Positions 1 through 64,000 of a stretch of 64,000 bases of DNA are shown here, in pieces. The stretch covers positions 2,170,001 to 2,234,000 of the forward strand of contig CP048485.1 in assembly GCA_025560025.1 (NCBI GenBank), given 5' to 3'. The notes under the pieces are model-generated. The model did not search any database. It was not told where the DNA came from and was given only the letters and a program-made list of their open reading frames with translations. Position 1 is the first letter of the stretch. Each line of letters opens with the position of its first letter. This DNA is from Agrobacterium tumefaciens. GTDB lineage: Bacteria > Pseudomonadota > Alphaproteobacteria > Rhizobiales > Rhizobiaceae. The position numbers and the translations under genes were made by a program.

Positions 1-37
1 CAGACGGGTTATACTTAACGAACCTTAAAAAATCGTA

Positions 38-1072
38 TCAGGCTGCCGCCTTGCGGGGCTTGATGAGACCACGATTGACCAGGAGTTCGGCGATCTGGAC
101 GGCGTTGAGAGCCGCGCCCTTGCGCAGATTGTCGGAAACCACCCACAGGTTGAGACCGTTTTCGACCGTCGCATCCTCACGGATACGCGAAATATAGGTC
201 GCATCCTCACCGGCGGATTCGACCGGGGTGATGTAACCGCCATTTTCACGCTTGTCGATGACAAGGCAACCCGGCGCTTCACGCAGGATGTCGCGCGCCT
301 GATCGGCGGTGATCTCGTTTTCGAACTCGATATTGACCGATTCCGAATGGCCGATGAAGACCGGAACGCGCACGGCCGTGCAGGTTACCTTGATCTTCGG
401 ATCGAGCATCTTCTTGGTTTCAGCCAGAACCTTCCACTCTTCCTTGGTGTAGCCGTCTTCCATGAAGACGTCGATGTGCGGAATGACGTTGAAGGCGATG
501 CGCTTGGTGAACTTCTTGGTTTCGACCGGATCGGCAACAAAGACGGCGCGGGTCTGCTGGAACAGCTCGTCCATGCCTTCCTTGCCGGCGCCGGAAACCG
601 ACTGATAGGTGGAGACGACGACGCGCTTGATCTTGGCGAAGTCATGCAGCGGCTTCAGCGCGACGACCAGCTGGGCCGTGGAGCAATTCGGGTTGGCGAT
701 GATGTTCTTGCGGGTGAAGCCCTCGACCGCATCGGCATTGACTTCCGGAACGATCAGCGGAACGTCCTGATCGTAGCGCCATGCGGACGAGTTATCGATG
801 ACAACGCAGCCCTGCTGGCCGATCTTCGGCGACCACTTCTTGGAAACGTCGCCGCCAGCCGACATCAGGCAAATATCCGTGTCGGAAAAATCGTAGTTTT
901 CGAGGTTGGAAACCTTCAGCGTGCGATCGCCATAGGAGACTTCCGTGCCCTGCGAACGGGCGGAAGCGAGCGGCACGATCTCATCTGCGGGAAAACCGCG
1001 TTCGGCCAGGATATTGAGCATTTCGCGACCGACGTTGCCGGTGGCGCCTGCAATTGCAACTTTGAAACCCAT
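38..1072 (-). CDS. asd: Aspartate-semialdehyde dehydrogenase
   Basis: Cytoplasmic NADPH-dependent enzyme that reduces L-aspartyl-4-phosphate to L-aspartate-4-semialdehyde, the branch point to lysine/diaminopimelate, threonine and methionine. The 344-residue protein opens with a Rossmann motif (VAIAGATGNVGRE, residues 5-17). The catalytic Cys is C130 in NPNCST, and a catalytic-type His lies in FIGHSES (about residue 242). The open frame reaches 19 codons further upstream, but the conserved N-terminus starts at the ATG at 1072, which has a purine-rich GGAGAG stretch upstream. It stands alone, divergent from the symporter gene at 1580, with about 500 bases between them. Confidence 0.96.
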   Translation of the reverse strand: MGFKVAIAGATGNVGREMLNILAERGFPADEIVPLASARSQGTEVSYGDRTLKVSNLENYDFSDTDICLMSAGGDVSKKWSPKIGQQGCVVIDNSSAWRYDQDVPLIVPEVNADAVEGFTRKNIIANPNCSTAQLVVALKPLHDFAKIKRVVVSTYQSVSGAGKEGMDELFQQTRAVFVADPVETKKFTKRIAFNVIPHIDVFMEDGYTKEEWKVLAETKKMLDPKIKVTCTAVRVPVFIGHSESVNIEFENEITADQARDILREAPGCLVIDKRENGGYITPVESAGEDATYISRIREDATVENGLNLWVVSDNLRKGAALNAVQIAELLVNRGLIKPRKAAA

Positions 1073-1579
1073 GATCAAGCTCTCTTTCTGTCTCTCCTCT
1101 TTTGGGTGAGGTGGGAACCCGCATCGCATTGCGGCTTCCTCGATCCCCAGCCAAACCGGGGAGAGAGCGGTGGCCAGAGACGTTAGACGGTTTTAATCGT
1201 CGTTTTGGCCGTAATTCGGATAGAATAAGAAAGACGCGGATCATCGCCGGCGGATTGTGCCGGTCCTTCCATGACAATCATGTCTGCAACATGCCTGCGC
1301 AAGGTGATGCTCCTTCTTCGCGAGAAGCTATTAGAAGGTTTCTCTGTTGTGTCAAGAAAAAAGGCATGTCCCGGGCCACCCGGCGCGAAGATGCAAAAAC
1401 CGCCCTGCGACATTTTTGCACATTATACATTAGACTAAAGTCATAATCCGAAAGCATCGCTCTTATTGGGGTTAATTTTCTGTCACTCTGATGTCATGCG
1501 CATTGCACCCTCAAGGGGGAGTCCGGAGGAGAGACAGGGCTCCGCAATGCGCTCATTTGACATCTGTGGAGGACAGACA
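1073..1579. promoter_or_regulatory. Divergent asd / symporter intergenic region
   Basis: A 507-base gap between two divergent genes. Short open frames on both strands have no convincing start or family resemblance. The part nearest the symporter is AT-rich around 1420-1480 and contains TTAGACTAAAGTC (about 1430-1442), a small interrupted dyad that could be an activator site. The asd-proximal half shows only its ribosome-binding region. I see no RNA gene. Confidence 0.35.
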
Positions 1580-3463
1580 ATGGCAAACGTTGCAGCCGTG
1601 AGCGGCGCCGCCCGTCCCATGACGGGTGAGGAGAAGAAGGTGATTTTCGCCTCTTCTCTCGGAACAGTCTTCGAATGGTACGATTTCTATCTGTACGGCT
1701 CGCTCGCGATCTATATCGGCGCGAACTTCTTCAGCCAGTATCCGGAAACGACACGTAATATCTTCGCGCTTCTGGCCTTTGCCGCAGGCTTCCTCGTGCG
1801 CCCCTTCGGCGCGCTGGTGTTCGGCCGTCTGGGCGACATTGTCGGCCGTAAATATACCTTCCTGATCACCATTCTCATCATGGGCGTTTCGACCTTCCTC
1901 GTCGGCGTCCTGCCCGGTGCATCCCAGATCGGCATCGCAGCCCCGATCATCCTGATCGTCCTGCGCATGCTGCAGGGTCTGGCGCTCGGCGGTGAATATG
2001 GCGGTGCCGCAACTTACGTGGCCGAACACGCCCCGAATGGCCGCAGGGGTTATTACACCTCCTGGATCCAGACGACGGCGACGCTCGGCCTGTTCCTGTC
2101 CCTGGTGGTCATTCTCGGCGTGCAGTTCGCACTCGGCAAGGAAGCCTTCGCCGCCTGGGGCTGGCGCATTCCCTTCCTCGTCTCGGTTCTGCTGCTCGGC
2201 GTATCGGTCTGGATTCGTCTGAAAATGAACGAATCCCCCGCCTTCAAGAAGATGAAGGAAGAGGGCAAGACCTCGAAGGCCCCCCTCAGCGAAGCCTTCG
2301 GCCAGTGGAAAAATGCCAAGATCGCCCTGCTTGCCCTCGTCGGCGCCGTCATCGGTCAGGCCGTCGTCTGGTACACAGGCCAGTTCTACGCGCTGTTCTT
2401 CCTGCAGAGCATTCTGAAAGTGGACGGCCAGTCCGCCAACATCATGGTCGCAGCAGCGCTCATCCTCGGCACGGGCTTCTTCGTGCTCTTCGGCTGGCTT
2501 TCCGACAAGATCGGCCGCAAGCCGATCATCATGGCCGGCCTCGTTCTCGCCATGCTGACCTACTTCCCGCTGTTCAAGGCGCTCACCTGGGCGGGCAACC
2601 CGGCACTTGCGCAAGCACAGGCCAGCGTTCGCGCCACCGTGACTGCCGCTCCGGGTGACTGCAAGTTCCAGTTCAACCCGACAGGCACGGCAAAATTCAC
2701 CACATCCTGCGATATCGCCACCTCGTTCCTGACACGCAACTCCGTTCCCTATGACGTCGTTGCGGGAGCGGCCGGTGAGCCGGCGAGCGTCAAGATCGGC
2801 GACGCCACCATCGCCAGCTACGACGCCATCGCAGCCGGCGCGGATGCTTCCGCGAAGGACAAGGCCTTCCAGAAGCAGGTCAACATCGCATTGCATGACG
2901 GCGGCTACCCGCTGGTGCGCGGCGCAGCACAGGTGCCGGATGCGAAACTGGATGCCTTCATCGCCGCCAACCCGGAACTCAACCTCAATGCGGTAGCCGT
3001 TCGTGCCGCCGACAAGAAGATGGTTGCGACCGACAAGCTGGTGGCGGACAAGCTGCTGACGCCGGCCGAGACCGCCGGAGCGGCGGAAATGGCCGTCTAC
3101 ACGATTGCCGGCGGAGGCACCTTCGCCATGGTCGCCGATCCGGCCGCCGTGAACTGGATCGTCATCATCGCCGTTTTGACCGTCCTCGTCATCTATGTGA
3201 CGATGGTCTACGGCCCGATCGCGGCGCTGCTGGTCGAGCTGTTCCCGACCCGCATCCGCTATTCCGGCATGTCGCTGCCCTATCACATCGGCAACGGCTG
3301 GTTCGGCGGCCTTCTGCCCGCCACCGCCTTTGCGATGAGCGCGGCGAAGGGCGATATTTACTATGGTCTCTGGTATCCGATCGTTTTTGCAGGCATCACG
3401 CTGGTCGTCGGCCTGCTGTTCCTGCCGGAAACCAAGGATCGCGACATCCACACCATGGATTGA
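1580..3463 (+). CDS. MFS metabolite:H+ symporter with an inserted periplasmic domain
   Basis: Inner-membrane transporter of the metabolite:H+ symporter (MHS) branch of the major facilitator superfamily, probably importing a small organic acid or osmolyte. The start is the ATG after GGAGG at about 1568-1572, giving 627 residues against the usual 430-450 for MHS. The N-terminus has the MHS-like FEWYDFYLYG, and the loop after TM2 has motif A (RLGDIVGRK), repeated in the second half as WLSDKIGRK. TM7-TM9 end near residue 339. About 185 polar, Ala-rich residues (340-524) with two Cys then interrupt the protein before TM10 (from residue 525). In a 12-TM MFS fold the TM9-TM10 loop is periplasmic. 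The substrate cannot be read from the sequence. A strong terminator follows. Confidence 0.88.
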   Translation: MANVAAVSGAARPMTGEEKKVIFASSLGTVFEWYDFYLYGSLAIYIGANFFSQYPETTRNIFALLAFAAGFLVRPFGALVFGRLGDIVGRKYTFLITILIMGVSTFLVGVLPGASQIGIAAPIILIVLRMLQGLALGGEYGGAATYVAEHAPNGRRGYYTSWIQTTATLGLFLSLVVILGVQFALGKEAFAAWGWRIPFLVSVLLLGVSVWIRLKMNESPAFKKMKEEGKTSKAPLSEAFGQWKNAKIALLALVGAVIGQAVVWYTGQFYALFFLQSILKVDGQSANIMVAAALILGTGFFVLFGWLSDKIGRKPIIMAGLVLAMLTYFPLFKALTWAGNPALAQAQASVRATVTAAPGDCKFQFNPTGTAKFTTSCDIATSFLTRNSVPYDVVAGAAGEPASVKIGDATIASYDAIAAGADASAKDKAFQKQVNIALHDGGYPLVRGAAQVPDAKLDAFIAANPELNLNAVAVRAADKKMVATDKLVADKLLTPAETAGAAEMAVYTIAGGGTFAMVADPAAVNWIVIIAVLTVLVIYVTMVYGPIAALLVELFPTRIRYSGMSLPYHIGNGWFGGLLPATAFAMSAAKGDIYYGLWYPIVFAGITLVVGLLFLPETKDRDIHTMD

Positions 3464-3488
3464 GCCACGTCCTGACGGACATTTTCGG

Positions 3489-3520
3489 AACCCGGCGCGC
3501 AGGCGCCGGGTTCTTTTATT
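3489..3520 (+). terminator. Rho-independent terminator after the symporter gene
   Basis: A perfect 10-bp stem (3489-3498 with 3503-3512) closed by a GCAG loop and followed by CTTTTATT. It lies 25 bases after the stop of the symporter gene and separates it from pntA. Confidence 0.85.
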
Positions 3521-3659
3521 GCGCCACGCGCCGCAATATCGAACGAACTGTCGCAGGGGGCTGTCATTGCGTCGCAGGCAAGACAAAATCAATATGGAGA
3601 CAAAGCCCCCCTGAATAGGTTATGACCCCCCTGTATTTTCAGGCAGAGGGAGAGCCATT

Positions 3660-5234
3660 TTGAAGATCGGGACGCCTAAGGAATTATATGAGGGCGAAGC
3701 GCGCGTCGGTATGACGCCCGACAGCGCCCAGGCATTGCAGAAACTCGGATATGATTGCATCCTCGAAACCGGAGCAGGCAAGGCGGCGGGATTTTCCGAC
3801 GACGCCTATCGCGCCGCCGGTGTAACAATCGTCGATAGCGCCGATGCGCTTTACGCCGGTTCCGACATCATCGCCAAGGTTCGTCCGCCGGAAACGTCGG
3901 AGATTGATCGCCTGTCTTCGGACAAGACGCTGATCTCGTTCTTCTACCCAGCCCAGAACAAGGACCTTCTGGAACAGGCGAAGGAAAAGGGCGCAAATGT
4001 CATCGCCATGGACATGGTGCCGCGCATTTCCCGCGCCCAGAAGATGGACGCGCTGTCCTCCATGGCCAATATCGCCGGTTATCGCGCGGTCATCGAGGCC
4101 GGCAATAATTTCGGCCGCTTCTTCACCGGTCAGGTCACCGCCGCCGGCAAGGTGCCGCCCGCCAAGGTGCTCGTCATCGGCGCAGGTGTTGCCGGTCTCG
4201 CCGCCATCGGCACGGCCACCTCGCTCGGCGCCATCACCTATGCCTTCGACGTTCGCCCTGAAGTGGCCGAACAGATCGAATCCATGGGCGCCGAATTCGT
4301 CTATCTCGATTTCGCCGACCAGCAGCAGGATGGCGCCGCCACCGGCGGTTACGCCGCCCCCTCCTCGCCGGAATTCCGCGAGAAGCAGCTCGAAAAATTC
4401 CGCGAGCTTGCACCGCAGATCGATATCGTCATTACCACGGCGCTGATCCCGGGCCGCGACGCCCCGAAACTGTGGCTCGCCGACATGGTGGCGATGATGA
4501 AGCCGGGTTCGGTCATCATCGACCTCGCCGCCGAGCGCGGCGGCAATTGCGACCTCACGGTTCCCGACCAGCGTGTCGTTTCCGACAATGGCGTCATCGT
4601 CATCGGCTACACGGATTTCCCGAGCCGCATGGCGACGCAGGCCTCGACGCTCTATTCCACCAACATCCGTCACATGATGACCGATCTGACGCCCGCCAAG
4701 GACGGCAAGCCGGTTCACAACATGGAAGACGATGTCATCCGTGGCGCGACGGTCACCTATCAGGGTGAAATTACTTATCCCCCGCCGCCGCCGAAGATCC
4801 AGGCCATTGCCGCGCAGAAACCAAAGGAAAAAGCAAAGGAGCTGACGCCGGAGGAAAAGCACGCCAAGGAACGCGCCGAGTTCAAGGCGCAGACGAAAAG
4901 CCAGGTCGGTCTGCTCGTCGCCGGCACGGCGGTCCTGCTTCTCGTCGGCCTTTATGCGCCGGCAAGTTTCATGAGCCATTTCATCGTCTTCGTGCTCGCC
5001 TGCTTTGTCGGCTTCCAGGTCATCTGGAACGTCAGCCACTCGCTGCATACACCGCTGATGGCGGTGACGAACGCGATTTCCGGCATCGTCATCATCGGCG
5101 CTCTGCTGCAGATCGGTTCCGGCAACTGGCTGGTGGTGATCCTCGCCTCGCTTTCCGTCCTGATCGCGACGATCAACATCGTCGGCGGTTTCCTCGTGAC
5201 ACGGCGCATGCTCGCCATGTTCCAGAAGTCCTGA
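3660..5234 (+). CDS. pntA: Proton-translocating NAD(P)+ transhydrogenase, alpha subunit
   Basis: Subunit of the inner-membrane transhydrogenase that uses the proton gradient to drive hydride transfer from NADH to NADP+, supplying NADPH. The 524-residue protein carries the NAD(H)-binding dI domain (about 1-380, with the dinucleotide motif [15 protein letters not shown] and the mobile-loop region), a charged Lys/Glu-rich linker (about 385-420) and a four-helix membrane segment (about 420-520). It is thus the single-chain E. coli PntA layout, whereas some Alphaproteobacteria split it into pntAA and pntAB. The start is TTG at 3660, preceded by GAGGGAGAG; it keeps the family N-terminus KIGTPKE, and no ATG fits. 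pntB follows 19 bases downstream. Confidence 0.95.
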
Positions 5235-5253
5235 GCCGTGTAGGGGACAGTTT

Positions 5254-6699
5254 ATGACCATTGGTATCGTTTCCGCGGCCTATGTTGCCGCAGCCGTTCT
5301 TTTCATCCTTTCTCTTGGCGGCCTTTCCGGACAGGAAAGCGCCAAACGCGCCGTCTGGTACGGCATAACCGGCATGGGCCTCGCCATTGTCGCCACCGTC
5401 TTCGGCCCTGAGATCAGCAAGGGCGTCGGACAATGGCTCGTCGTGCTGCTGATGCTGGCGGGCGGCTCCGTTCTCGGTTATTTCGTCGCAAGCCGCGTGC
5501 AGATGACCGAGATGCCGCAGCTTGTTGCAGCTCTTCACTCCTTCGTCGGCCTCGCCGCCGTCTTCATCGGCTTCAACGCCCATATCGAGGAAGCGCATGT
5601 CGCCTCGCTCGATGAGACCGCGCGTTCGTTGCTGACCGGCTTTTCCGCCATCCTCGCCCACAAGACGCCAGTTGAACTGGCGATCATGAAGGTCGAGGTC
5701 TTCCTCGGCGTCTTCATCGGAGCGGTCACCTTCACCGGCTCCGTCGTCGCCTTCGGCAAGCTTGCCGGCAAGGTGGACGGCAAGGCGAAGAAACTGCCCG
5801 GCGGACATCTGCTCAATGCCGGCGCTGCGATCCTGTCGCTCGTGCTGCTCATCATGTATTGCAACGGCGCGGGCGCTTGGACGCTGGTGCTGATGACACT
5901 GGCCGCCTTCTTCATCGGTTATCACCTGATCATGGGTATCGGCGGCGCCGACATGCCTGTCGTCGTTTCGATGCTGAACAGCTATTCCGGCTGGGCGGCG
6001 GCCGCCATCGGCTTCACGCTCGGCAACGATCTGCTGATCGTGACAGGCGCGCTGGTCGGCTCCTCGGGTGCGATCCTCTCCTACATCATGTGCAAGGCCA
6101 TGAACCGCTCCTTCATCTCGGTCATCCTCGGCGGCTTCGGCGGCACGACGGGTCCGGCGATGGAAATCGAGGGCGAGCAGGTGGCGATCGACGCCGAAGG
6201 CGTTGCGGCCGCGCTGAATGACGCCGACAGCGTCATCATCGTTCCCGGCTACGGCATGGCGGTGGCGCAGGCGCAGGCCGCGGTCTCCGAACTGACCCGC
6301 AAGCTGCGCGCCGACGGCAAGACCGTGCGCTTCGCCATCCACCCGGTCGCAGGCCGTCTTCCCGGCCACATGAACGTGCTGCTGGCCGAAGCCAAGGTGC
6401 CCTACGACATCGTACTGGAAATGGACGAGATCAACGACGACTTCCCCAATACCGACGTCGTCATCGTCATCGGCTCCAACGACATCGTCAATCCGGCCGC
6501 CCAGGACGATCCGAACTCGCCGATTGCCGGCATGCCGGTTCTGGAAGTGTGGAAGTCCAAACTGGTCATCGTCTCCAAGCGTGGCCAGGGCACGGGTTAT
6601 TCCGGCATCGAGAACCCGCTGTTCTACAAGGACAATACCCGCATGTTCTATGGTGACGCCAAGAAGTCGATCAACGATCTTCTGCCGCTGATCAAGTAA
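5254..6699 (+). CDS. pntB: NAD(P)+ transhydrogenase, beta subunit
   Basis: Partner of PntA. It has a polytopic membrane domain (dII, about 1-290) that carries protons and a C-terminal NADP(H)-binding dIII domain facing the cytoplasm. The dIII motifs are visible: [33 protein letters not shown] and [14 protein letters not shown]. The length of 481 residues is normal. It starts with ATG 19 bases after pntA, with AGGGGA upstream, so the two are co-transcribed. The operon ends at a strong terminator immediately downstream. Confidence 0.96.
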
Positions 6700-6702
6700 A
6701 TG

Positions 6703-6740
6703 AAAAGGGCGTTTCCGGGAGGCCGGAAACGCCCTTTTTT
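6703..6740 (+). terminator. Rho-independent terminator of the pnt operon
   Basis: A perfect 16-bp stem (6703-6718 with 6723-6738), a four-base GAGG loop and a run of six T. The stem starts four bases after the pntB stop. Its A-rich 5' flank could also let it work on the other strand against the convergent rut operon. Confidence 0.92.
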
Positions 6741-6752
6741 GATTTCACTGAA

Positions 6753-6827
6753 CGTCATCCTCGGGCTTGACCCGAGGATCCATCGCGCGTCTGGTTGTGG
6801 ATCCTCGGGTCAAGCCCGAGGATGACG
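6753..6827. repeat. Dispersed palindromic repeat, copy 1
   Basis: Two perfect inverted arms of 30 bases (6753-6782 and 6798-6827) around a 15-base spacer. The arms match the element at 22423-22498 almost base for base. It lies between the convergent pntB and rutF genes and contains no coding signal. Such short intergenic palindromes are common in Rhizobiales genomes. Confidence 0.9.
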
Positions 6828-6867
6828 ACGGTGAGGTTCGAGCTGGTGCTCGGCCAAAACGGTCGCC

Positions 6868-7392
6868 TCAAAGCACCCGGTAACGCCGGTTGAAATACAT
6901 CAGCGCCTCATCACCTTCATTGATCTTCATATCCACAACCTCGCAGATCAGAATATCATGCGTGCCGCCGTCATGCGCCTCGCGGATGCGGCAATCGAAG
7001 GAAACGAGCGCGTCCTCCAGAACCGGAGCGCCGGTTTCAAGCACACCCCAGCTCCCGGCGGCGAAACGCTCTTCCGCCGGCGTCTTGCCGCCGAAGAGGG
7101 TGCTCAGCACCTCGTGTTTTGAAGCAAGCGTATTGATGCAGATGACGCCGTTGGCCTTCACCACCTTGTACGCGGAGGCATTGCGGTTGAGGCAGACGAG
7201 AAGCGTGGGCGGATTGTCGGAAACGCTGCAAACCGCCGTCGCCGCAAAACCCGCCCGGCCTGCCGCACCATCCGTGGTGACGATATTGACCGCCGCACCG
7301 AGCCGCGCCATGGCGTTTCTGTATTCGAGGCTGCGCTGCTGTGCAGTCTTCGTCTCCATATCCGCTTCCTTTTCAAGAGACATCATCTGCAT
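6868..7392 (-). CDS. rutF: Flavin reductase RutF
   Basis: FMN reductase of the flavin-reductase-like domain family. It supplies reduced FMN to the monooxygenase RutA in pyrimidine-ring degradation. The 174-residue chain has the family hallmarks NIVTTDG near the N-terminus, [21 protein letters not shown] in the middle and a C-terminal MYFNRRYR. It is the last gene of the rutABCDEF operon, 26 bases after rutE. Two starts are possible: ATG at 7392 with GGAAGGG eight bases upstream (used here), or ATG at 7359 (METKTAQQ). Confidence 0.93.
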
Positions 7393-7418
7393 CTAAACTA
7401 CCCTTCCTTAACAGGCCC

Positions 7419-8009
7419 TCAAGCCAGGACACAGGCCTCTTCAAAGCCGAGGCGCGGCAGGCGACCGAAGAGTTTCGACGGATCGCCATAGCCGAGATTG
7501 ATCAGGAAATTGGACTTCCACGTCGTGCCTGCGAAAAACGCCGTATCCACCTTGCCTTTGTCGAAACCGGACATTGCCCCGGTATCCAGTCCCAAGGAGC
7601 GGGCTGCAAGGATGAGATAACCCGCCTGCAGCGTGGCATTGCGGAAGGCCGTTTCCTCGGCCACATCCGGGCTGGACGTGAACCACGAACGGGCATCGGC
7701 ATGCGGAAACAGCATCGGCAGTTTCTCGTAAAATTCACGGTCGATGGCGGCAATCACGGTGACGGGTGCTGCCATGGTCTTTTCGAGATTGCCCGACGAA
7801 AGCGCCGGCCGTAGTTTTTCTTTCGCTTCCTGGCTGCGGACGAATACGAAACGCCCCGGCGAGCAATTGGCCGAGGTCGGACCCATCTTCGTCAGATCGT
7901 AAAGCTCTCTCAGCGTCTCGTCGCCGACCGGCCTGTCAGCCCAGCCATTATGGGTGCGTGCCGCGGTGAAAAGTGCTGCAAGTGCCTTGTCGTCAAGTGC
8001 TGTCGTCAT
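7419..8009 (-). CDS. rutE: Malonic semialdehyde reductase RutE (nitroreductase family)
   Basis: FMN-dependent nitroreductase-fold enzyme. In the Rut pathway it reduces malonic semialdehyde, a toxic product of uracil breakdown, to 3-hydroxypropionate. The 196-residue protein shows the family's N-terminal HNGWADRPV and [20 protein letters not shown] (FMN-binding region), and the late [13 protein letters not shown]. It lies fifth in the rut operon, 24 bases after rutD. Confidence 0.93.
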
Positions 8010-8033
8010 TGTTTAGAAATCCCGTCAGAATGT

Positions 8034-8816
8034 TCATGTTGCCGGTAGCAGAAACTGCAAAAGCCGAGCGTTGAAAAGGTCAGCTTCGGTAATATTGACC
8101 GCATGCGCCCCAAAATCGAGAAGGCAGAGTTCGCCCTGCGGCAAACCCTCAGCGAGACGCATGGAGCGGGTGTAGGGCACCAGAAGATCGTCTTTCGTGC
8201 CCACCACCAGAACTGGGTTGCCGATCTCGCCAAGGCGGCCATCGACATCAAAAGCCCTCAGCGCCGCGATGCGCCGAAGCACATTCGCCCTGCCCTGAAA
8301 ATGCGCGACGCCATGGGCATCGTCCCGCGCCAGCCGCTCCTGATGGTCCGACATCCAGGCGGCCGGATAGAGAAACAGCGGCTGGGCTTTGACGAAAGCC
8401 TCGACGCCGGATTTTTCCAGAAGCTCGATCCGCACATCGAAGCAGCGCCCGGAATGCGGATCGGCCTTGCTCCAGGCATTGATAAGAACGAGCCTGTCGA
8501 TGAGACCGGGTTGGCGCAGCGCGATATCGAGTCCGATCAGACCGCCAAGCGCATGGCCCATGAAGTGGAATTTCTCGAGGTTCAGCGCCGAGACGATTTC
8601 CAGCACATCATCCGCCATCGCCGATATGCTCCCCTCCAGCGGCACCTCGCCGCCGGTCCTGCCGGTTCCGCGATGGTCATAGGTGACGATCCGGAAATGA
8701 TCGGAAAGGGCTTCGATCTGCGGTGCCCAATACGAGCCCGATCCGCCCAGTCCCGATGACAGCAGGATTGTGGGCGCCTCAGGATCAGTCCGGCCATGAA
8801 CCTCGAAATGCATCAT
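8034..8816 (-). CDS. rutD: Putative aminoacrylate hydrolase RutD (alpha/beta hydrolase)
   Basis: Alpha/beta-hydrolase-fold protein of 260 residues. In E. coli, RutD is thought to speed breakdown of aminoacrylate to malonic semialdehyde and ammonia. The oxyanion-hole region LLSSGLGGSGSYW (residues 18-30) and QPLFLYPAAWM are typical of RutD. The nucleophile elbow reads GHALGG (residues 87-92): Ala89 stands where other hydrolases have Ser. As I recall, E. coli RutD also has GHALG, so this is a family trait and not a mutation. It sits 13 bases after rutC in the operon. Confidence 0.93.
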   Translation of the reverse strand: MMHFEVHGRTDPEAPTILLSSGLGGSGSYWAPQIEALSDHFRIVTYDHRGTGRTGGEVPLEGSISAMADDVLEIVSALNLEKFHFMGHALGGLIGLDIALRQPGLIDRLVLINAWSKADPHSGRCFDVRIELLEKSGVEAFVKAQPLFLYPAAWMSDHQERLARDDAHGVAHFQGRANVLRRIAALRAFDVDGRLGEIGNPVLVVGTKDDLLVPYTRSMRLAEGLPQGELCLLDFGAHAVNITEADLFNARLLQFLLPAT

Positions 8817-8829
8817 CTGCCGTTTCGCC

Positions 8830-9216
8830 TTATTTGCCGATATGGGCGACGGTAGCGATTTCCACCAGCGCGTCGGGCTTCACGAGACCGCACTGGATGC
8901 AATAACGCGCCGGCTTGTCGCCGGGGAAATATTCGGCATAGACCGTGTTGACGGCCTGGTAGTTGGCCCAGTCGGTGATGAAGATATGGTTCATCGTCAC
9001 GTCCTCCATCGTGCCGCCAGCGGTTTCGATGACGGACTTGATGGTCTCCAAAACATGACGGGTCTGCGCGCTGGCGTCGCCCACATGCACGACATTATTG
9101 TCCTTGTCGAAAGGCAGCGTACCGGAAACGTAAACCACGCCATCGGCAAGGGTTCCCGGCGAAAAGGGAGCGATGGGTTTGCTGGTGCCGGCGGGCACAA
9201 CGATCTTCTTCGGCAT
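8830..9216 (-). CDS. rutC: 3-aminoacrylate deaminase RutC (RidA family)
   Basis: RidA/YjgF-family protein of 128 residues that assists deamination of 3-aminoacrylate released by RutB. Family features: [21 protein letters not shown] at the N-terminus, [10 protein letters not shown], and the conserved Arg-containing PARYCIQCG near the C-terminus. The open frame extends 53 codons upstream into rutB, but the conserved start is the ATG at 9216, preceded by a GAGGAGAA ribosome site. Confidence 0.94.
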
Positions 9217-9241
9217 TTCGTTCTCCTCTTGTGGTTGGATA

Positions 9242-9982
9242 TCAAGCGCTAGCGGGTGCGGCCTGCGAGATGACGCCGCAGAAATCATTGACGGTGGCGA
9301 CCCAGCCGAAAAATTTCTCGACATTGTAGACCGTCGCCTGCTGGATATAGTCCGGCCCGAGATGATGCGTGGCATCCTCCAGCATCACCCCGAAATATTC
9401 GAGATGGAAGGCGTCGCGCAGCGAGCTTTCCACGCAGACATTGGTGGCGATGCCGACAAAGACCAGATTGCGGATGCCACGGGCGCGCAGTACGCTGTCC
9501 ATATTGGTGTTGAAGAAACCGCTGTAACGCGTCTTCGGCACCAGAATATCGCCGGGCTGCGGCTGCAGCTCGTCGACAATGGCATAGTCCCACGTGCCCT
9601 TGGCCAAGAGCTGGCCCTGCAGCTCCGGCCTCTTGCGCATCGTCTTCAGGGCGTTGGACTTATGCCAGTTGGGCGAACCCGGCCCGCCCGCCTCGACATA
9701 GTCCTTGTCCCAGCCATTCTGGAAATAAATGACCTGAACGCCCGCCGCGCGCGCGGCATCCAGCGTCTTCTTGATGTTGGCGATGGTGCCCTTGGCCCCG
9801 GAAATATCGAAACCGGCAAGATCGACATAACCGCCCTCGGTCGAATAGGCGTTCTGCATGTCGACCACGACAACGGCGGTCTCGCTGGGTTTCAGGGTGA
9901 TCGGCTCCGGCCGGGCGGGAAGCGTCACGCTTTCCGAACGGCTTTCCGGGCCCTTGTAACCCGCCACGACGGCTTCACTCAT
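9242..9982 (-). CDS. rutB: Ureidoacrylate amidohydrolase RutB (isochorismatase-like)
   Basis: Cysteine hydrolase that cleaves ureidoacrylate (peracid in current models) to aminoacrylate, CO2 and ammonia. The isochorismatase-fold triad is visible: D41 in [10 protein letters not shown]150 in [10 protein letters not shown] and the nucleophile C183 in [11 protein letters not shown]. The length of 246 residues is usual. Its ATG at 9982 overlaps the rutA stop by four bases, which implies translational coupling. Confidence 0.95.
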
Positions 9983-11070
9983 TCCGCAGCCTCCAGTGCA
10001 GCCTGAACATGCGCGCGGCTCTTCATCAGCGGCTGCACATATTTGCCGAATTTCTCGACGCCTTCGAGGAAGTCGTCGAAGGTCAGCATCACACCGCCCG
10101 TTCCCGGCACTTCACTCATCTCGTCCAGCATGGCCGCCACTTCCTCATAAGAACCGATCAGCGTTCCCATGTTGATGTTGACCGCCGAGACGGGATTGGA
10201 CATGTGCCGCACATTGGTGTCGGAGCCGGATTTGGTGTCGACGGCGCTCTGCAGGCCGAGCCACTTGATCGCGTCCTCATCCGCACCCGCCTTGTAATGC
10301 TCCCACTTCGCCCAGGCGTCTTCGGATTTTTCCTCGGCAAGCACCATCGTCAGCACGACGGATTTAACCTCGCGGCCGGTCTTCTCCGTTGCCGCCAGCA
10401 GCCGCTCATTGGTGGGGGCGAAAGCTTTCGGCGTATTGACGCCGACACCGAAGCAGAAGCTGTAATCGGCGAACTTGGCCGAAAACGCCATGCCGGAATT
10501 GGAAGAGCCGGCGCAGATGAGTTTGACGTCGCCCTGCGGCACCGGCTTCATGCGGCAATCGTCCATCTGGAAGAACTTGCCCTTGTAGTCCGACTGGCCC
10601 TCCGTCAGCAGCTCTTTCAAGATGGAGGTATATTCGCCGAGATATTCGTAGCGGTCGCCGAAATAGTCGTCGCCCGGCCAAAGCCCCATCTGGCTATATT
10701 CCGGCCGCTGCCAGCCGGTAATCAGGTTGATGCCGAAACGGCCGCCGGAAATGGAATCGATGGTTGTCGCCATGCGCGCGACAATGGCCGGTGGCATGAC
10801 CAGCGTTGCGGCCGTGCCGAACAGCTTGATCTTGGAGGTGACGGCGGCAAGGCCCGCCATCAGCGTGAAGGATTCCAGATTATAATCCCAGAACTCGGTC
10901 TTGCCGCCAAAACCGCGCAGCTTGATCATCGACAGCGCGAAGTCGAAACCATATTGCTCCGCCTTGAGCGTGATCGCCTTGTTCAGGTCGAAGCTCGGTT
11001 TGTATTGCGGCGCGTTTTCGGAAAGAAGCCACCCATTGTTCCCGATCGGGATAAAAACACCAACTTCCAT
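9979..11070 (-). CDS. rutA: Pyrimidine monooxygenase RutA
   Basis: Class C flavin monooxygenase (luciferase-like TIM barrel) that opens the uracil or thymine ring using FMNH2 from RutF. The 363-residue protein matches the family from the first residues ([22 protein letters not shown]) and carries [12 protein letters not shown] and [10 protein letters not shown]. It is the first gene of the operon. The ATG at 11070 follows AAAGGGAA eight bases upstream. Its promoter region holds the inverted repeats described at 11152-11221. Confidence 0.96.
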
Positions 11071-11151
11071 TTTACTGTTCCCTTTTTAGCGTCAGGTGTC
11101 TCCTGACTTGACAAAAGAGTAGCAGGTTCTGTGCCAGACCAAATAAAATAA

Positions 11152-11221
11152 TTTTATCAAATGGATAAAATTTTGAGGCGCATCAAGCCTTGACCAAAAG
11201 ATAAAATTTTTATCATTTGGT
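11152..11221. promoter_or_regulatory. Operator cluster in the rutA promoter region
   Basis: Two inverted repeats built from the same half-site. The first is TTTTATC-N5-GATAAAA (11152-11170, perfect). The second is GATAAAA-T-TTTTATC (11200-11214), nested in a longer dyad ACCAAAAGATAAAA / TTTTATCATTTGGT (11193-11206 and 11208-11221) that pairs at 13 of 14 positions. A TTGACCA at 11190-11196 resembles half of the E. coli RutR site. The repeats lie 80-150 bases upstream of the rutA start codon. Confidence 0.6.
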
Positions 11222-11328
11222 AAAAATATTTGCCTGTTTATTCAGCAAATACCGAACACAATCTGCGGGAAATGGGAGACCCTCTAAACGGTCGCAGAGC
11301 GTGGCACGGCATCCGAAATGCTCACCTC

Positions 11329-11441
11329 CGTCACCCCGGACTTGATCCGGCATCCAGCCACGGCGCGTCTGCGCCGTGAGAGGAGTCTTTCGCGATCAAG
11401 GACTTGATCGCACTGGACCCCGGATCAAGTCCGGGGTGACG
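11329..11441. repeat. Multi-hairpin palindromic element
   Basis: Outer arms of 22 perfect bases (11329-11350 and 11420-11441) enclose two further hairpins: CACGGCGC/GCGCCGTG (11359-11366, 11371-11378) and CGATCAAG/CTTGATCG (11393-11400, 11403-11410). A folded strand would look like a three-stem cruciform. The arms are related in pattern but not identical to the repeats at 6753 and 22423. It lies in the 460-base gap between rutA and the heme oxygenase gene. Confidence 0.85.
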
Positions 11442-11532
11442 CCGCAAGGATTTTACGACTCAATCGAACACACCCGCGCAACGGGGCACGTCTGCGCGAT
11501 GAGGACAACAATCGCAAAGCTATGCCAAAACC

Positions 11533-12144
11533 TCAGACGAGGCGCTGCTGCGCATAAGCATGCACAGCCCGGAAGGCAGCCTCGGCGCCCGCGACAACCC
11601 GCTCTTCCTCTTCAACCGTCAGCGAAATTTCATCGAGCGCGGCGGTGAAGGTGCGCCAGTGCAGGCCGCGTCCTTCCGGAGCGCCGGCCAGATGGCGCGC
11701 GCCGAATTCTTCGCCAAGCCCAAGCTTCGCCGCATCCTTCAGCAGGAAAGCAGCGCCCAGATTGGAGCCTTCGACCACATAAAGCCAGCCCATGGCCTCG
11801 GGCAGATCGAACGGCGTTTCACCGGTGAAGCGCGGTTCGGCCGTTTCGGGAATGGCAAGACCGAGATCGGCGAGGTCCTGCTCGATCATGGAGAGGCGGC
11901 GGCGGCCCTTGAGATCGGGAAGCAGGCCGTCAAGCGTCGCATTGGAGAAGAAGACATCGAGGTCACGATGGAAAAGATACTGCGTTTCCACGAATTTGCC
12001 GAAGTTCTCCCGGCTCTCGAACGGCTTGGACGCCATGATAAAGGCATCGAGACCGCCATGGGCGCCGCGCGTTGCCGCCTTGAGGCGCTTGACACGGCTC
12101 TGCTCGATCTCTGCTACAGGCGCTGACGGCTCCGCAATGGTCAT
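11533..12144 (-). CDS. Biliverdin-producing heme oxygenase
   Basis: Cytoplasmic enzyme of the bacterial heme oxygenase family, which opens heme to biliverdin, CO and Fe2+. The 203-residue protein has a proximal-His candidate H29 in RGAHGGLD and the distal-helix pattern GWLYVVEGSNLGAAF (about residues 108-122), whose Gly-rich stretch packs on the heme. The start at 12144 (MTIAEPS) is chosen over an in-frame ATG 21 codons upstream because AAAGGGA lies eight bases before it. No heme-uptake gene or bacteriophytochrome gene is next to it, so a role in iron recovery or in bilin supply cannot be told apart here. Confidence 0.88.
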   Translation of the reverse strand: MTIAEPSAPVAEIEQSRVKRLKAATRGAHGGLDAFIMASKPFESRENFGKFVETQYLFHRDLDVFFSNATLDGLLPDLKGRRRLSMIEQDLADLGLAIPETAEPRFTGETPFDLPEAMGWLYVVEGSNLGAAFLLKDAAKLGLGEEFGARHLAGAPEGRGLHWRTFTAALDEISLTVEEEERVVAGAEAAFRAVHAYAQQRLV

Positions 12145-12453
12145 GATGATAGTCCCTTTATCCCTATATTCAGACTGCCTGATAAAAATCTTTACTCCAA
12201 CAGTCAAATTTTATTTTCGCATTTATCCGCTTGCCTCCGCAAAGAGGATAGACCAACCGACCGTCTGATAGAACAGCACCCACTTCGACCGATGGCGCGG
12301 TTCCATCCCCAACCTCGCAGGCTTGCTCCTCAACCGGATTTCAAGGCGAGTTCCGTCATCGCCACCCCTCGATCAATCAAACTGCAATCACCTCTTTACA
12401 ACTAACATGTCAGTGCGCTATCAATTCGCGGTCACCTTGGAGGAGCATCTTAA
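12145..12453. promoter_or_regulatory. Divergent promoter region, heme oxygenase / DapA-like gene
   Basis: A 309-base gap between divergent genes. The heme oxygenase side is AT-rich (12150-12230) and has one GATAAAA like those upstream of rutA. On the other side, ACTAACATGTCAGT (12401-12414) is a 14-base dyad with one mismatched pair, about 40 bases before the DapA-like start. It is a candidate operator for the GntR regulator encoded at 13360. No gene is visible in the gap. Confidence 0.4.
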
Positions 12454-13338
12454 TTGACCCAGAAATTCGGCCTTTCGGCAGCCTTGACAACCCCTTTCAA
12501 AACGGACGGAACGGTCGATATCGACGCCATGATCGCCCATGCTCGCCGCTGCCTTGAAAATGGCTGCGACAGCGTAACGCTCTTCGGTACCACGGGCGAA
12601 GGTTGCTCGGTCGGCAGCCGTGAACGGCAGGACATTCTCTCCCGCTTCATCGCGGCAGGCATTGCGCCCTCCCGTCTGGTCACCGGCGTTCTGGTGGATT
12701 CCATCGAGGACGCGGCCGAGCAATCGGCCGAAGCCCTGAAGGCAGGCGCCCGCAATATTCTTCTCGCCCCGCCCTCCTATTTCAAGAATGTCAGCGATGA
12801 CGGCCTGTTTGCATGGTTCTCGGCGGTCTTCGAAAAGATCGGCAAGGGCGCGCGCGATATTCTCGTCTACAACATCCCCTCCGTGACCATGGTGACACTG
12901 TCGGTCGAGCTGGTGGGACGGCTGAAAAAGGCATTCCCCGGCATCGTCACCGGCGTGAAGGACTCCTCCGGCAACTGGAGCCATACCGAGCGTCTGCTGA
13001 AGGACCATGGCGATCTCGCCATCCTGATTGGCGATGAACGCGATCTGGCAAGGGGCGTCCGCCTCGGCGGCCAGGGCGCCATTTCCGGCGTCGCCAATTT
13101 CCTGACGCAGGAAGTCCGCGCCATGGCCGTCGACGGCAAGGACGACAAGCGCATCGTCGATCTTGTTGTGGAACTTCTGAAATTCCCGGTTACGCCCGCC
13201 GTCAAGGTGCTGGTATCACACACGACAGGCGAAAATATCTGGGCGGACGTGCGCGCGCCGCTCGTCGCCATTTCACCGGAGGACCGGCGGCAGATCGAAG
13301 GCGCTTTCGATGCGCTGTTTCGCAAACAGGCCGCCTGA
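12454..13338 (+). CDS. DapA-family aldolase/lyase, substrate unknown
   Basis: Class I (Schiff-base) lyase of the dihydrodipicolinate synthase/N-acetylneuraminate lyase family, 294 residues. The TTGEG motif, the Tyr of LVYNIPS and the Schiff-base Lys in TGVKDSSG are present. The segment after the Tyr reads NIPSVT, where true dihydrodipicolinate synthases have NVPGRT; the missing Arg argues against a lysine-biosynthetic role. A sugar-acid or related aldolase fits the sugar transporter and kinase in the same cluster. The start is TTG with GGAGGAG eight bases upstream. The GntR gene follows 21 bases later. Confidence 0.82.
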   Translation: MTQKFGLSAALTTPFKTDGTVDIDAMIAHARRCLENGCDSVTLFGTTGEGCSVGSRERQDILSRFIAAGIAPSRLVTGVLVDSIEDAAEQSAEALKAGARNILLAPPSYFKNVSDDGLFAWFSAVFEKIGKGARDILVYNIPSVTMVTLSVELVGRLKKAFPGIVTGVKDSSGNWSHTERLLKDHGDLAILIGDERDLARGVRLGGQGAISGVANFLTQEVRAMAVDGKDDKRIVDLVVELLKFPVTPAVKVLVSHTTGENIWADVRAPLVAISPEDRRQIEGAFDALFRKQAA

Positions 13339-13359
13339 ACAGACCTTGAAAGGTTGAGC

Positions 13360-14016
13360 ATGGAAGATACCGGCGAACAGACATTGCGGGAACGGGCGTA
13401 TGAAAGCTTTACGCATCACCTTCTCTCGCGCGACGTTCGCCCGGGGCAATTCATCTCGCAGCGCCGCCTCGTGGAATTGACGGGTCTGCCGCTCGGCGCG
13501 ATCCGGGAGGCAATTCCACGGCTGGAGGCGGAGGGCCTGATCAAGACCGTGCCGCAGCGAGGGTTGCAGGTCGCCCATATCGACCTCAACCTCATCCGTG
13601 AGGCATTCCAGTTCCGTATCTTTCTCGAAAAGGAGGCCGTGGCGCTCTTTACCCGTTCGGCCTCCGACGAGACCATCGCGAAGCTCCTGAAACAGCATCG
13701 CGATATTGCCGAAGCGGCTGAAAACGGTGGGGAATCGCCGGAACTGGACCAGCATGCGCAACAGGTGGACTGGGGCATGCACGATGCCTTCATCGATGCG
13801 CTCGGCAATTCGATCATCTCGAACGCCTATCGGGTCAATTCCATCAAGATGCGCCTCATCAATCAGGAGCGCTTCCGCATTGCCGGCCATGTGAAATCGG
13901 TGATGAAGGAACATCTCGCCATTCTCGAAGCCATCGAGAGGCGATCCGTCGAAGACGCCGTGGAGCGGCTGACCGCCCATATCCGCAACGCAAGGGACAG
14001 GGCGCTGGCGGTTTAG
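13360..14016 (+). CDS. GntR-family transcriptional regulator (FadR/FCD type)
   Basis: DNA-binding regulator of 218 residues. It has an N-terminal winged helix (about 10-75, with LPLGAIREAIPRLEAEGLI as helix-turn-helix region) and a C-terminal all-helical FCD ligand domain containing the metal-binding-type His residues (QVDWGMHDAFID, HLAILEAIE, LTAHIRNA). It lies between the DapA-like gene and the ABC transporter genes, so it probably controls this cluster in response to the transported compound or its breakdown product. The ATG at 13360 is preferred to a TTG six bases upstream because AAAGG is then correctly spaced. Confidence 0.88.
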   Translation: MEDTGEQTLRERAYESFTHHLLSRDVRPGQFISQRRLVELTGLPLGAIREAIPRLEAEGLIKTVPQRGLQVAHIDLNLIREAFQFRIFLEKEAVALFTRSASDETIAKLLKQHRDIAEAAENGGESPELDQHAQQVDWGMHDAFIDALGNSIISNAYRVNSIKMRLINQERFRIAGHVKSVMKEHLAILEAIERRSVEDAVERLTAHIRNARDRALAV

Positions 14017-14121
14017 GGCAATTCCGGCAGGGACTGAAGAGGGTTCTGCGCCGGGATTGCAGGAAAATAAGCAACAAGCCGGGGTGAGGAGAATTTCCGG
14101 CTAATCTGGAGGAGAACTGAC

Positions 14122-15453
14122 ATGACGCATTCATTGCTCAACCCCACGCGTCGCGCCTTTCTGGCAGGCACGGCGGCGCTTGGCGGCGGCGCGATGCTCG
14201 GCATTCGCCCGGCATCGGCAGCGGTGAACTGGAAAAAACACGCCGGCACCACGCTTGAAGTCAACCTCGTCAAAAGCCCGCGCAGCGAAACGCTGATCAA
14301 ATATCTCGGCGAATTCGAAGAACTGACCGGCATCAAGGTCAATGCCGAAGCAACCCCCGAACAGCAGCAACGCCAGAAAGTCGTCATCGAGCTTTCCTCC
14401 GGCAAGCCGAGCTTCGACGTTGTGCATCTGAGCTATCACGTCCAGAAGCGTCAGTTCGAAAAGGGCAAGTGGCTGGCCGATATCAGCGGCTTCCTCAAGG
14501 ACCCGTCGCTGACCGATCCGTCGCTCGTCGAAAAGGATTTCGCCGAAGCCGGCATGTTGTTTGCCAAGGATAGCGACGGCGTGCTGCGCTCGCTGCCCTT
14601 CTCGGTGGACTACTGGATCGTCTACTGGAACAAGGAACTCTTCGAAGCCAAGGGCCTGAAATACCCTGAGACCTTCGAGGAACTGGTGACCGCTGCGGAA
14701 AAGATCACCGATCCTTCCACCAACACCTATGGTTTCGTCGCCCGTGGCCTGAAGAACGCCAATACTCCAGTCTGGACCTCGCTGATGCTGGGTTACGGCG
14801 CAAAGCCGATCGGTGCTGACGGAAAAATCGACACCGAATCCAAGGAAGCGGTGGAAGCGGCAGCGCTTTACCAGCGCCTGATGACCAAAGCCGCCCCTCC
14901 CGGCGTCTCCGGCTTCAACTGGGCGGAAGCGCAATCGGCCTTCCTGCAGGGCAAGATCGGCATGTGGTTCGATGGCGTCGGTTTTGCACCGCCAATCGAG
15001 AACCCGGAAAAATCCCGCGTCGTCGGTAAGGTCGGTTACGGCGTCATGCCGAAAGGCCCGGCAGTTCAGGCCGCCGGCACCTTTGGCGATGGTCTCGGCG
15101 TTGTCGAAGCCAGCAGCAAGAAGGAAGCTGCCTATCTCTTCTGCCAATGGGCGATTTCGCATGAAATGGGCGCGCGTCTCCTGCAGGCCGGTGCCGGCGT
15201 TCCGTTCCGCCAGTCCATCCTCGAAGACCAGAAGGTGCGTGAAGGCGTGAAGATGCCGGCTGCGTGGCTGGATGCGGTCGTTGGTTCCGGCAAGGTCTCG
15301 CAGCTTGCGCTGCCCGTCATCATTCCGGTGACGGAGTTCCGCGACATCTACGGCGTCGGTCTCACCAACATGATCGGCGGCGCAGACCCGGCGGCCGAGC
15401 TGAAAAAGGCGACGGAACAGTTCGCACCCGTTCTGGCGCGTAGCGAGGGATAA
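14122..15453 (+). CDS. ABC sugar transporter, periplasmic binding protein
   Basis: Extracellular solute-binding protein family 1 (CUT1 type), 443 residues. The N-terminus NPTRRAFLAG followed by a hydrophobic stretch ending in ASA is a twin-arginine signal peptide, so export of the folded protein is likely. Typical CUT1 motifs are present: EFEELTGIKV, SFDVVHLSYH, LPFSVDYWIVYWNKELFEA. It is the first gene of a five-gene run (binding protein, two permeases, ATPase, kinase) and overlaps the next start by one base (TAATG). Confidence 0.9.
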   Translation: MTHSLLNPTRRAFLAGTAALGGGAMLGIRPASAAVNWKKHAGTTLEVNLVKSPRSETLIKYLGEFEELTGIKVNAEATPEQQQRQKVVIELSSGKPSFDVVHLSYHVQKRQFEKGKWLADISGFLKDPSLTDPSLVEKDFAEAGMLFAKDSDGVLRSLPFSVDYWIVYWNKELFEAKGLKYPETFEELVTAAEKITDPSTNTYGFVARGLKNANTPVWTSLMLGYGAKPIGADGKIDTESKEAVEAAALYQRLMTKAAPPGVSGFNWAEAQSAFLQGKIGMWFDGVGFAPPIENPEKSRVVGKVGYGVMPKGPAVQAAGTFGDGLGVVEASSKKEAAYLFCQWAISHEMGARLLQAGAGVPFRQSILEDQKVREGVKMPAAWLDAVVGSGKVSQLALPVIIPVTEFRDIYGVGLTNMIGGADPAAELKKATEQFAPVLARSEG

Positions 15454-16391
15454 TGGCCTCCGTGAGCATCGAAAACACCAAAACAGGCGTCAATCGTAAA
15501 GAAGGGAGCAGGCCGGCAAGGCTTGCTCCCAACTACTGGCCCTTTGTCATACCGGCACTTGTCGTCATTTCGGCGGTAATCGTTTTTCCGTGGGTGTTCA
15601 CCCTCTGGATGAGCGCACATCGCTGGACGCTCGGACAGGAGCAGAGCTTTATCGGTTTCGAGAACTACATCCGGCTCGCCAGTGACGGACGGTTCTGGGA
15701 ATCGCTCTGGCACACGCTCATCTATACCGTGCTGTCGGTCGTCGCCCCGCTGTTCCTCGGAACATTGGCGGCACTGGTTTTCGATGCGCAGTTTCCGCTG
15801 CGCGGTTTCCTGCGCGGCGTCTTCGTCATGCCGATGATGGCGACCCCGGTCGCCATCGCGCTCGTCTGGACCATGATGTTCCACCCGCAGCTTGGCGTCC
15901 TGAACTATCTGCTCTCCTTCGTCGGCATCGGCCCGCTGGAATGGATTTACAACCAGTCCACCGTCATCCCCTCGCTGGTGCTGGTGGAGACCTGGCAATG
16001 GACGCCGCTCGTCATGCTGATCGTGCTTGGTGGTCTCGCTGCCGTGCCGCGCGAGCCCTATGAGAGCGCCGAAATCGACGGCGCCAATGCCTGGCAGAAG
16101 TTCCGTTATCTCACCATGCCGATGATCGCCCCGTTCCTGATGATCGCCGTCATCATCCGCTCCATCGATGCCGTCAAAAGCTTCGACATCATCTATGCGA
16201 TGACTCAAGGCGGACCCGGCACGGCGTCGGAAACCATCAACATCTATCTCTACAACACGGCCTTTGCCTATTACGACATCGGTTACGGCTCGGCCATGGC
16301 CGTCGTCTTCTTCATCATTATCGTGGCGCTCTCCTTCGTGCTTCTGATGGTGCGCCAGCGCTCGCAATGGAACGAGATGGAGGATCGCTGA
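15453..16391 (+). CDS. ABC sugar transporter permease (MalF/UgpA type)
   Basis: Inner-membrane permease of 312 residues with about six TM helices. The coupling-loop EAA motif near the C-terminal side reads EPYESAEIDGANAWQKF. The polar N-terminal tail of about 25 residues is cytoplasmic. It starts inside the binding-protein stop (TAATG) and ends in the next start (TGATG), so the genes are coupled. Confidence 0.92.
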   Translation: MASVSIENTKTGVNRKEGSRPARLAPNYWPFVIPALVVISAVIVFPWVFTLWMSAHRWTLGQEQSFIGFENYIRLASDGRFWESLWHTLIYTVLSVVAPLFLGTLAALVFDAQFPLRGFLRGVFVMPMMATPVAIALVWTMMFHPQLGVLNYLLSFVGIGPLEWIYNQSTVIPSLVLVETWQWTPLVMLIVLGGLAAVPREPYESAEIDGANAWQKFRYLTMPMIAPFLMIAVIIRSIDAVKSFDIIYAMTQGGPGTASETINIYLYNTAFAYYDIGYGSAMAVVFFIIIVALSFVLLMVRQRSQWNEMEDR

Positions 16392-17227
16392 TGTCTGCCA
16401 AAATCCTGAAACGCAAGACGCTTGATCGCATCGGCCTTTTCTTCGTGGCGCTGGTGATGATCTCGCCGGTCATCCTGTTCTTCATGTGGATGATCTCGCT
16501 GTCGCTGAAATATGAAATCGACAACGGTGCCTATCCGCCGATCCTCATTCCCGAACGGTTCGCCTGGTCGAACTATGTGAAGGTGTTCGAGGAGAATAAT
16601 TTCTTCCTCTATTTCTGGAATTCGGTGCTCGTCACCGGTGCCGCCACCATTCTGGCGCTCGTCATCGGCGTACCCGCCGGTTACGGCATCGCCCGGCTGA
16701 AGGCGGAAAAATCCGCCGTCGTCATCATGATCGCCCGCATGACGCCCGGCCTCTCCTTCCTCATTCCGCTGTTCCTGCTGTTCCAATGGCTGAACCTCTT
16801 GGGCACACTCTGGCCGCAGATCATCATCCATCTGGTGGTGACGGTTCCGATCGTTGTCTGGATCATGATCGGTTATTTCGAGACCACACCGAAGGAGCTG
16901 GAAGAAGCGGCAAGCATCGACGGCGCATCCTCCTGGCAAGTGTTCCGGCTGGTGGCGCTGCCGATCGCCAAGCCCGGCATCGTCGTCTCCTTCATCCTCG
17001 CCGTCATCTTCTCGTGGAACAACTTCGTCTTCGGCATCGTCTTGGCCAGCCGTGAAACGCGCACCCTGCCGGTCGCGGTCTACAACATGCTGTCCTTTGA
17101 ACAGGTGAGCTGGGGACCGCTTGCCGCAGCCGCGCTGATCGTCACGCTGCCCGTGCTGCTGCTCACAATGTTCGCACAGAAACAGATCGTGGCGGGCCTG
17201 ACCGCCGGCGCCGTCAAGGGCGGCTGA
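16391..17227 (+). CDS. ABC sugar transporter permease (MalG/UgpE type)
   Basis: Second CUT1 permease, 278 residues, six predicted TM helices, with EAA motif KELEEAASIDGASSWQVF. The start MSAKILKRK at 16391 overlaps the previous stop by one base; an in-frame ATG eight codons upstream lies inside the previous gene and is not needed. It forms the membrane channel with the preceding permease. Confidence 0.92.
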   Translation: MSAKILKRKTLDRIGLFFVALVMISPVILFFMWMISLSLKYEIDNGAYPPILIPERFAWSNYVKVFEENNFFLYFWNSVLVTGAATILALVIGVPAGYGIARLKAEKSAVVIMIARMTPGLSFLIPLFLLFQWLNLLGTLWPQIIIHLVVTVPIVVWIMIGYFETTPKELEEAASIDGASSWQVFRLVALPIAKPGIVVSFILAVIFSWNNFVFGIVLASRETRTLPVAVYNMLSFEQVSWGPLAAAALIVTLPVLLLTMFAQKQIVAGLTAGAVKGG

Positions 17228-17257
17228 ACCAAACAAATTATAACGGGAACCTTTACA

Positions 17258-18316
<1,059 letters not shown>

Positions 18317-18337
18317 CAGGTGACAGGAGTGAACAGC

Positions 18338-19297
18338 ATGGCAGACAAACAGGGCGGCAAGCATGTGCTCTGCGTGGGTGCCGCCGTGCTGGACACCCTG
18401 TTTCGTGTGCATGACATGCCGAAGGGCGAAGGCAAGGTCCTGCCCTACGAGATGTTGCAGATCGCCGAAGGCATGGCGTCGAGCGCCGCCTATGCCGTGC
18501 ATCGCATGGGCGGCCGCGCCAGCCTCTGGGGCGCGGTGGGCGATGACGAAACCGGCACCCGCATCCTGCGCGATCTCGCCGAAAGCGGCATCGATGTTGC
18601 CGGCATGACCATCGCCGCCGGCGCGCGCTCGGCACTATCGACGATCATCATCGACGACCGCGGCGAGCGGCTGATCGTGCCTTTTTACGATCATCGCCTG
18701 CATGAGAAAAAACGCTCCTGTACGCCGGAAGATATTGCCCCCTTTGATGCCGTTCTGGTTGATGTGCGCTGGCCGGAACTGGCGCTCGATGTGCTGACGG
18801 TAGCACGCACTCTGGGCAAACCAGCCATTCTGGATGGCGACGTTGCACCCGTCGAAACACTTGAGAAGCTGGCCCCCGCAGCAACCCATATCGTCTTTTC
18901 CGAACCCGCCGCCGCCCGGCTGACGGGCGTCGAAACTGTAAAAGACATGCTACCAGTGCTACACGCCCGCTACCCGCAAACCTTCATCGCCGTCACCGCC
19001 GGTCCGCAAGGCTGCTGGTGGACGGAGGCCGGCGATCCGACAGTGCATTTCCAGACGACGATGCAGATTAAGGCTGTGGATACGCTGGCGGCGGGCGACA
19101 TCTTTCACGGCACCTTTGCGCTTGCGATGGCTGAGGGCATGCAAAGCCGTGCGGCCATCCAGCTCTCCTCCGTTGCCGCCGCGCTGAAATGCACCGTCTT
19201 CGGCGGCCGCATCGGCGCACCCTCGCGCGAAGAGACCGAGGAAGCCATGCGGCTATGGCTGGAGCGTGAAGGCGAAGCTACGCTGCGCGCCTCCTGA
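18338..19297 (+). CDS. PfkB-family sugar kinase, YihV-like
   Basis: Ribokinase-fold kinase of 319 residues. It resembles E. coli sulfofructose kinase YihV in segments I recall: ADVRW-like LVDVRWPE, ILDGDVAP, FSEPAAARLTG, and a C-terminal ALKCTVFGGRIGAP. The catalytic Asp lies in DTLAAGDIFHGTF; the first Gly of the usual GAGD anion hole is Ala here. It closes the sugar-transporter operon, so it probably phosphorylates the imported sugar. No YihS isomerase, LacD-type aldolase or sulfolactaldehyde enzyme is nearby, so sulfoquinovose use is unproven. The ATG at 18338 has GGAG eight bases upstream. Confidence 0.84.
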   Translation: MADKQGGKHVLCVGAAVLDTLFRVHDMPKGEGKVLPYEMLQIAEGMASSAAYAVHRMGGRASLWGAVGDDETGTRILRDLAESGIDVAGMTIAAGARSALSTIIIDDRGERLIVPFYDHRLHEKKRSCTPEDIAPFDAVLVDVRWPELALDVLTVARTLGKPAILDGDVAPVETLEKLAPAATHIVFSEPAAARLTGVETVKDMLPVLHARYPQTFIAVTAGPQGCWWTEAGDPTVHFQTTMQIKAVDTLAAGDIFHGTFALAMAEGMQSRAAIQLSSVAAALKCTVFGGRIGAPSREETEEAMRLWLEREGEATLRAS

Positions 19298-19439
19298 GCG
19301 CATCCATTGCCCGCATAAAACTATTCCATTTTTGCGATGCCGTTTCGCGGAGAACTAGGCTAACGTTCGGACAGGCAAAGCTTTTCGCAAGCCGCGCCCG
19401 CTCTAATTTCAGCCTGCATTCCGCAAAAGTGATCGCCCG

Positions 19440-20498
19440 ATGCATCAGACGACCCGCCCGAGACTGCGCGATATCGGTTTCCGGCCCGGCCATTTCGAGA
19501 CCGGCCCGCTCAACGCCATCACCGATGTCGAAGGCGTGACCATCGGCCATTCGACCGTCATCGAAGGCGACACGATCCGCACCGGCGCAACCGCGATCCT
19601 TCCGCATGGCGGCAATCTCTTTCAGGACAAGGTGCCCGCCGCCTTCGCCGTCTATAACGGCTTCGGCAAATTTGCCGGCTCCACCCAGGTCGAGGAACTC
19701 GGCGAACTCGAAACACCTGTCATCCTCACCAATACGCTGGCGACAGGCCGGGCAATCGAAGCGATCAACCGCCATACGCTGGCGCAGCCGGGCAATGAAA
19801 AAGTGGTGTCGATCAACTCGGTCGTCGGCGAAACCAACGATTCCCGCCTGAACGACATCCGCGCCGGCCGCCCGACGGTCGATGAGATATCAGCCGCGCT
19901 GCAAAACGCGGCCACAGGCCCTGTGACCGAGGGCGGTGTGGGTGCCGGAACCGGCACGGTGGCTTTCGGCATGAAGGGCGGCATAGGCACCGCATCCCGC
20001 ATCGTCACCATCGCCGGAACGGCCTATACGCTCGGCGTTCTCGTCCAGTCCAATTATGGCGGCCATCTGCTGCTCTGTGGCACGCCCTATGTCAGCCCTG
20101 ACCATAAGGACAAGGACGGCTCGATCGTCATCATTGTCGCAACCGACGCGCCGCTCTCCTCCCGCAATCTGAAACGCCTGGCGGCCAGAAGCTTTGGTGG
20201 ACTGGCGCGCACGGGTGCCGCACTCAGCAATGGTTCCGGCGACTATGCGCTGGCCTTTTCCACCGATGAGCGCCTGCGCCGCACGCCTGCGCGTCGCAAG
20301 GCAGTCGCAGACTATCCAGAACTTTCCAACGATGCGATTTCGCCGCTCTTCGAAGCCGCGATAGAGGCGACGGAGGAGGCGATCCTCAATTCGCTCTGCG
20401 CGGCCAATACGACAACCGGCTTTAATGCCGGCACCGGCAAGGTCTCCACGGTCGAGGCCATTTCCATCGACGCCCTTAAAACCCTTCTTTCAGCCTGA
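19440..20498 (+). CDS. P1 family (S58, DmpA-type) aminopeptidase/amidase
   Basis: Self-processing Ntn-like hydrolase of 352 residues in the DmpA family (L-aminopeptidase/D-Ala-esterase-amidase; also beta-peptidyl aminopeptidases). The proenzyme normally splits at a Gly-Ser bond, and the new N-terminal Ser is the nucleophile. The candidate site is G227-S228 in DKDGSIVIIVATDAP. Other family blocks: LNAITDVEGVTIGH, GAGTGTVAFGMKGGIGTASR and the late TTGFNAGTG. There is no signal peptide. It begins 142 bases after the kinase gene and is followed 20 bases later by a D-amino-acid transaminase, which suggests release and use of D-residues. Confidence 0.88.
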   Translation: MHQTTRPRLRDIGFRPGHFETGPLNAITDVEGVTIGHSTVIEGDTIRTGATAILPHGGNLFQDKVPAAFAVYNGFGKFAGSTQVEELGELETPVILTNTLATGRAIEAINRHTLAQPGNEKVVSINSVVGETNDSRLNDIRAGRPTVDEISAALQNAATGPVTEGGVGAGTGTVAFGMKGGIGTASRIVTIAGTAYTLGVLVQSNYGGHLLLCGTPYVSPDHKDKDGSIVIIVATDAPLSSRNLKRLAARSFGGLARTGAALSNGSGDYALAFSTDERLRRTPARRKAVADYPELSNDAISPLFEAAIEATEEAILNSLCAANTTTGFNAGTGKVSTVEAISIDALKTLLSA

Positions 20499-20518
20499 CT
20501 TTTCCAGACGGAGTTTTC

Positions 20519-21385
20519 ATGACTAGCCCATCCGGTCGCATCGTTTACGTCAACGGCGAATTCCTGCCCGAAGCGGACGCCCGCCTCTCCATCTTCGACC
20601 GCGGTTTCCTGTTTGGCGACGGTATTTATGAAGTCACCTCGGTTCTGGAAGGCAAGCTGATCGACAGCGACCTGCACATGGCCCGGCTGGAACGCAGCGC
20701 CCGCGAAATCGACGTGCCGCTGCCGGTCACGACCAAGGAAATCGTCGAGGCTGAACGCCGCCTGATCGCAGACAACAACCTCGTCGAAGGCATGATCTAC
20801 CTGCAGCTGACGCGTGGTGCCGAAGACCGTAATTTCCTGTTCTCCGCCGATCTGAAGCCAACGCTGGTCATGTTCACCCAGGCCAAGAAACTGATCGGCA
20901 CCCCGGTCGAGGAAGCCGGCATCGCCGTCAAATCCGTTCCCGACCAGCGCTGGGAACGCCGCGACATCAAGACCGTCTGCCTGCTGCCGCAGGTCATGGC
21001 AAAGCGCATCGCCAAGGCCGAAGGCTGCGACGAAGCCTGGATGATCGAGGATGGTTTCGTCACCGAAGGCGCTTCCTCAACCGCCTATATCATTACCGGC
21101 GACAAGAAGATCATCACCCGCGGCAACAGCAACAAGACCCTGCCCGGCTGCACCCGTCTTGCCGCCCTGCAACTGGCCAAGGAAGCCGGATTCACGCTGG
21201 AAGAGCGGCCCTTCACGCTGGAAGAGGCGCTGAATGCCGATGAGGCCTGCCTGACCAGCGCCTCCAACTTCGTGGTCTCGGTGACGAAGATCGACGGCAA
21301 GCCAGTGGGCAACGGCAAGCCCGGCCCGCTCGTCAGCCGTCTGCGCGCGCTCTATCTGGAAAACGCCCGCCGCACAGCGATTTAA
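20519..21385 (+). CDS. dat: D-amino acid aminotransferase (PLP class IV)
   Basis: Pyridoxal-phosphate enzyme of fold type IV, 288 residues, that moves the amino group between D-amino acids and 2-oxo acids such as 2-oxoglutarate. The PLP Lys is K151 in RRDIKTVCLLP and the conserved Glu is E183 in FVTEGASSTAY. The N-terminal VNGEFLPEADARLSIFDRGF is characteristic of the D-alanine transaminase branch as opposed to IlvE. It lies 20 bases after the S58 peptidase gene and converges on the LysR gene with only seven bases between. Confidence 0.87.
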   Translation: MTSPSGRIVYVNGEFLPEADARLSIFDRGFLFGDGIYEVTSVLEGKLIDSDLHMARLERSAREIDVPLPVTTKEIVEAERRLIADNNLVEGMIYLQLTRGAEDRNFLFSADLKPTLVMFTQAKKLIGTPVEEAGIAVKSVPDQRWERRDIKTVCLLPQVMAKRIAKAEGCDEAWMIEDGFVTEGASSTAYIITGDKKIITRGNSNKTLPGCTRLAALQLAKEAGFTLEERPFTLEEALNADEACLTSASNFVVSVTKIDGKPVGNGKPGPLVSRLRALYLENARRTAI

Positions 21386-21392
21386 GCAAACA

Positions 21393-22289
21393 TCAGCCTT
21401 CGAGAACCGCCCATATACGCTCGACAACGGGCCGGCGGTTCTCCTTCGAACGATAAAGCCGGATATCGACGGCAATATCGAAACTGTCATCGGCGGCACG
21501 CACCAGCGCGCCGCTGTCCAGTTCCTGCCGCATCAGGCTTTCCGGCACCCAGGCGACACCCCAGCCGGCCATCGCCATGGCTTTCAGCCCCACCGACATG
21601 CTGCCCTCATGCACCCGCTCGAATTGCGGCAGGCGCGCGCTCAGGAGATCGCGCAGCAACGGCCCGAAGAAAGAGGCCTTTTCATAATCCAGATAGGCGA
21701 AGGGTTTTCGCGCATTTTCCACGAGTTCATGCAGCGGTGAACCATCTTTCGCCGGCGCGGAAACGGGAATGATGTTTTCCGCACCCAGCACGCGGAACTC
21801 AAAGGTCTGCGCATCGAGCAGCATCGGCACTTCGGGATGGGCATAGGTCAGAAGGAAATCGCTCTGCCCGTCCACCAGCGAATTGAGGTTTTCCTCCATG
21901 CTGCCGGAATCAGGCCTCAACACTGAAAACAGCGGTCCCGCCTTTTCGTTCACCCGCTTCAGCCAGTCGGGAAAGAAGGTGAAAGACAGGGTATGCAGCG
22001 CCGTCAGCCGCACCGTTCTGGCATCGGCCCCCTCTTCCTGAAGAAGCGTGCGCCGGGCATGATAAAGCTGCTTCAGCGTTTCCTGCGCCACCGGCACGAA
22101 TTTCACACCCGCTTCGGTCAGCCGGGAAGGATAGGAAGCGCGATCAACCAGCGTGGCACCCACCCAGGCCTCCAGCTGCTTGATACGCCGGCTGAATGCG
22201 GATTGCGTCACATGCCGCTCATCCGCCGCCTTCGAGAAATTGAGCGTTCCGGCCAGCGCCAGGAAATCCTCGAGCCATTTGACTTCCAA
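21393..22289 (-). CDS. LysR-family regulator, HypT/YjiE-like
   Basis: DNA-binding regulator of 298 residues. It has an N-terminal winged helix (about 1-60: WLEDFLALAGTLNFSKAA, SQSAFSRRIKQLE-like) and a C-terminal substrate-binding effector domain. The sequence resembles E. coli HypT/YjiE (WL-DFL---NFS-AA and GQSDFLLTYA), a hypochlorite-responsive regulator, although regulators of this branch also control amino-acid genes in rhizobia. The start is a TTG at 22289 with GGGAG upstream; it gives the standard LysR N-terminus, while the longer frame adds 16 atypical residues. It follows the D-aminopeptidase gene on the same strand. Confidence 0.85.
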   Translation of the reverse strand: MEVKWLEDFLALAGTLNFSKAADERHVTQSAFSRRIKQLEAWVGATLVDRASYPSRLTEAGVKFVPVAQETLKQLYHARRTLLQEEGADARTVRLTALHTLSFTFFPDWLKRVNEKAGPLFSVLRPDSGSMEENLNSLVDGQSDFLLTYAHPEVPMLLDAQTFEFRVLGAENIIPVSAPAKDGSPLHELVENARKPFAYLDYEKASFFGPLLRDLLSARLPQFERVHEGSMSVGLKAMAMAGWGVAWVPESLMRQELDSGALVRAADDSFDIAVDIRLYRSKENRRPVVERIWAVLEG

Positions 22290-22422
22290 GGGCCTGTTCT
22301 CCCACAAAGATGTCGTCCCGGCCTTCAACCGGAACATGGGGTCTTTATTAGGAGCAATAAGGGCTGATTGAAACCCTTTAGAAAGCTTCGGGCCGTTTAG
22401 GAAACTGACGAGGGGCCGCTTG

Positions 22423-22498
22423 CGTCATCCTCGGGCTTGACCCGAGGATCCACAACCACGCGCGACAATGGATCCTCGGGTCGAGCCCGAGGATGACG
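22423..22498. repeat. Dispersed palindromic repeat, copy 2
   Basis: Inverted arms of 30 bases (22423-22452 and 22469-22498) with one mismatch and a 16-base spacer. The left arm is identical to that of copy 1 at 6753-6782. It lies in the 247-base gap between the D-aminopeptidase stop and the LysR start, which otherwise shows nothing. Confidence 0.9.
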
Positions 22499-22536
22499 TC
22501 GCGTTTGCGGGACGCGATGGGATCGGTTTCAGACCG

Positions 22537-24048
22537 TTAGCAGCTTCGCGAATATTCGATCATCCGCGCCCGGCTGGAAACCAGCTCGATCCGGTCATCG
22601 CCCAGACGATTGAGGCAAACGCGCTTCGTCCATGGCCCGTCAATGAGCGTGAAGAGGAAACGGCCATCGCCGAGCGCCTTCAGAGGCATGCTGCGACGCG
22701 TCGGGCCGATGCCCATCGTCAGCAACGAGCCGCTGATCGAAAATTCGGCGCCCTCATCGGAGCGCCATGATCCTGAAAGATCACCCGGCACAGCATGATC
22801 GCCGACCGGCAGGAAACGGCGGGCGGCGTGACCGGCCTCGCCGACAATGGCGTCACCGTCTAACCTGAGACGCATCGGAGAAGATGCGGAGCGGGAAGAG
22901 ACCCAGCCATCGACATCTTCATAAAGCGTGTCGTCACCATCGATAAAGGTGGATGTGCTGCCATTGATTTCCAGCCACCACGGCCCGCTTTCGGTCACGT
23001 AAAGGCCTTCCGGCAGGCTGGCGGCGGGCTTGGGCAAAGGCAGGTTGGTGAGAGCCGCCATGCTTTCCAGCGCGATCTTGAAGCCGTTGGTGTCCTCTCG
23101 GTTCGACACCACGACAAAACCCGTGCCGTTTTCCGGATCGAGCAGGAAATAGGTCTTGTATCCCGGATGCGAGCCGCCATGACCGACGAAGCGCCTGTCA
23201 CCGAGATGCGACCAGCGCAGGCCGAGGCCATATTCGCTCATCCGCCCATCCGCGAGCGGCCGCTCGGCCGAAAGCGCGTCAAGAACACCCGCGAAGCTGC
23301 CCTCGCCGCGCATCAGACCCTGCAACCAACGGGTAAGTGCTTCGGCACTGCCCGCAAGGCTGCCGGAAGCGGAAATATGCAGGCCGGCCGCCGAAAGCTG
23401 CCAGTTGTCTTCAGCCTTCCAGTAACCCGGCACCAGCCCGTCGACAGGATCGTTCCAGACATCCGGCGCCTTGAGAAACACGCCGAACGGCCCGGCGATC
23501 TGCGTCTGCACGAAATCGTCGAAACGGAAACCCCGGCGCTCGAGCGCCGCTTCCACCAGACGATAACCGGTATTGGAATAGGACACCTCGCTGCCGGCAG
23601 GGAAATTCAGGCGGGTGAGCCGCGACAGATAATCGAGAAGCGGTCCGGCCTTCGTCTCGGTATAAACGGAAAGGCCAAGCAGCGAGAGGCATTCACGCGT
23701 ATCCGGCAGGCCACCGCTCATATCCAGCGCCTGCCCCACCGTCACCTCGCGGAGCGGTGATTGCAGCTCCGGCAGATGTTTGCCGAGTGGGTCGTCAAGT
23801 CCGATCAGATCGGAATGGGCAAGCACCATGGCGCAGAAGGCATGTTTGGTGACGGAGGCATAACGCACCACGCTCTGCGGCGTGAAAGGTGCGAATGTCG
23901 AAAGGCTCTCGACACCGCCCGCATGGGCGAAACGGATGCCGTTGAGATCGAAACCGATGACCGCTCCACCCGGCTCGTTGCTCGCCCATTGTGAGACGAA
24001 GGTCTCGGCAAGCGTTGAAGCGGCGTTCCAGTCGAATGGCTGTGGCAT
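22537..24048 (-). CDS. dap: D-aminopeptidase (DAP, S12 penicillin-recognising family)
   Basis: Serine hydrolase of 503 residues that resembles Ochrobactrum anthropi D-aminopeptidase DAP (about 520 residues). DAP removes N-terminal D-Ala, D-Ser or D-Thr from short peptides and amides. The active-site set is in place: S65-x-x-K68 (ASVTKHA), Y157-S-N159 and a late GHGGSHPGY. After the beta-lactamase fold (about 1-330) come two beta-barrel-like domains. No signal peptide is visible, so it is probably cytoplasmic. The open frame extends 63 codons upstream through the repeat at 24105, but conservation starts at the ATG at 24048. It lies just downstream of the peptide transporter genes, on the same strand. 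Confidence 0.86.
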   Translation of the reverse strand: MPQPFDWNAASTLAETFVSQWASNEPGGAVIGFDLNGIRFAHAGGVESLSTFAPFTPQSVVRYASVTKHAFCAMVLAHSDLIGLDDPLGKHLPELQSPLREVTVGQALDMSGGLPDTRECLSLLGLSVYTETKAGPLLDYLSRLTRLNFPAGSEVSYSNTGYRLVEAALERRGFRFDDFVQTQIAGPFGVFLKAPDVWNDPVDGLVPGYWKAEDNWQLSAAGLHISASGSLAGSAEALTRWLQGLMRGEGSFAGVLDALSAERPLADGRMSEYGLGLRWSHLGDRRFVGHGGSHPGYKTYFLLDPENGTGFVVVSNREDTNGFKIALESMAALTNLPLPKPAASLPEGLYVTESGPWWLEINGSTSTFIDGDDTLYEDVDGWVSSRSASSPMRLRLDGDAIVGEAGHAARRFLPVGDHAVPGDLSGSWRSDEGAEFSISGSLLTMGIGPTRRSMPLKALGDGRFLFTLIDGPWTKRVCLNRLGDDRIELVSSRARMIEYSRSC

Positions 24049-24104
24049 GGTTCGGTCTCGTGTCTTTTCGTCTTTACAGAAAGCCTCGGCATCGCCGCTT
24101 GTTT

Positions 24105-24224
24105 CTTCTCTCCGCCGGGGGAGAAGGTGGCCCGAAGGGTCGGATGAGGGGGGCAACGTCAGCGATAGACCGCACCCTTGCCCCCTCATCCCGCTGCCGC
24201 GGACTTCTCCCCGGCGGGGAGAAG
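24105..24224. repeat. Rhizobial intergenic palindrome, second type
   Basis: A left arm rich in TCTCCGCCGGGGGAGAA and GGATGAGGGGG (about 24107-24152) is mirrored by CCCCCTCATCC and CTTCTCCCCGGCGGGGAGAA (about 24181-24223). The arms are imperfect and hold small hairpins of their own. The element differs from the repeats at 6753, 11329 and 22423. It lies between the peptide-transporter ATPase gene and the D-aminopeptidase gene. Confidence 0.75.
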
Positions 24225-24276
24225 AAGCGGGCGGCACCCGCTCGATTCATGCGCAACGTCGATTAGGCGGTCAACC

Positions 24277-25017
24277 TCAGGCCGGCTCTTCCAGCCGGAT
24301 ACTCAGGCTACGCAGCTCTTCCGTATGCGGATGTTTGGTCCGGCCCTCGCGCAGATCGCCGGCACTCAGCTGCTCCACCATGTCGCCATTCAGCATCACG
24401 CCAACCTGAGGGCACAGATGCGCGATAACAGCCAGATTGTGACTGACGAGAATATAGGTGAGGTTGCGTGCCGCACGCAGGTCCTGCAACAGGTTCAGGA
24501 TTTCCGCCTGCACCGACACATCAAGCGCCGAAGTCGGCTCATCGAGCAGCAGCACCTGCGGATCGGCGATCAGTGCGCGGGCAATCGCCACGCGCTGGCG
24601 CTGGCCGCCGGAAAGCTGGTGCGGGAACCGGAAACGCACGGCCTGCGGCAGCGCCACATCCGAGAGCGCCTGCTGGATGCGTTTTTCGATATTGTCCATG
24701 CCGTGCACCAGCGGCAATTCGCTGAGAATGCGGTCGATGGTCTGGCGCGGATGCAGCGATCCATAGGGGTCCTGAAACACCATCTGCACCTGCCGGAAGA
24801 ACTCCGGCGTGCGCTTCAGCGGTGCATCCTTGCCGGCAAAGGCAATGCGGCCTTCCCAGCTTTCGTTGAGGCCGGCCATGGCGCGCAGGATGGTGGACTT
24901 GCCGGAGCCGCTTTCGCCGACGATGCCGAAGCTGCCGCCCTTTTCCACCGAAAAGGACACGCCCTTCACCACTTCGCGGTCGCCGAACTTGATACGGAGA
25001 TTATCGACGTCGATCAT
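24277..25017 (-). CDS. Dipeptide/oligopeptide ABC transporter ATPase (DppF/OppF type)
   Basis: Cytoplasmic ATPase of 246 residues: Walker A GESGSGKST, signature LSGGQRQRVAIARA, Walker B VLLLDEPTSALD, H-switch ILVSHNLA. It lacks the C-terminal oligopeptide-binding extension of about 70 residues seen in most DppF proteins, though HPHTEEL remains. The ATG at 25017 overlaps the stop of the other ATPase gene by four bases; a GTG four codons upstream is the alternative. It is the last gene of the transporter operon. Confidence 0.9.
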   Translation of the reverse strand: MIDVDNLRIKFGDREVVKGVSFSVEKGGSFGIVGESGSGKSTILRAMAGLNESWEGRIAFAGKDAPLKRTPEFFRQVQMVFQDPYGSLHPRQTIDRILSELPLVHGMDNIEKRIQQALSDVALPQAVRFRFPHQLSGGQRQRVAIARALIADPQVLLLDEPTSALDVSVQAEILNLLQDLRAARNLTYILVSHNLAVIAHLCPQVGVMLNGDMVEQLSAGDLREGRTKHPHTEELRSLSIRLEEPA

Positions 25018-25844
25018 TGGCTGGACCACGCTGCATCACGGTTAAGGACGGGAAGACGCTCGCGCGGATGCGTCAGCGAGGGAATGCAGTTCAGAAGTCC
25101 CTTTGTATAGGGATGTTCGGCTTTCAGAAGTTCGGACGCCTTCAGTTCCTCCATCACCCGGCCCGAATACATCACGGCGACGCGGTCACAGAAATGCGAG
25201 ACGAGCGGCAGATCATGGCTGATGAGGATGAGGCCCATGCCGCGTTCAGATACCAGCTCCTCGATCAGCCGCAGGATTTCCGCCTGCACCGTCGCATCAA
25301 GCGCGCTGGTCGGCTCGTCGGCGATCAGAAGTTCAGGATCGGGCGCGAGCATCATGGCGATCATCACGCGCTGGCCCATGCCGCCGGACACCTCATGCGC
25401 ATAGGATGAGGCAACCTGGCGCGGATTGCGGATCTTCACCTGATCGAGCAGCGCGATGGCCGCTTCCATGGCCGCGCGCTTGCTGCCGCCCTTGTGGGTG
25501 CGCCACGCTTCGGCGATCTGCGCACCCATGGTCTTCACCGGGTTCAGCGAATATTTCGGATCCTGCAGAATGAAACCCGCCCGCTTGCCGCGGATCTGGC
25601 GCATCTGCCTTTCGCTTGCGGACAGCACGTCGATGCCGTCGAAGGCGAGCTTGTCGGCGCGGATATCCGCATTGGAGGGCAGAAGCTTCATCAGCGCCCG
25701 CGCCGTCAGGCTCTTGCCCGAACCGGATTCGCCGACAATACCGAGCTTTTCAGTGCCAAGCTTCATGGAAACACCGCGCACCGCCTCGAAACGGCTGGTA
25801 CGGGTCTGGAATGCGATCTTCAGATTTTCGATTTCGACCAGCAT
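25014..25844 (-). CDS. Dipeptide/oligopeptide ABC transporter ATPase (DppD/OppD type)
   Basis: ATPase of 276 residues: Walker A GESGSGKSL, signature VSGGMGQRVMIAMM, Walker B LLIADEPTSALDATVQ, H-switch LILISHDL, and the peptide-transporter motif EHPYTKGLLNCIPS near the C-terminus. It begins three bases after the permease stop. It pairs with the following ATPase to drive peptide uptake. Confidence 0.92.
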   Translation of the reverse strand: MLVEIENLKIAFQTRTSRFEAVRGVSMKLGTEKLGIVGESGSGKSLTARALMKLLPSNADIRADKLAFDGIDVLSASERQMRQIRGKRAGFILQDPKYSLNPVKTMGAQIAEAWRTHKGGSKRAAMEAAIALLDQVKIRNPRQVASSYAHEVSGGMGQRVMIAMMLAPDPELLIADEPTSALDATVQAEILRLIEELVSERGMGLILISHDLPLVSHFCDRVAVMYSGRVMEELKASELLKAEHPYTKGLLNCIPSLTHPRERLPVLNRDAAWSSQ

Positions 25845-25847
25845 GGC

Positions 25848-26750
25848 TCAATGTCCCTTCGGGTCGAGAACGTCGCGCAGACCATCGCCAAGGAAGTTGA
25901 AGGCAAGCGAAACGAGGAAGATGGCGATACCGGGAATGGTGGCGACCCACCATTGTTCGAAGATGAAGCGCTTGGCGGTGGCAATCATCGCACCCCATTC
26001 CGGCGACGGCGGCTGCGCGCCCATGCCGAGGAAGCCGAGGCTTGCAGCCGTGATGATGATCGAGCTCATGTCGAGCGTGATGCGCACGATAAGGCTCGGC
26101 ACGCAGAGCGGCGCGATATGGCGGGCGATGATGCGCCAGGCGGAAGCACCCGTCAGCCGGTAGGCCGCGACGAAGTCGCTGCCGCGCACCGTCATGGTTT
26201 CGGCGCGGGCAAGACGCGCATAGGGCGGCCATGCGGTGAGCGCGATGGCGAGAATGGCGCTTTCAACGCCGGGCTTCAGCGCCGCGACGAAGGCGAGCGC
26301 GAGGATGAGGCGCGGGAAGGCCAGGAATACGTCCGTCACCCGCATCAGCACCGTATCGACGATACCGCCGAAATAACCGGCGATGCAGCCGATGGCGAGG
26401 CCGATCGGCGCGACCAGAACGACGACGGCTATGACCATGCCGAGCGTGACGCGGCCCCCGTAAAGGATGCGCGAGAGAATATCGCGGCCAAGCTCATCCG
26501 TGCCGAACCAGTGCTCGGCACTCGGGAAGGCAAGGCGGTTGCCGAGGTTCTGCGCGGCCGGATCGTAAGGCGCGATGAACGGCGCCAGCAGCGACAGCGC
26601 GATGAAGACGACGATGATGGTCAGACCGATCACCGCCAGCGGGTTGGACTTGAGGTTCAGCCAGATGCGGTACCGGTTTCCCCAGGCAGCCTGTGTGCGG
26701 GAATGCGGCGTCTCATCCAGAGCCCAGTTTCTGAAATTAGCTAACATCAT
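25848..26750 (-). CDS. Dipeptide ABC transporter permease (DppC/OppC type)
   Basis: Inner-membrane permease of 300 residues with an N-terminal cytoplasmic tail, the OppC-type signature WFGTDELGRDILSRILYGGR, and an EAA-like loop in the second half (RAETMTVRGSDFVAAYRLTGAS). The start (ATG-ATG at 26750) overlaps the stop of the first permease gene by four bases. Confidence 0.92.
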   Translation of the reverse strand: MMLANFRNWALDETPHSRTQAAWGNRYRIWLNLKSNPLAVIGLTIIVVFIALSLLAPFIAPYDPAAQNLGNRLAFPSAEHWFGTDELGRDILSRILYGGRVTLGMVIAVVVLVAPIGLAIGCIAGYFGGIVDTVLMRVTDVFLAFPRLILALAFVAALKPGVESAILAIALTAWPPYARLARAETMTVRGSDFVAAYRLTGASAWRIIARHIAPLCVPSLIVRITLDMSSIIITAASLGFLGMGAQPPSPEWGAMIATAKRFIFEQWWVATIPGIAIFLVSLAFNFLGDGLRDVLDPKGH

Positions 26751-27766
26751 CGAACGCGGGGATCCATTACTCGGTAAAGCACGTCTGCGAGCAGGTTGAG
26801 GCCGACATAGATCAGGCCGATCAACAGGGTTGCTCCGACGACGGGGTTCATGTCCGCGTTCATGAGCGAGACGGTGAGGTATTGGCCAAGGCCCGGCCAG
26901 CTGAAGACGGTTTCCGTCACCACGGCGCCTTCGAGAAGGCCGGCATAGGTGAGTGCGAGAACCGTGACGAGCTGCACGGCGACCGTCGGGAAGGCGTGTC
27001 CCCAGATGACGGTCATGGCGGACAGGCCCTTGGCGCGGGCGGTGATGACATATTCACCCTTCAACGCGTCGATCATGAAGGCGCGCGTCATGCGGGTGAT
27101 ATAGGCCATGCTGAAATAGGCGAGAATGCAGACGGGCTGCACCATATGGGCGATGGCGTCGTAAAAGGCGTCCCAGTCGCCCGCAAGCAGAGTGTCGACC
27201 GTCATCAGGCCGGTAACCTGCGTGATCATGCCGTCATAGATGATGTCCTGCCGGCCCGGTCCGGGTGCGACGCCGAGGGTGGCATAAAAGACGAGCAGCG
27301 AAATCAGCGCCAGCATGAAGACCGGCACGGAATGGCCGGCAAGGCAGACGACGCGGATGATCTGGTCCGTCAGCTTGCCCTGCTTCACCGCGGCCCAGAC
27401 GCCGAGCGGAATGCCGATCAGGGCTGCAAGAATGAGCGCTGCCGTGGCAAGTTCGAACGTGGCGGGGAACACACGGGTAATATCCACCCAGACCGGATTG
27501 CGGGTCAGGATGGAATTGCCGAAATCACCGTGCAGGACCTGCGAGACATAATGGAAGAACTGCACGACCAGCGGCTGGTCGAGACCCATTTCGGCCCGCA
27601 CGCGCACGATGACGTCTTCAGGCGCGTTGTCGCCGACCGCCGCGATGACGGGATCGACAGGCATGACGCGCCCGATCATGAAGGTGATGACCATCAAACC
27701 GAACAGCGTCAGAATGACGCTGCCCAGTATCGACGATATGCTTTTGACGCGCTTGTTCAATGTCAC
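26747..27766 (-). CDS. Dipeptide ABC transporter permease (DppB/OppB type)
   Basis: Permease of 339 residues. It has the DppB-type N-terminal helix followed by a large periplasmic loop (MGLDQPLVVQFFHYVSQVLHGDFGNS), then five TM helices and the coupling loop DALKGEYVITARAKGLS. The start codon is GTG at 27766, overlapping the binding-protein stop by four bases (GTGA). Confidence 0.92.
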   Translation of the reverse strand: MTLNKRVKSISSILGSVILTLFGLMVITFMIGRVMPVDPVIAAVGDNAPEDVIVRVRAEMGLDQPLVVQFFHYVSQVLHGDFGNSILTRNPVWVDITRVFPATFELATAALILAALIGIPLGVWAAVKQGKLTDQIIRVVCLAGHSVPVFMLALISLLVFYATLGVAPGPGRQDIIYDGMITQVTGLMTVDTLLAGDWDAFYDAIAHMVQPVCILAYFSMAYITRMTRAFMIDALKGEYVITARAKGLSAMTVIWGHAFPTVAVQLVTVLALTYAGLLEGAVVTETVFSWPGLGQYLTVSLMNADMNPVVGATLLIGLIYVGLNLLADVLYRVMDPRVR

Positions 27767-29358
27767 GCTTTCTTCGCATCGTGGTAGGAATTGCCTTCGG
27801 AGAGAACACCGAGTTCGAAACCGGATACGCCCTTGCGGAAGGCAGCCGTCTTCGTGGTCTGGAACATGAACACGAACGGGCTGTTCTGCATGTGCTCGCG
27901 CTGCAGGGCTTCATAAAGCTCCACGCGCTTTGCCGGGTCCTTCTCGTCACGGGCGGCTTCCGCCTTGGCGGCAAAGTCGTCGTTCTTGAAACGCGAACGC
28001 CACAGGAAGGGCTTCGACTTGGCGTCGTCGCCATTGTCCTTGTTGATGTTGAAGACATCGGCGTTGGAGTGCGGATCGAAATAATCCGTGCCCCATGCCG
28101 AAAGCGCCATCTGGTGTTCGCGGGCGCGCATCTTGGTCAGAACCTGACGGTTTTCAGCCGATTGCAGACGAACCTTGATGCCGATATCGGCAAGGTTTGC
28201 CTGGATGGCCTGCGCCAGATCCGGGTAAGGCTGGGCGGAATAGTGATCCATGCTGATTTCGAAACCGTCGGCAAGACCAGCCTCGGCCATCAGTGCCTTG
28301 GCCTTTTCAACATCGCGCTGGAACGGAATGTCGTTGACGGCGCCCGGGAAGCCTTCCGGCTCAAAGCTCTGGTGGACTTCGTGGGTCAGCGGCACGATAT
28401 TTTCCTGCATGCCCTTGTAGTCCAGCGCCCACTTGATCGCCTGCCAGACCTGCGGCTTGGCGAGGTTCTCATTGCCCTGGTTGAGCGAGATCAGAACCAG
28501 CGAAGCGATGCTCTTGCGCTCGAGTTCGATGTTCTCGTCGTTCTTGACGGTACGCAGCTGCTCCGAGGTGAGGTCGCGGGCAATGTCGATATCGCCCTTC
28601 TGCAGCATCAGCAGCTGGGAAGACGGATCGGTGACGTGGCGCAGCACGATGCGCTTGATATTGCCCTTGTAGGGGCCGTTCGGGTTGACTGTCAGCGCGA
28701 CGCTTTCGCTCGGCTTCCAGGCCTGCAGGACGAAATCGCCGGAACCGGCGCTGTTCTTCTGCAGCCAGCCATTGCCAAGGTCTTCGCCGGAAGCATTGGC
28801 GAGAACCGCCTTCTTTTCGACGATCGCGCCGATATTGGCGGAGAGGCAATACAGCAGGAAGGAGATGGCGGTCGGCTTTGCCGTCGTCAGCTTCACCGTC
28901 TTGTCGTCGGCGGCAACGATGGTTGTTTCGGCATTGTCGGGCGTGAAGCCGAACTGGCTGATGATGAAGGCCGGGCTCTTGTTCATCTTGATGGCGCGCT
29001 GCAGCGAGAAGGCCACGTCTTCCGCAGTCACTTTCGCGCCGCTGGAGAACGTCGCTTCGTCACCGATCACAAAGGTGAAGACCTTGCTGTCCGCATCGGC
29101 TTCCCAGGATTTCGCGATCACCGGATCTACCTTGGTGGAATCTTCGCGATTGGCGCGCACCAGCTTCTGATACATGTTGGAGATGATTTCACCGCCGACG
29201 GCTTCGAAACCTTCATGCGGGTCAAGGCTCGTCATATTGTCCAGCTGCTGGGCCACCACCAGAATATCCTTGGGTGTCGCGGCAAATGCCGGAATACGCG
29301 CATAGGACAGGAACGGTACGGCTGCGCCGGCAATCAACAGGTTGCGTCTTGAAATCAT
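27763..29358 (-). CDS. Dipeptide ABC transporter substrate-binding protein
   Basis: Periplasmic binding protein of family 5 (DppA/OppA), 531 residues. The N-terminus SRRNLLIAGAA is a twin-arginine signal, with probable cleavage after AFA near residue 27. Family motifs include SLDPHEGF and AWGTDYFDPHSNAD. The ATG at 29358 has AAAGGGGA at the right distance; the open frame 21 codons further upstream lacks one. It is the first gene of the transporter operon, divergent from the M19 dipeptidase gene, which suggests dipeptides as substrate. Confidence 0.92.
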   Translation of the reverse strand: MISRRNLLIAGAAVPFLSYARIPAFAATPKDILVVAQQLDNMTSLDPHEGFEAVGGEIISNMYQKLVRANREDSTKVDPVIAKSWEADADSKVFTFVIGDEATFSSGAKVTAEDVAFSLQRAIKMNKSPAFIISQFGFTPDNAETTIVAADDKTVKLTTAKPTAISFLLYCLSANIGAIVEKKAVLANASGEDLGNGWLQKNSAGSGDFVLQAWKPSESVALTVNPNGPYKGNIKRIVLRHVTDPSSQLLMLQKGDIDIARDLTSEQLRTVKNDENIELERKSIASLVLISLNQGNENLAKPQVWQAIKWALDYKGMQENIVPLTHEVHQSFEPEGFPGAVNDIPFQRDVEKAKALMAEAGLADGFEISMDHYSAQPYPDLAQAIQANLADIGIKVRLQSAENRQVLTKMRAREHQMALSAWGTDYFDPHSNADVFNINKDNGDDAKSKPFLWRSRFKNDDFAAKAEAARDEKDPAKRVELYEALQREHMQNSPFVFMFQTTKTAAFRKGVSGFELGVLSEGNSYHDAKKA

Positions 29359-29596
29359 CGAAAATCCCCTTTCGGACCTTATTTTTCGGAAAACGGTATG
29401 GGTCTGCCCCAATCCAGTCATTTTTTTTATGTTTCCCCGCGATTACCATGAGCAAACGAGGCGCGACCAATTCCAAATTTGGCAGAGCCTATGCACGGAT
29501 TGCATTTGCTCCCGCCTTGACCTTTCCTCTACCAATTCCCACAAAGTCTGACGGACGCGCGCCCGCGCGGCTCCGCATATCCAAAGGTGAATGACC

Positions 29597-30637
29597 ATGA
29601 CCGATGAAAAAACCGTACCCGTCTTCGACGGCCACAACGACGTGCTTCTGCGGTTATGGCGATCGGGCAATGCTTCTCCCGAAACGCTTCTCATCGAAGG
29701 GGATACGGTCGGCCACATCGACCTGCCGCGCGCCAAGAAGGGCGGCCTGGCCGGCGGCCTCTGCGCCGCCTATGTGCCCTCGCCCAGCATGGACAAGGAC
29801 GCCAATGGCGATTACTCGACACCCAACGAGGCGGATGCGCTGAAGGCGACGCTTGCCATGGCCGCCCTTTTGTTCCGGGCCGAGAAGCAGTCGAAGGGCG
29901 CTCTGAAGGTCTGCCGCACGGCCGCCGATATCCGCAACGCGATAGCCGAGGGCGCTTTCGCTTCCGTCTTCCATATCGAAGGTGCGGAAGCGATCGGTGC
30001 CGATCTGGATGCGCTCCACGTTCTCTACGAAGCGGGCCTACGCACGCTCGGGCCGGTCTGGAGCCGCCCGAACATCTTCGCTTACGGTGTGCCTTTCCGT
30101 TTCCCCTCAACCCCGGATATCGGCCCTGGCCTCACGGACGCCGGCAAGCGGCTGGTGAAGACCTGCAACGAACTGAAGATCATGGTCGACCTGTCGCACA
30201 TGAACGAGCAGGGTTTCTGGGATATCGCCAAGATTTCCGATGCGCCGCTGGTGGCATCGCATTCCAACGCCTATGCGCTGTGCAATCACAGCCGCAACCT
30301 GACGGACCGCCAGCTGGACGCCATCCGCGACACGGGCGGCCTTGCCGGCATCAATTTCGGCGTTCTGTTCCTGCGTCAGGATGGCGTGAAGAACCCGAAT
30401 ACGGACCTGAACGAACTGGTCCGCCACGTGGACTATATCGTCAACCGCATCGGCATCGATCACGTCGCCCTCGGTTCGGATTTCGACGGCACCACCATTC
30501 CCGCCGCCATGAAGGATGCGGCCGACCTGCAATTGCTGGTCGAGGCTCTGCGCAAGGGCGGTTATGACGACGAGGCGCTTGCCAAGATCTGCCACGGCAA
30601 CTGGATCCGTGTGCTGGAAAAGACCTGGGGCGCATGA
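29597..30637 (+). CDS. Membrane dipeptidase family protein (M19, renal-dipeptidase-like)
   Basis: Zinc metallopeptidase of the amidohydrolase fold, 346 residues. M19 enzymes cleave dipeptides and tolerate a D-residue at the C-terminal position. Metal ligands are visible: HND near residue 11, the Glu in VFHIEGAEAIG, and later His residues in MVDLSHMNE and VASHSNAYAL; GSDFDG is the conserved late motif. No signal peptide is seen. The ATG at 29597 has AAAGG nine bases upstream; an ATG two codons earlier is possible. It is divergent from the dipeptide-transporter operon with about 240 bases between. Confidence 0.9.
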   Translation: MTDEKTVPVFDGHNDVLLRLWRSGNASPETLLIEGDTVGHIDLPRAKKGGLAGGLCAAYVPSPSMDKDANGDYSTPNEADALKATLAMAALLFRAEKQSKGALKVCRTAADIRNAIAEGAFASVFHIEGAEAIGADLDALHVLYEAGLRTLGPVWSRPNIFAYGVPFRFPSTPDIGPGLTDAGKRLVKTCNELKIMVDLSHMNEQGFWDIAKISDAPLVASHSNAYALCNHSRNLTDRQLDAIRDTGGLAGINFGVLFLRQDGVKNPNTDLNELVRHVDYIVNRIGIDHVALGSDFDGTTIPAAMKDAADLQLLVEALRKGGYDDEALAKICHGNWIRVLEKTWGA

Positions 30638-30655
30638 GGCATAAATTGAGATTCA

Positions 30656-30679
30656 TCTCCGGCGCAGAAACGCCGGAGA
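30656..30679. terminator. Stem-loop between convergent genes
   Basis: A perfect 9-bp stem (30656-30664 with 30671-30679) and a six-base loop lie between the dipeptidase stop and the end of the small membrane-protein gene. There is no strong T-run on either side, so it could be a weak bidirectional terminator. Confidence 0.45.
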
Positions 30680-30695
30680 CATGAAGCGGCAGGCC

Positions 30696-30989
30696 TTAAG
30701 CCTTCGCCGCTTTTTTCTTGCCCGTCGCCCGGAAGGCAAGAAGGCCTGCGACCAGAGCAAACATCGCCCATTTCATCGGCAGCACATCCGCCGTTTCACT
30801 GCGGATCGGGCGAACGGTCACGGTACCCGGACGCGATTCATAACCGGCCTGCCCGCTGGCCCTGGCGTCGTCGATCTGCTGCGGCGAAACGACCCATTCG
30901 GCACCCCGCATCTTGTCATAGGTCATGAAGCCGCCGCCCGCCACGATGGCGGCGACGAGCGAAAGCACTATTCTTGTGGGCATGTTCAT
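30696..30989 (-). CDS. Small membrane protein of unknown function
   Basis: A 97-residue protein not recognised from any family. It has one hydrophobic segment at the N-terminus (IVLSLVAAIVAGGGFM), a polar middle of about 45 residues, a second hydrophobic segment (WAMFALVAGLLAF) and a Lys/Ala-rich tail (TGKKKAAKA). The middle part is probably periplasmic. The ATG at 30989 has GAAGGAG seven bases upstream, which suits it better than the ATG two codons earlier. It converges with the dipeptidase gene and is divergent from lpiA. Confidence 0.7.
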   Translation of the reverse strand: MNMPTRIVLSLVAAIVAGGGFMTYDKMRGAEWVVSPQQIDDARASGQAGYESRPGTVTVRPIRSETADVLPMKWAMFALVAGLLAFRATGKKKAAKA

Positions 30990-31268
30990 TTGCATTCTCC
31001 TTCAATTAAAAGGAGCGTGTAGTCGCATCAAACCTCACCACCAAGCAACCGTAACGGTCAATTGGCCGCCTTTAGGAACAATCCTGCAAATCATGCATTC
31101 CATAGTTGCATTTTTACCTTTAGACTTGGCGCAATTCAGGGATAATCGGTCACAAACTTCACATCGACACTTCATGCTTTTCTGCTAATCACATTTCCTC
31201 AACCGAAACGAATTAGCGACACATTCCTGTGGTTCGCCAACCTTGGGAACGGGCGCTGGATAAAGCAC

Positions 31269-33869
31269 ATGGCAGACAAGAGCGAAATCACACAGACCGA
31301 CCTCGCAGAATCCGCGGTTGAAAGCTTCTTTGCCAGAAACCGACCCTATCTGACCGCGATCGCCATCACACTGGTCTTCGTGATGATGACCTTCGCCATT
31401 TATCACCTGACGTCGGAAGTCCGCTATGACGATGTCATCGACGCGCTGACGCAGACCTCGACCTCCGCGGTCCTGCTCGCCATCGTCTTCACGGCGCTCA
31501 GCTTTTTCGCGCTGATACTCTACGACGCCAATGCCATCGAATATATCGGTCGCAAGCTGCCGTTTCCGCCCATGGCGGCAACCGCCTTTGCTGCCTACGC
31601 CATCGGCAATACCGCCGGTTTCGGACCCTTGAGCGGCGGCGCAATCCGCTTTCGCGCCTATTCGCGGCTTGGGCTTTCACCCGGCGAAATCGCCCGCGTC
31701 ATCGCCTTCGTCACCCTGTCCTTCGGGCTTGGTCTGCTTTCGGTCAGCGCCATCTCCACCTTCATCGTCGCACCGCGCATCGCCTCCATCATCGGCGTCG
31801 ATGCCCTGATCCTCAGAGGGGCCGCGCTGGCCGTCATCGCGGCGCTTGTCATTGCGGCCTATATCGGACGCAACGGCCACACGATCAAGCTTGGCGCCTG
31901 GCGTCTGCGCCTCCCGGACAGCCGCACCTCTTCCCGCCAGTTCCTCGTCTCGGCCTTTGATATCGCCGCCTCCGCCTCCGTGCTTTACGTGCTCCTGCCC
32001 GACACCCATCTCGGCTGGCCGACATTTTTCGCGATCTACGCCACCGCCGTCGGCCTCGGCGTCCTCAGCCATGTGCCGGCCGGTCTCGGCGTCTTCGAAA
32101 CCGTAATGGTCGCAGGGCTCGGCAACGCCATCAGCGTTGACCAGCTGCTCGGAAGCCTCGTGCTTTACCGCGTGATCTATCACGTCCTGCCGCTGGTGGT
32201 CGCCATTCTGGTGATGCTCGTTTCGGAGATGAAGCAGTTTGCGGCAAAGCCTGTTGTCTCCGACATCAGCCAGCTTGCCGTGCGCCTTGCCCCGCCGCTG
32301 CTATCAACCTTCGCGATGATCCTCGGCACCATGCTGATCTTCTCGAGCGTGACGCCAACGCCGGACAGCAATCTGGATTTCCTGTCCAATTTCGTGCCGC
32401 TGCCGATCATCGAGGCGGCGCATTTTCTCACCAGCATTCTCGGCCTCGTGCTCGTCGTCGCCTCGCGCGGCCTCGGACAGCGGCTGGACGGCGCCTGGTG
32501 GATCGCGCTGGTCGCCGCGTCGCTGGCGCTGGTTCTCTCCCTCCTCAAGGCCATCGCGGTTTTCGAAGCTGCCATTCTCGGTGTCTTCATCGCCGCCCTT
32601 GCCGCCAACATGCGCAGCTTCAATCGCCATGCCTCGCTGGTGAAACAGGCGCTGGGGCCAAGCTGGCTTGCGGCCATGGCGGTCATCGTCGCGGGCGCGG
32701 CAACCATTCTGCTCTTCGTCTATCGCGATACGGATTACAGTCAGACATTGTGGTGGCAGTTCGAATTCTCCGAGGAAGCGCCGCGCGGATTGCGCGCCCT
32801 TCTCGGCCTCGTGCTCGCCTCCTCCACAATCGCCATCTTCAGTCTCATGCGGCCGGTGGCCTACAGGCCGGACGCAATCGAGGCCGACGACGTGGCAAGC
32901 GCCACCGACATCGTGCTGAAACAGGACGCGGCCGACGCCAATCTGGTGCGTATGGGCGACAAGCACGTGATGTTCTCGGAAAGCGGCAATGCCTTCATCA
33001 TGTATGGTATTCAGGGCCGCTCCTGGATCGCCTTCGCCGATCCCGTCGGCGACGAGGAGGATTTCCCCGATCTGGTCTGGCAGTTCGTCGAAGCCGCGCG
33101 TTCGGCGGGCGCACGCGCCGCCTTTTACCAGATTTCGCCTTTCCTGCTCTCCCATTGCGCCGATGCGGGCCTGCGCGCCTTCAAGCTTGGGGAACTGGCG
33201 CTGGTCGATCTCACCGCCTTCGAGCTGAAGGGCGGCAAGCTTGCGACCCTTCGCCAGTCGCTGAGCCGCGGTGCCCGGGACGGGCTGAGCTTCGAGGTCG
33301 TCGAAAAGGCGCATGTGGCGGATATTCTGGACGAGCTGAAACAGGTCTCCGACAGCTGGCTTGCGCATCACAACACACGGGAAAAGCGCTTTTCGCTTGG
33401 CGCTTTCGAGCCGGATTACATCCTGTCGCAGCCCGTCGCCGTATTGCGCAAGGATGGAAAAATCACCGCTTTCGCCAATCTGATGGTAACGGACACGAAA
33501 AAGGAAGCCACCGTCGATCTCATGCGTTTTTCGCCGGATGCGCCGCGCGGCGCGATGGATTTTCTCTTCGTCAGCATCATGCAGCATCTGCGCGAGGCTG
33601 GATATGAAAGCTTCAACCTCGGCATGGCGCCCATGTCCGGCATGTCGAAGCGTGATGCGGCGCCGGTCTGGGACCGCATCGGCAGCACGCTGTTCGAACA
33701 CGGCGACCGTTTTTACAACTTCAAAGGCCTTCGCGCCTTCAAGGCGAAGTTCCACCCGAAATGGGAACCCCGTTACCTCGCCGTGCAAAACGGTGCGGAC
33801 GCCGCTCTGGCGTTGATGGATGCGACGGTTCTGATCAGCGGCGGCGTCAGAGGAGTGATCGGAAAATGA
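31269..33869 (+). CDS. lpiA: Lysyl-phosphatidylglycerol synthase (MprF/LpiA)
   Basis: Bifunctional inner-membrane protein of 866 residues. The N-terminal half (about 20-520) holds many TM helices of the flippase domain. The C-terminal half (about 550-860) is the GNAT-like domain that transfers lysine from Lys-tRNA to phosphatidylglycerol (FVSIMQHLREAGYESFNLGMAPMSG region). In Rhizobium tropici lpiA is induced by low pH and lies in an operon with the acvB homologue atvA. Here its stop overlaps the acvB start by four bases. The 279-base gap upstream contains GGAAC at 31075, which may belong to an ECF-type promoter, but the -10 match is poor. Confidence 0.93.
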   Translation: MADKSEITQTDLAESAVESFFARNRPYLTAIAITLVFVMMTFAIYHLTSEVRYDDVIDALTQTSTSAVLLAIVFTALSFFALILYDANAIEYIGRKLPFPPMAATAFAAYAIGNTAGFGPLSGGAIRFRAYSRLGLSPGEIARVIAFVTLSFGLGLLSVSAISTFIVAPRIASIIGVDALILRGAALAVIAALVIAAYIGRNGHTIKLGAWRLRLPDSRTSSRQFLVSAFDIAASASVLYVLLPDTHLGWPTFFAIYATAVGLGVLSHVPAGLGVFETVMVAGLGNAISVDQLLGSLVLYRVIYHVLPLVVAILVMLVSEMKQFAAKPVVSDISQLAVRLAPPLLSTFAMILGTMLIFSSVTPTPDSNLDFLSNFVPLPIIEAAHFLTSILGLVLVVASRGLGQRLDGAWWIALVAASLALVLSLLKAIAVFEAAILGVFIAALAANMRSFNRHASLVKQALGPSWLAAMAVIVAGAATILLFVYRDTDYSQTLWWQFEFSEEAPRGLRALLGLVLASSTIAIFSLMRPVAYRPDAIEADDVASATDIVLKQDAADANLVRMGDKHVMFSESGNAFIMYGIQGRSWIAFADPVGDEEDFPDLVWQFVEAARSAGARAAFYQISPFLLSHCADAGLRAFKLGELALVDLTAFELKGGKLATLRQSLSRGARDGLSFEVVEKAHVADILDELKQVSDSWLAHHNTREKRFSLGAFEPDYILSQPVAVLRKDGKITAFANLMVTDTKKEATVDLMRFSPDAPRGAMDFLFVSIMQHLREAGYESFNLGMAPMSGMSKRDAAPVWDRIGSTLFEHGDRFYNFKGLRAFKAKFHPKWEPRYLAVQNGADAALALMDATVLISGGVRGVIGK

Positions 33870-35251
33870 GAAAACCCACCATCTTGAAGGCCGCGCTTGC
33901 CGCTTCCGCCCTGTTCGCTTCCTCGCTGTTCATGTCCAGCGCCGCCTTTGCGCAGGATAAGCCGGCCTATGAGACCGGCATGATCCCCTCCGAGCATATA
34001 ATGGTGCCGGATGGCGAAATTCTCGCCAGCGTCTTCCTGATTTCCGATGCTGACGGATGGACGCCTGCCGATGAGACCCGCGCCAAGGCGCTGGTGGAAA
34101 AAGGTGCCGCCGTGGTCGGTATCGATTTCAAGGAGTATCTGAAGGCGCTCGAGGCCGATGAGGACGAGTGCATCTATATGATCTCAGACATCGAGTCGCT
34201 CTCGCAGCAGATCCAGCGCACCGCCGGCACCAGCAGCTACCGCCAGCCCATCCTCACCGGCATCGGCAAGGGCGGAACGCTGGCGCTGGCAATGATTGCA
34301 CAGAGCCCGGTCTCCACCGTGCGGGAAGCCATCGCCGTCGACCCCAAAGCGGGCCTGCCGCTTGAAAAGATACTTTGCACTCCCGCCACCAAGGACAAGG
34401 TGGATGGTGAAACGGTCTATGGCCTGACCGACGGCCCGCTGCCTGCGCCCGTCAGCGTGCTGTTCACGCCCGCTGCGGACCAGAAGGGCCGCGATCACGT
34501 CAACGCGCTTGTGAAGCTGCATCCCGATATCGACGTGACGGATGTGACCGACAAGGCGGACGAGGTCCTGACCCAGACCCTGTCCGATCAGGTCGACGCC
34601 GCCGGCGATACCGACAGCCCGCTTGGCCTGCCGATCAAGGTTCTGGAAACAAGCCCTGTGATGGACACCATGGCGGTGATCTATTCCGGTGACGGCGGCT
34701 GGCGCGATCTCGATGAAGAAGTGGGCGGCGCATTGCAGAAGCAGGGCATACCCGTGATCGGTGTCGATGCCCTGCGTTATTTCTGGAAAGAAAAACAGCC
34801 ACAGGAAGTCGCAGGCGACCTCGCACGCATCATCGACACCTACCGCAAGGAATGGAAGGTTCGAAACGTTGTGCTGATCGGCTATTCCTTCGGTGCCGAT
34901 ATCATTCCGGCGACCTTCAACCTGCTGCCGGAACGCGCGAAATCGCATGTCGTACAGCTCACGCTCATGGGGCTGTCCACGGAGGTGGATTTCGAGATTT
35001 CCGTTCAGGGCTGGCTCGGCGTGGCCGGCGAAGGCAAGGGCGGCAAGACGGTTGACGACATCGCCAAGATCGATCCGAAACTGGTGCAGTGCATTTACGG
35101 CACGGAGGAAGAGGATGAAGACCCCTGCCCCGGCCTGAAGGCGAAGGGCGTGGAAACGCTCGGCATTGAAGGCGGCCACCATTTCGACGAGGATTACGAA
35201 GCGCTTGCCAACAGGATCGTGACATCGCTGAAGACCAGGCTTCCCAAATAA
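33866..35251 (+). CDS. acvB: AcvB, periplasmic lysyl-phosphatidylglycerol hydrolase (virulence protein)
   Basis: Periplasmic protein of 461 residues with a clear Sec signal peptide (cleavage after AFA, about residue 29). The C-terminal half is the VirJ-like alpha/beta hydrolase with nucleophile S341 in GYSFGAD and a late GGHHFDED. In A. tumefaciens, AcvB is needed for plant tumour formation and hydrolyses the lysyl-PG made by LpiA, which balances membrane charge. The ATG at 33866 overlaps the lpiA stop (ATGA). A longer open frame begins inside lpiA but has no signal peptide. telA follows after 233 bases. Confidence 0.93.
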   Translation: MRKPTILKAALAASALFASSLFMSSAAFAQDKPAYETGMIPSEHIMVPDGEILASVFLISDADGWTPADETRAKALVEKGAAVVGIDFKEYLKALEADEDECIYMISDIESLSQQIQRTAGTSSYRQPILTGIGKGGTLALAMIAQSPVSTVREAIAVDPKAGLPLEKILCTPATKDKVDGETVYGLTDGPLPAPVSVLFTPAADQKGRDHVNALVKLHPDIDVTDVTDKADEVLTQTLSDQVDAAGDTDSPLGLPIKVLETSPVMDTMAVIYSGDGGWRDLDEEVGGALQKQGIPVIGVDALRYFWKEKQPQEVAGDLARIIDTYRKEWKVRNVVLIGYSFGADIIPATFNLLPERAKSHVVQLTLMGLSTEVDFEISVQGWLGVAGEGKGGKTVDDIAKIDPKLVQCIYGTEEEDEDPCPGLKAKGVETLGIEGGHHFDEDYEALANRIVTSLKTRLPK

Positions 35252-35484
35252 ACTGACCAGACTGACTGCCCAGACTGGGGGCTTTCAGGCATCGCCGAAT
35301 GGCCGATGCGGTTCCAATACCTTGCCTGATGGTCCCCGCTTCGCGGCCATGCTTGCGGAATCGCTTAAAGTATTATTCAAAAGAAACCGGCCGGCGCTGG
35401 ATGTTCATGGTATTCCCGCAACCATGCTTCTGTTGATTGCCAACCATAGATTTATATTTCCCGACCGGTTCAGGGAGCCGCCGC

Positions 35485-36807
35485 ATGTCCACGTCAAAAA
35501 GAAAGACAAAAACACCAGTTCTCGTGGAACGGATCGATCAATTCGTCGGCCGGGTCAGGGAGGCGATGAAAAGCGACGACACCTTGCGAAACCGGAAAAT
35601 CCGCGATCTGTGGGATGCCGAGGTTCGCTACCATTTCGACAATGGCCGCACGGAAAAAACGCTTGAACTTTACATCATGAAATATCGCTATGCCCTGAAG
35701 GCTGAATTCGGCCCAAAGAGCACGCCGCTTGCCATCTGCAACATGAAAAAGCTGCGCGAGCGGCTGAACGCCTATATCGAGCGGGCGGACTATCCGAAAA
35801 CCGGCGTGGCGACATCCATTGTCGAAAAAATCGAACGGGCGGAATTCAACACCGCCGGTCGCAAGCCGACCGTTCTTCTACGCATCGCCGATTTCATTTC
35901 GGCGATGAACGGCATGGGTGCCAAAGAAGAGATGCAGGCTTTGTGGAACGCCGAAATCGACACCATGAAGGGCCGGGCGCAGACGACGATCATTTCCTAC
36001 ATCACGAAATATCGCAACGCCATCCGCGAAGCCTTCGGCGACGACCATCCGATGCTGAAGATCGCCACCGGCGATGCCGCCATGTATGAAGACGCCCGCC
36101 GGGTGAAGATGGAGAAGATCGCCAACAAGCATGGCGCACTGATCACCTTCGACAATTACCAGCAGGTTCTGAAGATTTGCGCCGATAAACTCCTGTCCGC
36201 CGATCCCCTCATGATCGGCATCGGCCTGATCGGCATGACGGGGCGACGCCCCTATGAGATTTTTACCCAGGCCGAGTTTTTCCCGGCGCCCTATGGCAAG
36301 GGCGTTTCCAAATGGAGCATCCTTTTCAACGGCCAGGCCAAGACGAAACAGGGCGAAGGAACGAAGTTCGGGATTACCTACGAAATTCCGGTTCTTGCCC
36401 GCTCCGCCACCATTCTGTCCGCCTATGAGCGCCTGCGCACGAGCGGGCAGGGAAAACTGTGGCACGGCATGTCGATCGACGATTTTTCGTCCGAAACCCG
36501 CCTGCTGCTGCGGGACACGGTCTTTAATCTGTTCGAGGATCTCTGGCCGCGGCAAGAACTTCCCAAGCCCTATGGCCTCAGACACCTATACGCCGAGGTG
36601 GCCTATCATAATTTCGCGCCGCCCCACGTCACCAAGAACAGCTATTTCGCCGCCATTCTCGGCCACAACAACAACGACCTCGAAACATCGCTATCCTATA
36701 TGACCTACACGCTGCCGGAAGATCGCGACGACGCGCTGGCACGGGCAAAGCGCACGAATGAACGGACATTGCAGCAAATGGCTGCCATCGCGCCCGTCTC
36801 CAGGTAA
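35485..36807 (+). CDS. telA: TelA telomere resolvase (protelomerase)
   Basis: Hairpin telomere resolvase of 440 residues, nearly the same as A. tumefaciens TelA (442 residues). It cuts a duplicated palindromic telomere with staggered nicks through 3'-phosphotyrosine links and reseals each strand into a covalently closed hairpin, finishing replication of the linear chromosome. All active-site residues fall at the published TelA numbers: R255 (MTGRRPYE), K286 (QAKTKQG), R366 (YGLRHLYAE), H394 (LGHNNND) and the nucleophile Y405 (SLSYMTY). The ATG at 35485 has GGGAG seven bases upstream; an in-frame ATG 16 codons earlier is less likely. The basic N-terminal and helical core regions (about 1-210) contact DNA. 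Confidence 0.96.
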   Translation: MSTSKRKTKTPVLVERIDQFVGRVREAMKSDDTLRNRKIRDLWDAEVRYHFDNGRTEKTLELYIMKYRYALKAEFGPKSTPLAICNMKKLRERLNAYIERADYPKTGVATSIVEKIERAEFNTAGRKPTVLLRIADFISAMNGMGAKEEMQALWNAEIDTMKGRAQTTIISYITKYRNAIREAFGDDHPMLKIATGDAAMYEDARRVKMEKIANKHGALITFDNYQQVLKICADKLLSADPLMIGIGLIGMTGRRPYEIFTQAEFFPAPYGKGVSKWSILFNGQAKTKQGEGTKFGITYEIPVLARSATILSAYERLRTSGQGKLWHGMSIDDFSSETRLLLRDTVFNLFEDLWPRQELPKPYGLRHLYAEVAYHNFAPPHVTKNSYFAAILGHNNNDLETSLSYMTYTLPEDRDDALARAKRTNERTLQQMAAIAPVSR

Positions 36808-36864
36808 AATCCCGTAGCGCGGCAGCCGGTCATCGGTAATGCGCGCTTGAGGCACTGTTTTCGC

Positions 36865-36902
36865 CCCTGCTGGCCGCAGGTTTCATCCCGCGGCCAGCAG
36901 GG
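36865..36902. terminator. Long stem-loop between telA and graK
   Basis: A perfect 13-bp GC-rich stem (36865-36877 with 36890-36902) and a 12-base loop lie between the convergent telA and graK genes. Neither strand has a strong T-run, so it may act as a weak bidirectional terminator or a 3'-end stabiliser. Confidence 0.55.
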
Positions 36903-36908
36903 TCTCCA

Positions 36909-38195
36909 TTAAGCTCGTCCGTCGTTGGACGTCCGGTAAAGCAGGGTCAGGACGGTCAGCGCCAGCCCCAGCAGCGCCACCGAGCCGAAAATGTAGAAGT
37001 TCCACTCAGGCGCCAGCCCCCGTTGCAGGACGAGGCCACCGATCATGGGACCGGCAATGCCGCCCAGCCGCCCGACTGCCAGCGAAAAGCCGAGACCCGT
37101 GCCACGAATATGGACGGGGTAAAGCCGTCCAACCAGAACATTGGCAAGAATCTGGGTTCCAATCGTTCCGGCACCGGCAAGGGCGACGAAGAAATAGAGA
37201 AGCGGCCCCTTGTTGACTGTCAGGGCCCAGATGGAGGCGGCACCGATGGCGAAGAGAACCGCCACGACCACCTTGACGTTCCCCTTGTCGGCAAAGCGTC
37301 CGCCCACGAGAATGCCGATCGCGGCCCCGACATTGAGCATGATCGAGAAGCTGAGTGCCGAGCTGATATCGTAGCCCATCTTGTTCATGATGGTGGGCAG
37401 CCAGTTGACCATGCCGAAGGTCAAGAGCAGCGAGCAAAAGTGAATGCCCCAGGCATTCAGTGTCGAAAGCAGCCGGCCTTCCGAGAACAGCGCACCAACG
37501 CCGCCCTTTTGAATTTTGGCATGTGGCACGATGCGTTGCAGGCCGTAGGTGTCGCAAATTCCGTCAGCTTCCGCCTGCCGGCCCTTGCTCGCCAGCCATT
37601 CCGGCGATTCAGGCAGGAACCGCATGAACAGCGGCAGAAGAATGAGCGGCAGGCCGCCGATCAGCATCAGCGGACGCCAGCCATAGCTTTCCAGAAGAAG
37701 GATGCCCATGAGGCCGGAAATGATGCCGCCGATAAGGTAGCCGAGGAACGACAGGGAATTTGCCTGCGCCCTGCGTTTGGGCGGCGAGAATTCCAGCACC
37801 AGTGCCGTCACCGTCGGCAGGAGAGCGCCGAGCCCCAGACCGGCGAGAAACCGCGTGATTTCAAAAGCGAGGAAGTTCGGCGTCATGGCCGAGGCGATCA
37901 TCATTGCTGAAAATCCGGCGAGGCTGATGAGAACGACCTTCCGGCGGCCGATGCGGTCCGCCATGGTGCCGGCGAATAATGCGCCGAGCAGCATGCCGAA
38001 CAGCGTCAGCGCCGCAGCCCGCCCAACCATGGCGGGATTGAGCGCCCATGCGCCTTCTTTCAGCAATGCCGGTGCAACCGCGCCGTAAACGACCAGATCG
38101 TACCCATCGAACATGATCATCAGACCGCATGTCGCGATGACGCCGGCCGGGTTCTTCGTCCGCACTGAAGCGGCGCTCATATAATTCGTGGACAT
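36909..38195 (-). CDS. graK: Aromatic acid:H+ symporter GraK (MFS)
   Basis: Inner-membrane MFS transporter of the aromatic acid:H+ symporter type (PcaK/BenK-like), 428 residues, 12 TM helices. The DGYDLVVYGAVAPALL of TM1 and motif A (GTMADRIGRRKV) are typical. Its place at the end of the gra cluster points to gamma-resorcylate uptake. The ATG at 38195 has GGGAGG upstream; the open frame ten codons further does not. A 220-base gap separates it from graE and holds a sequence shared with the graR-graD operator, so it may have its own promoter. Confidence 0.9.
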   Translation of the reverse strand: MSTNYMSAASVRTKNPAGVIATCGLMIMFDGYDLVVYGAVAPALLKEGAWALNPAMVGRAAALTLFGMLLGALFAGTMADRIGRRKVVLISLAGFSAMMIASAMTPNFLAFEITRFLAGLGLGALLPTVTALVLEFSPPKRRAQANSLSFLGYLIGGIISGLMGILLLESYGWRPLMLIGGLPLILLPLFMRFLPESPEWLASKGRQAEADGICDTYGLQRIVPHAKIQKGGVGALFSEGRLLSTLNAWGIHFCSLLLTFGMVNWLPTIMNKMGYDISSALSFSIMLNVGAAIGILVGGRFADKGNVKVVVAVLFAIGAASIWALTVNKGPLLYFFVALAGAGTIGTQILANVLVGRLYPVHIRGTGLGFSLAVGRLGGIAGPMIGGLVLQRGLAPEWNFYIFGSVALLGLALTVLTLLYRTSNDGRA

Positions 38196-38344
38196 ATTCC
38201 TCCCTTTCACGCATGACCGCGCCATCCGGAATGGATCGGCGTCTTCCCGTTCTTGCGATTGCTCCGTGGGTACCCGGCTTGCTCCACCCTGATGTGTGTC
38301 CCGCTCCTGTCAAGACACCTATCGCCGATATCACCCGTCTTCGA

Positions 38345-38372
38345 TTAAATGTTGCGTTTGCAAAAATTGCAA
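38345..38372. promoter_or_regulatory. Candidate second GraR site upstream of graK
   Basis: This stretch contains AAATGTTGC (38347-38355), which also occurs on the minus strand of the graD-graR operator, followed by TTGCAA-AAA-TTGCAA (38358-38372). It lies in the graE-graK gap, about 150 bases upstream of the graK start. The match is partial. Confidence 0.4.
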
Positions 38373-38415
38373 TTGAAATATTAACGCCCATTAGCTGCCA
38401 TGACTGACGTGGGTT

Positions 38416-38754
38416 TCAGTCGCGCTGGAGCCCTGAAATCCTCGATAGCGTCGGCGTCCAGTTCAAAATACGGATGCGGTTATAGACGCCGTGGATGACA
38501 AAAGGATCGGCGTCGCTGAAAGCAATCACATCCTCGATGCAGAGAGCTTCGGCAATGATGAGGGCGGCTGCAGAACCGCCGCTCTCAGCCTGCATCGGCC
38601 CGGATGCAAGAATTCTGAACCCTTGCGGCAAACCGACCTCGTTACGCAAATGAGCCTTGTGGGCATCCATCTGCGTCGCCCGTTGCTCCACGGCAGCGGG
38701 ATCGCTTTCGGCAAAACGTACGTAAAACCTCGGACGATCACTCGCGCCGGTCAT
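38416..38754 (-). CDS. graE: YciI-like protein GraE
   Basis: A 112-residue protein of the YciI-related dimeric alpha/beta-barrel type: RFYVRFAESD at the start, a conserved HKAHL (His-Asp type motif), LIIAEA and FVIHGVYN. It corresponds in place to graE in the gamma-resorcylate cluster of Rhizobium sp. MTP-10005, whose function is not firmly known to me. Similar proteins (muconolactone-isomerase-like) act on ring-cleavage products. Its start overlaps the graB stop by four bases, so the two are co-translated. Confidence 0.82.
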   Translation of the reverse strand: MTGASDRPRFYVRFAESDPAAVEQRATQMDAHKAHLRNEVGLPQGFRILASGPMQAESGGSAAALIIAEALCIEDVIAFSDADPFVIHGVYNRIRILNWTPTLSRISGLQRD

Positions 38755-39638
38755 CTGGCGAGCACGAAATCGTGGTTCACCGACCAGAACCAGTCGCCGG
38801 TGAAACCCAGATCCCCAGCCTTTTCCGCATCTTCCACTCGCTGGAAATCGGCCAGCAAGCTTTCCTTCACGCCGAAAACCGCGTCCGAACGGATATAGGG
38901 ATCATCGGGGTCGAAAATATGGGTGACAAGCGTGGTGAAGCCCTGCGCCGAAACGATATAGTGCAGATGCGCCGGCCGGTAGGGATGACGCCCCATGGCC
39001 CGTAGCAACTGCCCGACAGGGCCGTCATCCGGTATCGGGTAATATTTCGGTTTGGTGGCGCGGAACCAGTAGCGCCCGTCCTCGCCGGTGATGAAGACGC
39101 CGCGCAGGTTGAAATCGGGCTGAATGCCCTTTTGCTGCACGTCGTAGAAACCTTCATCATTGGCCTGCCAGACATCGATGCGCGCACCTGCGACCGGCGC
39201 CCCGTCAGTATCCAGAATGAGGCCGGTCACCACCATATCCTCGCCCTTGCCATCAAGGCAGATATTGGCACCCATCGGCATTTCCGGCGCATCGGCCACA
39301 TGAAAAGGCCCAAGAACGGTGGATTCGGACGCGCCGCTGGGCTTGCGGTGATTGATGGCGTCGACCAGCATGGAAACGCCGAGAATATCGGAGAACAGGA
39401 TCCACTCCTGCCGCCATTCATTGCAGATCTGGCCAACCTCGGTCAGAAAATGGATGGCCTTCATCCACTCTTCCTCGGTCGGTTCGATCTCTTTCACCGC
39501 CTCATGAAGCTTTCGGGTGACAACCGCCATGATCTCCTTGAGACGCGGATCGTCACAGTCCCGCATACGGGCAATCACGGTCTCGGCCGACCGTTCCTCG
39601 ACGAAATAACCGTCGTCACCGGTCGTTTTCATATCCAT
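38751..39638 (-). CDS. graB: Hydroxyquinol 1,2-dioxygenase GraB
   Basis: Intradiol ring-cleavage dioxygenase of 295 residues that opens hydroxyquinol (1,2,4-trihydroxybenzene) to maleylacetate using non-heme Fe3+. The four iron ligands are visible: Y165 (EGFYDVQ), Y200 (KPKYYPIP), H224 and H226 (RPAHLHYIV). The N-terminal helical dimerisation domain covers about 1-100. It starts with ATG preceded by GGAGGAG and lies 40 bases after graC. Confidence 0.94.
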   Translation of the reverse strand: MDMKTTGDDGYFVEERSAETVIARMRDCDDPRLKEIMAVVTRKLHEAVKEIEPTEEEWMKAIHFLTEVGQICNEWRQEWILFSDILGVSMLVDAINHRKPSGASESTVLGPFHVADAPEMPMGANICLDGKGEDMVVTGLILDTDGAPVAGARIDVWQANDEGFYDVQQKGIQPDFNLRGVFITGEDGRYWFRATKPKYYPIPDDGPVGQLLRAMGRHPYRPAHLHYIVSAQGFTTLVTHIFDPDDPYIRSDAVFGVKESLLADFQRVEDAEKAGDLGFTGDWFWSVNHDFVLAR

Positions 39639-39678
39639 AATCTTCTCCTCCCATCATTGCCGCGCCCTGTTTGCCGGA

Positions 39679-40734
39679 TCACTCCGGCCGCGCACCATCG
39701 AAGGCGCGTTGCAACAGGGTGCGGATCGCGGTTCTTTCGATTGGCCGCGGGCACCAGTAAGGATTGGCCGTTGCAAGCTCGGCCATGGGGTCGAGATCGT
39801 CCGGCCGCACGCCAAGGGCTGCGAGGCTGGCCGGCGCGCCGAGCCGGGCGGCGAAGTCGTAAAGCCCCGCTCCCGCCCTGCCACCAACCAGTGCCGCCAG
39901 CGGCGCCAGGAGATCCGGCACCGCCTCTTCCACATAGGCGATGGTGTGCGGCAGCAGCACCGCATGGGTTTCCGCATGCGGCAGATCGAGACTGCCGCCA
40001 AGCGTGTGGCAAAGCTTGTGATGCAGCGACATGCCGACGGCACCCAGCACCGTGCCGCATAGCCATGCCCCATAAAGCGCGCCTTCACGCGAACCGATAT
40101 CCTGCGGCGCAGCCTTCACACCGGGAAGCGCCTCGACCATCGCCCGCAGCCCTTCCACCGCCATCAGGCTGGCGATGGGATTGCGATCCCGAGCATAAAG
40201 GGCCTCGGCCGCATGGGCCATGGCGTTCAGCCCGCTCGTCATGCTGATGGCAACCGGAAGGCCTAGTGTCAGTTCCGCATCGTAAATCACCACTTCCGGC
40301 AGGATTTCCGGCCCGCGCATGGTGGTCTTCACGCCATTTTCCGTCTGGCCGAGAATGGGCGTCACCTCCGAGCCGGCATAGGTCGTCGGAATGACGATCT
40401 GTGCCGCATCGGTGCGCAAGGCGATCGCCTTGCCAAGGCCAGTGGTAGAGCCGCCGCCGAGCGACAGGACACAATCCGCACCGGCGGCGCGATAAGCATC
40501 GACCGCCCTTTTCGTCACCTCGACCGGCGTGTGCATCGCCGCATCGGAGAAGACGCCGGCGGCAAGCCGGCCAAGCCGGGCCGCCAAAGCCTCCGCATCC
40601 CCCTTCTGCTGCGGCGTGGAAAGCACCAGCGCCCGAGACAGGCCAAGGCGGCGGATTTCCTCCGCCACGCCCACCGAACTACCCGCGCCGAAGACGATGC
40701 GGGCCGGGGCCGCCATATAGACGAAGGGCTGCAT
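39679..40734 (-). CDS. graC: Maleylacetate reductase GraC
   Basis: NAD(P)H-dependent reductase of the iron-containing alcohol dehydrogenase fold, 351 residues. It converts maleylacetate to 3-oxoadipate, which enters central metabolism through beta-ketoadipate enzymes encoded elsewhere. The nucleotide loop LSLGGGSTTGLGKA and the His-rich segment SLHHKLCHTLGG, followed by PHAETHAVLLPH, are characteristic of maleylacetate reductases. It starts three bases after the graF stop. Confidence 0.93.
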   Translation of the reverse strand: MQPFVYMAAPARIVFGAGSSVGVAEEIRRLGLSRALVLSTPQQKGDAEALAARLGRLAAGVFSDAAMHTPVEVTKRAVDAYRAAGADCVLSLGGGSTTGLGKAIALRTDAAQIVIPTTYAGSEVTPILGQTENGVKTTMRGPEILPEVVIYDAELTLGLPVAISMTSGLNAMAHAAEALYARDRNPIASLMAVEGLRAMVEALPGVKAAPQDIGSREGALYGAWLCGTVLGAVGMSLHHKLCHTLGGSLDLPHAETHAVLLPHTIAYVEEAVPDLLAPLAALVGGRAGAGLYDFAARLGAPASLAALGVRPDDLDPMAELATANPYWCPRPIERTAIRTLLQRAFDGARPE

Positions 40735-40737
40735 GGC

Positions 40738-41721
40738 TCAGGTCCCGTCGAGCTTGAACAGGCGGCGCGCATTGGTGCGGCCGATCTTCACCCGGTCGGC
40801 CTCGGCAATGCTCGTCGCGTTGAACCAGTCAGAGGCGTGGTCGATATTCTCGAAGGGCCAGTCGGTGGAAAACAGGATGCGGTCAGCGCCGATTTCCAGA
40901 ATGGCGTCGATCAGCGTCTGGGTGCGAAAATTGCCCGAGGTGGTGATGTGGAAATTCTCGTTGAAATAATCCACGAAACGGCGCTTAGCCGGATAGCGCG
41001 GCGGCAGCTTCACCCAGGCATTGCGGTGGTCTATGCGCCACATCATGTAGGGCAGGCCCTCGCCCATATGGCCGAGAATGATGTTGAGGCGCGGATGCTC
41101 GTCGAACAGGCCGGACGCCATGAGGCGCAGCGCATGGACCGCCGTTTCCTGCGCGAAGGCCCAGGTGGGACCAAGCAGCCAGGGGTGGCCGTCATAGATG
41201 CGCGAATCCTGCGGCAGCGGGTTACGGGGGTGCAGGTAGAAAGGCACGTCGAGCTTTTCGACCTCGCCCCAGAACGGACGATATTGCGGCAGGTCGTAAT
41301 AAAGCGGCGTCTGGCCGTCACCTTCCTGGCTGAAACCGTTGACGAGCGCACCGACGAAACCCAGATCGTTGATACAACGCTGCAATTCCTCGGTCGCCGC
41401 ATCCGGGTCCTGCAAAGGCAGCGCTGCGAAGGCGAGGAAGCGATCCGGCCGCTTGGCGCATTCCTCGGCCAGAACATCATTGGCGCGCCGTGCGATCTCG
41501 ATCGCCTTTTTCGTGTCGGGAATGGCCTGCACCGCCGGCGCGTTCAGCGACAGGATCATGGTTTCGATGCCATGCGCATCCATCAGCTTCAGGCGCGTAT
41601 CCTGAATGTCGAGCAGGCGATGCTGCAATTCCTTCCAGTAATCGCCGGGCACGAACCCGGCCGAATCCTGAAGTGTTTCCGGGATTGCGAAATGCTCCTC
41701 GAGAGCGACCTTGCCTTGCAT
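40738..41721 (-). CDS. graF: Gamma-resorcylate (2,6-dihydroxybenzoate) decarboxylase GraF
   Basis: Metal-dependent, non-oxidative decarboxylase of the amidohydrolase superfamily (ACMSD-like), 327 residues. It removes the carboxyl group of 2,6-dihydroxybenzoate to give resorcinol, and runs backward at high CO2. Metal ligands E8 and H10 (ALEEHFA), H164 (YLHPRNP) and D287 (FSTDWPF), plus catalytic H218 (ILGHMGEG), match the known Rhizobium enzyme at the same positions. The ATG at 41721 has GGAGG seven bases upstream. Confidence 0.95.
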   Translation of the reverse strand: MQGKVALEEHFAIPETLQDSAGFVPGDYWKELQHRLLDIQDTRLKLMDAHGIETMILSLNAPAVQAIPDTKKAIEIARRANDVLAEECAKRPDRFLAFAALPLQDPDAATEELQRCINDLGFVGALVNGFSQEGDGQTPLYYDLPQYRPFWGEVEKLDVPFYLHPRNPLPQDSRIYDGHPWLLGPTWAFAQETAVHALRLMASGLFDEHPRLNIILGHMGEGLPYMMWRIDHRNAWVKLPPRYPAKRRFVDYFNENFHITTSGNFRTQTLIDAILEIGADRILFSTDWPFENIDHASDWFNATSIAEADRVKIGRTNARRLFKLDGT

Positions 41722-41766
41722 GTTGTTTCCTCCGAAATCGCTGTTCATGTGCCGCCAGATAAGCGG

Positions 41767-42996
41767 TCAATATTGGCCTTTGGGTTCGAGACCCAGCATG
41801 CTCTGGCCGATCATGGTGCCCACGGCATCCCAGTTCATGCTGATGTGACGGCCGACCGCATTCGCATCCCGCCAGGCGCGCTGCACCGGATTGGAAAGAT
41901 CGAGCCCGACGCCGCCGGTGGAATCGTTGAGCGCCTGCACGGCGCGCAGCGCCAGCGACACCGAAAAGGACTGGCCACGACGGCTGAGAAGGCGGTCATC
42001 CACCGTGAATTCCGCCCGGCCCTCGACCCTCGCCTGCGAAAGCGCCTGTGCCCGGGCAACATCGCGCAGCAGGATTTCGCAGGCCGCGTCCACACTCGCC
42101 GCCGCTTCCGCAACACGCAGCTGGATGGTGGGAAATTCAGCCATGCGGTTATTGCCGCCGGCCACTGCACCGCGCGTCACCCGGCCGCCGACATGGTCAA
42201 CATAGGCGGTGAGAGCGCCCTTGGCCGCGCCGACGCCGGCCGCCGCGAGACAGGAGGGGATGCCGGTCAGAAGCGGCATGTTGAAGAGACCTTCCTCGGC
42301 ATAATAATGTCCGCCGGGCGTATGGCCGCTCGTCGCATCCGGAAAGGTCAGAACCCGGTGTTTGGGAACGAAGACATCATCGAGAACCAGCGTCTTGGAA
42401 CCCGTGCCGGCCAGTCCCACCACATGCCAGGTATCTTCAATCACATATTGGCTGGCGGGAACCAGAAGAAAAGCGGGAACCGGCTTGCCCTCGCCCTGCG
42501 GCGGCAGGATGGCGGCACAGAGAGACCATTGGGCATTCTCGCAGCCCGAGGCGAAGGCCCATTTGCCGCTCAGGCGATAACCGCCATCGGCTGCCTCCGC
42601 CATCTTTACCGGCGCATAGGAACCGCACAGAAGCGCGTCAGGATTTTTACCCCACACATCTGCCTGCGCCTCCGCAGGAAACATTGCCAACAGCCATTGA
42701 TGGGCGGAAAGCAGGCCGGCCACCCAGCCGGTCGACGCACAGGCAGCCGAAAGCTCGATATTGGCTTCGACAAGCTCGGCGAAGTCACCGCCCTTGCCAC
42801 CGAAAGCCCGGGGCTTGACGATATCGAAATAGCCAATGTCACGCAGAGCCTCGATATGTGCGGGGGGAACGCGCCGCGCTTCCTCTGTCTGTCTGGCGCT
42901 GGACCGGAAAAGATCGGCTATGCCGGCAACGCGGCTGGCGAGGCGAACACGCGGGTTCGTTTGCGCCGGCTGCGGCGCATGGCTCATATCGTTCAT
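41767..42996 (-). CDS. graA: Resorcinol 4-hydroxylase, oxygenase component GraA
   Basis: Flavin-dependent monooxygenase with the acyl-CoA dehydrogenase fold, 409 residues. It uses FADH2 from GraD and O2 to hydroxylate resorcinol to hydroxyquinol. Family segments: STGWVAGLLSAHQWLLAMFP, GYRLSGKWAFASGCENAQW and STGGVGLDLSNPVQRAWRD. It has no acyl-CoA catalytic Glu context, as expected for this monooxygenase branch (like HsaA or HpaB-type group D enzymes). GGAAGGAG precedes the ATG. It lies between graD and graF. Confidence 0.9.
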   Translation of the reverse strand: MNDMSHAPQPAQTNPRVRLASRVAGIADLFRSSARQTEEARRVPPAHIEALRDIGYFDIVKPRAFGGKGGDFAELVEANIELSAACASTGWVAGLLSAHQWLLAMFPAEAQADVWGKNPDALLCGSYAPVKMAEAADGGYRLSGKWAFASGCENAQWSLCAAILPPQGEGKPVPAFLLVPASQYVIEDTWHVVGLAGTGSKTLVLDDVFVPKHRVLTFPDATSGHTPGGHYYAEEGLFNMPLLTGIPSCLAAAGVGAAKGALTAYVDHVGGRVTRGAVAGGNNRMAEFPTIQLRVAEAAASVDAACEILLRDVARAQALSQARVEGRAEFTVDDRLLSRRGQSFSVSLALRAVQALNDSTGGVGLDLSNPVQRAWRDANAVGRHISMNWDAVGTMIGQSMLGLEPKGQY

Positions 42997-43047
42997 GATT
43001 GTCTCCTTCCGGAATGACTGGGCCGGGAATTATGCGGCCGAAAAATA

Positions 43048-43587
43048 TCAGGCGGGCACGTGTGCCGGGCTTGCGGCGCAATATTGCGCGTTTTCGTAAA
43101 GCAGTGGCCTCGTCGTCTCGCTGACATCGGCCGAAACCACCTGCCCGATGAAGACCGTATGCGTTCCATATGGCATTGCCGCGACACGGCGGCAGGCAAT
43201 GGCGGCATGGGCCTGGGGCAGATAGAGAACGCCGTTGTCATGGCGCTGCCAGTTGCCATCGCGAAAACGCTCCTCCGGCGAAACCTTGCCGCTGAAAGCA
43301 TCAGACAGCGCGATTTGATCCTGCGTCAGCACATTGACGATGAAATCCGGCCGGCAGAGCAGCAATTCGTGCAGCAGCGTGCGGTTGTTCAGGCAAACCA
43401 GAAGAGAAGGCGGCTCCATCGAGACGGAGGTGACGGCCGTGACCGTCATGCCGTGATCGCGCTGATCACCCGAGGCACAGGCGGTGATGACCGTCACGGT
43501 CGCCGGAAAACGGCGCATCGTTGTACGGAAATTCTGGCCGACACCTTCAGGCGCAAGATTGTTCAGGCCAAACAATGCTGATGTCAT
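43048..43587 (-). CDS. graD: Resorcinol 4-hydroxylase, flavin reductase component GraD
   Basis: Short-chain flavin reductase of the same domain family as RutF, 179 residues, that supplies reduced flavin to GraA. Typical segments are VTVITACASGDQRDHGMTV, SMEPPSLLVCLNNRTLLHE, NVLTQDQIALSDAFSG and THTVFIGQVV. It is the first gene of the catabolic operon, 140 bases from the divergent graR, with the operator in between. Confidence 0.9.
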   Translation of the reverse strand: MTSALFGLNNLAPEGVGQNFRTTMRRFPATVTVITACASGDQRDHGMTVTAVTSVSMEPPSLLVCLNNRTLLHELLLCRPDFIVNVLTQDQIALSDAFSGKVSPEERFRDGNWQRHDNGVLYLPQAHAAIACRRVAAMPYGTHTVFIGQVVSADVSETTRPLLYENAQYCAASPAHVPA

Positions 43588-43622
43588 GAGATCCTCCCAA
43601 ATCCTGCATTCTTAGTTATTTT

Positions 43623-43650
43623 CATTTGCAACATTTGTCAATGCAAATGT
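43623..43650. promoter_or_regulatory. GraR operator between graD and graR
   Basis: Two overlapping dyads: CATTTGCA / TGCAAATG (43623-43630 and 43642-43649, perfect) and ACATTTG-N6-CAAATGT (43631-43637 and 43644-43650, perfect). The size and symmetry suit a MarR-family dimer. The site is 36 bases upstream of the graD start and 78 from the graR start, so binding could repress both. Confidence 0.75.
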
Positions 43651-43727
43651 TTTTCCACCATTAAATGCCGCGAATTTGCCTCGCATCCCCCTATCTTCTG
43701 GAGCGAAGCTATTGAAACTGATGGATT

Positions 43728-44225
43728 ATGCCGGTACAGCCGATGGGTGCGCCACATCATCTGCGCACGTGGTTCTCAAACGGGGTTTTGCTTGTGTCCT
43801 ATCAGTTCACTGACTCGGTACCCTACCTGCTCAACTGGGTGGGCGTTCGGCTTGGAGAGCGCTTCTCCGTGAGGCTGGCATCCTACGACATGACCCTGCC
43901 GATGTACCGTGTGCTGGCGGCGTTGAGACAGGATGAGAGCAAAACGCTGACGGAGCTTTCCGACATGGTGTCGGTGGAGATTTCCACGCTCTCACGGCTC
44001 GTTGGCCTGCTCGTCAGGCGCAACCTCGTCAGCCGCGTCAGGCCGGCCGATAATGCCCGCATCGTGCGTATCACGCTGACGCCAAAGGGCGAGGAACTTG
44101 CCGACGAACTCATGCCCATCGCCGCCATGTTCGAAAAAACCGCAATCGAGGGCCTCGACCCTGCAGAAGTGAAACTTTTCAAAAGCATCCTGCGCCATAT
44201 CGGCCGCAACATCGCCAGTCTCTGA
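43728..44225 (+). CDS. graR: MarR-family regulator GraR
   Basis: MarR-type winged-helix repressor of up to 165 residues. The recognition region TLTELSDMVSVEISTLSRLVGLLVRRNLVSR (about residues 71-101) and wing DNARIVRITLTPKGEEL are clear. It is divergent from the gra operon and probably releases its operator when gamma-resorcylate or resorcinol is bound. The start is uncertain: ATG at 43728 lacks a good ribosome site; GTG at 43794 (giving SYQFTDSVPYLLN) has GGGG eight bases upstream and a more usual MarR N-terminus. Confidence 0.87.
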   Translation: MPVQPMGAPHHLRTWFSNGVLLVSYQFTDSVPYLLNWVGVRLGERFSVRLASYDMTLPMYRVLAALRQDESKTLTELSDMVSVEISTLSRLVGLLVRRNLVSRVRPADNARIVRITLTPKGEELADELMPIAAMFEKTAIEGLDPAEVKLFKSILRHIGRNIASL

Positions 44226-44330
44226 TCACCCGGAAACTCACTGCCCGCATCGCGGTCTTCACGTGCAATGTACTTGTAATGGCTGGTTCCTATCCCTGTG
44301 GAAACTTACCGCAGCGGAGGAGAATTACCC

Positions 44331-44717
44331 ATGCCCGACAGATCGTCACCCGCCTTCCCGGCGGCGATCGCCATCGTCACCGCGTCGATCCTGCTTTCGG
44401 CCTGTGCCTCGACAGTCATGAAAAGCTACATCGGCGCTCCCATCAGCAGCGTGATGCTGGATTACGGGCCGCCGGACAATATTTACAGCCTCGGCGCAGG
44501 ACAGCAGGCCTATCAGTGGCGAAAAAACAAGACGCAGGCGGTCGCGGGATCGTCGAGTGGTGAGGTACGGACAACACGGCGTGGCGAGCGTTACGAAGTG
44601 TCCGAGACGCCGGGTTATGTGGAGCGCATAGAGTGCTTCTACACGTTCTTCACACGCAATTCCGGTGGAGAATGGTATGTCACGAGTTTCCGGCAGCCTT
44701 CGCTAGAATGCGAATGA
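44331..44717 (+). CDS. Small lipoprotein of unknown function
   Basis: A 128-residue lipoprotein with a hydrophobic signal and lipobox LSAC (Cys near residue 24), followed by a short domain with GAPISSVMLDYGPPDN, YQWRK and a Cys-containing C-terminus. The layout resembles small outer-membrane-attached proteins of the SmpA/BamE kind in size only; I do not assign it. The ATG has GGAGGAG eight bases upstream. A strong terminator follows. Confidence 0.82.
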   Translation: MPDRSSPAFPAAIAIVTASILLSACASTVMKSYIGAPISSVMLDYGPPDNIYSLGAGQQAYQWRKNKTQAVAGSSSGEVRTTRRGERYEVSETPGYVERIECFYTFFTRNSGGEWYVTSFRQPSLECE

Positions 44718-44750
44718 TCGTTTCGGGATTTCAAACTCCAGCCTGTTTGA

Positions 44751-44786
44751 CCGCCGCTTTGATGTTTAAAGCGGCGGCGTTCTTTT
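44751..44786 (+). terminator. Rho-independent terminator after the lipoprotein gene
   Basis: A perfect 10-bp stem (44751-44760 with 44768-44777), seven-base loop GATGTTT, then CGTTCTTTT. It lies 33 bases after the lipoprotein stop and before the convergent outer-membrane protein gene. Confidence 0.8.
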
Positions 44787-44823
44787 GAACATTCTCCCTG
44801 AAACCTGTCATCGGATGAACCGG

Positions 44824-45453
44824 TCAGAAGCGATAGTTCAGGCCGGCCTTGATGACATGATCACTCACATCGGTCTTCGACCTGCCGCTGGCGGTCGTTG
44901 TCGACACATTTCCGGTGCTGACATAATTATATTCAAACTTGGCCGACAGGCCGCCGCCGAAGCTCTGTTCGACACCCGCGCCAACCAGATAGCCCTGCTT
45001 CCAGCCATCGGGACCCGTGACGCCGTTTCCATCCTTGAACTTCGTGGTGGTCAGGCCGGCGGTGCCGTAAACAAGCGTGCGGTCAAGCGCCACGCCGGCC
45101 TTCATCTTCGCCGCACCACGGAAACGCTCCCTCAACCGGCCGTTCGGCACGCGCGCGTCGTTACCAAGGTAAGAACCTTCGATTTCAGCGCCGACAACGC
45201 CGGAGCCGAACTGGAAATTATAACCGGCCTGCACGCCCCCTGTCAGTCCACGGCCGCTGGCCAATGGGTTCAACCTCGGGGAGGCGACGCCGCCATGCGC
45301 ACCGACATAGGCGCCGCCCCATGAGAAGGCCGGCTGATTGCCGTAATCAAAAGATTGCTGCGTATTGTAATTCGTAAGATCGGCGGAATAGGCGCCTGTT
45401 GCAGCCGCAATGGCGATGGTCACGGCGACAAGCGATTTTTTGATGATCGACAT
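44824..45453 (-). CDS. Outer-membrane beta-barrel protein (Omp25/31-like)
   Basis: Secreted protein of 209 residues with a Sec signal peptide (cleavage after AYS/A, about residue 23) and the alternating pattern of an eight-strand outer-membrane barrel: WGGAYVGAHGG, GLTGGVQAGYNFQFGSGVVGAEIEG, KFEYNYVSTG, and a C-terminal GLNYRF ending in Phe. This is the family of Brucella Omp25/Omp31 and rhizobial RopB-like proteins. The ATG at 45453 begins the signal peptide; the frame ten codons upstream does not. The 282-base region upstream is AT-rich near 45640-45710 and probably holds its promoter. Confidence 0.85.
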   Translation of the reverse strand: MSIIKKSLVAVTIAIAAATGAYSADLTNYNTQQSFDYGNQPAFSWGGAYVGAHGGVASPRLNPLASGRGLTGGVQAGYNFQFGSGVVGAEIEGSYLGNDARVPNGRLRERFRGAAKMKAGVALDRTLVYGTAGLTTTKFKDGNGVTGPDGWKQGYLVGAGVEQSFGGGLSAKFEYNYVSTGNVSTTTASGRSKTDVSDHVIKAGLNYRF

Positions 45454-45735
45454 GAATGACTCCAGGGGAAACCGATGCGCCATAGGCGCTTGCAGGGTTT
45501 CAGTTCGCGTTGAAGAACCGGAAACCGGCTCCCGTTAGCCTGCTGCGCAAATCAGCACGAGATGCGGATGAGCTCAGCAGATAAGGGCATTTTCCCCGCG
45601 AGAGTTACGCCTGCATTGCACGCCGTAAATTTTCTTCAAAATAAGTGATTTATTTAATATACTTAGAAGAATTTCTTTAACTAAATCGTAAGGAATTTCA
45701 TTGTCACGGACGCGATTCATCGCGCCGTGTGCAGC

Positions 45736-47172
45736 CTATTCGCTTCCAACTGCAACATTTTTCGATGAGACGGATTGAATTTCCAGCCGCACACAAAAAC
45801 CGGGATCGAGATCGACAAACAGGACACGCCCGCCATGAAGCTCGGCCGCCTTCTGGACGAGGTTCAAGCCGAGGCCTGCTCCCGGCGAATTCGTGTTGAT
45901 GCGGTGAAACGGCTCGAACACCTGCTCGCGCTCGGAGACGGGAATGCCCGGCCCTTCGTCGCAAACATCAATGAAGCCCGCAGCACCGACCCGGATCATG
46001 ATAGCGCCCTTGCCGCCGCCATGATCGATGGCGTTGCGGACGAGGTTGACGACCGCCATCTCGACAATCGACGTCTGCATCGTCAACACGACATGGCTTT
46101 CGCTCGGTTCGAAATCGAACTCGTAACCGGCATCCATCGCGATCGGGGCAAGATCGGTCGCGATGCGCTCGACAAGTGTGTTCAGATCCTGCTGCACGGC
46201 AGGCAATTCCACCGCGCCGACCGCCTGCATCTCCAGCAGCTGATGGGCGACGCGTGTGAGACGGTCAATATCGGCCCGGAGCTGCCGGCTCAGCGCGTCG
46301 TCGGGCAAAAGGTCGGCCCGGACACGCGCAATTGCAATCGGCGTTCGCAACTCATGCGCGGCATCGGCAAGAAAGCGGTTACGGCGATTATATCCCTCAT
46401 CCAGCTTGGAGAGCGCCACGTTGAAGGCGTCCACCAGCGGAATGATTTCACTGGGCACCTTGGAACGGTCGATACGGGCGGAACGGTTCTCGAAATTGAT
46501 CGACTTCGCCTGTTTGACCGTTTCAATCAGACCACTCAGTGAACGGCCGACTGCTCTCGGAGTCACGAGCAACGTCGCGATGCCGGTCAGGATCAGCATT
46601 GGCACGACGACGATAAGGATGATGAAGCCTACACCTGGCAGCACGGTAAGCCAGCGTATGTCGCCATTGGCATCTTTTTCCAGATCCAGCTGGATGTTGA
46701 TCCAGAGACTGAGGCCGTCATTCGGGAAGCCTTTCTCCGTCCCGGCAATGAATTGCAGCCGCCCGGCCGGCGTATCGCGGTTCTCCATGGTGGCCCGGAC
46801 TGTTTCCCCGGCTTCCACGCGCGCCCTTTCAATGCTCCGGGGGAATGCCGCCGCCAGGGCAGGTGCCGGGACTTCTCCATATTGCAGGACAATTTCATCG
46901 GCATCCCGCACCACGAACCACAGATTTGGATAACGCTGTTTCAGCTCCATCAATCCGGGCGTGGCCGACACCTGCGCCCGGCCCTGCGCATCCTTTGTCA
47001 CACTTTCCGCAATGATGCGGGCAGCCTCTTCATTGGCGCCCTCCAGCCGTGGATCGATGATCCAGATCCAGCCGACGAGGAGAATGACAAAAAGAACGAG
47101 CAGGAACGCCTGCAAGGCGAAAAGGCGCTTCATAAGCGCCCATCGCAGGGACCGGTTGCGTTTTTCCTTCAT
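45736..47172 (-). CDS. Sensor histidine kinase
   Basis: Membrane sensor kinase of 478 residues. TM1 lies at about 20-39, a periplasmic sensor part at about 40-178, TM2 at about 180-203 and HAMP at about 205-260. The phospho-acceptor H273 sits in ADAAHELRTPIA. The ATPase domain has N-box NLVRNAIDHGGG, DEGPGIP and GAGLGLNLV. It overlaps the response-regulator stop by four bases. The signal is unknown; the adjacent outer-membrane protein gene downstream is a possible target. Confidence 0.92.
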   Translation of the reverse strand: MKEKRNRSLRWALMKRLFALQAFLLVLFVILLVGWIWIIDPRLEGANEEAARIIAESVTKDAQGRAQVSATPGLMELKQRYPNLWFVVRDADEIVLQYGEVPAPALAAAFPRSIERARVEAGETVRATMENRDTPAGRLQFIAGTEKGFPNDGLSLWINIQLDLEKDANGDIRWLTVLPGVGFIILIVVVPMLILTGIATLLVTPRAVGRSLSGLIETVKQAKSINFENRSARIDRSKVPSEIIPLVDAFNVALSKLDEGYNRRNRFLADAAHELRTPIAIARVRADLLPDDALSRQLRADIDRLTRVAHQLLEMQAVGAVELPAVQQDLNTLVERIATDLAPIAMDAGYEFDFEPSESHVVLTMQTSIVEMAVVNLVRNAIDHGGGKGAIMIRVGAAGFIDVCDEGPGIPVSEREQVFEPFHRINTNSPGAGLGLNLVQKAAELHGGRVLFVDLDPGFCVRLEIQSVSSKNVAVGSE

Positions 47173-47843
47173 GTCGTCGACCGGATGAGATAGCCGATGT
47201 TGCGCACGGCCCTTATCTCGACCGTGGCTTCGGCCTGTGCAAGCTTCTTCCTGATCCGGGAGATATGGGCGTCGAGAGCATTCGACTCGATCTCGTCGTC
47301 CAGGGTGTAAACCGCCTCGATCAGATTGGATCGTGTCACGATGCGGTTCGGCCGTCGCATCAGGGCTTCAAGCACCAGATACTCCCGACGCCGAAACTCG
47401 ATGATGGAACCGGCAATACTGATTTCGTTGCTTTTCGGATCGATGCTCAGATTCCCAAAACTCACATATTTGTCGGAAAGCGAAGGGCCGCGCCTGTGCA
47501 GCGCGCGAAGGCGAGCCAGCAATTCCTCGATTGCAAAGGGCTTGGCAAGATAATCATCCGCGCCGGCATCGAGCCCATCAACGCGGTGATCGACGCTGCC
47601 AAGCGCCGTCAGCACAAGGATCGGCACGGAATGTTTGCGTCGACGAAGCGACGACACGAGGTTCAGCCCCTCACCATCAGGAAGGCGGCGATCCAGAACG
47701 AGCACATCATAGGCCCCGTCGCGGGCAAGAGCATCGGCATCGCTGATGGTGCTGACGTGATCCGCAAGCACATCGCGCCGGCGCAGGGCCTCGAGCAGCG
47801 CTCGCGCCATTTCGGGTTCATCCTCAAGAAGCAGGATTCGCAA
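47169..47843 (-). CDS. OmpR-family response regulator
   Basis: Two-domain regulator of 224 residues. The receiver domain (about 1-115) has acidic pocket E7/D8, phospho-acceptor D51 (VLVLDRRLPDG) and K101-type PFAIEE. The winged-helix DNA-binding domain (about 125-222) ends in VRNIGYLIR. It is encoded just ahead of its kinase and overlaps it by four bases. Confidence 0.94.
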   Translation of the reverse strand: MRILLLEDEPEMARALLEALRRRDVLADHVSTISDADALARDGAYDVLVLDRRLPDGEGLNLVSSLRRRKHSVPILVLTALGSVDHRVDGLDAGADDYLAKPFAIEELLARLRALHRRGPSLSDKYVSFGNLSIDPKSNEISIAGSIIEFRRREYLVLEALMRRPNRIVTRSNLIEAVYTLDDEIESNALDAHISRIRKKLAQAEATVEIRAVRNIGYLIRSTT

Positions 47844-47999
47844 CGACTTTTCCTCAAAGGTGAGTTCTTGCAGCCCACCACTGGTCGGTGAATATTGCAG
47901 TTACATTGCAGGCGGGAGCCGGACTCTTCTTTAGCACCTTGCCAGACACAAGCCGACCGCCATCGCGCGACTTCTCAGAAAACGTCCGCCGAACACATG

Positions 48000-48638
48000 C
48001 TAGGTATTTGCCCCAGACCTGTATCCATGCCTTGCATAAAATCGGTCAAGCTCGCGCTGTTGCGGCACCTCGCCGGTATAAATCGCAATATAGTCCGGGA
48101 TCCTTTTCATCCGCACGGCCACATCCTCCTCCGATTGCATGGAGATATAGCCGATCTGGACGAGATAGGTGGTCCGGGCGCGCACATCCGCCATGGTTTC
48201 GGAATGGCCAAAACGCATGAACATGCGCGAAAGCGCATCCATCCTCGTCTGGTCGGCTTTGCGCACCTCGGCAAGAATATCATCCGACTGAAGCGCCCAG
48301 CTGCGAACCGCGAATTCGAACTTGCTGTCGAAAAGGCCGGGATCCAGCCAGCAATCGAAAACATTCAGCATCGCTTCCGCCAATGTTTCCGCATAGGCCT
48401 CCGACTGCCTGACGATGCTCCCGGTATTCTTCTCGCGCCAGCGGGAGACAAGTGCTGCCAGCAATTCCTCCCGGTCCCGGAAGAACCAGTAGAAACTGGT
48501 ACGCGACAGGCTCAGCTTTTTCGCCAGCGGCAGGATTTTGACGGAGTCCACACCGGACTCGAGCAGAGCCTGATAGGCAGCCTCCAGCCACCCCTCCTGC
48601 GATCCGCGCCAACCGGTTTCGTTCAATGTCGCTTCCAT
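48000..48638 (-). CDS. TetR-family transcriptional regulator
   Basis: Repressor of 212 residues with an N-terminal three-helix DNA-binding domain (about 12-60: AAYQALLESGVDSVKILPLAKKL, LSRTSFYWFF) and a helical ligand domain. It is divergent from the demethylase-like flavoenzyme gene, with 143 bases and a perfect 14-base palindrome between them, so it probably regulates that gene and itself. Confidence 0.9.
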   Translation of the reverse strand: MEATLNETGWRGSQEGWLEAAYQALLESGVDSVKILPLAKKLSLSRTSFYWFFRDREELLAALVSRWREKNTGSIVRQSEAYAETLAEAMLNVFDCWLDPGLFDSKFEFAVRSWALQSDDILAEVRKADQTRMDALSRMFMRFGHSETMADVRARTTYLVQIGYISMQSEEDVAVRMKRIPDYIAIYTGEVPQQRELDRFYARHGYRSGANT

Positions 48639-48701
48639 GGTGATTTCCTATCAAATCGGCCTGGTTGCGACAAGCCGAATGTCCACCCCTGTCGAAAGCA
48701 T

Positions 48702-48715
48702 AAACACATGTGTTT
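48702..48715. promoter_or_regulatory. Palindromic operator for the TetR regulator
   Basis: AAACACATGTGTTT is a perfect 14-base palindrome in the divergent gap. A TTGACA at 48723-48728, facing the flavoenzyme gene, lies eight bases beyond it, so binding would hinder that promoter. Confidence 0.65.
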
Positions 48716-48781
48716 TATTAATTGACACTTATGTACATTTCCACCTAGCCTTCTCTCATCAGCACCATCCGGAGAACGGCA

Positions 48782-50818
48782 ATGTCGAATGATCCCCTTC
48801 TTCAGCCCTACCGGCTAAAGCATCTCACCCTGCGCAACCGCATCATCGTCACCTCGCATGAACCCGCCTATCCGGAAGACGGCATGCCGAAGGAGCGTTA
48901 CCGCGCCTATACGGTCGAGCGGGCGAAAGGCGGGGTGGCGATGACGATGACGGCCGGTTCCGCCGCCGTCTCGAAGGACAGCCCGCCCGTCTTCAACAAT
49001 CTGCTGGCCTATAAGGATGAAATCGTTCCGTGGATCAGGGAAATGACCGACGCCGTGCATGAAGAAGGCGCGGCAATCATGATCCAGCTGACCCATCTTG
49101 GCCGCCGCACCCGCTGGGACAAGGGCGACTGGCTGCCCATCCTCGCGCCCTCCCATCACCGCGAAGCCGCCCACCGGGCTTTCCCGAAGAAGATCGAGGA
49201 CTGGGATATCGAGCGCATCATCAAGGATTTTGCCGATGCCGCAGAACGCATGAAAGCAGGCGGCATGGACGGCATCGAACTGGAGGCCTATGGCCATCTC
49301 ATCGACCAGTTCGTCTCACCGCTGACAAACGAGCTGGACAGTCCCTATGGCGGTTCGCTGGAAAACCGCATGCGCTTCTGTCTCGACGTCTTCAAGGCGA
49401 TGCGCGAACGCGTCGGCGACGATTTCATCCTCGGCGTGCGCTATACAGCCGACGAATGCCTCGAGGGCGGCACCGGAAAGGCAGAGGGCCTGGAAATCTC
49501 CAGACGGCTGAAGGAGAGCGGCCTGATCGACTATCTGAACGTCATTCGCGGCCATATCGACACCGATCCCGGTCTGACCGACGTCATTCCCATTCAGGGC
49601 ATGGCCAATGCCCCGCATCTGGACTTTGCCGGTGAAATCCGCGCCGCGACCAGCTTCCCCACCTTTCACGCCGCCAAGATCCAGGATGTGGCCACCGCCC
49701 GATATGCGATCGCCTCCGGCAAGGTCGATATGGTCGGCATGACGCGCGCTCACATGACCGACCCGCATATTGTGCGAAAGATCATGGACAAGCGGGAGGA
49801 CGACATTCGCCCCTGCGTTGGCGCCAATTACTGTCTCGACCGCATCTATCAGGGCGGCCTCGCTTTCTGCATTCACAATGCGGCAACCGGCCGCGAGGAA
49901 ACCATGCCGCATGAGATAACCAGGGCAGCCCAACGGCGGAAGATAGTCATCGTCGGCGCCGGCCCGGCTGGCCTCGAGGCCGCGCGTGTCAGTGCCGAGC
50001 GTGGCCATGAGGTCATCGTCTTCGAGGCCGCAAACAATCCCGGTGGCCAGATCCGCCTGACCGCGCAAAGCGAACGCCGCCGCGAAATGATTGGCATCAT
50101 CGACTGGCGCATGAGCCAGTGCGAAAGGCTCGGCGTCACCTTCCATTTCAACACATGGGCGGAAGCGGACACGGTTCTTTCGGAAAATCCCGACGTGGTG
50201 ATCATCGCCACCGGCGGGCTGCCGCATACAGACGTACTTTCAAAAGGCAACGATCTCATCGTCTCGGCATGGGATATCATTTCCGGCGACGTGAAGCCGG
50301 GCACCAATGTGCTGGTTTTCGACGATGCCGGCGACCATGCGGGCCTGCAGGCCGCCGAATGTCTCGCGAAGACAGGCGCGAAAGTGGAGATCATGACGCC
50401 GGACCGCGCCTTTGCCCCTGAGGTCATGGCGATGAACCTTGTTCCCTACATGCGCTCGCTGCAAAAACGCGACGTCACCTTCACCGTCACCTACCGTCTG
50501 GAGGCCGCGGAAAGAAGCGGCAACCAGCTCATCGCCCACATCGGCAGCGATTATGGCGGCGTGACGAAATCGAGAACCGTGGACCAGATCGTCGTCAATC
50601 ACGGCACGATCCCGCTGGATGATCTCTATTTCGAACTCAAGCCGGGCTCGAAGAACCTCGGCGAAATATCCTATGACGCCTTGCTTGCGGGCGCTGCCCA
50701 GACCGTCGAGCGCAATCCTGCCGGAACCTATCGGCTGTTCCGCATCGGCGACGCGGTTGCGGCGCGCAACACCCATGCGGCGATCTACGATGCGCTACGT
50801 CTCGCAAAGGACCTTTGA
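48782..50818 (+). CDS. NADH:flavin oxidoreductase, N-methylproline demethylase-like (StcD type)
   Basis: Multidomain flavoprotein of 678 residues: an old-yellow-enzyme FMN barrel (about 1-340), an Fe-S segment and an FAD/NAD(P)H part (about 385-670, with IVIVGAGPAGLEAARV). The layout is that of trimethylamine dehydrogenase and 2,4-dienoyl-CoA reductase. The sequence best resembles proteins called N-methylproline (stachydrine) demethylase in rhizobia. In the Fe-S loop Cys occur at 345, 351 and 363, but position 348 is Ala, so the cluster has three of four usual ligands. It is a single gene under the divergent TetR regulator. No other stachydrine genes are in the window, so the substrate is tentative. 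Confidence 0.82.
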   Translation: MSNDPLLQPYRLKHLTLRNRIIVTSHEPAYPEDGMPKERYRAYTVERAKGGVAMTMTAGSAAVSKDSPPVFNNLLAYKDEIVPWIREMTDAVHEEGAAIMIQLTHLGRRTRWDKGDWLPILAPSHHREAAHRAFPKKIEDWDIERIIKDFADAAERMKAGGMDGIELEAYGHLIDQFVSPLTNELDSPYGGSLENRMRFCLDVFKAMRERVGDDFILGVRYTADECLEGGTGKAEGLEISRRLKESGLIDYLNVIRGHIDTDPGLTDVIPIQGMANAPHLDFAGEIRAATSFPTFHAAKIQDVATARYAIASGKVDMVGMTRAHMTDPHIVRKIMDKREDDIRPCVGANYCLDRIYQGGLAFCIHNAATGREETMPHEITRAAQRRKIVIVGAGPAGLEAARVSAERGHEVIVFEAANNPGGQIRLTAQSERRREMIGIIDWRMSQCERLGVTFHFNTWAEADTVLSENPDVVIIATGGLPHTDVLSKGNDLIVSAWDIISGDVKPGTNVLVFDDAGDHAGLQAAECLAKTGAKVEIMTPDRAFAPEVMAMNLVPYMRSLQKRDVTFTVTYRLEAAERSGNQLIAHIGSDYGGVTKSRTVDQIVVNHGTIPLDDLYFELKPGSKNLGEISYDALLAGAAQTVERNPAGTYRLFRIGDAVAARNTHAAIYDALRLAKDL

Positions 50819-50852
50819 GACAAACGGGAGCCGCAGCATTGCGACCCTCGTT

Positions 50853-52214
50853 TCAAACCTCCAGAGACACCGCAAACCGTTGATCGAATCTCAAGAACTG
50901 CAATCGCCCTCCCAGACGGTCGATGGCCATCTTGACGATCGCAAGCCCGAGGCCGCTTCCACCCGGTTCCGATCGCGGCGAACGGTAGAAACGCTGCAGC
51001 ACACGCTCCTGCTCCTCCACGGCGATCCCCGCCCCTTCATCGATGACAACGACGTTGACCTTGCCGCCGATCAATTCGGCGCGGCATTCGACTGTCGAGC
51101 CCTTCGGCGAGTGCTGCACGGCATTCTCCATGACATTCCTGATGGCAAGCCGAAGGAGCGAGCGGTCCGCCTCGACGAGGATCGTATCCGCCTCTTCCGG
51201 GAGCTGGCAGGCAATATCCACCTCCCGCAGTCGTCTCAGCGGCTCAAGTTCCTGAATGACATCCAGAATGAGCCGGGGAACATCCACCCCGGTTTTCGCC
51301 GTCCGCGTTTCGGTGGCATCGACGGCGGCCAGATCGATAAGCTGCTTGGCCATCCGGCTTGTCCGGTCGACGCTCTGCTCGATACGCCTGAGCGCCTGTT
51401 GCTGAACCTCCGGATCGGTCGAGCGCATCGCCACCTGCGCCTGCGTTTTCAGGCCGGCAAGCGGTGTCTTCAATTCATGGGCGGCATAGGTCGTGAATTC
51501 ACGCTCCCTTTCCCGCGTCGCCTGAACGCGCGCAAGAAGGCTGTTCAAGGCGTGGATCATCGGCCGAAGCTCCGATGGCGTTCCCCTGTCGGCGAAGGCA
51601 TGAAGCTCGGTTGCATCGCGTGCTTTCAGACCGTTCGCGAGCTTCTGCAGGGGAGCAAGGCCCCGCGAAACACAGAACCAGATGAGGCCGGCCATCAACG
51701 GCATGATGAAAAGCGCCGGATAAAGAAGTCCCTTGATCACATCATCGACAAGACGGTCGCGGACCTGAATGCTGTCTCCCACCAGAACCCTGACGCCGAG
51801 ATCGGGCTTGACCACGGCATAAACGCGCCATTCGACACCATTGATGACCGTATTCTGAAAACCCGAGACATGTTCAGACAGGGAAGCGGTGGGCGCACTG
51901 TCCGATTTGCTCAGGAGACGACCGTTGACCGACCAGATCTGGCAGGCAAGCTGGCGTTCATAAGAAGGTATCGACGCGACCGCATCGTCATCCGCATGAC
52001 CATCCGTGGCGGGCATGTGGCTGACAACGCCAATATCGACCGGACGGTGGCCGACGAGAGAAGCGACCATGCTTGCCGATTCCATCAGACGCGCATCCAG
52101 AACATGCTCCAGCCGCGCCTTTGTGCTGGTGTAGATCCACACGCAGCCGGACAGCCAGACGACGCCCGTCATCAACAGCAGCACGGTGAACAATCTTGCC
52201 CGAATGGACATCAC
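50853..52214 (-). CDS. Sensor histidine kinase, QseC/PmrB-like
   Basis: Membrane kinase of 453 residues. TM1 is at about 8-28, a periplasmic domain at about 30-162 with one Cys (C91), TM2 at about 163-183, a HAMP-like linker, and phospho-acceptor H246 in YAAHELKTPLAG. The ATPase motifs are NVMENAVQHSP, DEGAGI and GSGLGLAIVK. It overlaps its response-regulator gene by four bases. Divergent from dsbD, it probably senses an envelope signal such as redox state, metal or cationic peptide. Confidence 0.92.
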   Translation of the reverse strand: MMSIRARLFTVLLLMTGVVWLSGCVWIYTSTKARLEHVLDARLMESASMVASLVGHRPVDIGVVSHMPATDGHADDDAVASIPSYERQLACQIWSVNGRLLSKSDSAPTASLSEHVSGFQNTVINGVEWRVYAVVKPDLGVRVLVGDSIQVRDRLVDDVIKGLLYPALFIMPLMAGLIWFCVSRGLAPLQKLANGLKARDATELHAFADRGTPSELRPMIHALNSLLARVQATREREREFTTYAAHELKTPLAGLKTQAQVAMRSTDPEVQQQALRRIEQSVDRTSRMAKQLIDLAAVDATETRTAKTGVDVPRLILDVIQELEPLRRLREVDIACQLPEEADTILVEADRSLLRLAIRNVMENAVQHSPKGSTVECRAELIGGKVNVVVIDEGAGIAVEEQERVLQRFYRSPRSEPGGSGLGLAIVKMAIDRLGGRLQFLRFDQRFAVSLEV

Positions 52215-52873
52215 GCAGCCCTCCCGACACGGTAGCCCACACCCCGCACCGTTTCGATGAAACCGGCACCCAGCTTCGAGCGAAGCTTGTGGATGTGAAC
52301 CTCGATGGTGTTGCTTTCCACATCCTCCTGCCAGCCATAAAGCTTTTCCTCCAGAACCGGCTTGGAGAAGATCATGCCGGGATTTTGCATGAGGGCATGG
52401 ATGATCGCGAATTCACGGCGCGACAGGGGAATGATGCTGTCGGCCCTCTTCGCCACCATCTTCGCCGGATCGAGCGTCACGCCCAATGCGGACAGCGTCC
52501 CCTCCGAACGGCCTTCGCCGCGGCGGATGATGGCCCGCAGGCGGGCGGCAACTTCGTCCAGATCGAAGGGCTTGCCCAGATAATCGTCGGCACCGGCATC
52601 GAGGCCGCAAATCTTGTCCGTGGTCGCGTCCTTCGCCGTCAGCAGCAGGATCGGCACCCGATTGCGCTCATTGCGGGTGTGACGCAGAAGATCGAGGCCG
52701 GAACCGTCGGGGAGCATCAGGTCGAGAACGACGGCGTCGAAACGGCAACTGTCGATGGCCGTTTTTGCATCTTCAAGGGTCGTGACGGCGTCGACGGTGA
52801 AGCCGGCAAGCTGCAGCCCGACACGAAGACCATCCAGCAGGACATCATCGTCCTCGACCACTAACAGACGCAT
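52211..52873 (-). CDS. OmpR-family response regulator, QseB/PmrA-like
   Basis: Regulator of 220 residues with phospho-acceptor D51 (AVVLDLMLPDGSG), receiver Lys in YLGKPFDLDE and a C-terminal winged helix ending in VRGVGYRVG. The QseB/PmrA-type sequence agrees with the CTTAAG-N5-CTTAAG site just upstream of its own gene (52934-52950), so self-regulation is likely. The gene is divergent from dsbD. Confidence 0.93.
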   Translation of the reverse strand: MRLLVVEDDDVLLDGLRVGLQLAGFTVDAVTTLEDAKTAIDSCRFDAVVLDLMLPDGSGLDLLRHTRNERNRVPILLLTAKDATTDKICGLDAGADDYLGKPFDLDEVAARLRAIIRRGEGRSEGTLSALGVTLDPAKMVAKRADSIIPLSRREFAIIHALMQNPGMIFSKPVLEEKLYGWQEDVESNTIEVHIHKLRSKLGAGFIETVRGVGYRVGRAA

Positions 52874-52933
52874 AAACTACTCCATCATTCCGGTGCACGG
52901 ATGTTTTGACGTGCGGGAACCTGAAAAACGAAC

Positions 52934-52950
52934 CTTAAGGCTGGCTTAAG
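52934..52950. promoter_or_regulatory. PmrA-box-like site, copy 1
   Basis: CTTAAG-GCTGG-CTTAAG, which fits the PmrA/QseB pattern YTTAAK-N5-YTTAAK. It lies in the 155-base gap between the divergent response-regulator and dsbD genes, 61 bases before the regulator start and 79 before dsbD. The half-site is self-complementary, so it could serve both directions. Confidence 0.7.
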
Positions 52951-53028
52951 CTTGCCACCGGAAGCCTGCGCCACTCATGGACTATCCCATAGGCCTCTCC
53001 TAAAAGGCCTATCCCATAAGGAAAAAGA

Positions 53029-54879
53029 ATGCGTCTCAATTTTTCGTTCGTGCTCCTCGTCTTCTTCACCGTCTGCGGACCCGCCTTCGCGCTCAATCCC
53101 CCGATGGACATGGCAGACGCGTTCAAGCTCTCGATCGACCGCACGGGAACAGCCGCCACCTTCCGCTGGCAAATAGCAGAGGGATATTATCTCTATCGAG
53201 ACGCCCTCAACGCCACTGACAGTGACGGAAAACAGCTCGATCTTCAGACATCGCCCGGCGAGATGAAGGACGATCCCGGCTTCGGTAATACGGAGGTCTA
53301 TTTCGGGCAGGCGGCCGCCACGCTCGCCGATGCGCCCCAGACGATGAAAATGACATTTCAGGGATGCCAGGATGGCGGCATCTGCTATCCGGTGCGAACC
53401 GTCACCATCACCGGATCGCAGATCGAGGTGGATGCGCCGTTCGGGATGAACCCGTCACCGCCGCCGGCATTCCAGTCCTTCATCCCCATGTCCCCCGCCG
53501 CACAGTCGGAAAAAATAGACCGGCCTGCGCCCGCCGCCGAGCCGGGAATGGTGGAGGGGATGCTGGATCAGGGCGGCACAGCGCTTCTGCTCGTCTCCTT
53601 CATGGGCCTTGGCGTGCTGCTCGCCTTCACGCCCTGCGTCTTTCCCATGTACCCGATCCTTGCGGCCACGCTGGGTCGTCAGGGAGCCTCCCTGTCACCT
53701 GGACGCAGCTTCATGCTGTCCTCAACCTATGTCGTTGCCCTTGCCGGCGCCTTCAGCCTGTTCGGCATCCTTGCCGCATGGTTCGGCCAGAGCTTCCAGA
53801 TTGCCCTTCAATCGCCGGTGGCCATCCTCATCACCGCCGCTGTCTTCATCCTCCTTGCCATCGCCAGTTTTGGCGTGGTCGAGGTACAGCTTCCATCGGG
53901 GCTACGGGATCGGCTGGCGCGGTCGCAACGCTCGCTCGGCGGATCCTTCGGCTCGACCGCCATTCTCGGTTTCAGTTCGGCGCTACTGATCGGCCCCTGC
54001 GTGACGGCGCCGCTTGCAGGCGCGTTGCTCTATATCGCCAAGACCGGAAACATGCTGCTCGGCGCGGCGGCGCTCTTTGCCCTGGGCATCGGCAAAGGCA
54101 TTCCGCTCATCCTCATCGGCACCTCCGGCGCAGCACTCCTGCCTCGTGCGGGCGCCTGGATGGCGCAGGTCCGCTGGCTGTTCGGCTTCATCTTTCTCGG
54201 CACGGCCATCTGGTATCTGGACCGGCTCATTCCCGCACCCGCAACACTTGCGCTTTCCGCAGCACTGCTCGTGACCCTTGGTGTCTTCTTCGGCGCTTTC
54301 GATAGGCTGTCACCACAGGCGGGTGTCGGTCGCCGGCTCATGAAATCCGCAAGTCTTCTTTCCGTGCTCTATGGTGCGTTCCTCGCTCTCGGCGCGGCAA
54401 GCGGCGGCACGAACATGCTTCAGCCGCTCCAGGGCTCCCCAAATTCTGTCATTGCCTCCTCCCCGACCGGCCTGACAAAGGCAAGCTTCAGCACCGTCGC
54501 TTCGGACAATGAACTGAGAGCAGCGGTAAGTGAGGCGGGAAAACCAAGCCTCGTCTATTTCACCGCGGACTGGTGCGTTTCCTGCCGGGTCATAGAGCGC
54601 TCAGTCCTTGCCGATCCGCAGGTCGCTCAAAGCCTTGCGGATACGAACCTCGTCTCCGTCGATCTTTCAGACCTCACGCCCGAAAAACAGCAACTGATGA
54701 AAGACAACAACGTTATCGGCCCGCCGACCATGCTGTTCTTCGACAGAAGCGGGACGGAACTCTCCTCTGCCCGCATGGTGGGCGAGATTTCGGTGCGATC
54801 CGTCATCGATGCGGCCACGCAGATGCAGCAAGCCTCCGTGAAACCGGCAATTACCAACATCTCAGGAATTCGCCAATGA
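53029..54879 (+). CDS. dsbD: Thiol:disulfide interchange protein DsbD
   Basis: Inner-membrane electron carrier of 616 residues that moves reducing power from cytoplasmic thioredoxin to periplasmic proteins. The Sec signal is cleaved after AFA (about residue 21). All six catalytic Cys are present: C113/C119 in the periplasmic alpha domain (FQGCQDGGICYP), C203 (FTPCVFPMYP) and C324 (IGPCVTAP) in the eight-helix membrane domain, and C516/C519 in the C-terminal thioredoxin domain (ADWCVSCR). Its stop overlaps the start of the DsbA-like gene by four bases. Confidence 0.95.
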   Translation: MRLNFSFVLLVFFTVCGPAFALNPPMDMADAFKLSIDRTGTAATFRWQIAEGYYLYRDALNATDSDGKQLDLQTSPGEMKDDPGFGNTEVYFGQAAATLADAPQTMKMTFQGCQDGGICYPVRTVTITGSQIEVDAPFGMNPSPPPAFQSFIPMSPAAQSEKIDRPAPAAEPGMVEGMLDQGGTALLLVSFMGLGVLLAFTPCVFPMYPILAATLGRQGASLSPGRSFMLSSTYVVALAGAFSLFGILAAWFGQSFQIALQSPVAILITAAVFILLAIASFGVVEVQLPSGLRDRLARSQRSLGGSFGSTAILGFSSALLIGPCVTAPLAGALLYIAKTGNMLLGAAALFALGIGKGIPLILIGTSGAALLPRAGAWMAQVRWLFGFIFLGTAIWYLDRLIPAPATLALSAALLVTLGVFFGAFDRLSPQAGVGRRLMKSASLLSVLYGAFLALGAASGGTNMLQPLQGSPNSVIASSPTGLTKASFSTVASDNELRAAVSEAGKPSLVYFTADWCVSCRVIERSVLADPQVAQSLADTNLVSVDLSDLTPEKQQLMKDNNVIGPPTMLFFDRSGTELSSARMVGEISVRSVIDAATQMQQASVKPAITNISGIRQ

Positions 54880-55481
54880 CCCTCACACGCCGAAACCTCG
54901 TCGCAATGGCCGGCCTTGCGGCCATCGCGCCGTCATTCGCTGCCGCCAAAAGCGACCCGACCAGCCGGGAAATGGTGCTGCACGATCCGCAGGCGCCGGT
55001 GCTCGGCAATCCGAAGGGTGACGTGACGGTCGTGGAATATTTCGATTACCAGTGCCCCTACTGCAAAACCTCCTACGAGATGGTCCGCGACGTGGTGGAG
55101 AAAGACGGCAAGGTCAAGCTCGTACTGAAAGACTGGCCTGTCTTCGGCGGTGCATCGGTCATGGCGGCGCAGGCGGTGCTTGCTAGCGCCAAGCTCGGCA
55201 AATACGAAAAAACACTTGATGCGATGTTTCATACGCCGAACAATTTGCAGCAGGACGATGTCGAAAAAGCCCTCGCAAAGGCAGGACTCACCTTCGAGGA
55301 CGTCGGCAAGGCCGTCGTCCAGCATCAGGCATGGATTTCCGGCCTGCTGGATCGGAACTGGATCCAGGCCGCCGCCTTTAAATTCGTCGGCACACCCTCA
55401 TTTGTCGTGGGATCAACAAGCTTTGCCGGCGTCCTCGACCGCAAGGGCCTGACGGAGGCAATCGCAAAGGCGCGAGGCTAG
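54876..55481 (+). CDS. DsbA-family thiol oxidoreductase (copy 1)
   Basis: Periplasmic thioredoxin-fold protein of 201 residues with a twin-arginine-like signal (LTRRNLVAMAG; cleavage near AAA, residue 24). The active site is C60-P-Y-C63 and the cis-Pro loop is VGTPSFVVG. It resembles the DsbG/Com1-like DsbA branch (DPQAPVLGNPKGDVTVVEYFDYQ). It is co-translated with dsbD, which suggests that DsbD keeps it reduced, so it would act as an isomerase or reductase. A longer open frame upstream lies within dsbD and is not real. Confidence 0.92.
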   Translation: MTLTRRNLVAMAGLAAIAPSFAAAKSDPTSREMVLHDPQAPVLGNPKGDVTVVEYFDYQCPYCKTSYEMVRDVVEKDGKVKLVLKDWPVFGGASVMAAQAVLASAKLGKYEKTLDAMFHTPNNLQQDDVEKALAKAGLTFEDVGKAVVQHQAWISGLLDRNWIQAAAFKFVGTPSFVVGSTSFAGVLDRKGLTEAIAKARG

Positions 55482-55559
55482 CGAGAAACGCAGATGCCAG
55501 ATTGGCAGAATGGTGGCTTCCTGTCCGACCGGACCTGAAACCATCATTCTCCGGCAAAA

Positions 55560-56219
55560 CTAAACCTGCTCGCGTGCCTTTTCGAAAAGGCTGGTGAATT
55601 CCTCTGCGCTCCGAATAGCGCCGGGAACGAGAAACTTGCCGATGATGAAGGCCGGTGTTCCGGTCAGCTGCAACGACATTGCCTGTTCATGATTGCGCTC
55701 AATCAGCGCGTTGATCTCCGTCGCCCTGGATTTGAGATCACTCTCAAGGCGGACAAAATCAATGCCTGTCGCGCGCACGGCAGCGCGCATCTCTTCCGCT
55801 TCCGCCCTGCGGGCTTTGATCGCCATCAGCGCATGATGCACGATCTCGTAACCGCCCTGATAATTTGCCGCCAGCGCCAGACGGGCGCCCTCGACGGAAT
55901 CTTTCGTAATGATCGGCCAGTCCTTGTAGACCACCCTGATATCCCCGTCCTTCAAGACAGCATCGCGCATGGGAACGGCCGTCTTCTTGCACCACGGGCA
56001 ATTATAATCGAGGAAGGTGACCATGGTGAGTTTGCCGGTGGGATTGCCGGAAACGGGTGCCGCGGGATCACGCAGGATCATCTCAAGCCTGAGGCTGTTT
56101 GCGGACGCGGCAGCCGGAAAAGCGGCGGCGGAAACAGCCGAAAGCGAGCCAAGGAGAAAGGCGCGGCGTCTGAGGCCGGCAAAGCCTGCCTCATCCGCGC
56201 GTTTTCGAATGTCGTTCAT
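55560..56219 (-). CDS. DsbA-family thiol oxidoreductase (copy 2)
   Basis: Second periplasmic thioredoxin-fold protein, 219 residues, with a twin-arginine-type signal (LRRRAFLLGSLSAVSAAA) and active site C74-P-W-C77; the cis-Pro loop is TGTPAFIIG. It converges with copy 1 and is encoded just after the L,D-transpeptidase gene on the same strand. The start is uncertain between ATG at 56219 (used) and ATG at 56240; neither has a strong ribosome site. The paralogue pair shares the DPAAPVSGNP / DPQAPVLGNP segment. Confidence 0.9.
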   Translation of the reverse strand: MNDIRKRADEAGFAGLRRRAFLLGSLSAVSAAAFPAAASANSLRLEMILRDPAAPVSGNPTGKLTMVTFLDYNCPWCKKTAVPMRDAVLKDGDIRVVYKDWPIITKDSVEGARLALAANYQGGYEIVHHALMAIKARRAEAEEMRAAVRATGIDFVRLESDLKSRATEINALIERNHEQAMSLQLTGTPAFIIGKFLVPGAIRSAEEFTSLFEKAREQV

Positions 56220-56250
56220 GGTGATGGGTCTTTCGTTCATATGCCGGCAG

Positions 56251-56979
56251 TCAGACGCCGAGTTGCGAGCGCTTCGAGGGATCGGGGATAACCACGATGG
56301 GGCTGCCATCCCTGACATTGTTGAAGAGATCGATGACGTCCTGATTCAGCAGGCGAATACAGCCCGAGGATACCGCCTTGCCGATGGAGAAGGCCTCCGG
56401 CGTTCCATGCAGGCGATAAAGCGTGTCCCTGCCGCCCTGATGAATATAAAGCGCACGCGCCCCCAGAGGGTTTTTAAGACCGGGGGGCATGCCGCCATTC
56501 GCGATGCTATAGGGCTGGAGTGCGGGTTGCCGCGCCACCATCTCGTCCGGCGGCGTCCATTTCGGCCACGCACGCTTGTAGGCGACCGTCGCCCGACCGG
56601 ACCACGAAAAGCCGTCACGCCCGACGCCGATCCCGTAACGCCTCGCCTTGCCGCCGGGAAGCACGTGGTAGAGAAACTTGTTCGGCGTATCGACGATCAG
56701 CGTGCCGGGCTTCTCTTCGGTCGGATAATCGACGACCTGCCGCCAGTATTTCGGGTCCACCTGCTTGATGTTTACGGCCGGGATCGGGAAGGTCTCGTCC
56801 GGCATCGCCGCATACATCGCCGGGGTCACCGGCGTTGCGGCCTCTGGCAAAGGTTCGTCGCTCTTTACCGGCGTTGCCGTCATCGGCGGCTGGCCGGATG
56901 TGGCGCAGCTTGCCAGAAGACTTGCGGCTCCCAGAGCGAGAAGATTTCTGCGGCTGATGAATATTGGTCTGTCGTGCAT
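56251..56979 (-). CDS. L,D-transpeptidase (YkuD domain), lipoprotein
   Basis: Periplasmic cell-wall enzyme of 242 residues. The N-terminus SRRNLLALGAASLLASCAT has both a twin-arginine pair and a lipobox (C25). The YkuD catalytic region is complete: H191 (RLHGTPE) and nucleophile C207 (SSGCIRL). Such enzymes make 3-3 crosslinks or attach outer-membrane proteins to peptidoglycan; polar growth of Agrobacterium relies on many of them. It is the first gene of a pair with the second DsbA-like gene, whose product may keep its catalytic Cys reduced. A PmrA-box-like site lies 45 bases upstream. Confidence 0.92.
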   Translation of the reverse strand: MHDRPIFISRRNLLALGAASLLASCATSGQPPMTATPVKSDEPLPEAATPVTPAMYAAMPDETFPIPAVNIKQVDPKYWRQVVDYPTEEKPGTLIVDTPNKFLYHVLPGGKARRYGIGVGRDGFSWSGRATVAYKRAWPKWTPPDEMVARQPALQPYSIANGGMPPGLKNPLGARALYIHQGGRDTLYRLHGTPEAFSIGKAVSSGCIRLLNQDVIDLFNNVRDGSPIVVIPDPSKRSQLGV

Positions 56980-57023
56980 TCTGCGGCATGTCTCCTGTTT
57001 AGCGACACACAGTCAGCCGGCAC

Positions 57024-57040
57024 CTTAAGCCAGTCTTAAG
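57024..57040. promoter_or_regulatory. PmrA-box-like site, copy 2
   Basis: CTTAAG-CCAGT-CTTAAG, the same half-sites and five-base spacing as copy 1 at 52934-52950, with a spacer that reads as a near reverse complement of the first. It lies 45 bases upstream of the L,D-transpeptidase start codon. Confidence 0.7.
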
Positions 57041-57080
57041 GCGACCCGGTGAGACATTTATTTGACATGACCGGACGGAA

Positions 57081-57110
57081 AAATGCCGGGGGCAGAACCA
57101 CGTCTGCCCC
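57081..57110 (-). terminator. Rho-independent terminator of the AfuABC-like operon
   Basis: On the minus strand, an 8-bp stem (57089-57096 with 57103-57110, six-base loop) is followed by CGGCATTTTT. It lies 26 bases after the stop of the ATPase gene. Confidence 0.7.
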
Positions 57111-57135
57111 TCCCTGGGTGAGATCGGTGAAAAAC

Positions 57136-58197
57136 TCAGGCCTGAATCAAGGCAATGCCACGGTTCCTGAAACCGAGCGTGACATCGCTTGCCGGCGGCA
57201 GACTGGTCTCAACCGCATGGTCGACGATGAAGAGCGTGCCGATATCGGTCTCGACCTCATATTCGACATGACCGCCGAGATAGGCACTATGCAGCACCCG
57301 CCCCGCAAGTCCCTGCCCACCCGGCTGGCCGATGGAAATCGAGCCGGGGCGAACCGCAAGCTTTGCCGGGCCGGGCCGGGCGTTGCGTGCTGCAACCCTG
57401 TGATCCACACCGCCGACGCGGATCAGCGCATCTGGCCCCTCAAGGCTCAACACTTCGCAGCCGACGACATTCGCCTCGCCCATGAAATCGGCGATGAAGG
57501 CGGAGGCCGGCGCTTCATAAAGGTCGCGTGGCGCACCCGACTGGGCGATCTCGCCTTCCTTCATAACGATGATCCGGTCGGAAACCGCCAGCGCCTCATC
57601 CTGATCATGCGTCACGTAAACGGCGGTAAAACCCAGCCGCTGCTGCAATTCGCGGATTTCGGTGCGCACCCGGCGGCGAAGGCGGGCGTCGAGGTTGGAA
57701 AGCGGCTCATCGAGCAGCAATACCTGCGGTTCCAGCACCAGAGCGCGGGCAACCGCGACGCGCTGCTGCTGGCCGCCGGAAAGTTCTGCCGGCAGCCGAT
57801 GGCCCATGCCGGCGAGGCCGACGAGCTTCAGCCCCTCTTCCGCCTTTTCCCGCGCTTCCGTCTTGCGCAATCCCGAGGATTGCAGGCCATAGGCAACATT
57901 GTCGAGCGCGGTCATGTGCGGGAAAAGCGCATAGGACTGGAAGACCATCGAGACATCGCGCTCATTGGCCGGCAGCATGGTGACATCCTTGTCACCGATG
58001 AGGATGCGGCCGGAGGTCGGGTGTTCGAGACCCGCCAGCATGCGCAGCGTCGTCGTCTTGCCGCAGCCGGAGGGACCAAGCAGGGTCACAAGCGTGCCAG
58101 GCTCGATGGTGAGCGACAGGTCGGGAATGGCGGTGAAGGCCCCGAAAGTCTTGCGGACATTCTGAAAGGTGACGGAACCGGGCTTTACGGAAATCAT
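57136..58197 (-). CDS. ABC transporter ATPase, AfuC/FbpC-like
   Basis: ATPase of 353 residues of the iron/spermidine/2-aminoethylphosphonate-type importer group: Walker A GPSGCGKTT, signature LSGGQQQRVAVARA, Walker B VLLLDEPLSNLDA, H-switch VYVTHDQDEA, and a C-terminal TOBE domain (about 270-350). Its start overlaps the permease stop by four bases. It is the last gene of the operon and is followed by a terminator. Confidence 0.9.
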   Translation of the reverse strand: MISVKPGSVTFQNVRKTFGAFTAIPDLSLTIEPGTLVTLLGPSGCGKTTTLRMLAGLEHPTSGRILIGDKDVTMLPANERDVSMVFQSYALFPHMTALDNVAYGLQSSGLRKTEAREKAEEGLKLVGLAGMGHRLPAELSGGQQQRVAVARALVLEPQVLLLDEPLSNLDARLRRRVRTEIRELQQRLGFTAVYVTHDQDEALAVSDRIIVMKEGEIAQSGAPRDLYEAPASAFIADFMGEANVVGCEVLSLEGPDALIRVGGVDHRVAARNARPGPAKLAVRPGSISIGQPGGQGLAGRVLHSAYLGGHVEYEVETDIGTLFIVDHAVETSLPPASDVTLGFRNRGIALIQA

Positions 58198-60425
58198 GCG
58201 GTTTTCTCCTGAGCGAGAGGAACGGAGGAAGCGGACGGCAGGCCGGCGACGCGGTTTTCGCGACGCAGACGGCGCTCACCCACAAGAAGCTGGAAGCCGG
58301 TAATGACCGTGATCATCACAACGATCAGCATGGAGGAATAGGCAATGGCCACACCGTATTCGCCGTTTTCGACGAGACCGACGATATAGGACGTCGCCAT
58401 GTTGTACTGCGCGCTGACAAGGAAGATGACGGCGCTGATTGAAGTGATGGCGCGCACGAAGGAATAGACCAGTGCGGCCGTGATTGCGGGCCTCAAGAGC
58501 GGCAGGATGACCTTGCGGATGGTGCGGAAACTATTGGCCCGCAGCGTCAGCGAGGCCTCGTCGAGGCTCTTGTCGAGCTGGCTCATCGCCGCAATGCCGC
58601 CGCGCACGCCGACCGGCATGTTGCGGAACACGAAGCAGGCGATGAGGATGAGTGCCGAACCGGTCATTTCCACCGGCGGCAGGTTGAAGGCCATGATGTA
58701 GCTGACACCGATGACCGTGCCGGGAATGGCAAAGCTCATCATCAGCGCGAATTCGAACAGGTTACGACCAGCGAACTTCTGCCGCACAATGATATAGGCG
58801 GTCAGAAGACCCACGGCAGCGGTCAGCGGTGCCGAAACCAGCGCGATCTCCATCGTCGTCCAGAACGAATTCCAGGCAACGCCGGTCCAGGCAATCGAGC
58901 CATTCGAGAAGCTGACGGAAAAGGCGCGGATGTAATGATCAAGCGTCAGTGAATTATCGAGACCCCAGGTCTTCACGAAACCGCCGACAAGGATCATGCC
59001 ATAAACGACGATGGTGAAGATCATCCACGGCACGACGATCGCATGGACGCCGATGGACAGGTCGCGCGGCAGGGCGATATGCGCGCCACTGTCGCCCTTG
59101 CCCGTCACCGTCGCGAAATTCTTGCCCGCCAGCCAGAAGCGCTGCGCAAGAAAGGCCGAAAGCGTGAAGCACAGGAGAATGATTGCCAGAACCGCCGCAC
59201 GCGAGGGATCGTTCTGCGAGCCGACGACAGCGAAGAAGATTTCGGTCGACAGCACACCATGGGTGCCGCCAAGCACCAGCGGATTGCCGAAATCCGCCAT
59301 GCTCTCGATAAAGCCGATCAGGAAGGCATTGGCGAGACCGGGTTTCATCAGCGGCAGCGACACCCGCCAGAAGGTGCGCCAGCGGTCGGCGCGCAGCGTC
59401 TGCGACGCCTCTTCCATCGACGGGCTAACGCCTTCAACCACGCCGATCAGCACCAGAAACGAGATGGGCGTGAAGGAAAGGACCTGCGCGATCCAGATGC
59501 CGGTCATGCCATAAAGCCAGCGACCCGGCTCAATGCCGAAGAGATAGGAAAGCCACTCGGTGACGACACCAGCGCGACCGAAAAGCAGCGTCAGGGCAAG
59601 GCCGATGACAAAAGGCGGCGTGATGATCGGCAGAACGGTGAGAAGCCGCAGGCCCTTCTTGAAGGGAAAGCGCGTGCGGGTGGCGATCAACGCAAAGCCG
59701 AGACCGAGCACGGTCGAGCCGAAGGCGGTCATCAGGGCGAGGAACAGCGTGCGCCAGGCAACGCCGCAGCGCTCTTCACCTGTGACACAGCCAAGGCTCC
59801 AGATGCCGGGATCCTGAATATTACGAATGAAGCCATCGGCATTAAAGGAGCCGTCGAAATCCTGAACGGAAGCGACCAGCATGCTGCCAATCGGATAGAA
59901 GACAAAAACCGTGACGAGGAAAACCAGAACGGAAATGGCGCCGACGACGAAGGCATCGCCTTTCATGACCCCACGTTCGGCAAGCCCGAAGGCGAAAAGC
60001 AGCACGAAGACGAACGACATGACGACGGCCCCTGCCCCCATGGAGGGCTGGCCATCGGCAAGCATGCCGAAGAGGTTTTCGCTCACCGTCCAGCTCCAGC
60101 CGGTAAAGCCGATGGCCAGCCCCTGCAAGGCGAGGAAAACAAGGCCGATAGCACCGATAATTGCAAGCAGTCTGCCGCGCCGCATCGGTTCGCCGATAGG
60201 CCGGACAAGACACGCGGCGAGGAAAAAGACAACAATGCCGACCAGCCATGGTTTTCCATAGGACAGGATCTGCAGCACACCGGGCGCATTGCTGGCCGAC
60301 GAGAAAAATCCGGAAAGCCAGCGGAAGCTGAAAAAGCCGCCTTCGATGCGATACCAGGGAAGAAGAATGAGGGCAAAAGCCCCGAACGCCAGGACGATGT
60401 CCAGCCTGCGATTGCCACGTGTCAT
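58194..60425 (-). CDS. ABC transporter fused double permease, AfuB-like
   Basis: Inner-membrane protein of 743 residues that joins two permease modules in one chain, as in AfuB/FbpB. Two coupling loops are visible: MEEASQTLRADRWRTFW in the first and LDEASLTLRANSFRTIR in the second. An N-terminal part of about 200 residues with extra TM helices precedes the first module. The ATG at 60425 has GAGG seven bases upstream; the ATG seven codons earlier does not. It works with the binding protein encoded upstream. Confidence 0.9.
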   Translation of the reverse strand: MTRGNRRLDIVLAFGAFALILLPWYRIEGGFFSFRWLSGFFSSASNAPGVLQILSYGKPWLVGIVVFFLAACLVRPIGEPMRRGRLLAIIGAIGLVFLALQGLAIGFTGWSWTVSENLFGMLADGQPSMGAGAVVMSFVFVLLFAFGLAERGVMKGDAFVVGAISVLVFLVTVFVFYPIGSMLVASVQDFDGSFNADGFIRNIQDPGIWSLGCVTGEERCGVAWRTLFLALMTAFGSTVLGLGFALIATRTRFPFKKGLRLLTVLPIITPPFVIGLALTLLFGRAGVVTEWLSYLFGIEPGRWLYGMTGIWIAQVLSFTPISFLVLIGVVEGVSPSMEEASQTLRADRWRTFWRVSLPLMKPGLANAFLIGFIESMADFGNPLVLGGTHGVLSTEIFFAVVGSQNDPSRAAVLAIILLCFTLSAFLAQRFWLAGKNFATVTGKGDSGAHIALPRDLSIGVHAIVVPWMIFTIVVYGMILVGGFVKTWGLDNSLTLDHYIRAFSVSFSNGSIAWTGVAWNSFWTTMEIALVSAPLTAAVGLLTAYIIVRQKFAGRNLFEFALMMSFAIPGTVIGVSYIMAFNLPPVEMTGSALILIACFVFRNMPVGVRGGIAAMSQLDKSLDEASLTLRANSFRTIRKVILPLLRPAITAALVYSFVRAITSISAVIFLVSAQYNMATSYIVGLVENGEYGVAIAYSSMLIVVMITVITGFQLLVGERRLRRENRVAGLPSASSVPLAQEKTA

Positions 60426-60469
60426 GGCCGACCTCGCTTGTTTCATGCCGATGAAAGAGTGGCGGACAC

Positions 60470-60488
60470 CCCGGCTTAAAAAGCCGGG
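60470..60488 (-). other. Intercistronic stem-loop between binding protein and permease genes
   Basis: A perfect 8-bp stem (60470-60477 with 60481-60488) and a three-base loop lie between the binding-protein stop and the permease start, without a T-run. Such hairpins often protect the upstream mRNA so that more binding protein than permease is made. Confidence 0.5.
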
Positions 60489-60523
60489 ATGCCTGTCGCC
60501 GGAGTTAAGATCAGTGTTTCAGA

Positions 60524-61549
60524 TCAGTTGGCGACCGCACCGACCTCGCGGTCCCAGCGTTCCAGCAGCGCCTTGCGCTTGGCCGGATCGCCATAGGTCT
60601 TGAAGTCATAGTCGATGAGCTTGATGTCCTCGAACTTCGGCGCTTCCTTCGGCACTTCCGCCGTCTTGTTGGAGGGAAGCTGGAAGGACTTGGCGTCCTT
60701 CATGCGAGACTGCACTTCCGGCGTGAGCGCCCAGTCGTACCAGGTCTTCGCATTGTCGAGATTGCGAGCGCCCTTGATGATCGACATGGAGCCGATTTCA
60801 TAACCTGTGCCTTCGCAGGGCGCGATGGACTTGACCGGGAAACCTTCCGCCGTCTGCGCCACCGCATCATGCATGAAGACGATGCCGAGCGCGGTTTCGC
60901 CGCGTGCCGCCGCCTTGACCGGCGCGGAACCGGACTTGGTATATTGCGAGATATTGACGTTGAGCTTCTTCAGATAGTCGATCGCCTGATCTTCACCCAT
61001 GATCTGCACCAGCGACGCCAGCGCCGTATAAGCTGTGCCCGAAGAGTTGGGATTGGCGATCTGGATTTCGCCCTTCAGTTCCGGCGCCAGCAGGTCAGCC
61101 CAGCACTTCGGCTCCTTGTAACCCTTCGACTTGAAGATTTCCGTGTTGTAGCCCCAGCCCAGCGCACCGGCATAAACGCCGACAGTCCTGTAACCCGTGC
61201 TTTCGGCCTGCTTCACGGCCCAGTCCTGCAACTGGTCGAGCATCGGCGACTTGTATTCCAGCGTCAGGTTTTCCGAGGCCGCCTGCATGTGCGGATCGCC
61301 GGTGCCGGCCCACCAGATATCGGTCTTCGGGTTGCGGGCTTCCGCACGCACCTTGGCATATGTTTCGCCGGAAGACAGGCGCACCATATTGACCTTGATG
61401 TCATGCGACTTTTCGAAATCGCCCTTCATCTGTTCGCAGATGACGACATCGGCCGAGCAGATGAGGTTGAGTTCGCCCGCCGCCTGTGCGGAAACGGCGC
61501 TCAGTGCCGTGCCGGCAAAAAGCAGGGTGGAAAGTATCGTCAGTCGCAT
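60524..61549 (-). CDS. ABC transporter substrate-binding protein, AfuA-like
   Basis: Periplasmic binding protein of 341 residues with a Sec signal (cleavage after AQA, about residue 23). It resembles Actinobacillus AfuA in IANPNSSGTAYTALASLVQ, NISQYTKSGSAPVKAAARGET and PCEGTGYEIGSMSIIKGARNLDNAK. AfuA was first called ferric-binding, but was later shown to bind hexose-6-phosphates and related sugar phosphates. No Tyr pair typical of FbpA iron binding is evident. It is the first gene of the operon, upstream of permease and ATPase genes. Confidence 0.87.
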   Translation of the reverse strand: MRLTILSTLLFAGTALSAVSAQAAGELNLICSADVVICEQMKGDFEKSHDIKVNMVRLSSGETYAKVRAEARNPKTDIWWAGTGDPHMQAASENLTLEYKSPMLDQLQDWAVKQAESTGYRTVGVYAGALGWGYNTEIFKSKGYKEPKCWADLLAPELKGEIQIANPNSSGTAYTALASLVQIMGEDQAIDYLKKLNVNISQYTKSGSAPVKAAARGETALGIVFMHDAVAQTAEGFPVKSIAPCEGTGYEIGSMSIIKGARNLDNAKTWYDWALTPEVQSRMKDAKSFQLPSNKTAEVPKEAPKFEDIKLIDYDFKTYGDPAKRKALLERWDREVGAVAN

Positions 61550-61663
61550 GGTTATCCTCCTGTAGCTTGCGTCTGAATTCTTGGGCGGCGCGCAGACATG
61601 GCGCTGCCGGTCGCGGCGCCCTGCGGCGCGCGCGCTGTCTTTTTGAGGTGCTGGTTTTTGGCC

Positions 61664-62692
61664 CTACTGGGTCTGGCTCGGGTGGATTTCGCTATCGAAG
61701 CGGCTCAATAACCGACTTCGCTCTTCCGGCTGGCCAAAGGTGGCGAAGTCGTAATCCACCATCTTGATCATCGATATGTCAGGCGCCGTCAGCGGTAATG
61801 TCGCCCGGGCGTTTGATGGTACCTGATTTTGCCCGGCCTTGGCCCCGGTCTCCTGCCCCTCCGGGCTCAGCGCGAATTCAACGAAGGCCTGTGCCAGCGC
61901 ATCATTGTGGTTGCCCTTGACGATGCTGACCGCCCCGATCTCATAGCCCGTCCCCTCGCAGGGCGCGACGATCACCAGCGGGAAACCTTCGATTTTCTGG
62001 GTCACGGCATCATGCATGAAAGAAATACCGATCATGATCTCGCCCCGCGCCGCCGCCTTGACCGGCGCTGCACCAACCTTGGTATAGCTCACGACGTTCT
62101 GATTGAGCTTCTCCATGAAACCAAAAGCCTCCTCCTCGCCGAAGAGCTGAACGAGGGTGGCCAGCATGGTGAAGGCCGTGCCGGAATAGTTCGGATTGCC
62201 GGTCAGGATATGGCCGCGATAGATATCCTTCGCCAGATCCTTCCAGCAGGTCGGTGCGGGCAGGTTGTTCTTCGCGAGCAGTTCCGAATTATAGGCAAAA
62301 CCCAGCGCACCGGCATAGATGCCAGCCGATTTCGAGCCGGACATCGCATAGAAATTCTGCGCCCAGGGCAGCAGATCCCGCTGATGCACGGGCGTGTACT
62401 CTTCCAGCAGGCCTTCCGAGCCGGCCTGCAAATGGGTATCGCCAGTACCGCCCCACCAGACGTCGACGGTGGGATGGGATCGTTCGGCACGAATCTGGTC
62501 GAGAATTTCGCCGGTGCTCTTGCGCACCATCGAAATCTCGAGACCTGCCTTGGCTTCGAAAGCCCGCTGCATGGTCAAACACCAAGCCTCGTCGACGCCG
62601 CAAAGGACGTTCAACTTCGGCTCGGCCATGCCATGCCCTGCGCCGCACAGCCATAGGGCCATGCTCGCCGCAAGTGCGGTCAATGCTTTCAA
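61664..62692 (-). CDS. Second AfuA-like substrate-binding protein
   Basis: Paralogue of the preceding protein, 342 residues, Sec signal (MKALTALAASMALWLCGAGHGMA). Shared blocks: VWWGGTGDTHLQAGSEG, GNPNYSGTAFTMLATLVQ, APVKAAARGE, APCEGTGYEIGAVSI. It has no permease of its own and lies between the transporter operon (114 bases away) and a divergent two-component system. It could feed the same transporter or serve as ligand sensor for the kinase. Confidence 0.87.
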   Translation of the reverse strand: MKALTALAASMALWLCGAGHGMAEPKLNVLCGVDEAWCLTMQRAFEAKAGLEISMVRKSTGEILDQIRAERSHPTVDVWWGGTGDTHLQAGSEGLLEEYTPVHQRDLLPWAQNFYAMSGSKSAGIYAGALGFAYNSELLAKNNLPAPTCWKDLAKDIYRGHILTGNPNYSGTAFTMLATLVQLFGEEEAFGFMEKLNQNVVSYTKVGAAPVKAAARGEIMIGISFMHDAVTQKIEGFPLVIVAPCEGTGYEIGAVSIVKGNHNDALAQAFVEFALSPEGQETGAKAGQNQVPSNARATLPLTAPDISMIKMVDYDFATFGQPEERSRLLSRFDSEIHPSQTQ

Positions 62693-62901
62693 TTAAGCCT
62701 CCCTGCCTGGAACCTCCCCGTTCCAGTCTCCACCAACAGCATGTCACATCCTGCCCGCGCCGCAATCGAAGAATGGTTACCAATCTTTCACCGCACCGCC
62801 GAACAAGATTACAGATATTACAATTATGACAGGAGAGATAACCAGCGAGCCTTTGAAGATCGTCGGCGCCGTGCCTATGATGATGGCGGGAGGAATACAA
62901 A

Positions 62902-63642
62902 GTGCTTAATCAGAAGGTTCGCATTCTGATCGTCGAGGACGATCCGGATATGGCAGAGCTCATCTCGGACCTCGTCGAGGCCGAGGGCTGGCTGCCCACC
63001 TGCGCGCGCTCCGCCGAGGAAGCAGACGAGATATTGGCGAGGGACAGGATGCAGCTTGTACTCGTCGACCACAATCTGCCCGGCACGTCAGGCCGGACCT
63101 TTGCCCAGCGACTGCGCAGCCAGATCGACATCGGCATCGTCATGGTAACAGCTGCCGGCAGCGCCGCCGACCGGGTTCTGGGCCTCGAGACGGCCGCCGA
63201 CGATTACGTGGTCAAACCCTTCGAACCCATCGAACTCACGGCCCGGATCAAGGCCGTTCTGCGCCGGACGATCCCCTCGCTGAAACAGGAAAAGGATAGC
63301 GAGCGCGATCATGGCCGCGCGGCACTCAACCTCGGCGACTGGGCGATTGATCTTGATGCGCGCCGGGCGGTCTGCCTCAGCGATCGCAGCAAGACGCTGA
63401 CGAGCGCCGAATTCGCGCTTCTGGAGATTCTGGCCGAAACGCCCAACCAGCCCGTCAGCCGCTCGCAGATACTCGACCGGCTGGGTTCTGAAAGCGACCG
63501 CTACATCGACAGAAATGTCGATGTGCTGGTGCTGCGGCTGAGACGCAAGATCGAACGCAATCCGGACCTGCCGCGTCACATCAAGACGCGGCGCGGCAAG
63601 GGTTATGTGCTGCATACCGACGAGGGCGAGCTTTCCCCGTGA
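62902..63642 (+). CDS. OmpR-family response regulator
   Basis: Regulator of 246 residues with receiver domain (acidic pair E12/D13, phospho-acceptor D56 in LVLVDHNLPG, Lys in VVKPFEPIE) and a C-terminal winged helix (about 135-240, ending KTRRGKGYVLHT). It is divergent from the second AfuA-like gene (209 bases between) and overlaps the kinase gene by four bases. Its likely targets are the adjacent transporter genes. Confidence 0.92.
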   Translation: MLNQKVRILIVEDDPDMAELISDLVEAEGWLPTCARSAEEADEILARDRMQLVLVDHNLPGTSGRTFAQRLRSQIDIGIVMVTAAGSAADRVLGLETAADDYVVKPFEPIELTARIKAVLRRTIPSLKQEKDSERDHGRAALNLGDWAIDLDARRAVCLSDRSKTLTSAEFALLEILAETPNQPVSRSQILDRLGSESDRYIDRNVDVLVLRLRRKIERNPDLPRHIKTRRGKGYVLHTDEGELSP

Positions 63643-64000
63643 TCAGCCGTTCCTTCCTTTCCTCCATCGCCTTTCGCCTGCCCTTTGCGATCGTCTTCAT
63701 CTGCATCCTCGTCTTCAGCCTTTCGGCCATCGCCATTTATGGCCTGCAGCGCGCCCGTGATGAAATGGCGGCCTATGGGTTGCAGGCGTTTTCCAGCCTC
63801 GCCAAGGCATCGCTGGTCTCGCGGCAGGTCTCGGACCTCGTCTCAAGCGCCCCCTTCCTGATGAACGCGGCCTCTCCCTATCGCGTTTCCAGCGAGAGCC
63901 GGTCCGTCGTTCAGCAGGTCGATATCCTGCTGGAAATGACAGGACCGAGTAACGACGATCGGGTCACGCGCGGCTTTTCCAACGACCGCATTGTCGAACT
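63639..64000 (+). CDS. Sensor histidine kinase, N-terminal part (runs off the window)
   Basis: The open frame begins at GTG 63639, overlapping the regulator stop by four bases (GTGA), and stays open to the right edge (120 codons). The N-terminus has a TM helix (FRLPFAIVFICILVFSLSAI, about 10-30), then a helical, probably periplasmic sensor region (ARDEMAAYGLQAFSSLAKAS). The kinase domains lie beyond the window; the assignment rests on the coupled response-regulator gene. Confidence 0.8.
   Translation, partial: MISRSFLSSIAFRLPFAIVFICILVFSLSAIAIYGLQRARDEMAAYGLQAFSSLAKASLVSRQVSDLVSSAPFLMNAASPYRVSSESRSVVQQVDILLEMTGPSNDDRVTRGFSNDRIVE

Follow-up and report, generated by a model that had tools for sequence, protein, structure and literature searches.

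The telA Locus

The window, a 64,000-nucleotide stretch of contig C1 of the genome under study (G000:C1:2170001-2234000), carries an intact telA gene together with the features collected in Table 1. We read telA from its ATG to its stop codon. The mechanical frame starts at a TTG 48 bases upstream of this ATG, and homology to the TelA of strain C58 starts, counted from the ATG, at residue 3, with identical numbering. The top match of the product in the Protein Data Bank was protelomerase 4dwp (C58 TelA; E 2.9e-274), and it scored 127.4 bits against Pfam PF16684 ResT-TelK_cat (cut-off 27) and 850.6 bits against the NCBIfam equivalog NF052462 "telomere resolvase TelA" (cut-off 800).

The original prediction had placed five active-site residues at the published TelA positions, and R255, K286, R366, H394, and Y405 are all there, exactly as expected and matching the list in a supplementary figure legend of PMC3558466. 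Y363 is kept as well, as are Y201 and R205, to which a passage of PMC3558466 assigns hairpin refolding, and the contact residue K208 named there. Overall, our TelA and that of C58 share 398 of 440 residues, and every catalytic and refolding residue is in register. The protein had also been called full length; the reading frame is indeed intact, but the product has 440 residues vs. 442 in C58, the final two being absent. Among named genomes, Agrobacterium genomosp. 13 CFBP 6927 is the nearest by TelA; its telA and that of G026, a genome of the same species as ours with a TelA 99.8% identical over 440 aa, occupy one and the same contig position. The gene is almost certainly the orthologous TelA of biovar 1 complex Agrobacterium, the ordinary enzyme of this group, a judgment made jointly with that on its action in trans on contig C2 (below).

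Table 1. Features in and around telA (window coordinates)
Feature	Position	Strand	Basis
lpiA (lysyl-phosphatidylglycerol synthase)	31269..33869	+	NCBIfam MprF equivalog 918.8 bits, cut-off 600
acvB (VirJ-domain protein)	33866..35251	+	VirJ domain 316 bits; start codon assigned from signal-like N-terminus
Conserved stretch upstream of telA (putative promoter and ribosome site)	35352..35484	+	Alignment of 8 loci
telA, telomere resolvase (protelomerase)	35485..36807	+	440 aa, intact; homology, profile scores, residues
MFS transporter gene	36909..38225	-	MFS_1 158.6 bits; downstream of telA

As predicted, telA follows lpiA and acvB. The lpiA product is an MprF/LpiA-type synthase, and that of acvB is described in the literature as a lysyl-phosphatidylglycerol hydrolase. 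Each gene lies upstream of telA in 24 of the 25 named telA loci, lpiA-acvB not being found near telA in one of them. The distance from lpiA-acvB to telA is at most ∼310 bp in 12 of the 25 and 1.3-1.5 kb in another 12; L078, the single locus of the wider spacing that we looked at, has a 388-aa reading frame between acvB and telA. The MFS gene occurs in 9 of the 25 loci, directly downstream of telA in seven and ∼3 kb on in two, and as far as seen it has no functional link to telA.

When 8 of the 25 named loci are aligned, conservation climbs sharply ∼130 bp before the telA start codon, and this stretch is likely to hold a promoter and ribosome site of telA’s own. A GANTC site at window position 35358 is invariant upstream of telA in all eight aligned loci; in Alphaproteobacteria, GANTC is the motif methylated in cell-cycle control. 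The window was also searched for a telomere-like target. A 24-base telomere tip, with up to three mismatches allowed, gave no match in the window, and the looser ATATCATGATAT, with two mismatches, gave two matches vs. 0.8 by chance, a number reached in 17 of 100 shuffles. On these results, we rejected a telomere-like target in the window, whether beside telA or at any other place.

Replicons of the Genome and the Ends of C2

C1 (2,908,919 bp) opens with a dnaA reading frame, as a closed and rotated circle does. telA lies on this dnaA chromosome, as had been claimed, in ordinary chromosomal sequence and not at a telomere. repC was found on C2 (2,128,760 bp), C3 (386,412 bp), and C4 (252,582 bp). 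C3 and C4 open with a reading frame of ∼405 codons, with repC 2.5-2.7 kb further on, as circles opened at a presumed repA do. Unlike in C3 and C4, repC of C2 sits in the middle of the contig.

At its two ends, C2 carries an inverted repeat in which 613 of 699 columns are identical (88%; score 956; left 2-693 vs. right 181-871). The same comparison gave scores of only 21-23 for the ends of C1, C3, and C4 and at most 32 for 100 internal pairs. We compared the C2 ends with the chromid of G007, a C58-type genome whose TelA is the crystallized C58 sequence (442 of 442 residues) and whose chromid contig of 2,075,577 bp starts TGATATTGTTATTATGATCGATCG. The first base of the right end of C2 aligns with base 23 of the chromid contig of G007 (483 of 582 columns identical), and this end therefore stops 22 bp before the apex; by the offset of the inverted repeat, the left end stops ∼200 bp before it. 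The apex sequence had no match in our assembly or in that of the same-species G026, and we found no fold-back in the C2 ends, a result that fits an assembly which breaks off before the apex. Because the contigs end there, we infer the hairpins of this strain and do not read them. Judging from its end regions, C2 appears to be a linear replicon with telomere-homologous ends. A linear replicon elsewhere in the genome had been foreseen in the original prediction, and C2, whose inverted-repeat ends are homologous to the telomere region of a C58-type chromid, answers to it; of the terminal palindromes and TelA target expected on such a replicon, the inverted-repeat ends were found, and the apex palindrome had no match in the assembly, the contigs of which stop before it.

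The length of the terminal inverted repeat varies among chromids: ∼700 bp (88% identical) in our C2, 286 columns in G027, 228 in G026 (with truncated ends), and 25 in G007. It is improbable that end-to-end exchange, or else fusion of the telomeres followed by re-resolution, made the chromid ends of this species alike over ∼700 bp and that telA can change replicons within larger blocks without loss, as G035 suggests. Telomere fusion would be a reverse reaction of TelA, one known from ResT. Plain recombination would do for both the likeness of the C2 ends and the relocation of telA, and nothing in these data ties TelA itself to either event.

Telomere Tips in Relatives

We next turn to the 28 ends of 14 chromid contigs, of which nine reach the apex: both ends of G007, G010, G027, and G032 and the left end of G008. 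The other 19 fall short, and chromid assemblies thus often stop before the hairpin. G007 starts and stops at the apex itself, and the other seven ends run through it, with perfectly palindromic arms of 11-80 bp. These read-through arms are centered on TCATGA, with lengths of 80 and 11 bp in G032, 65 and 40 bp in G027, 74 and 11 bp in G010, and 40 bp at the left end of G008. According to PMC3558466, the native overhang of the Agrobacterium chromosome is TCATGA.

The outermost TGATA-TGTTATT is invariant in 13 of 13 aligned tips, a set that includes draft contigs and was chosen for reaching the apex; outside it stand the apex palindromes of G001:C55, G012, G014, G017:C20, and G033, the left end of G038, and the right end of G034 (6 bases short, seven of seven matching). 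Where the aligned tips cross the center, it reads TCATGA in 10 of 11 and TCTTGA in one, G001:C1. This last tip (L024 1-88) is a read-through palindrome, and its TCTTGA center is either a true variant or a sequencing error. The left end of G038:C2 (L087 1-40), which lies only a base or two away from the apex, starts CGATACTATTATT, with two departures from the otherwise invariant telomere core.

Distribution and Replicon of telA in the Genus

TelA was found in 38 of 39 genomes of the genus. The sole genome without it, G025, has no match to the right end of our C2 or to the apex, an absence that says little given that 28 of the 39 genomes have no match to this right end and 19 none to the apex. 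We used dnaA and repC to type 14 genomes. In 10 of these, telA lies on the dnaA contig; the other 4, namely G008, G010, and G038 (67-69% identical to our TelA) and G035 (92%), have it on the repC chromid. The replicon that carries telA varies within the genus, and its location therefore does not tell which molecule the enzyme serves.

Two genomes with an intact TelA, G035 and G023, have chromid contigs that show neither telomeric ends nor an apex match; a circular chromid, in spite of the enzyme, is one candidate reading of either genome. About 530 bp of a C58-type right-end query match the G035 chromid 59 kb from its left end, and similar ∼530-bp matches lie 6-128 kb from an end in G006, G016, G027, and G032. 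In our genome and G026, only 132 bp of this query match, in the middle of C2, which makes the G035 match weak evidence for a truncated linear contig. In G023, the sole match is 179 bp long and lies on the dnaA contig. Overall, telA gains support as a marker gene for the linear chromid of Agrobacterium, G035 and G023 being the two genomes without confirmation.

At L083 5945-7282 (G023:C1), telA of an 80%-identical clade lies on the dnaA contig in another context, away from acvB. Contigs C6 and C7 of G013 (L090 and L091) carry ten fragments that resemble TelA at 33-46%, facing both ways on each contig, in addition to the normal chromosomal telA of this genome; a linear plasmid whose hairpin was read through is a possible explanation.

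The chromid of G035 carries telA in a 43.5-kb block beside a tRNA-Val (L132-L134, G035:C2:1259667-1303225) that matches window positions 6864-50819. In a tree of 30 of the 38 TelA proteins (the other eight, all 67-68% identical, being without a fetched locus), G035 TelA is nested among genomes with chromosomal telA, as sister to those of G007, G017, and G027. Over the 400 kb compared in G035, only two further matches of at least 500 bp to our C1 were found (2.2 and 0.6 kb). Both flanks of the block map to C2 in our genome and to the chromid in G026, G007, G027, and G032, where they lie 79-116 kb apart in all five. Since the flanks are chromid sequence and the block is chromosomal in relatives, the block was most likely transferred from the chromosome to the chromid, either within a larger rearrangement or together with one; the alternative is an assembly error.

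Proposed Role of TelA

TelA made from the circular chromosome C1 would act on the linear chromid C2, that is, in trans, since its target lies on another molecule. A TelA dimer would bind the palindromic junctions that arise when hairpin ends are copied; Tyr405 would cut both strands at phosphates 6 bp apart around TCATGA, and the enzyme would then refold and reseal each strand, giving two hairpin ends per junction. These catalytic steps are transferred from C58 TelA, and the hairpin tips of our strain are likewise predicted ones. Action in trans was part of the original prediction, and the candidate C2, with telA on C1, lends it support. We hold it very highly probable that TelA from C1 has this predicted activity and seals the ends of C2; the deviating G038 tip, together with the undecided cases of G035 and G023, takes a trace off our confidence.

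A very unlikely alternative is that C2 is circular or open ended and that TelA is kept for single-strand annealing. TelA does anneal single strands in vitro, according to a passage of PMC7861564, and the hairpin tips are absent from our assembly. Against this reading, however, the ends of C2 are telomere-homologous inverted repeats located 22 and ∼200 bp from the expected apex, C2 is not opened before repC as C3 and C4 are, and TelA keeps all of the catalytic residues for resolution. That TelA serves a linear plasmid of its own genome instead of the chromid is scarcely credible: Rhizobiaceae linear plasmids with their own protelomerases are described in PMC13293297, but C3 and C4 start a few kilobases before repC and lack inverted-repeat ends, our genome has a single TelA match, and the linear-plasmid ends published in that paper have no homology to chromid ends.

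Comparison with Known Systems

A distant relative is Borrelia ResT, which shares the catalytic domain family (match to 8vs5, E 7.1e-7) and acts on other telomeres. Closer are the TelA proteins of the rubi/larrymoorei clade, which are 67-69% identical to ours, are encoded near lpiA-acvB, and go with a TCATGA-centered apex in G008 and G010, the two genomes with contigs that cross it. They differ in that telA is on the repC chromid in the three typed genomes (G008, G010, and G038), that acvB lies 1.3-1.5 kb upstream of telA, and that the G038 tip deviates.

The best match is the C58 system (A. tumefaciens/fabrum), which agrees in TelA sequence, numbering, and active site, in the position of telA on the dnaA chromosome after acvB, and in a homologous chromid end region. 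Our TelA differs from that of C58 by 42 substitutions over 440 aligned residues and by a C-terminus two residues shorter, and the chromid inverted repeat is ∼700 bp in our C2 vs. 25 bp in C58-type G007. The 25 columns that we found in G007 equal the 25-bp inverted repeat given for C58 in a passage of PMC13293297, which names Huang et al. 2012 as the source for the C58 system. Other passages of that paper mention a chromid whose inverted repeat spans ∼33 kb and report that A. divergens has no linear chromid. By their account, biovar 1 strains, C58 among them, carry telA on the circular chromosome, members of the rubi clade carry it on the chromid, and biovar 1 with chromosomal telA has a linear chromid. 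The combination of a chromosomal telA with a linear chromid is thus an arrangement already known and usual in the group.
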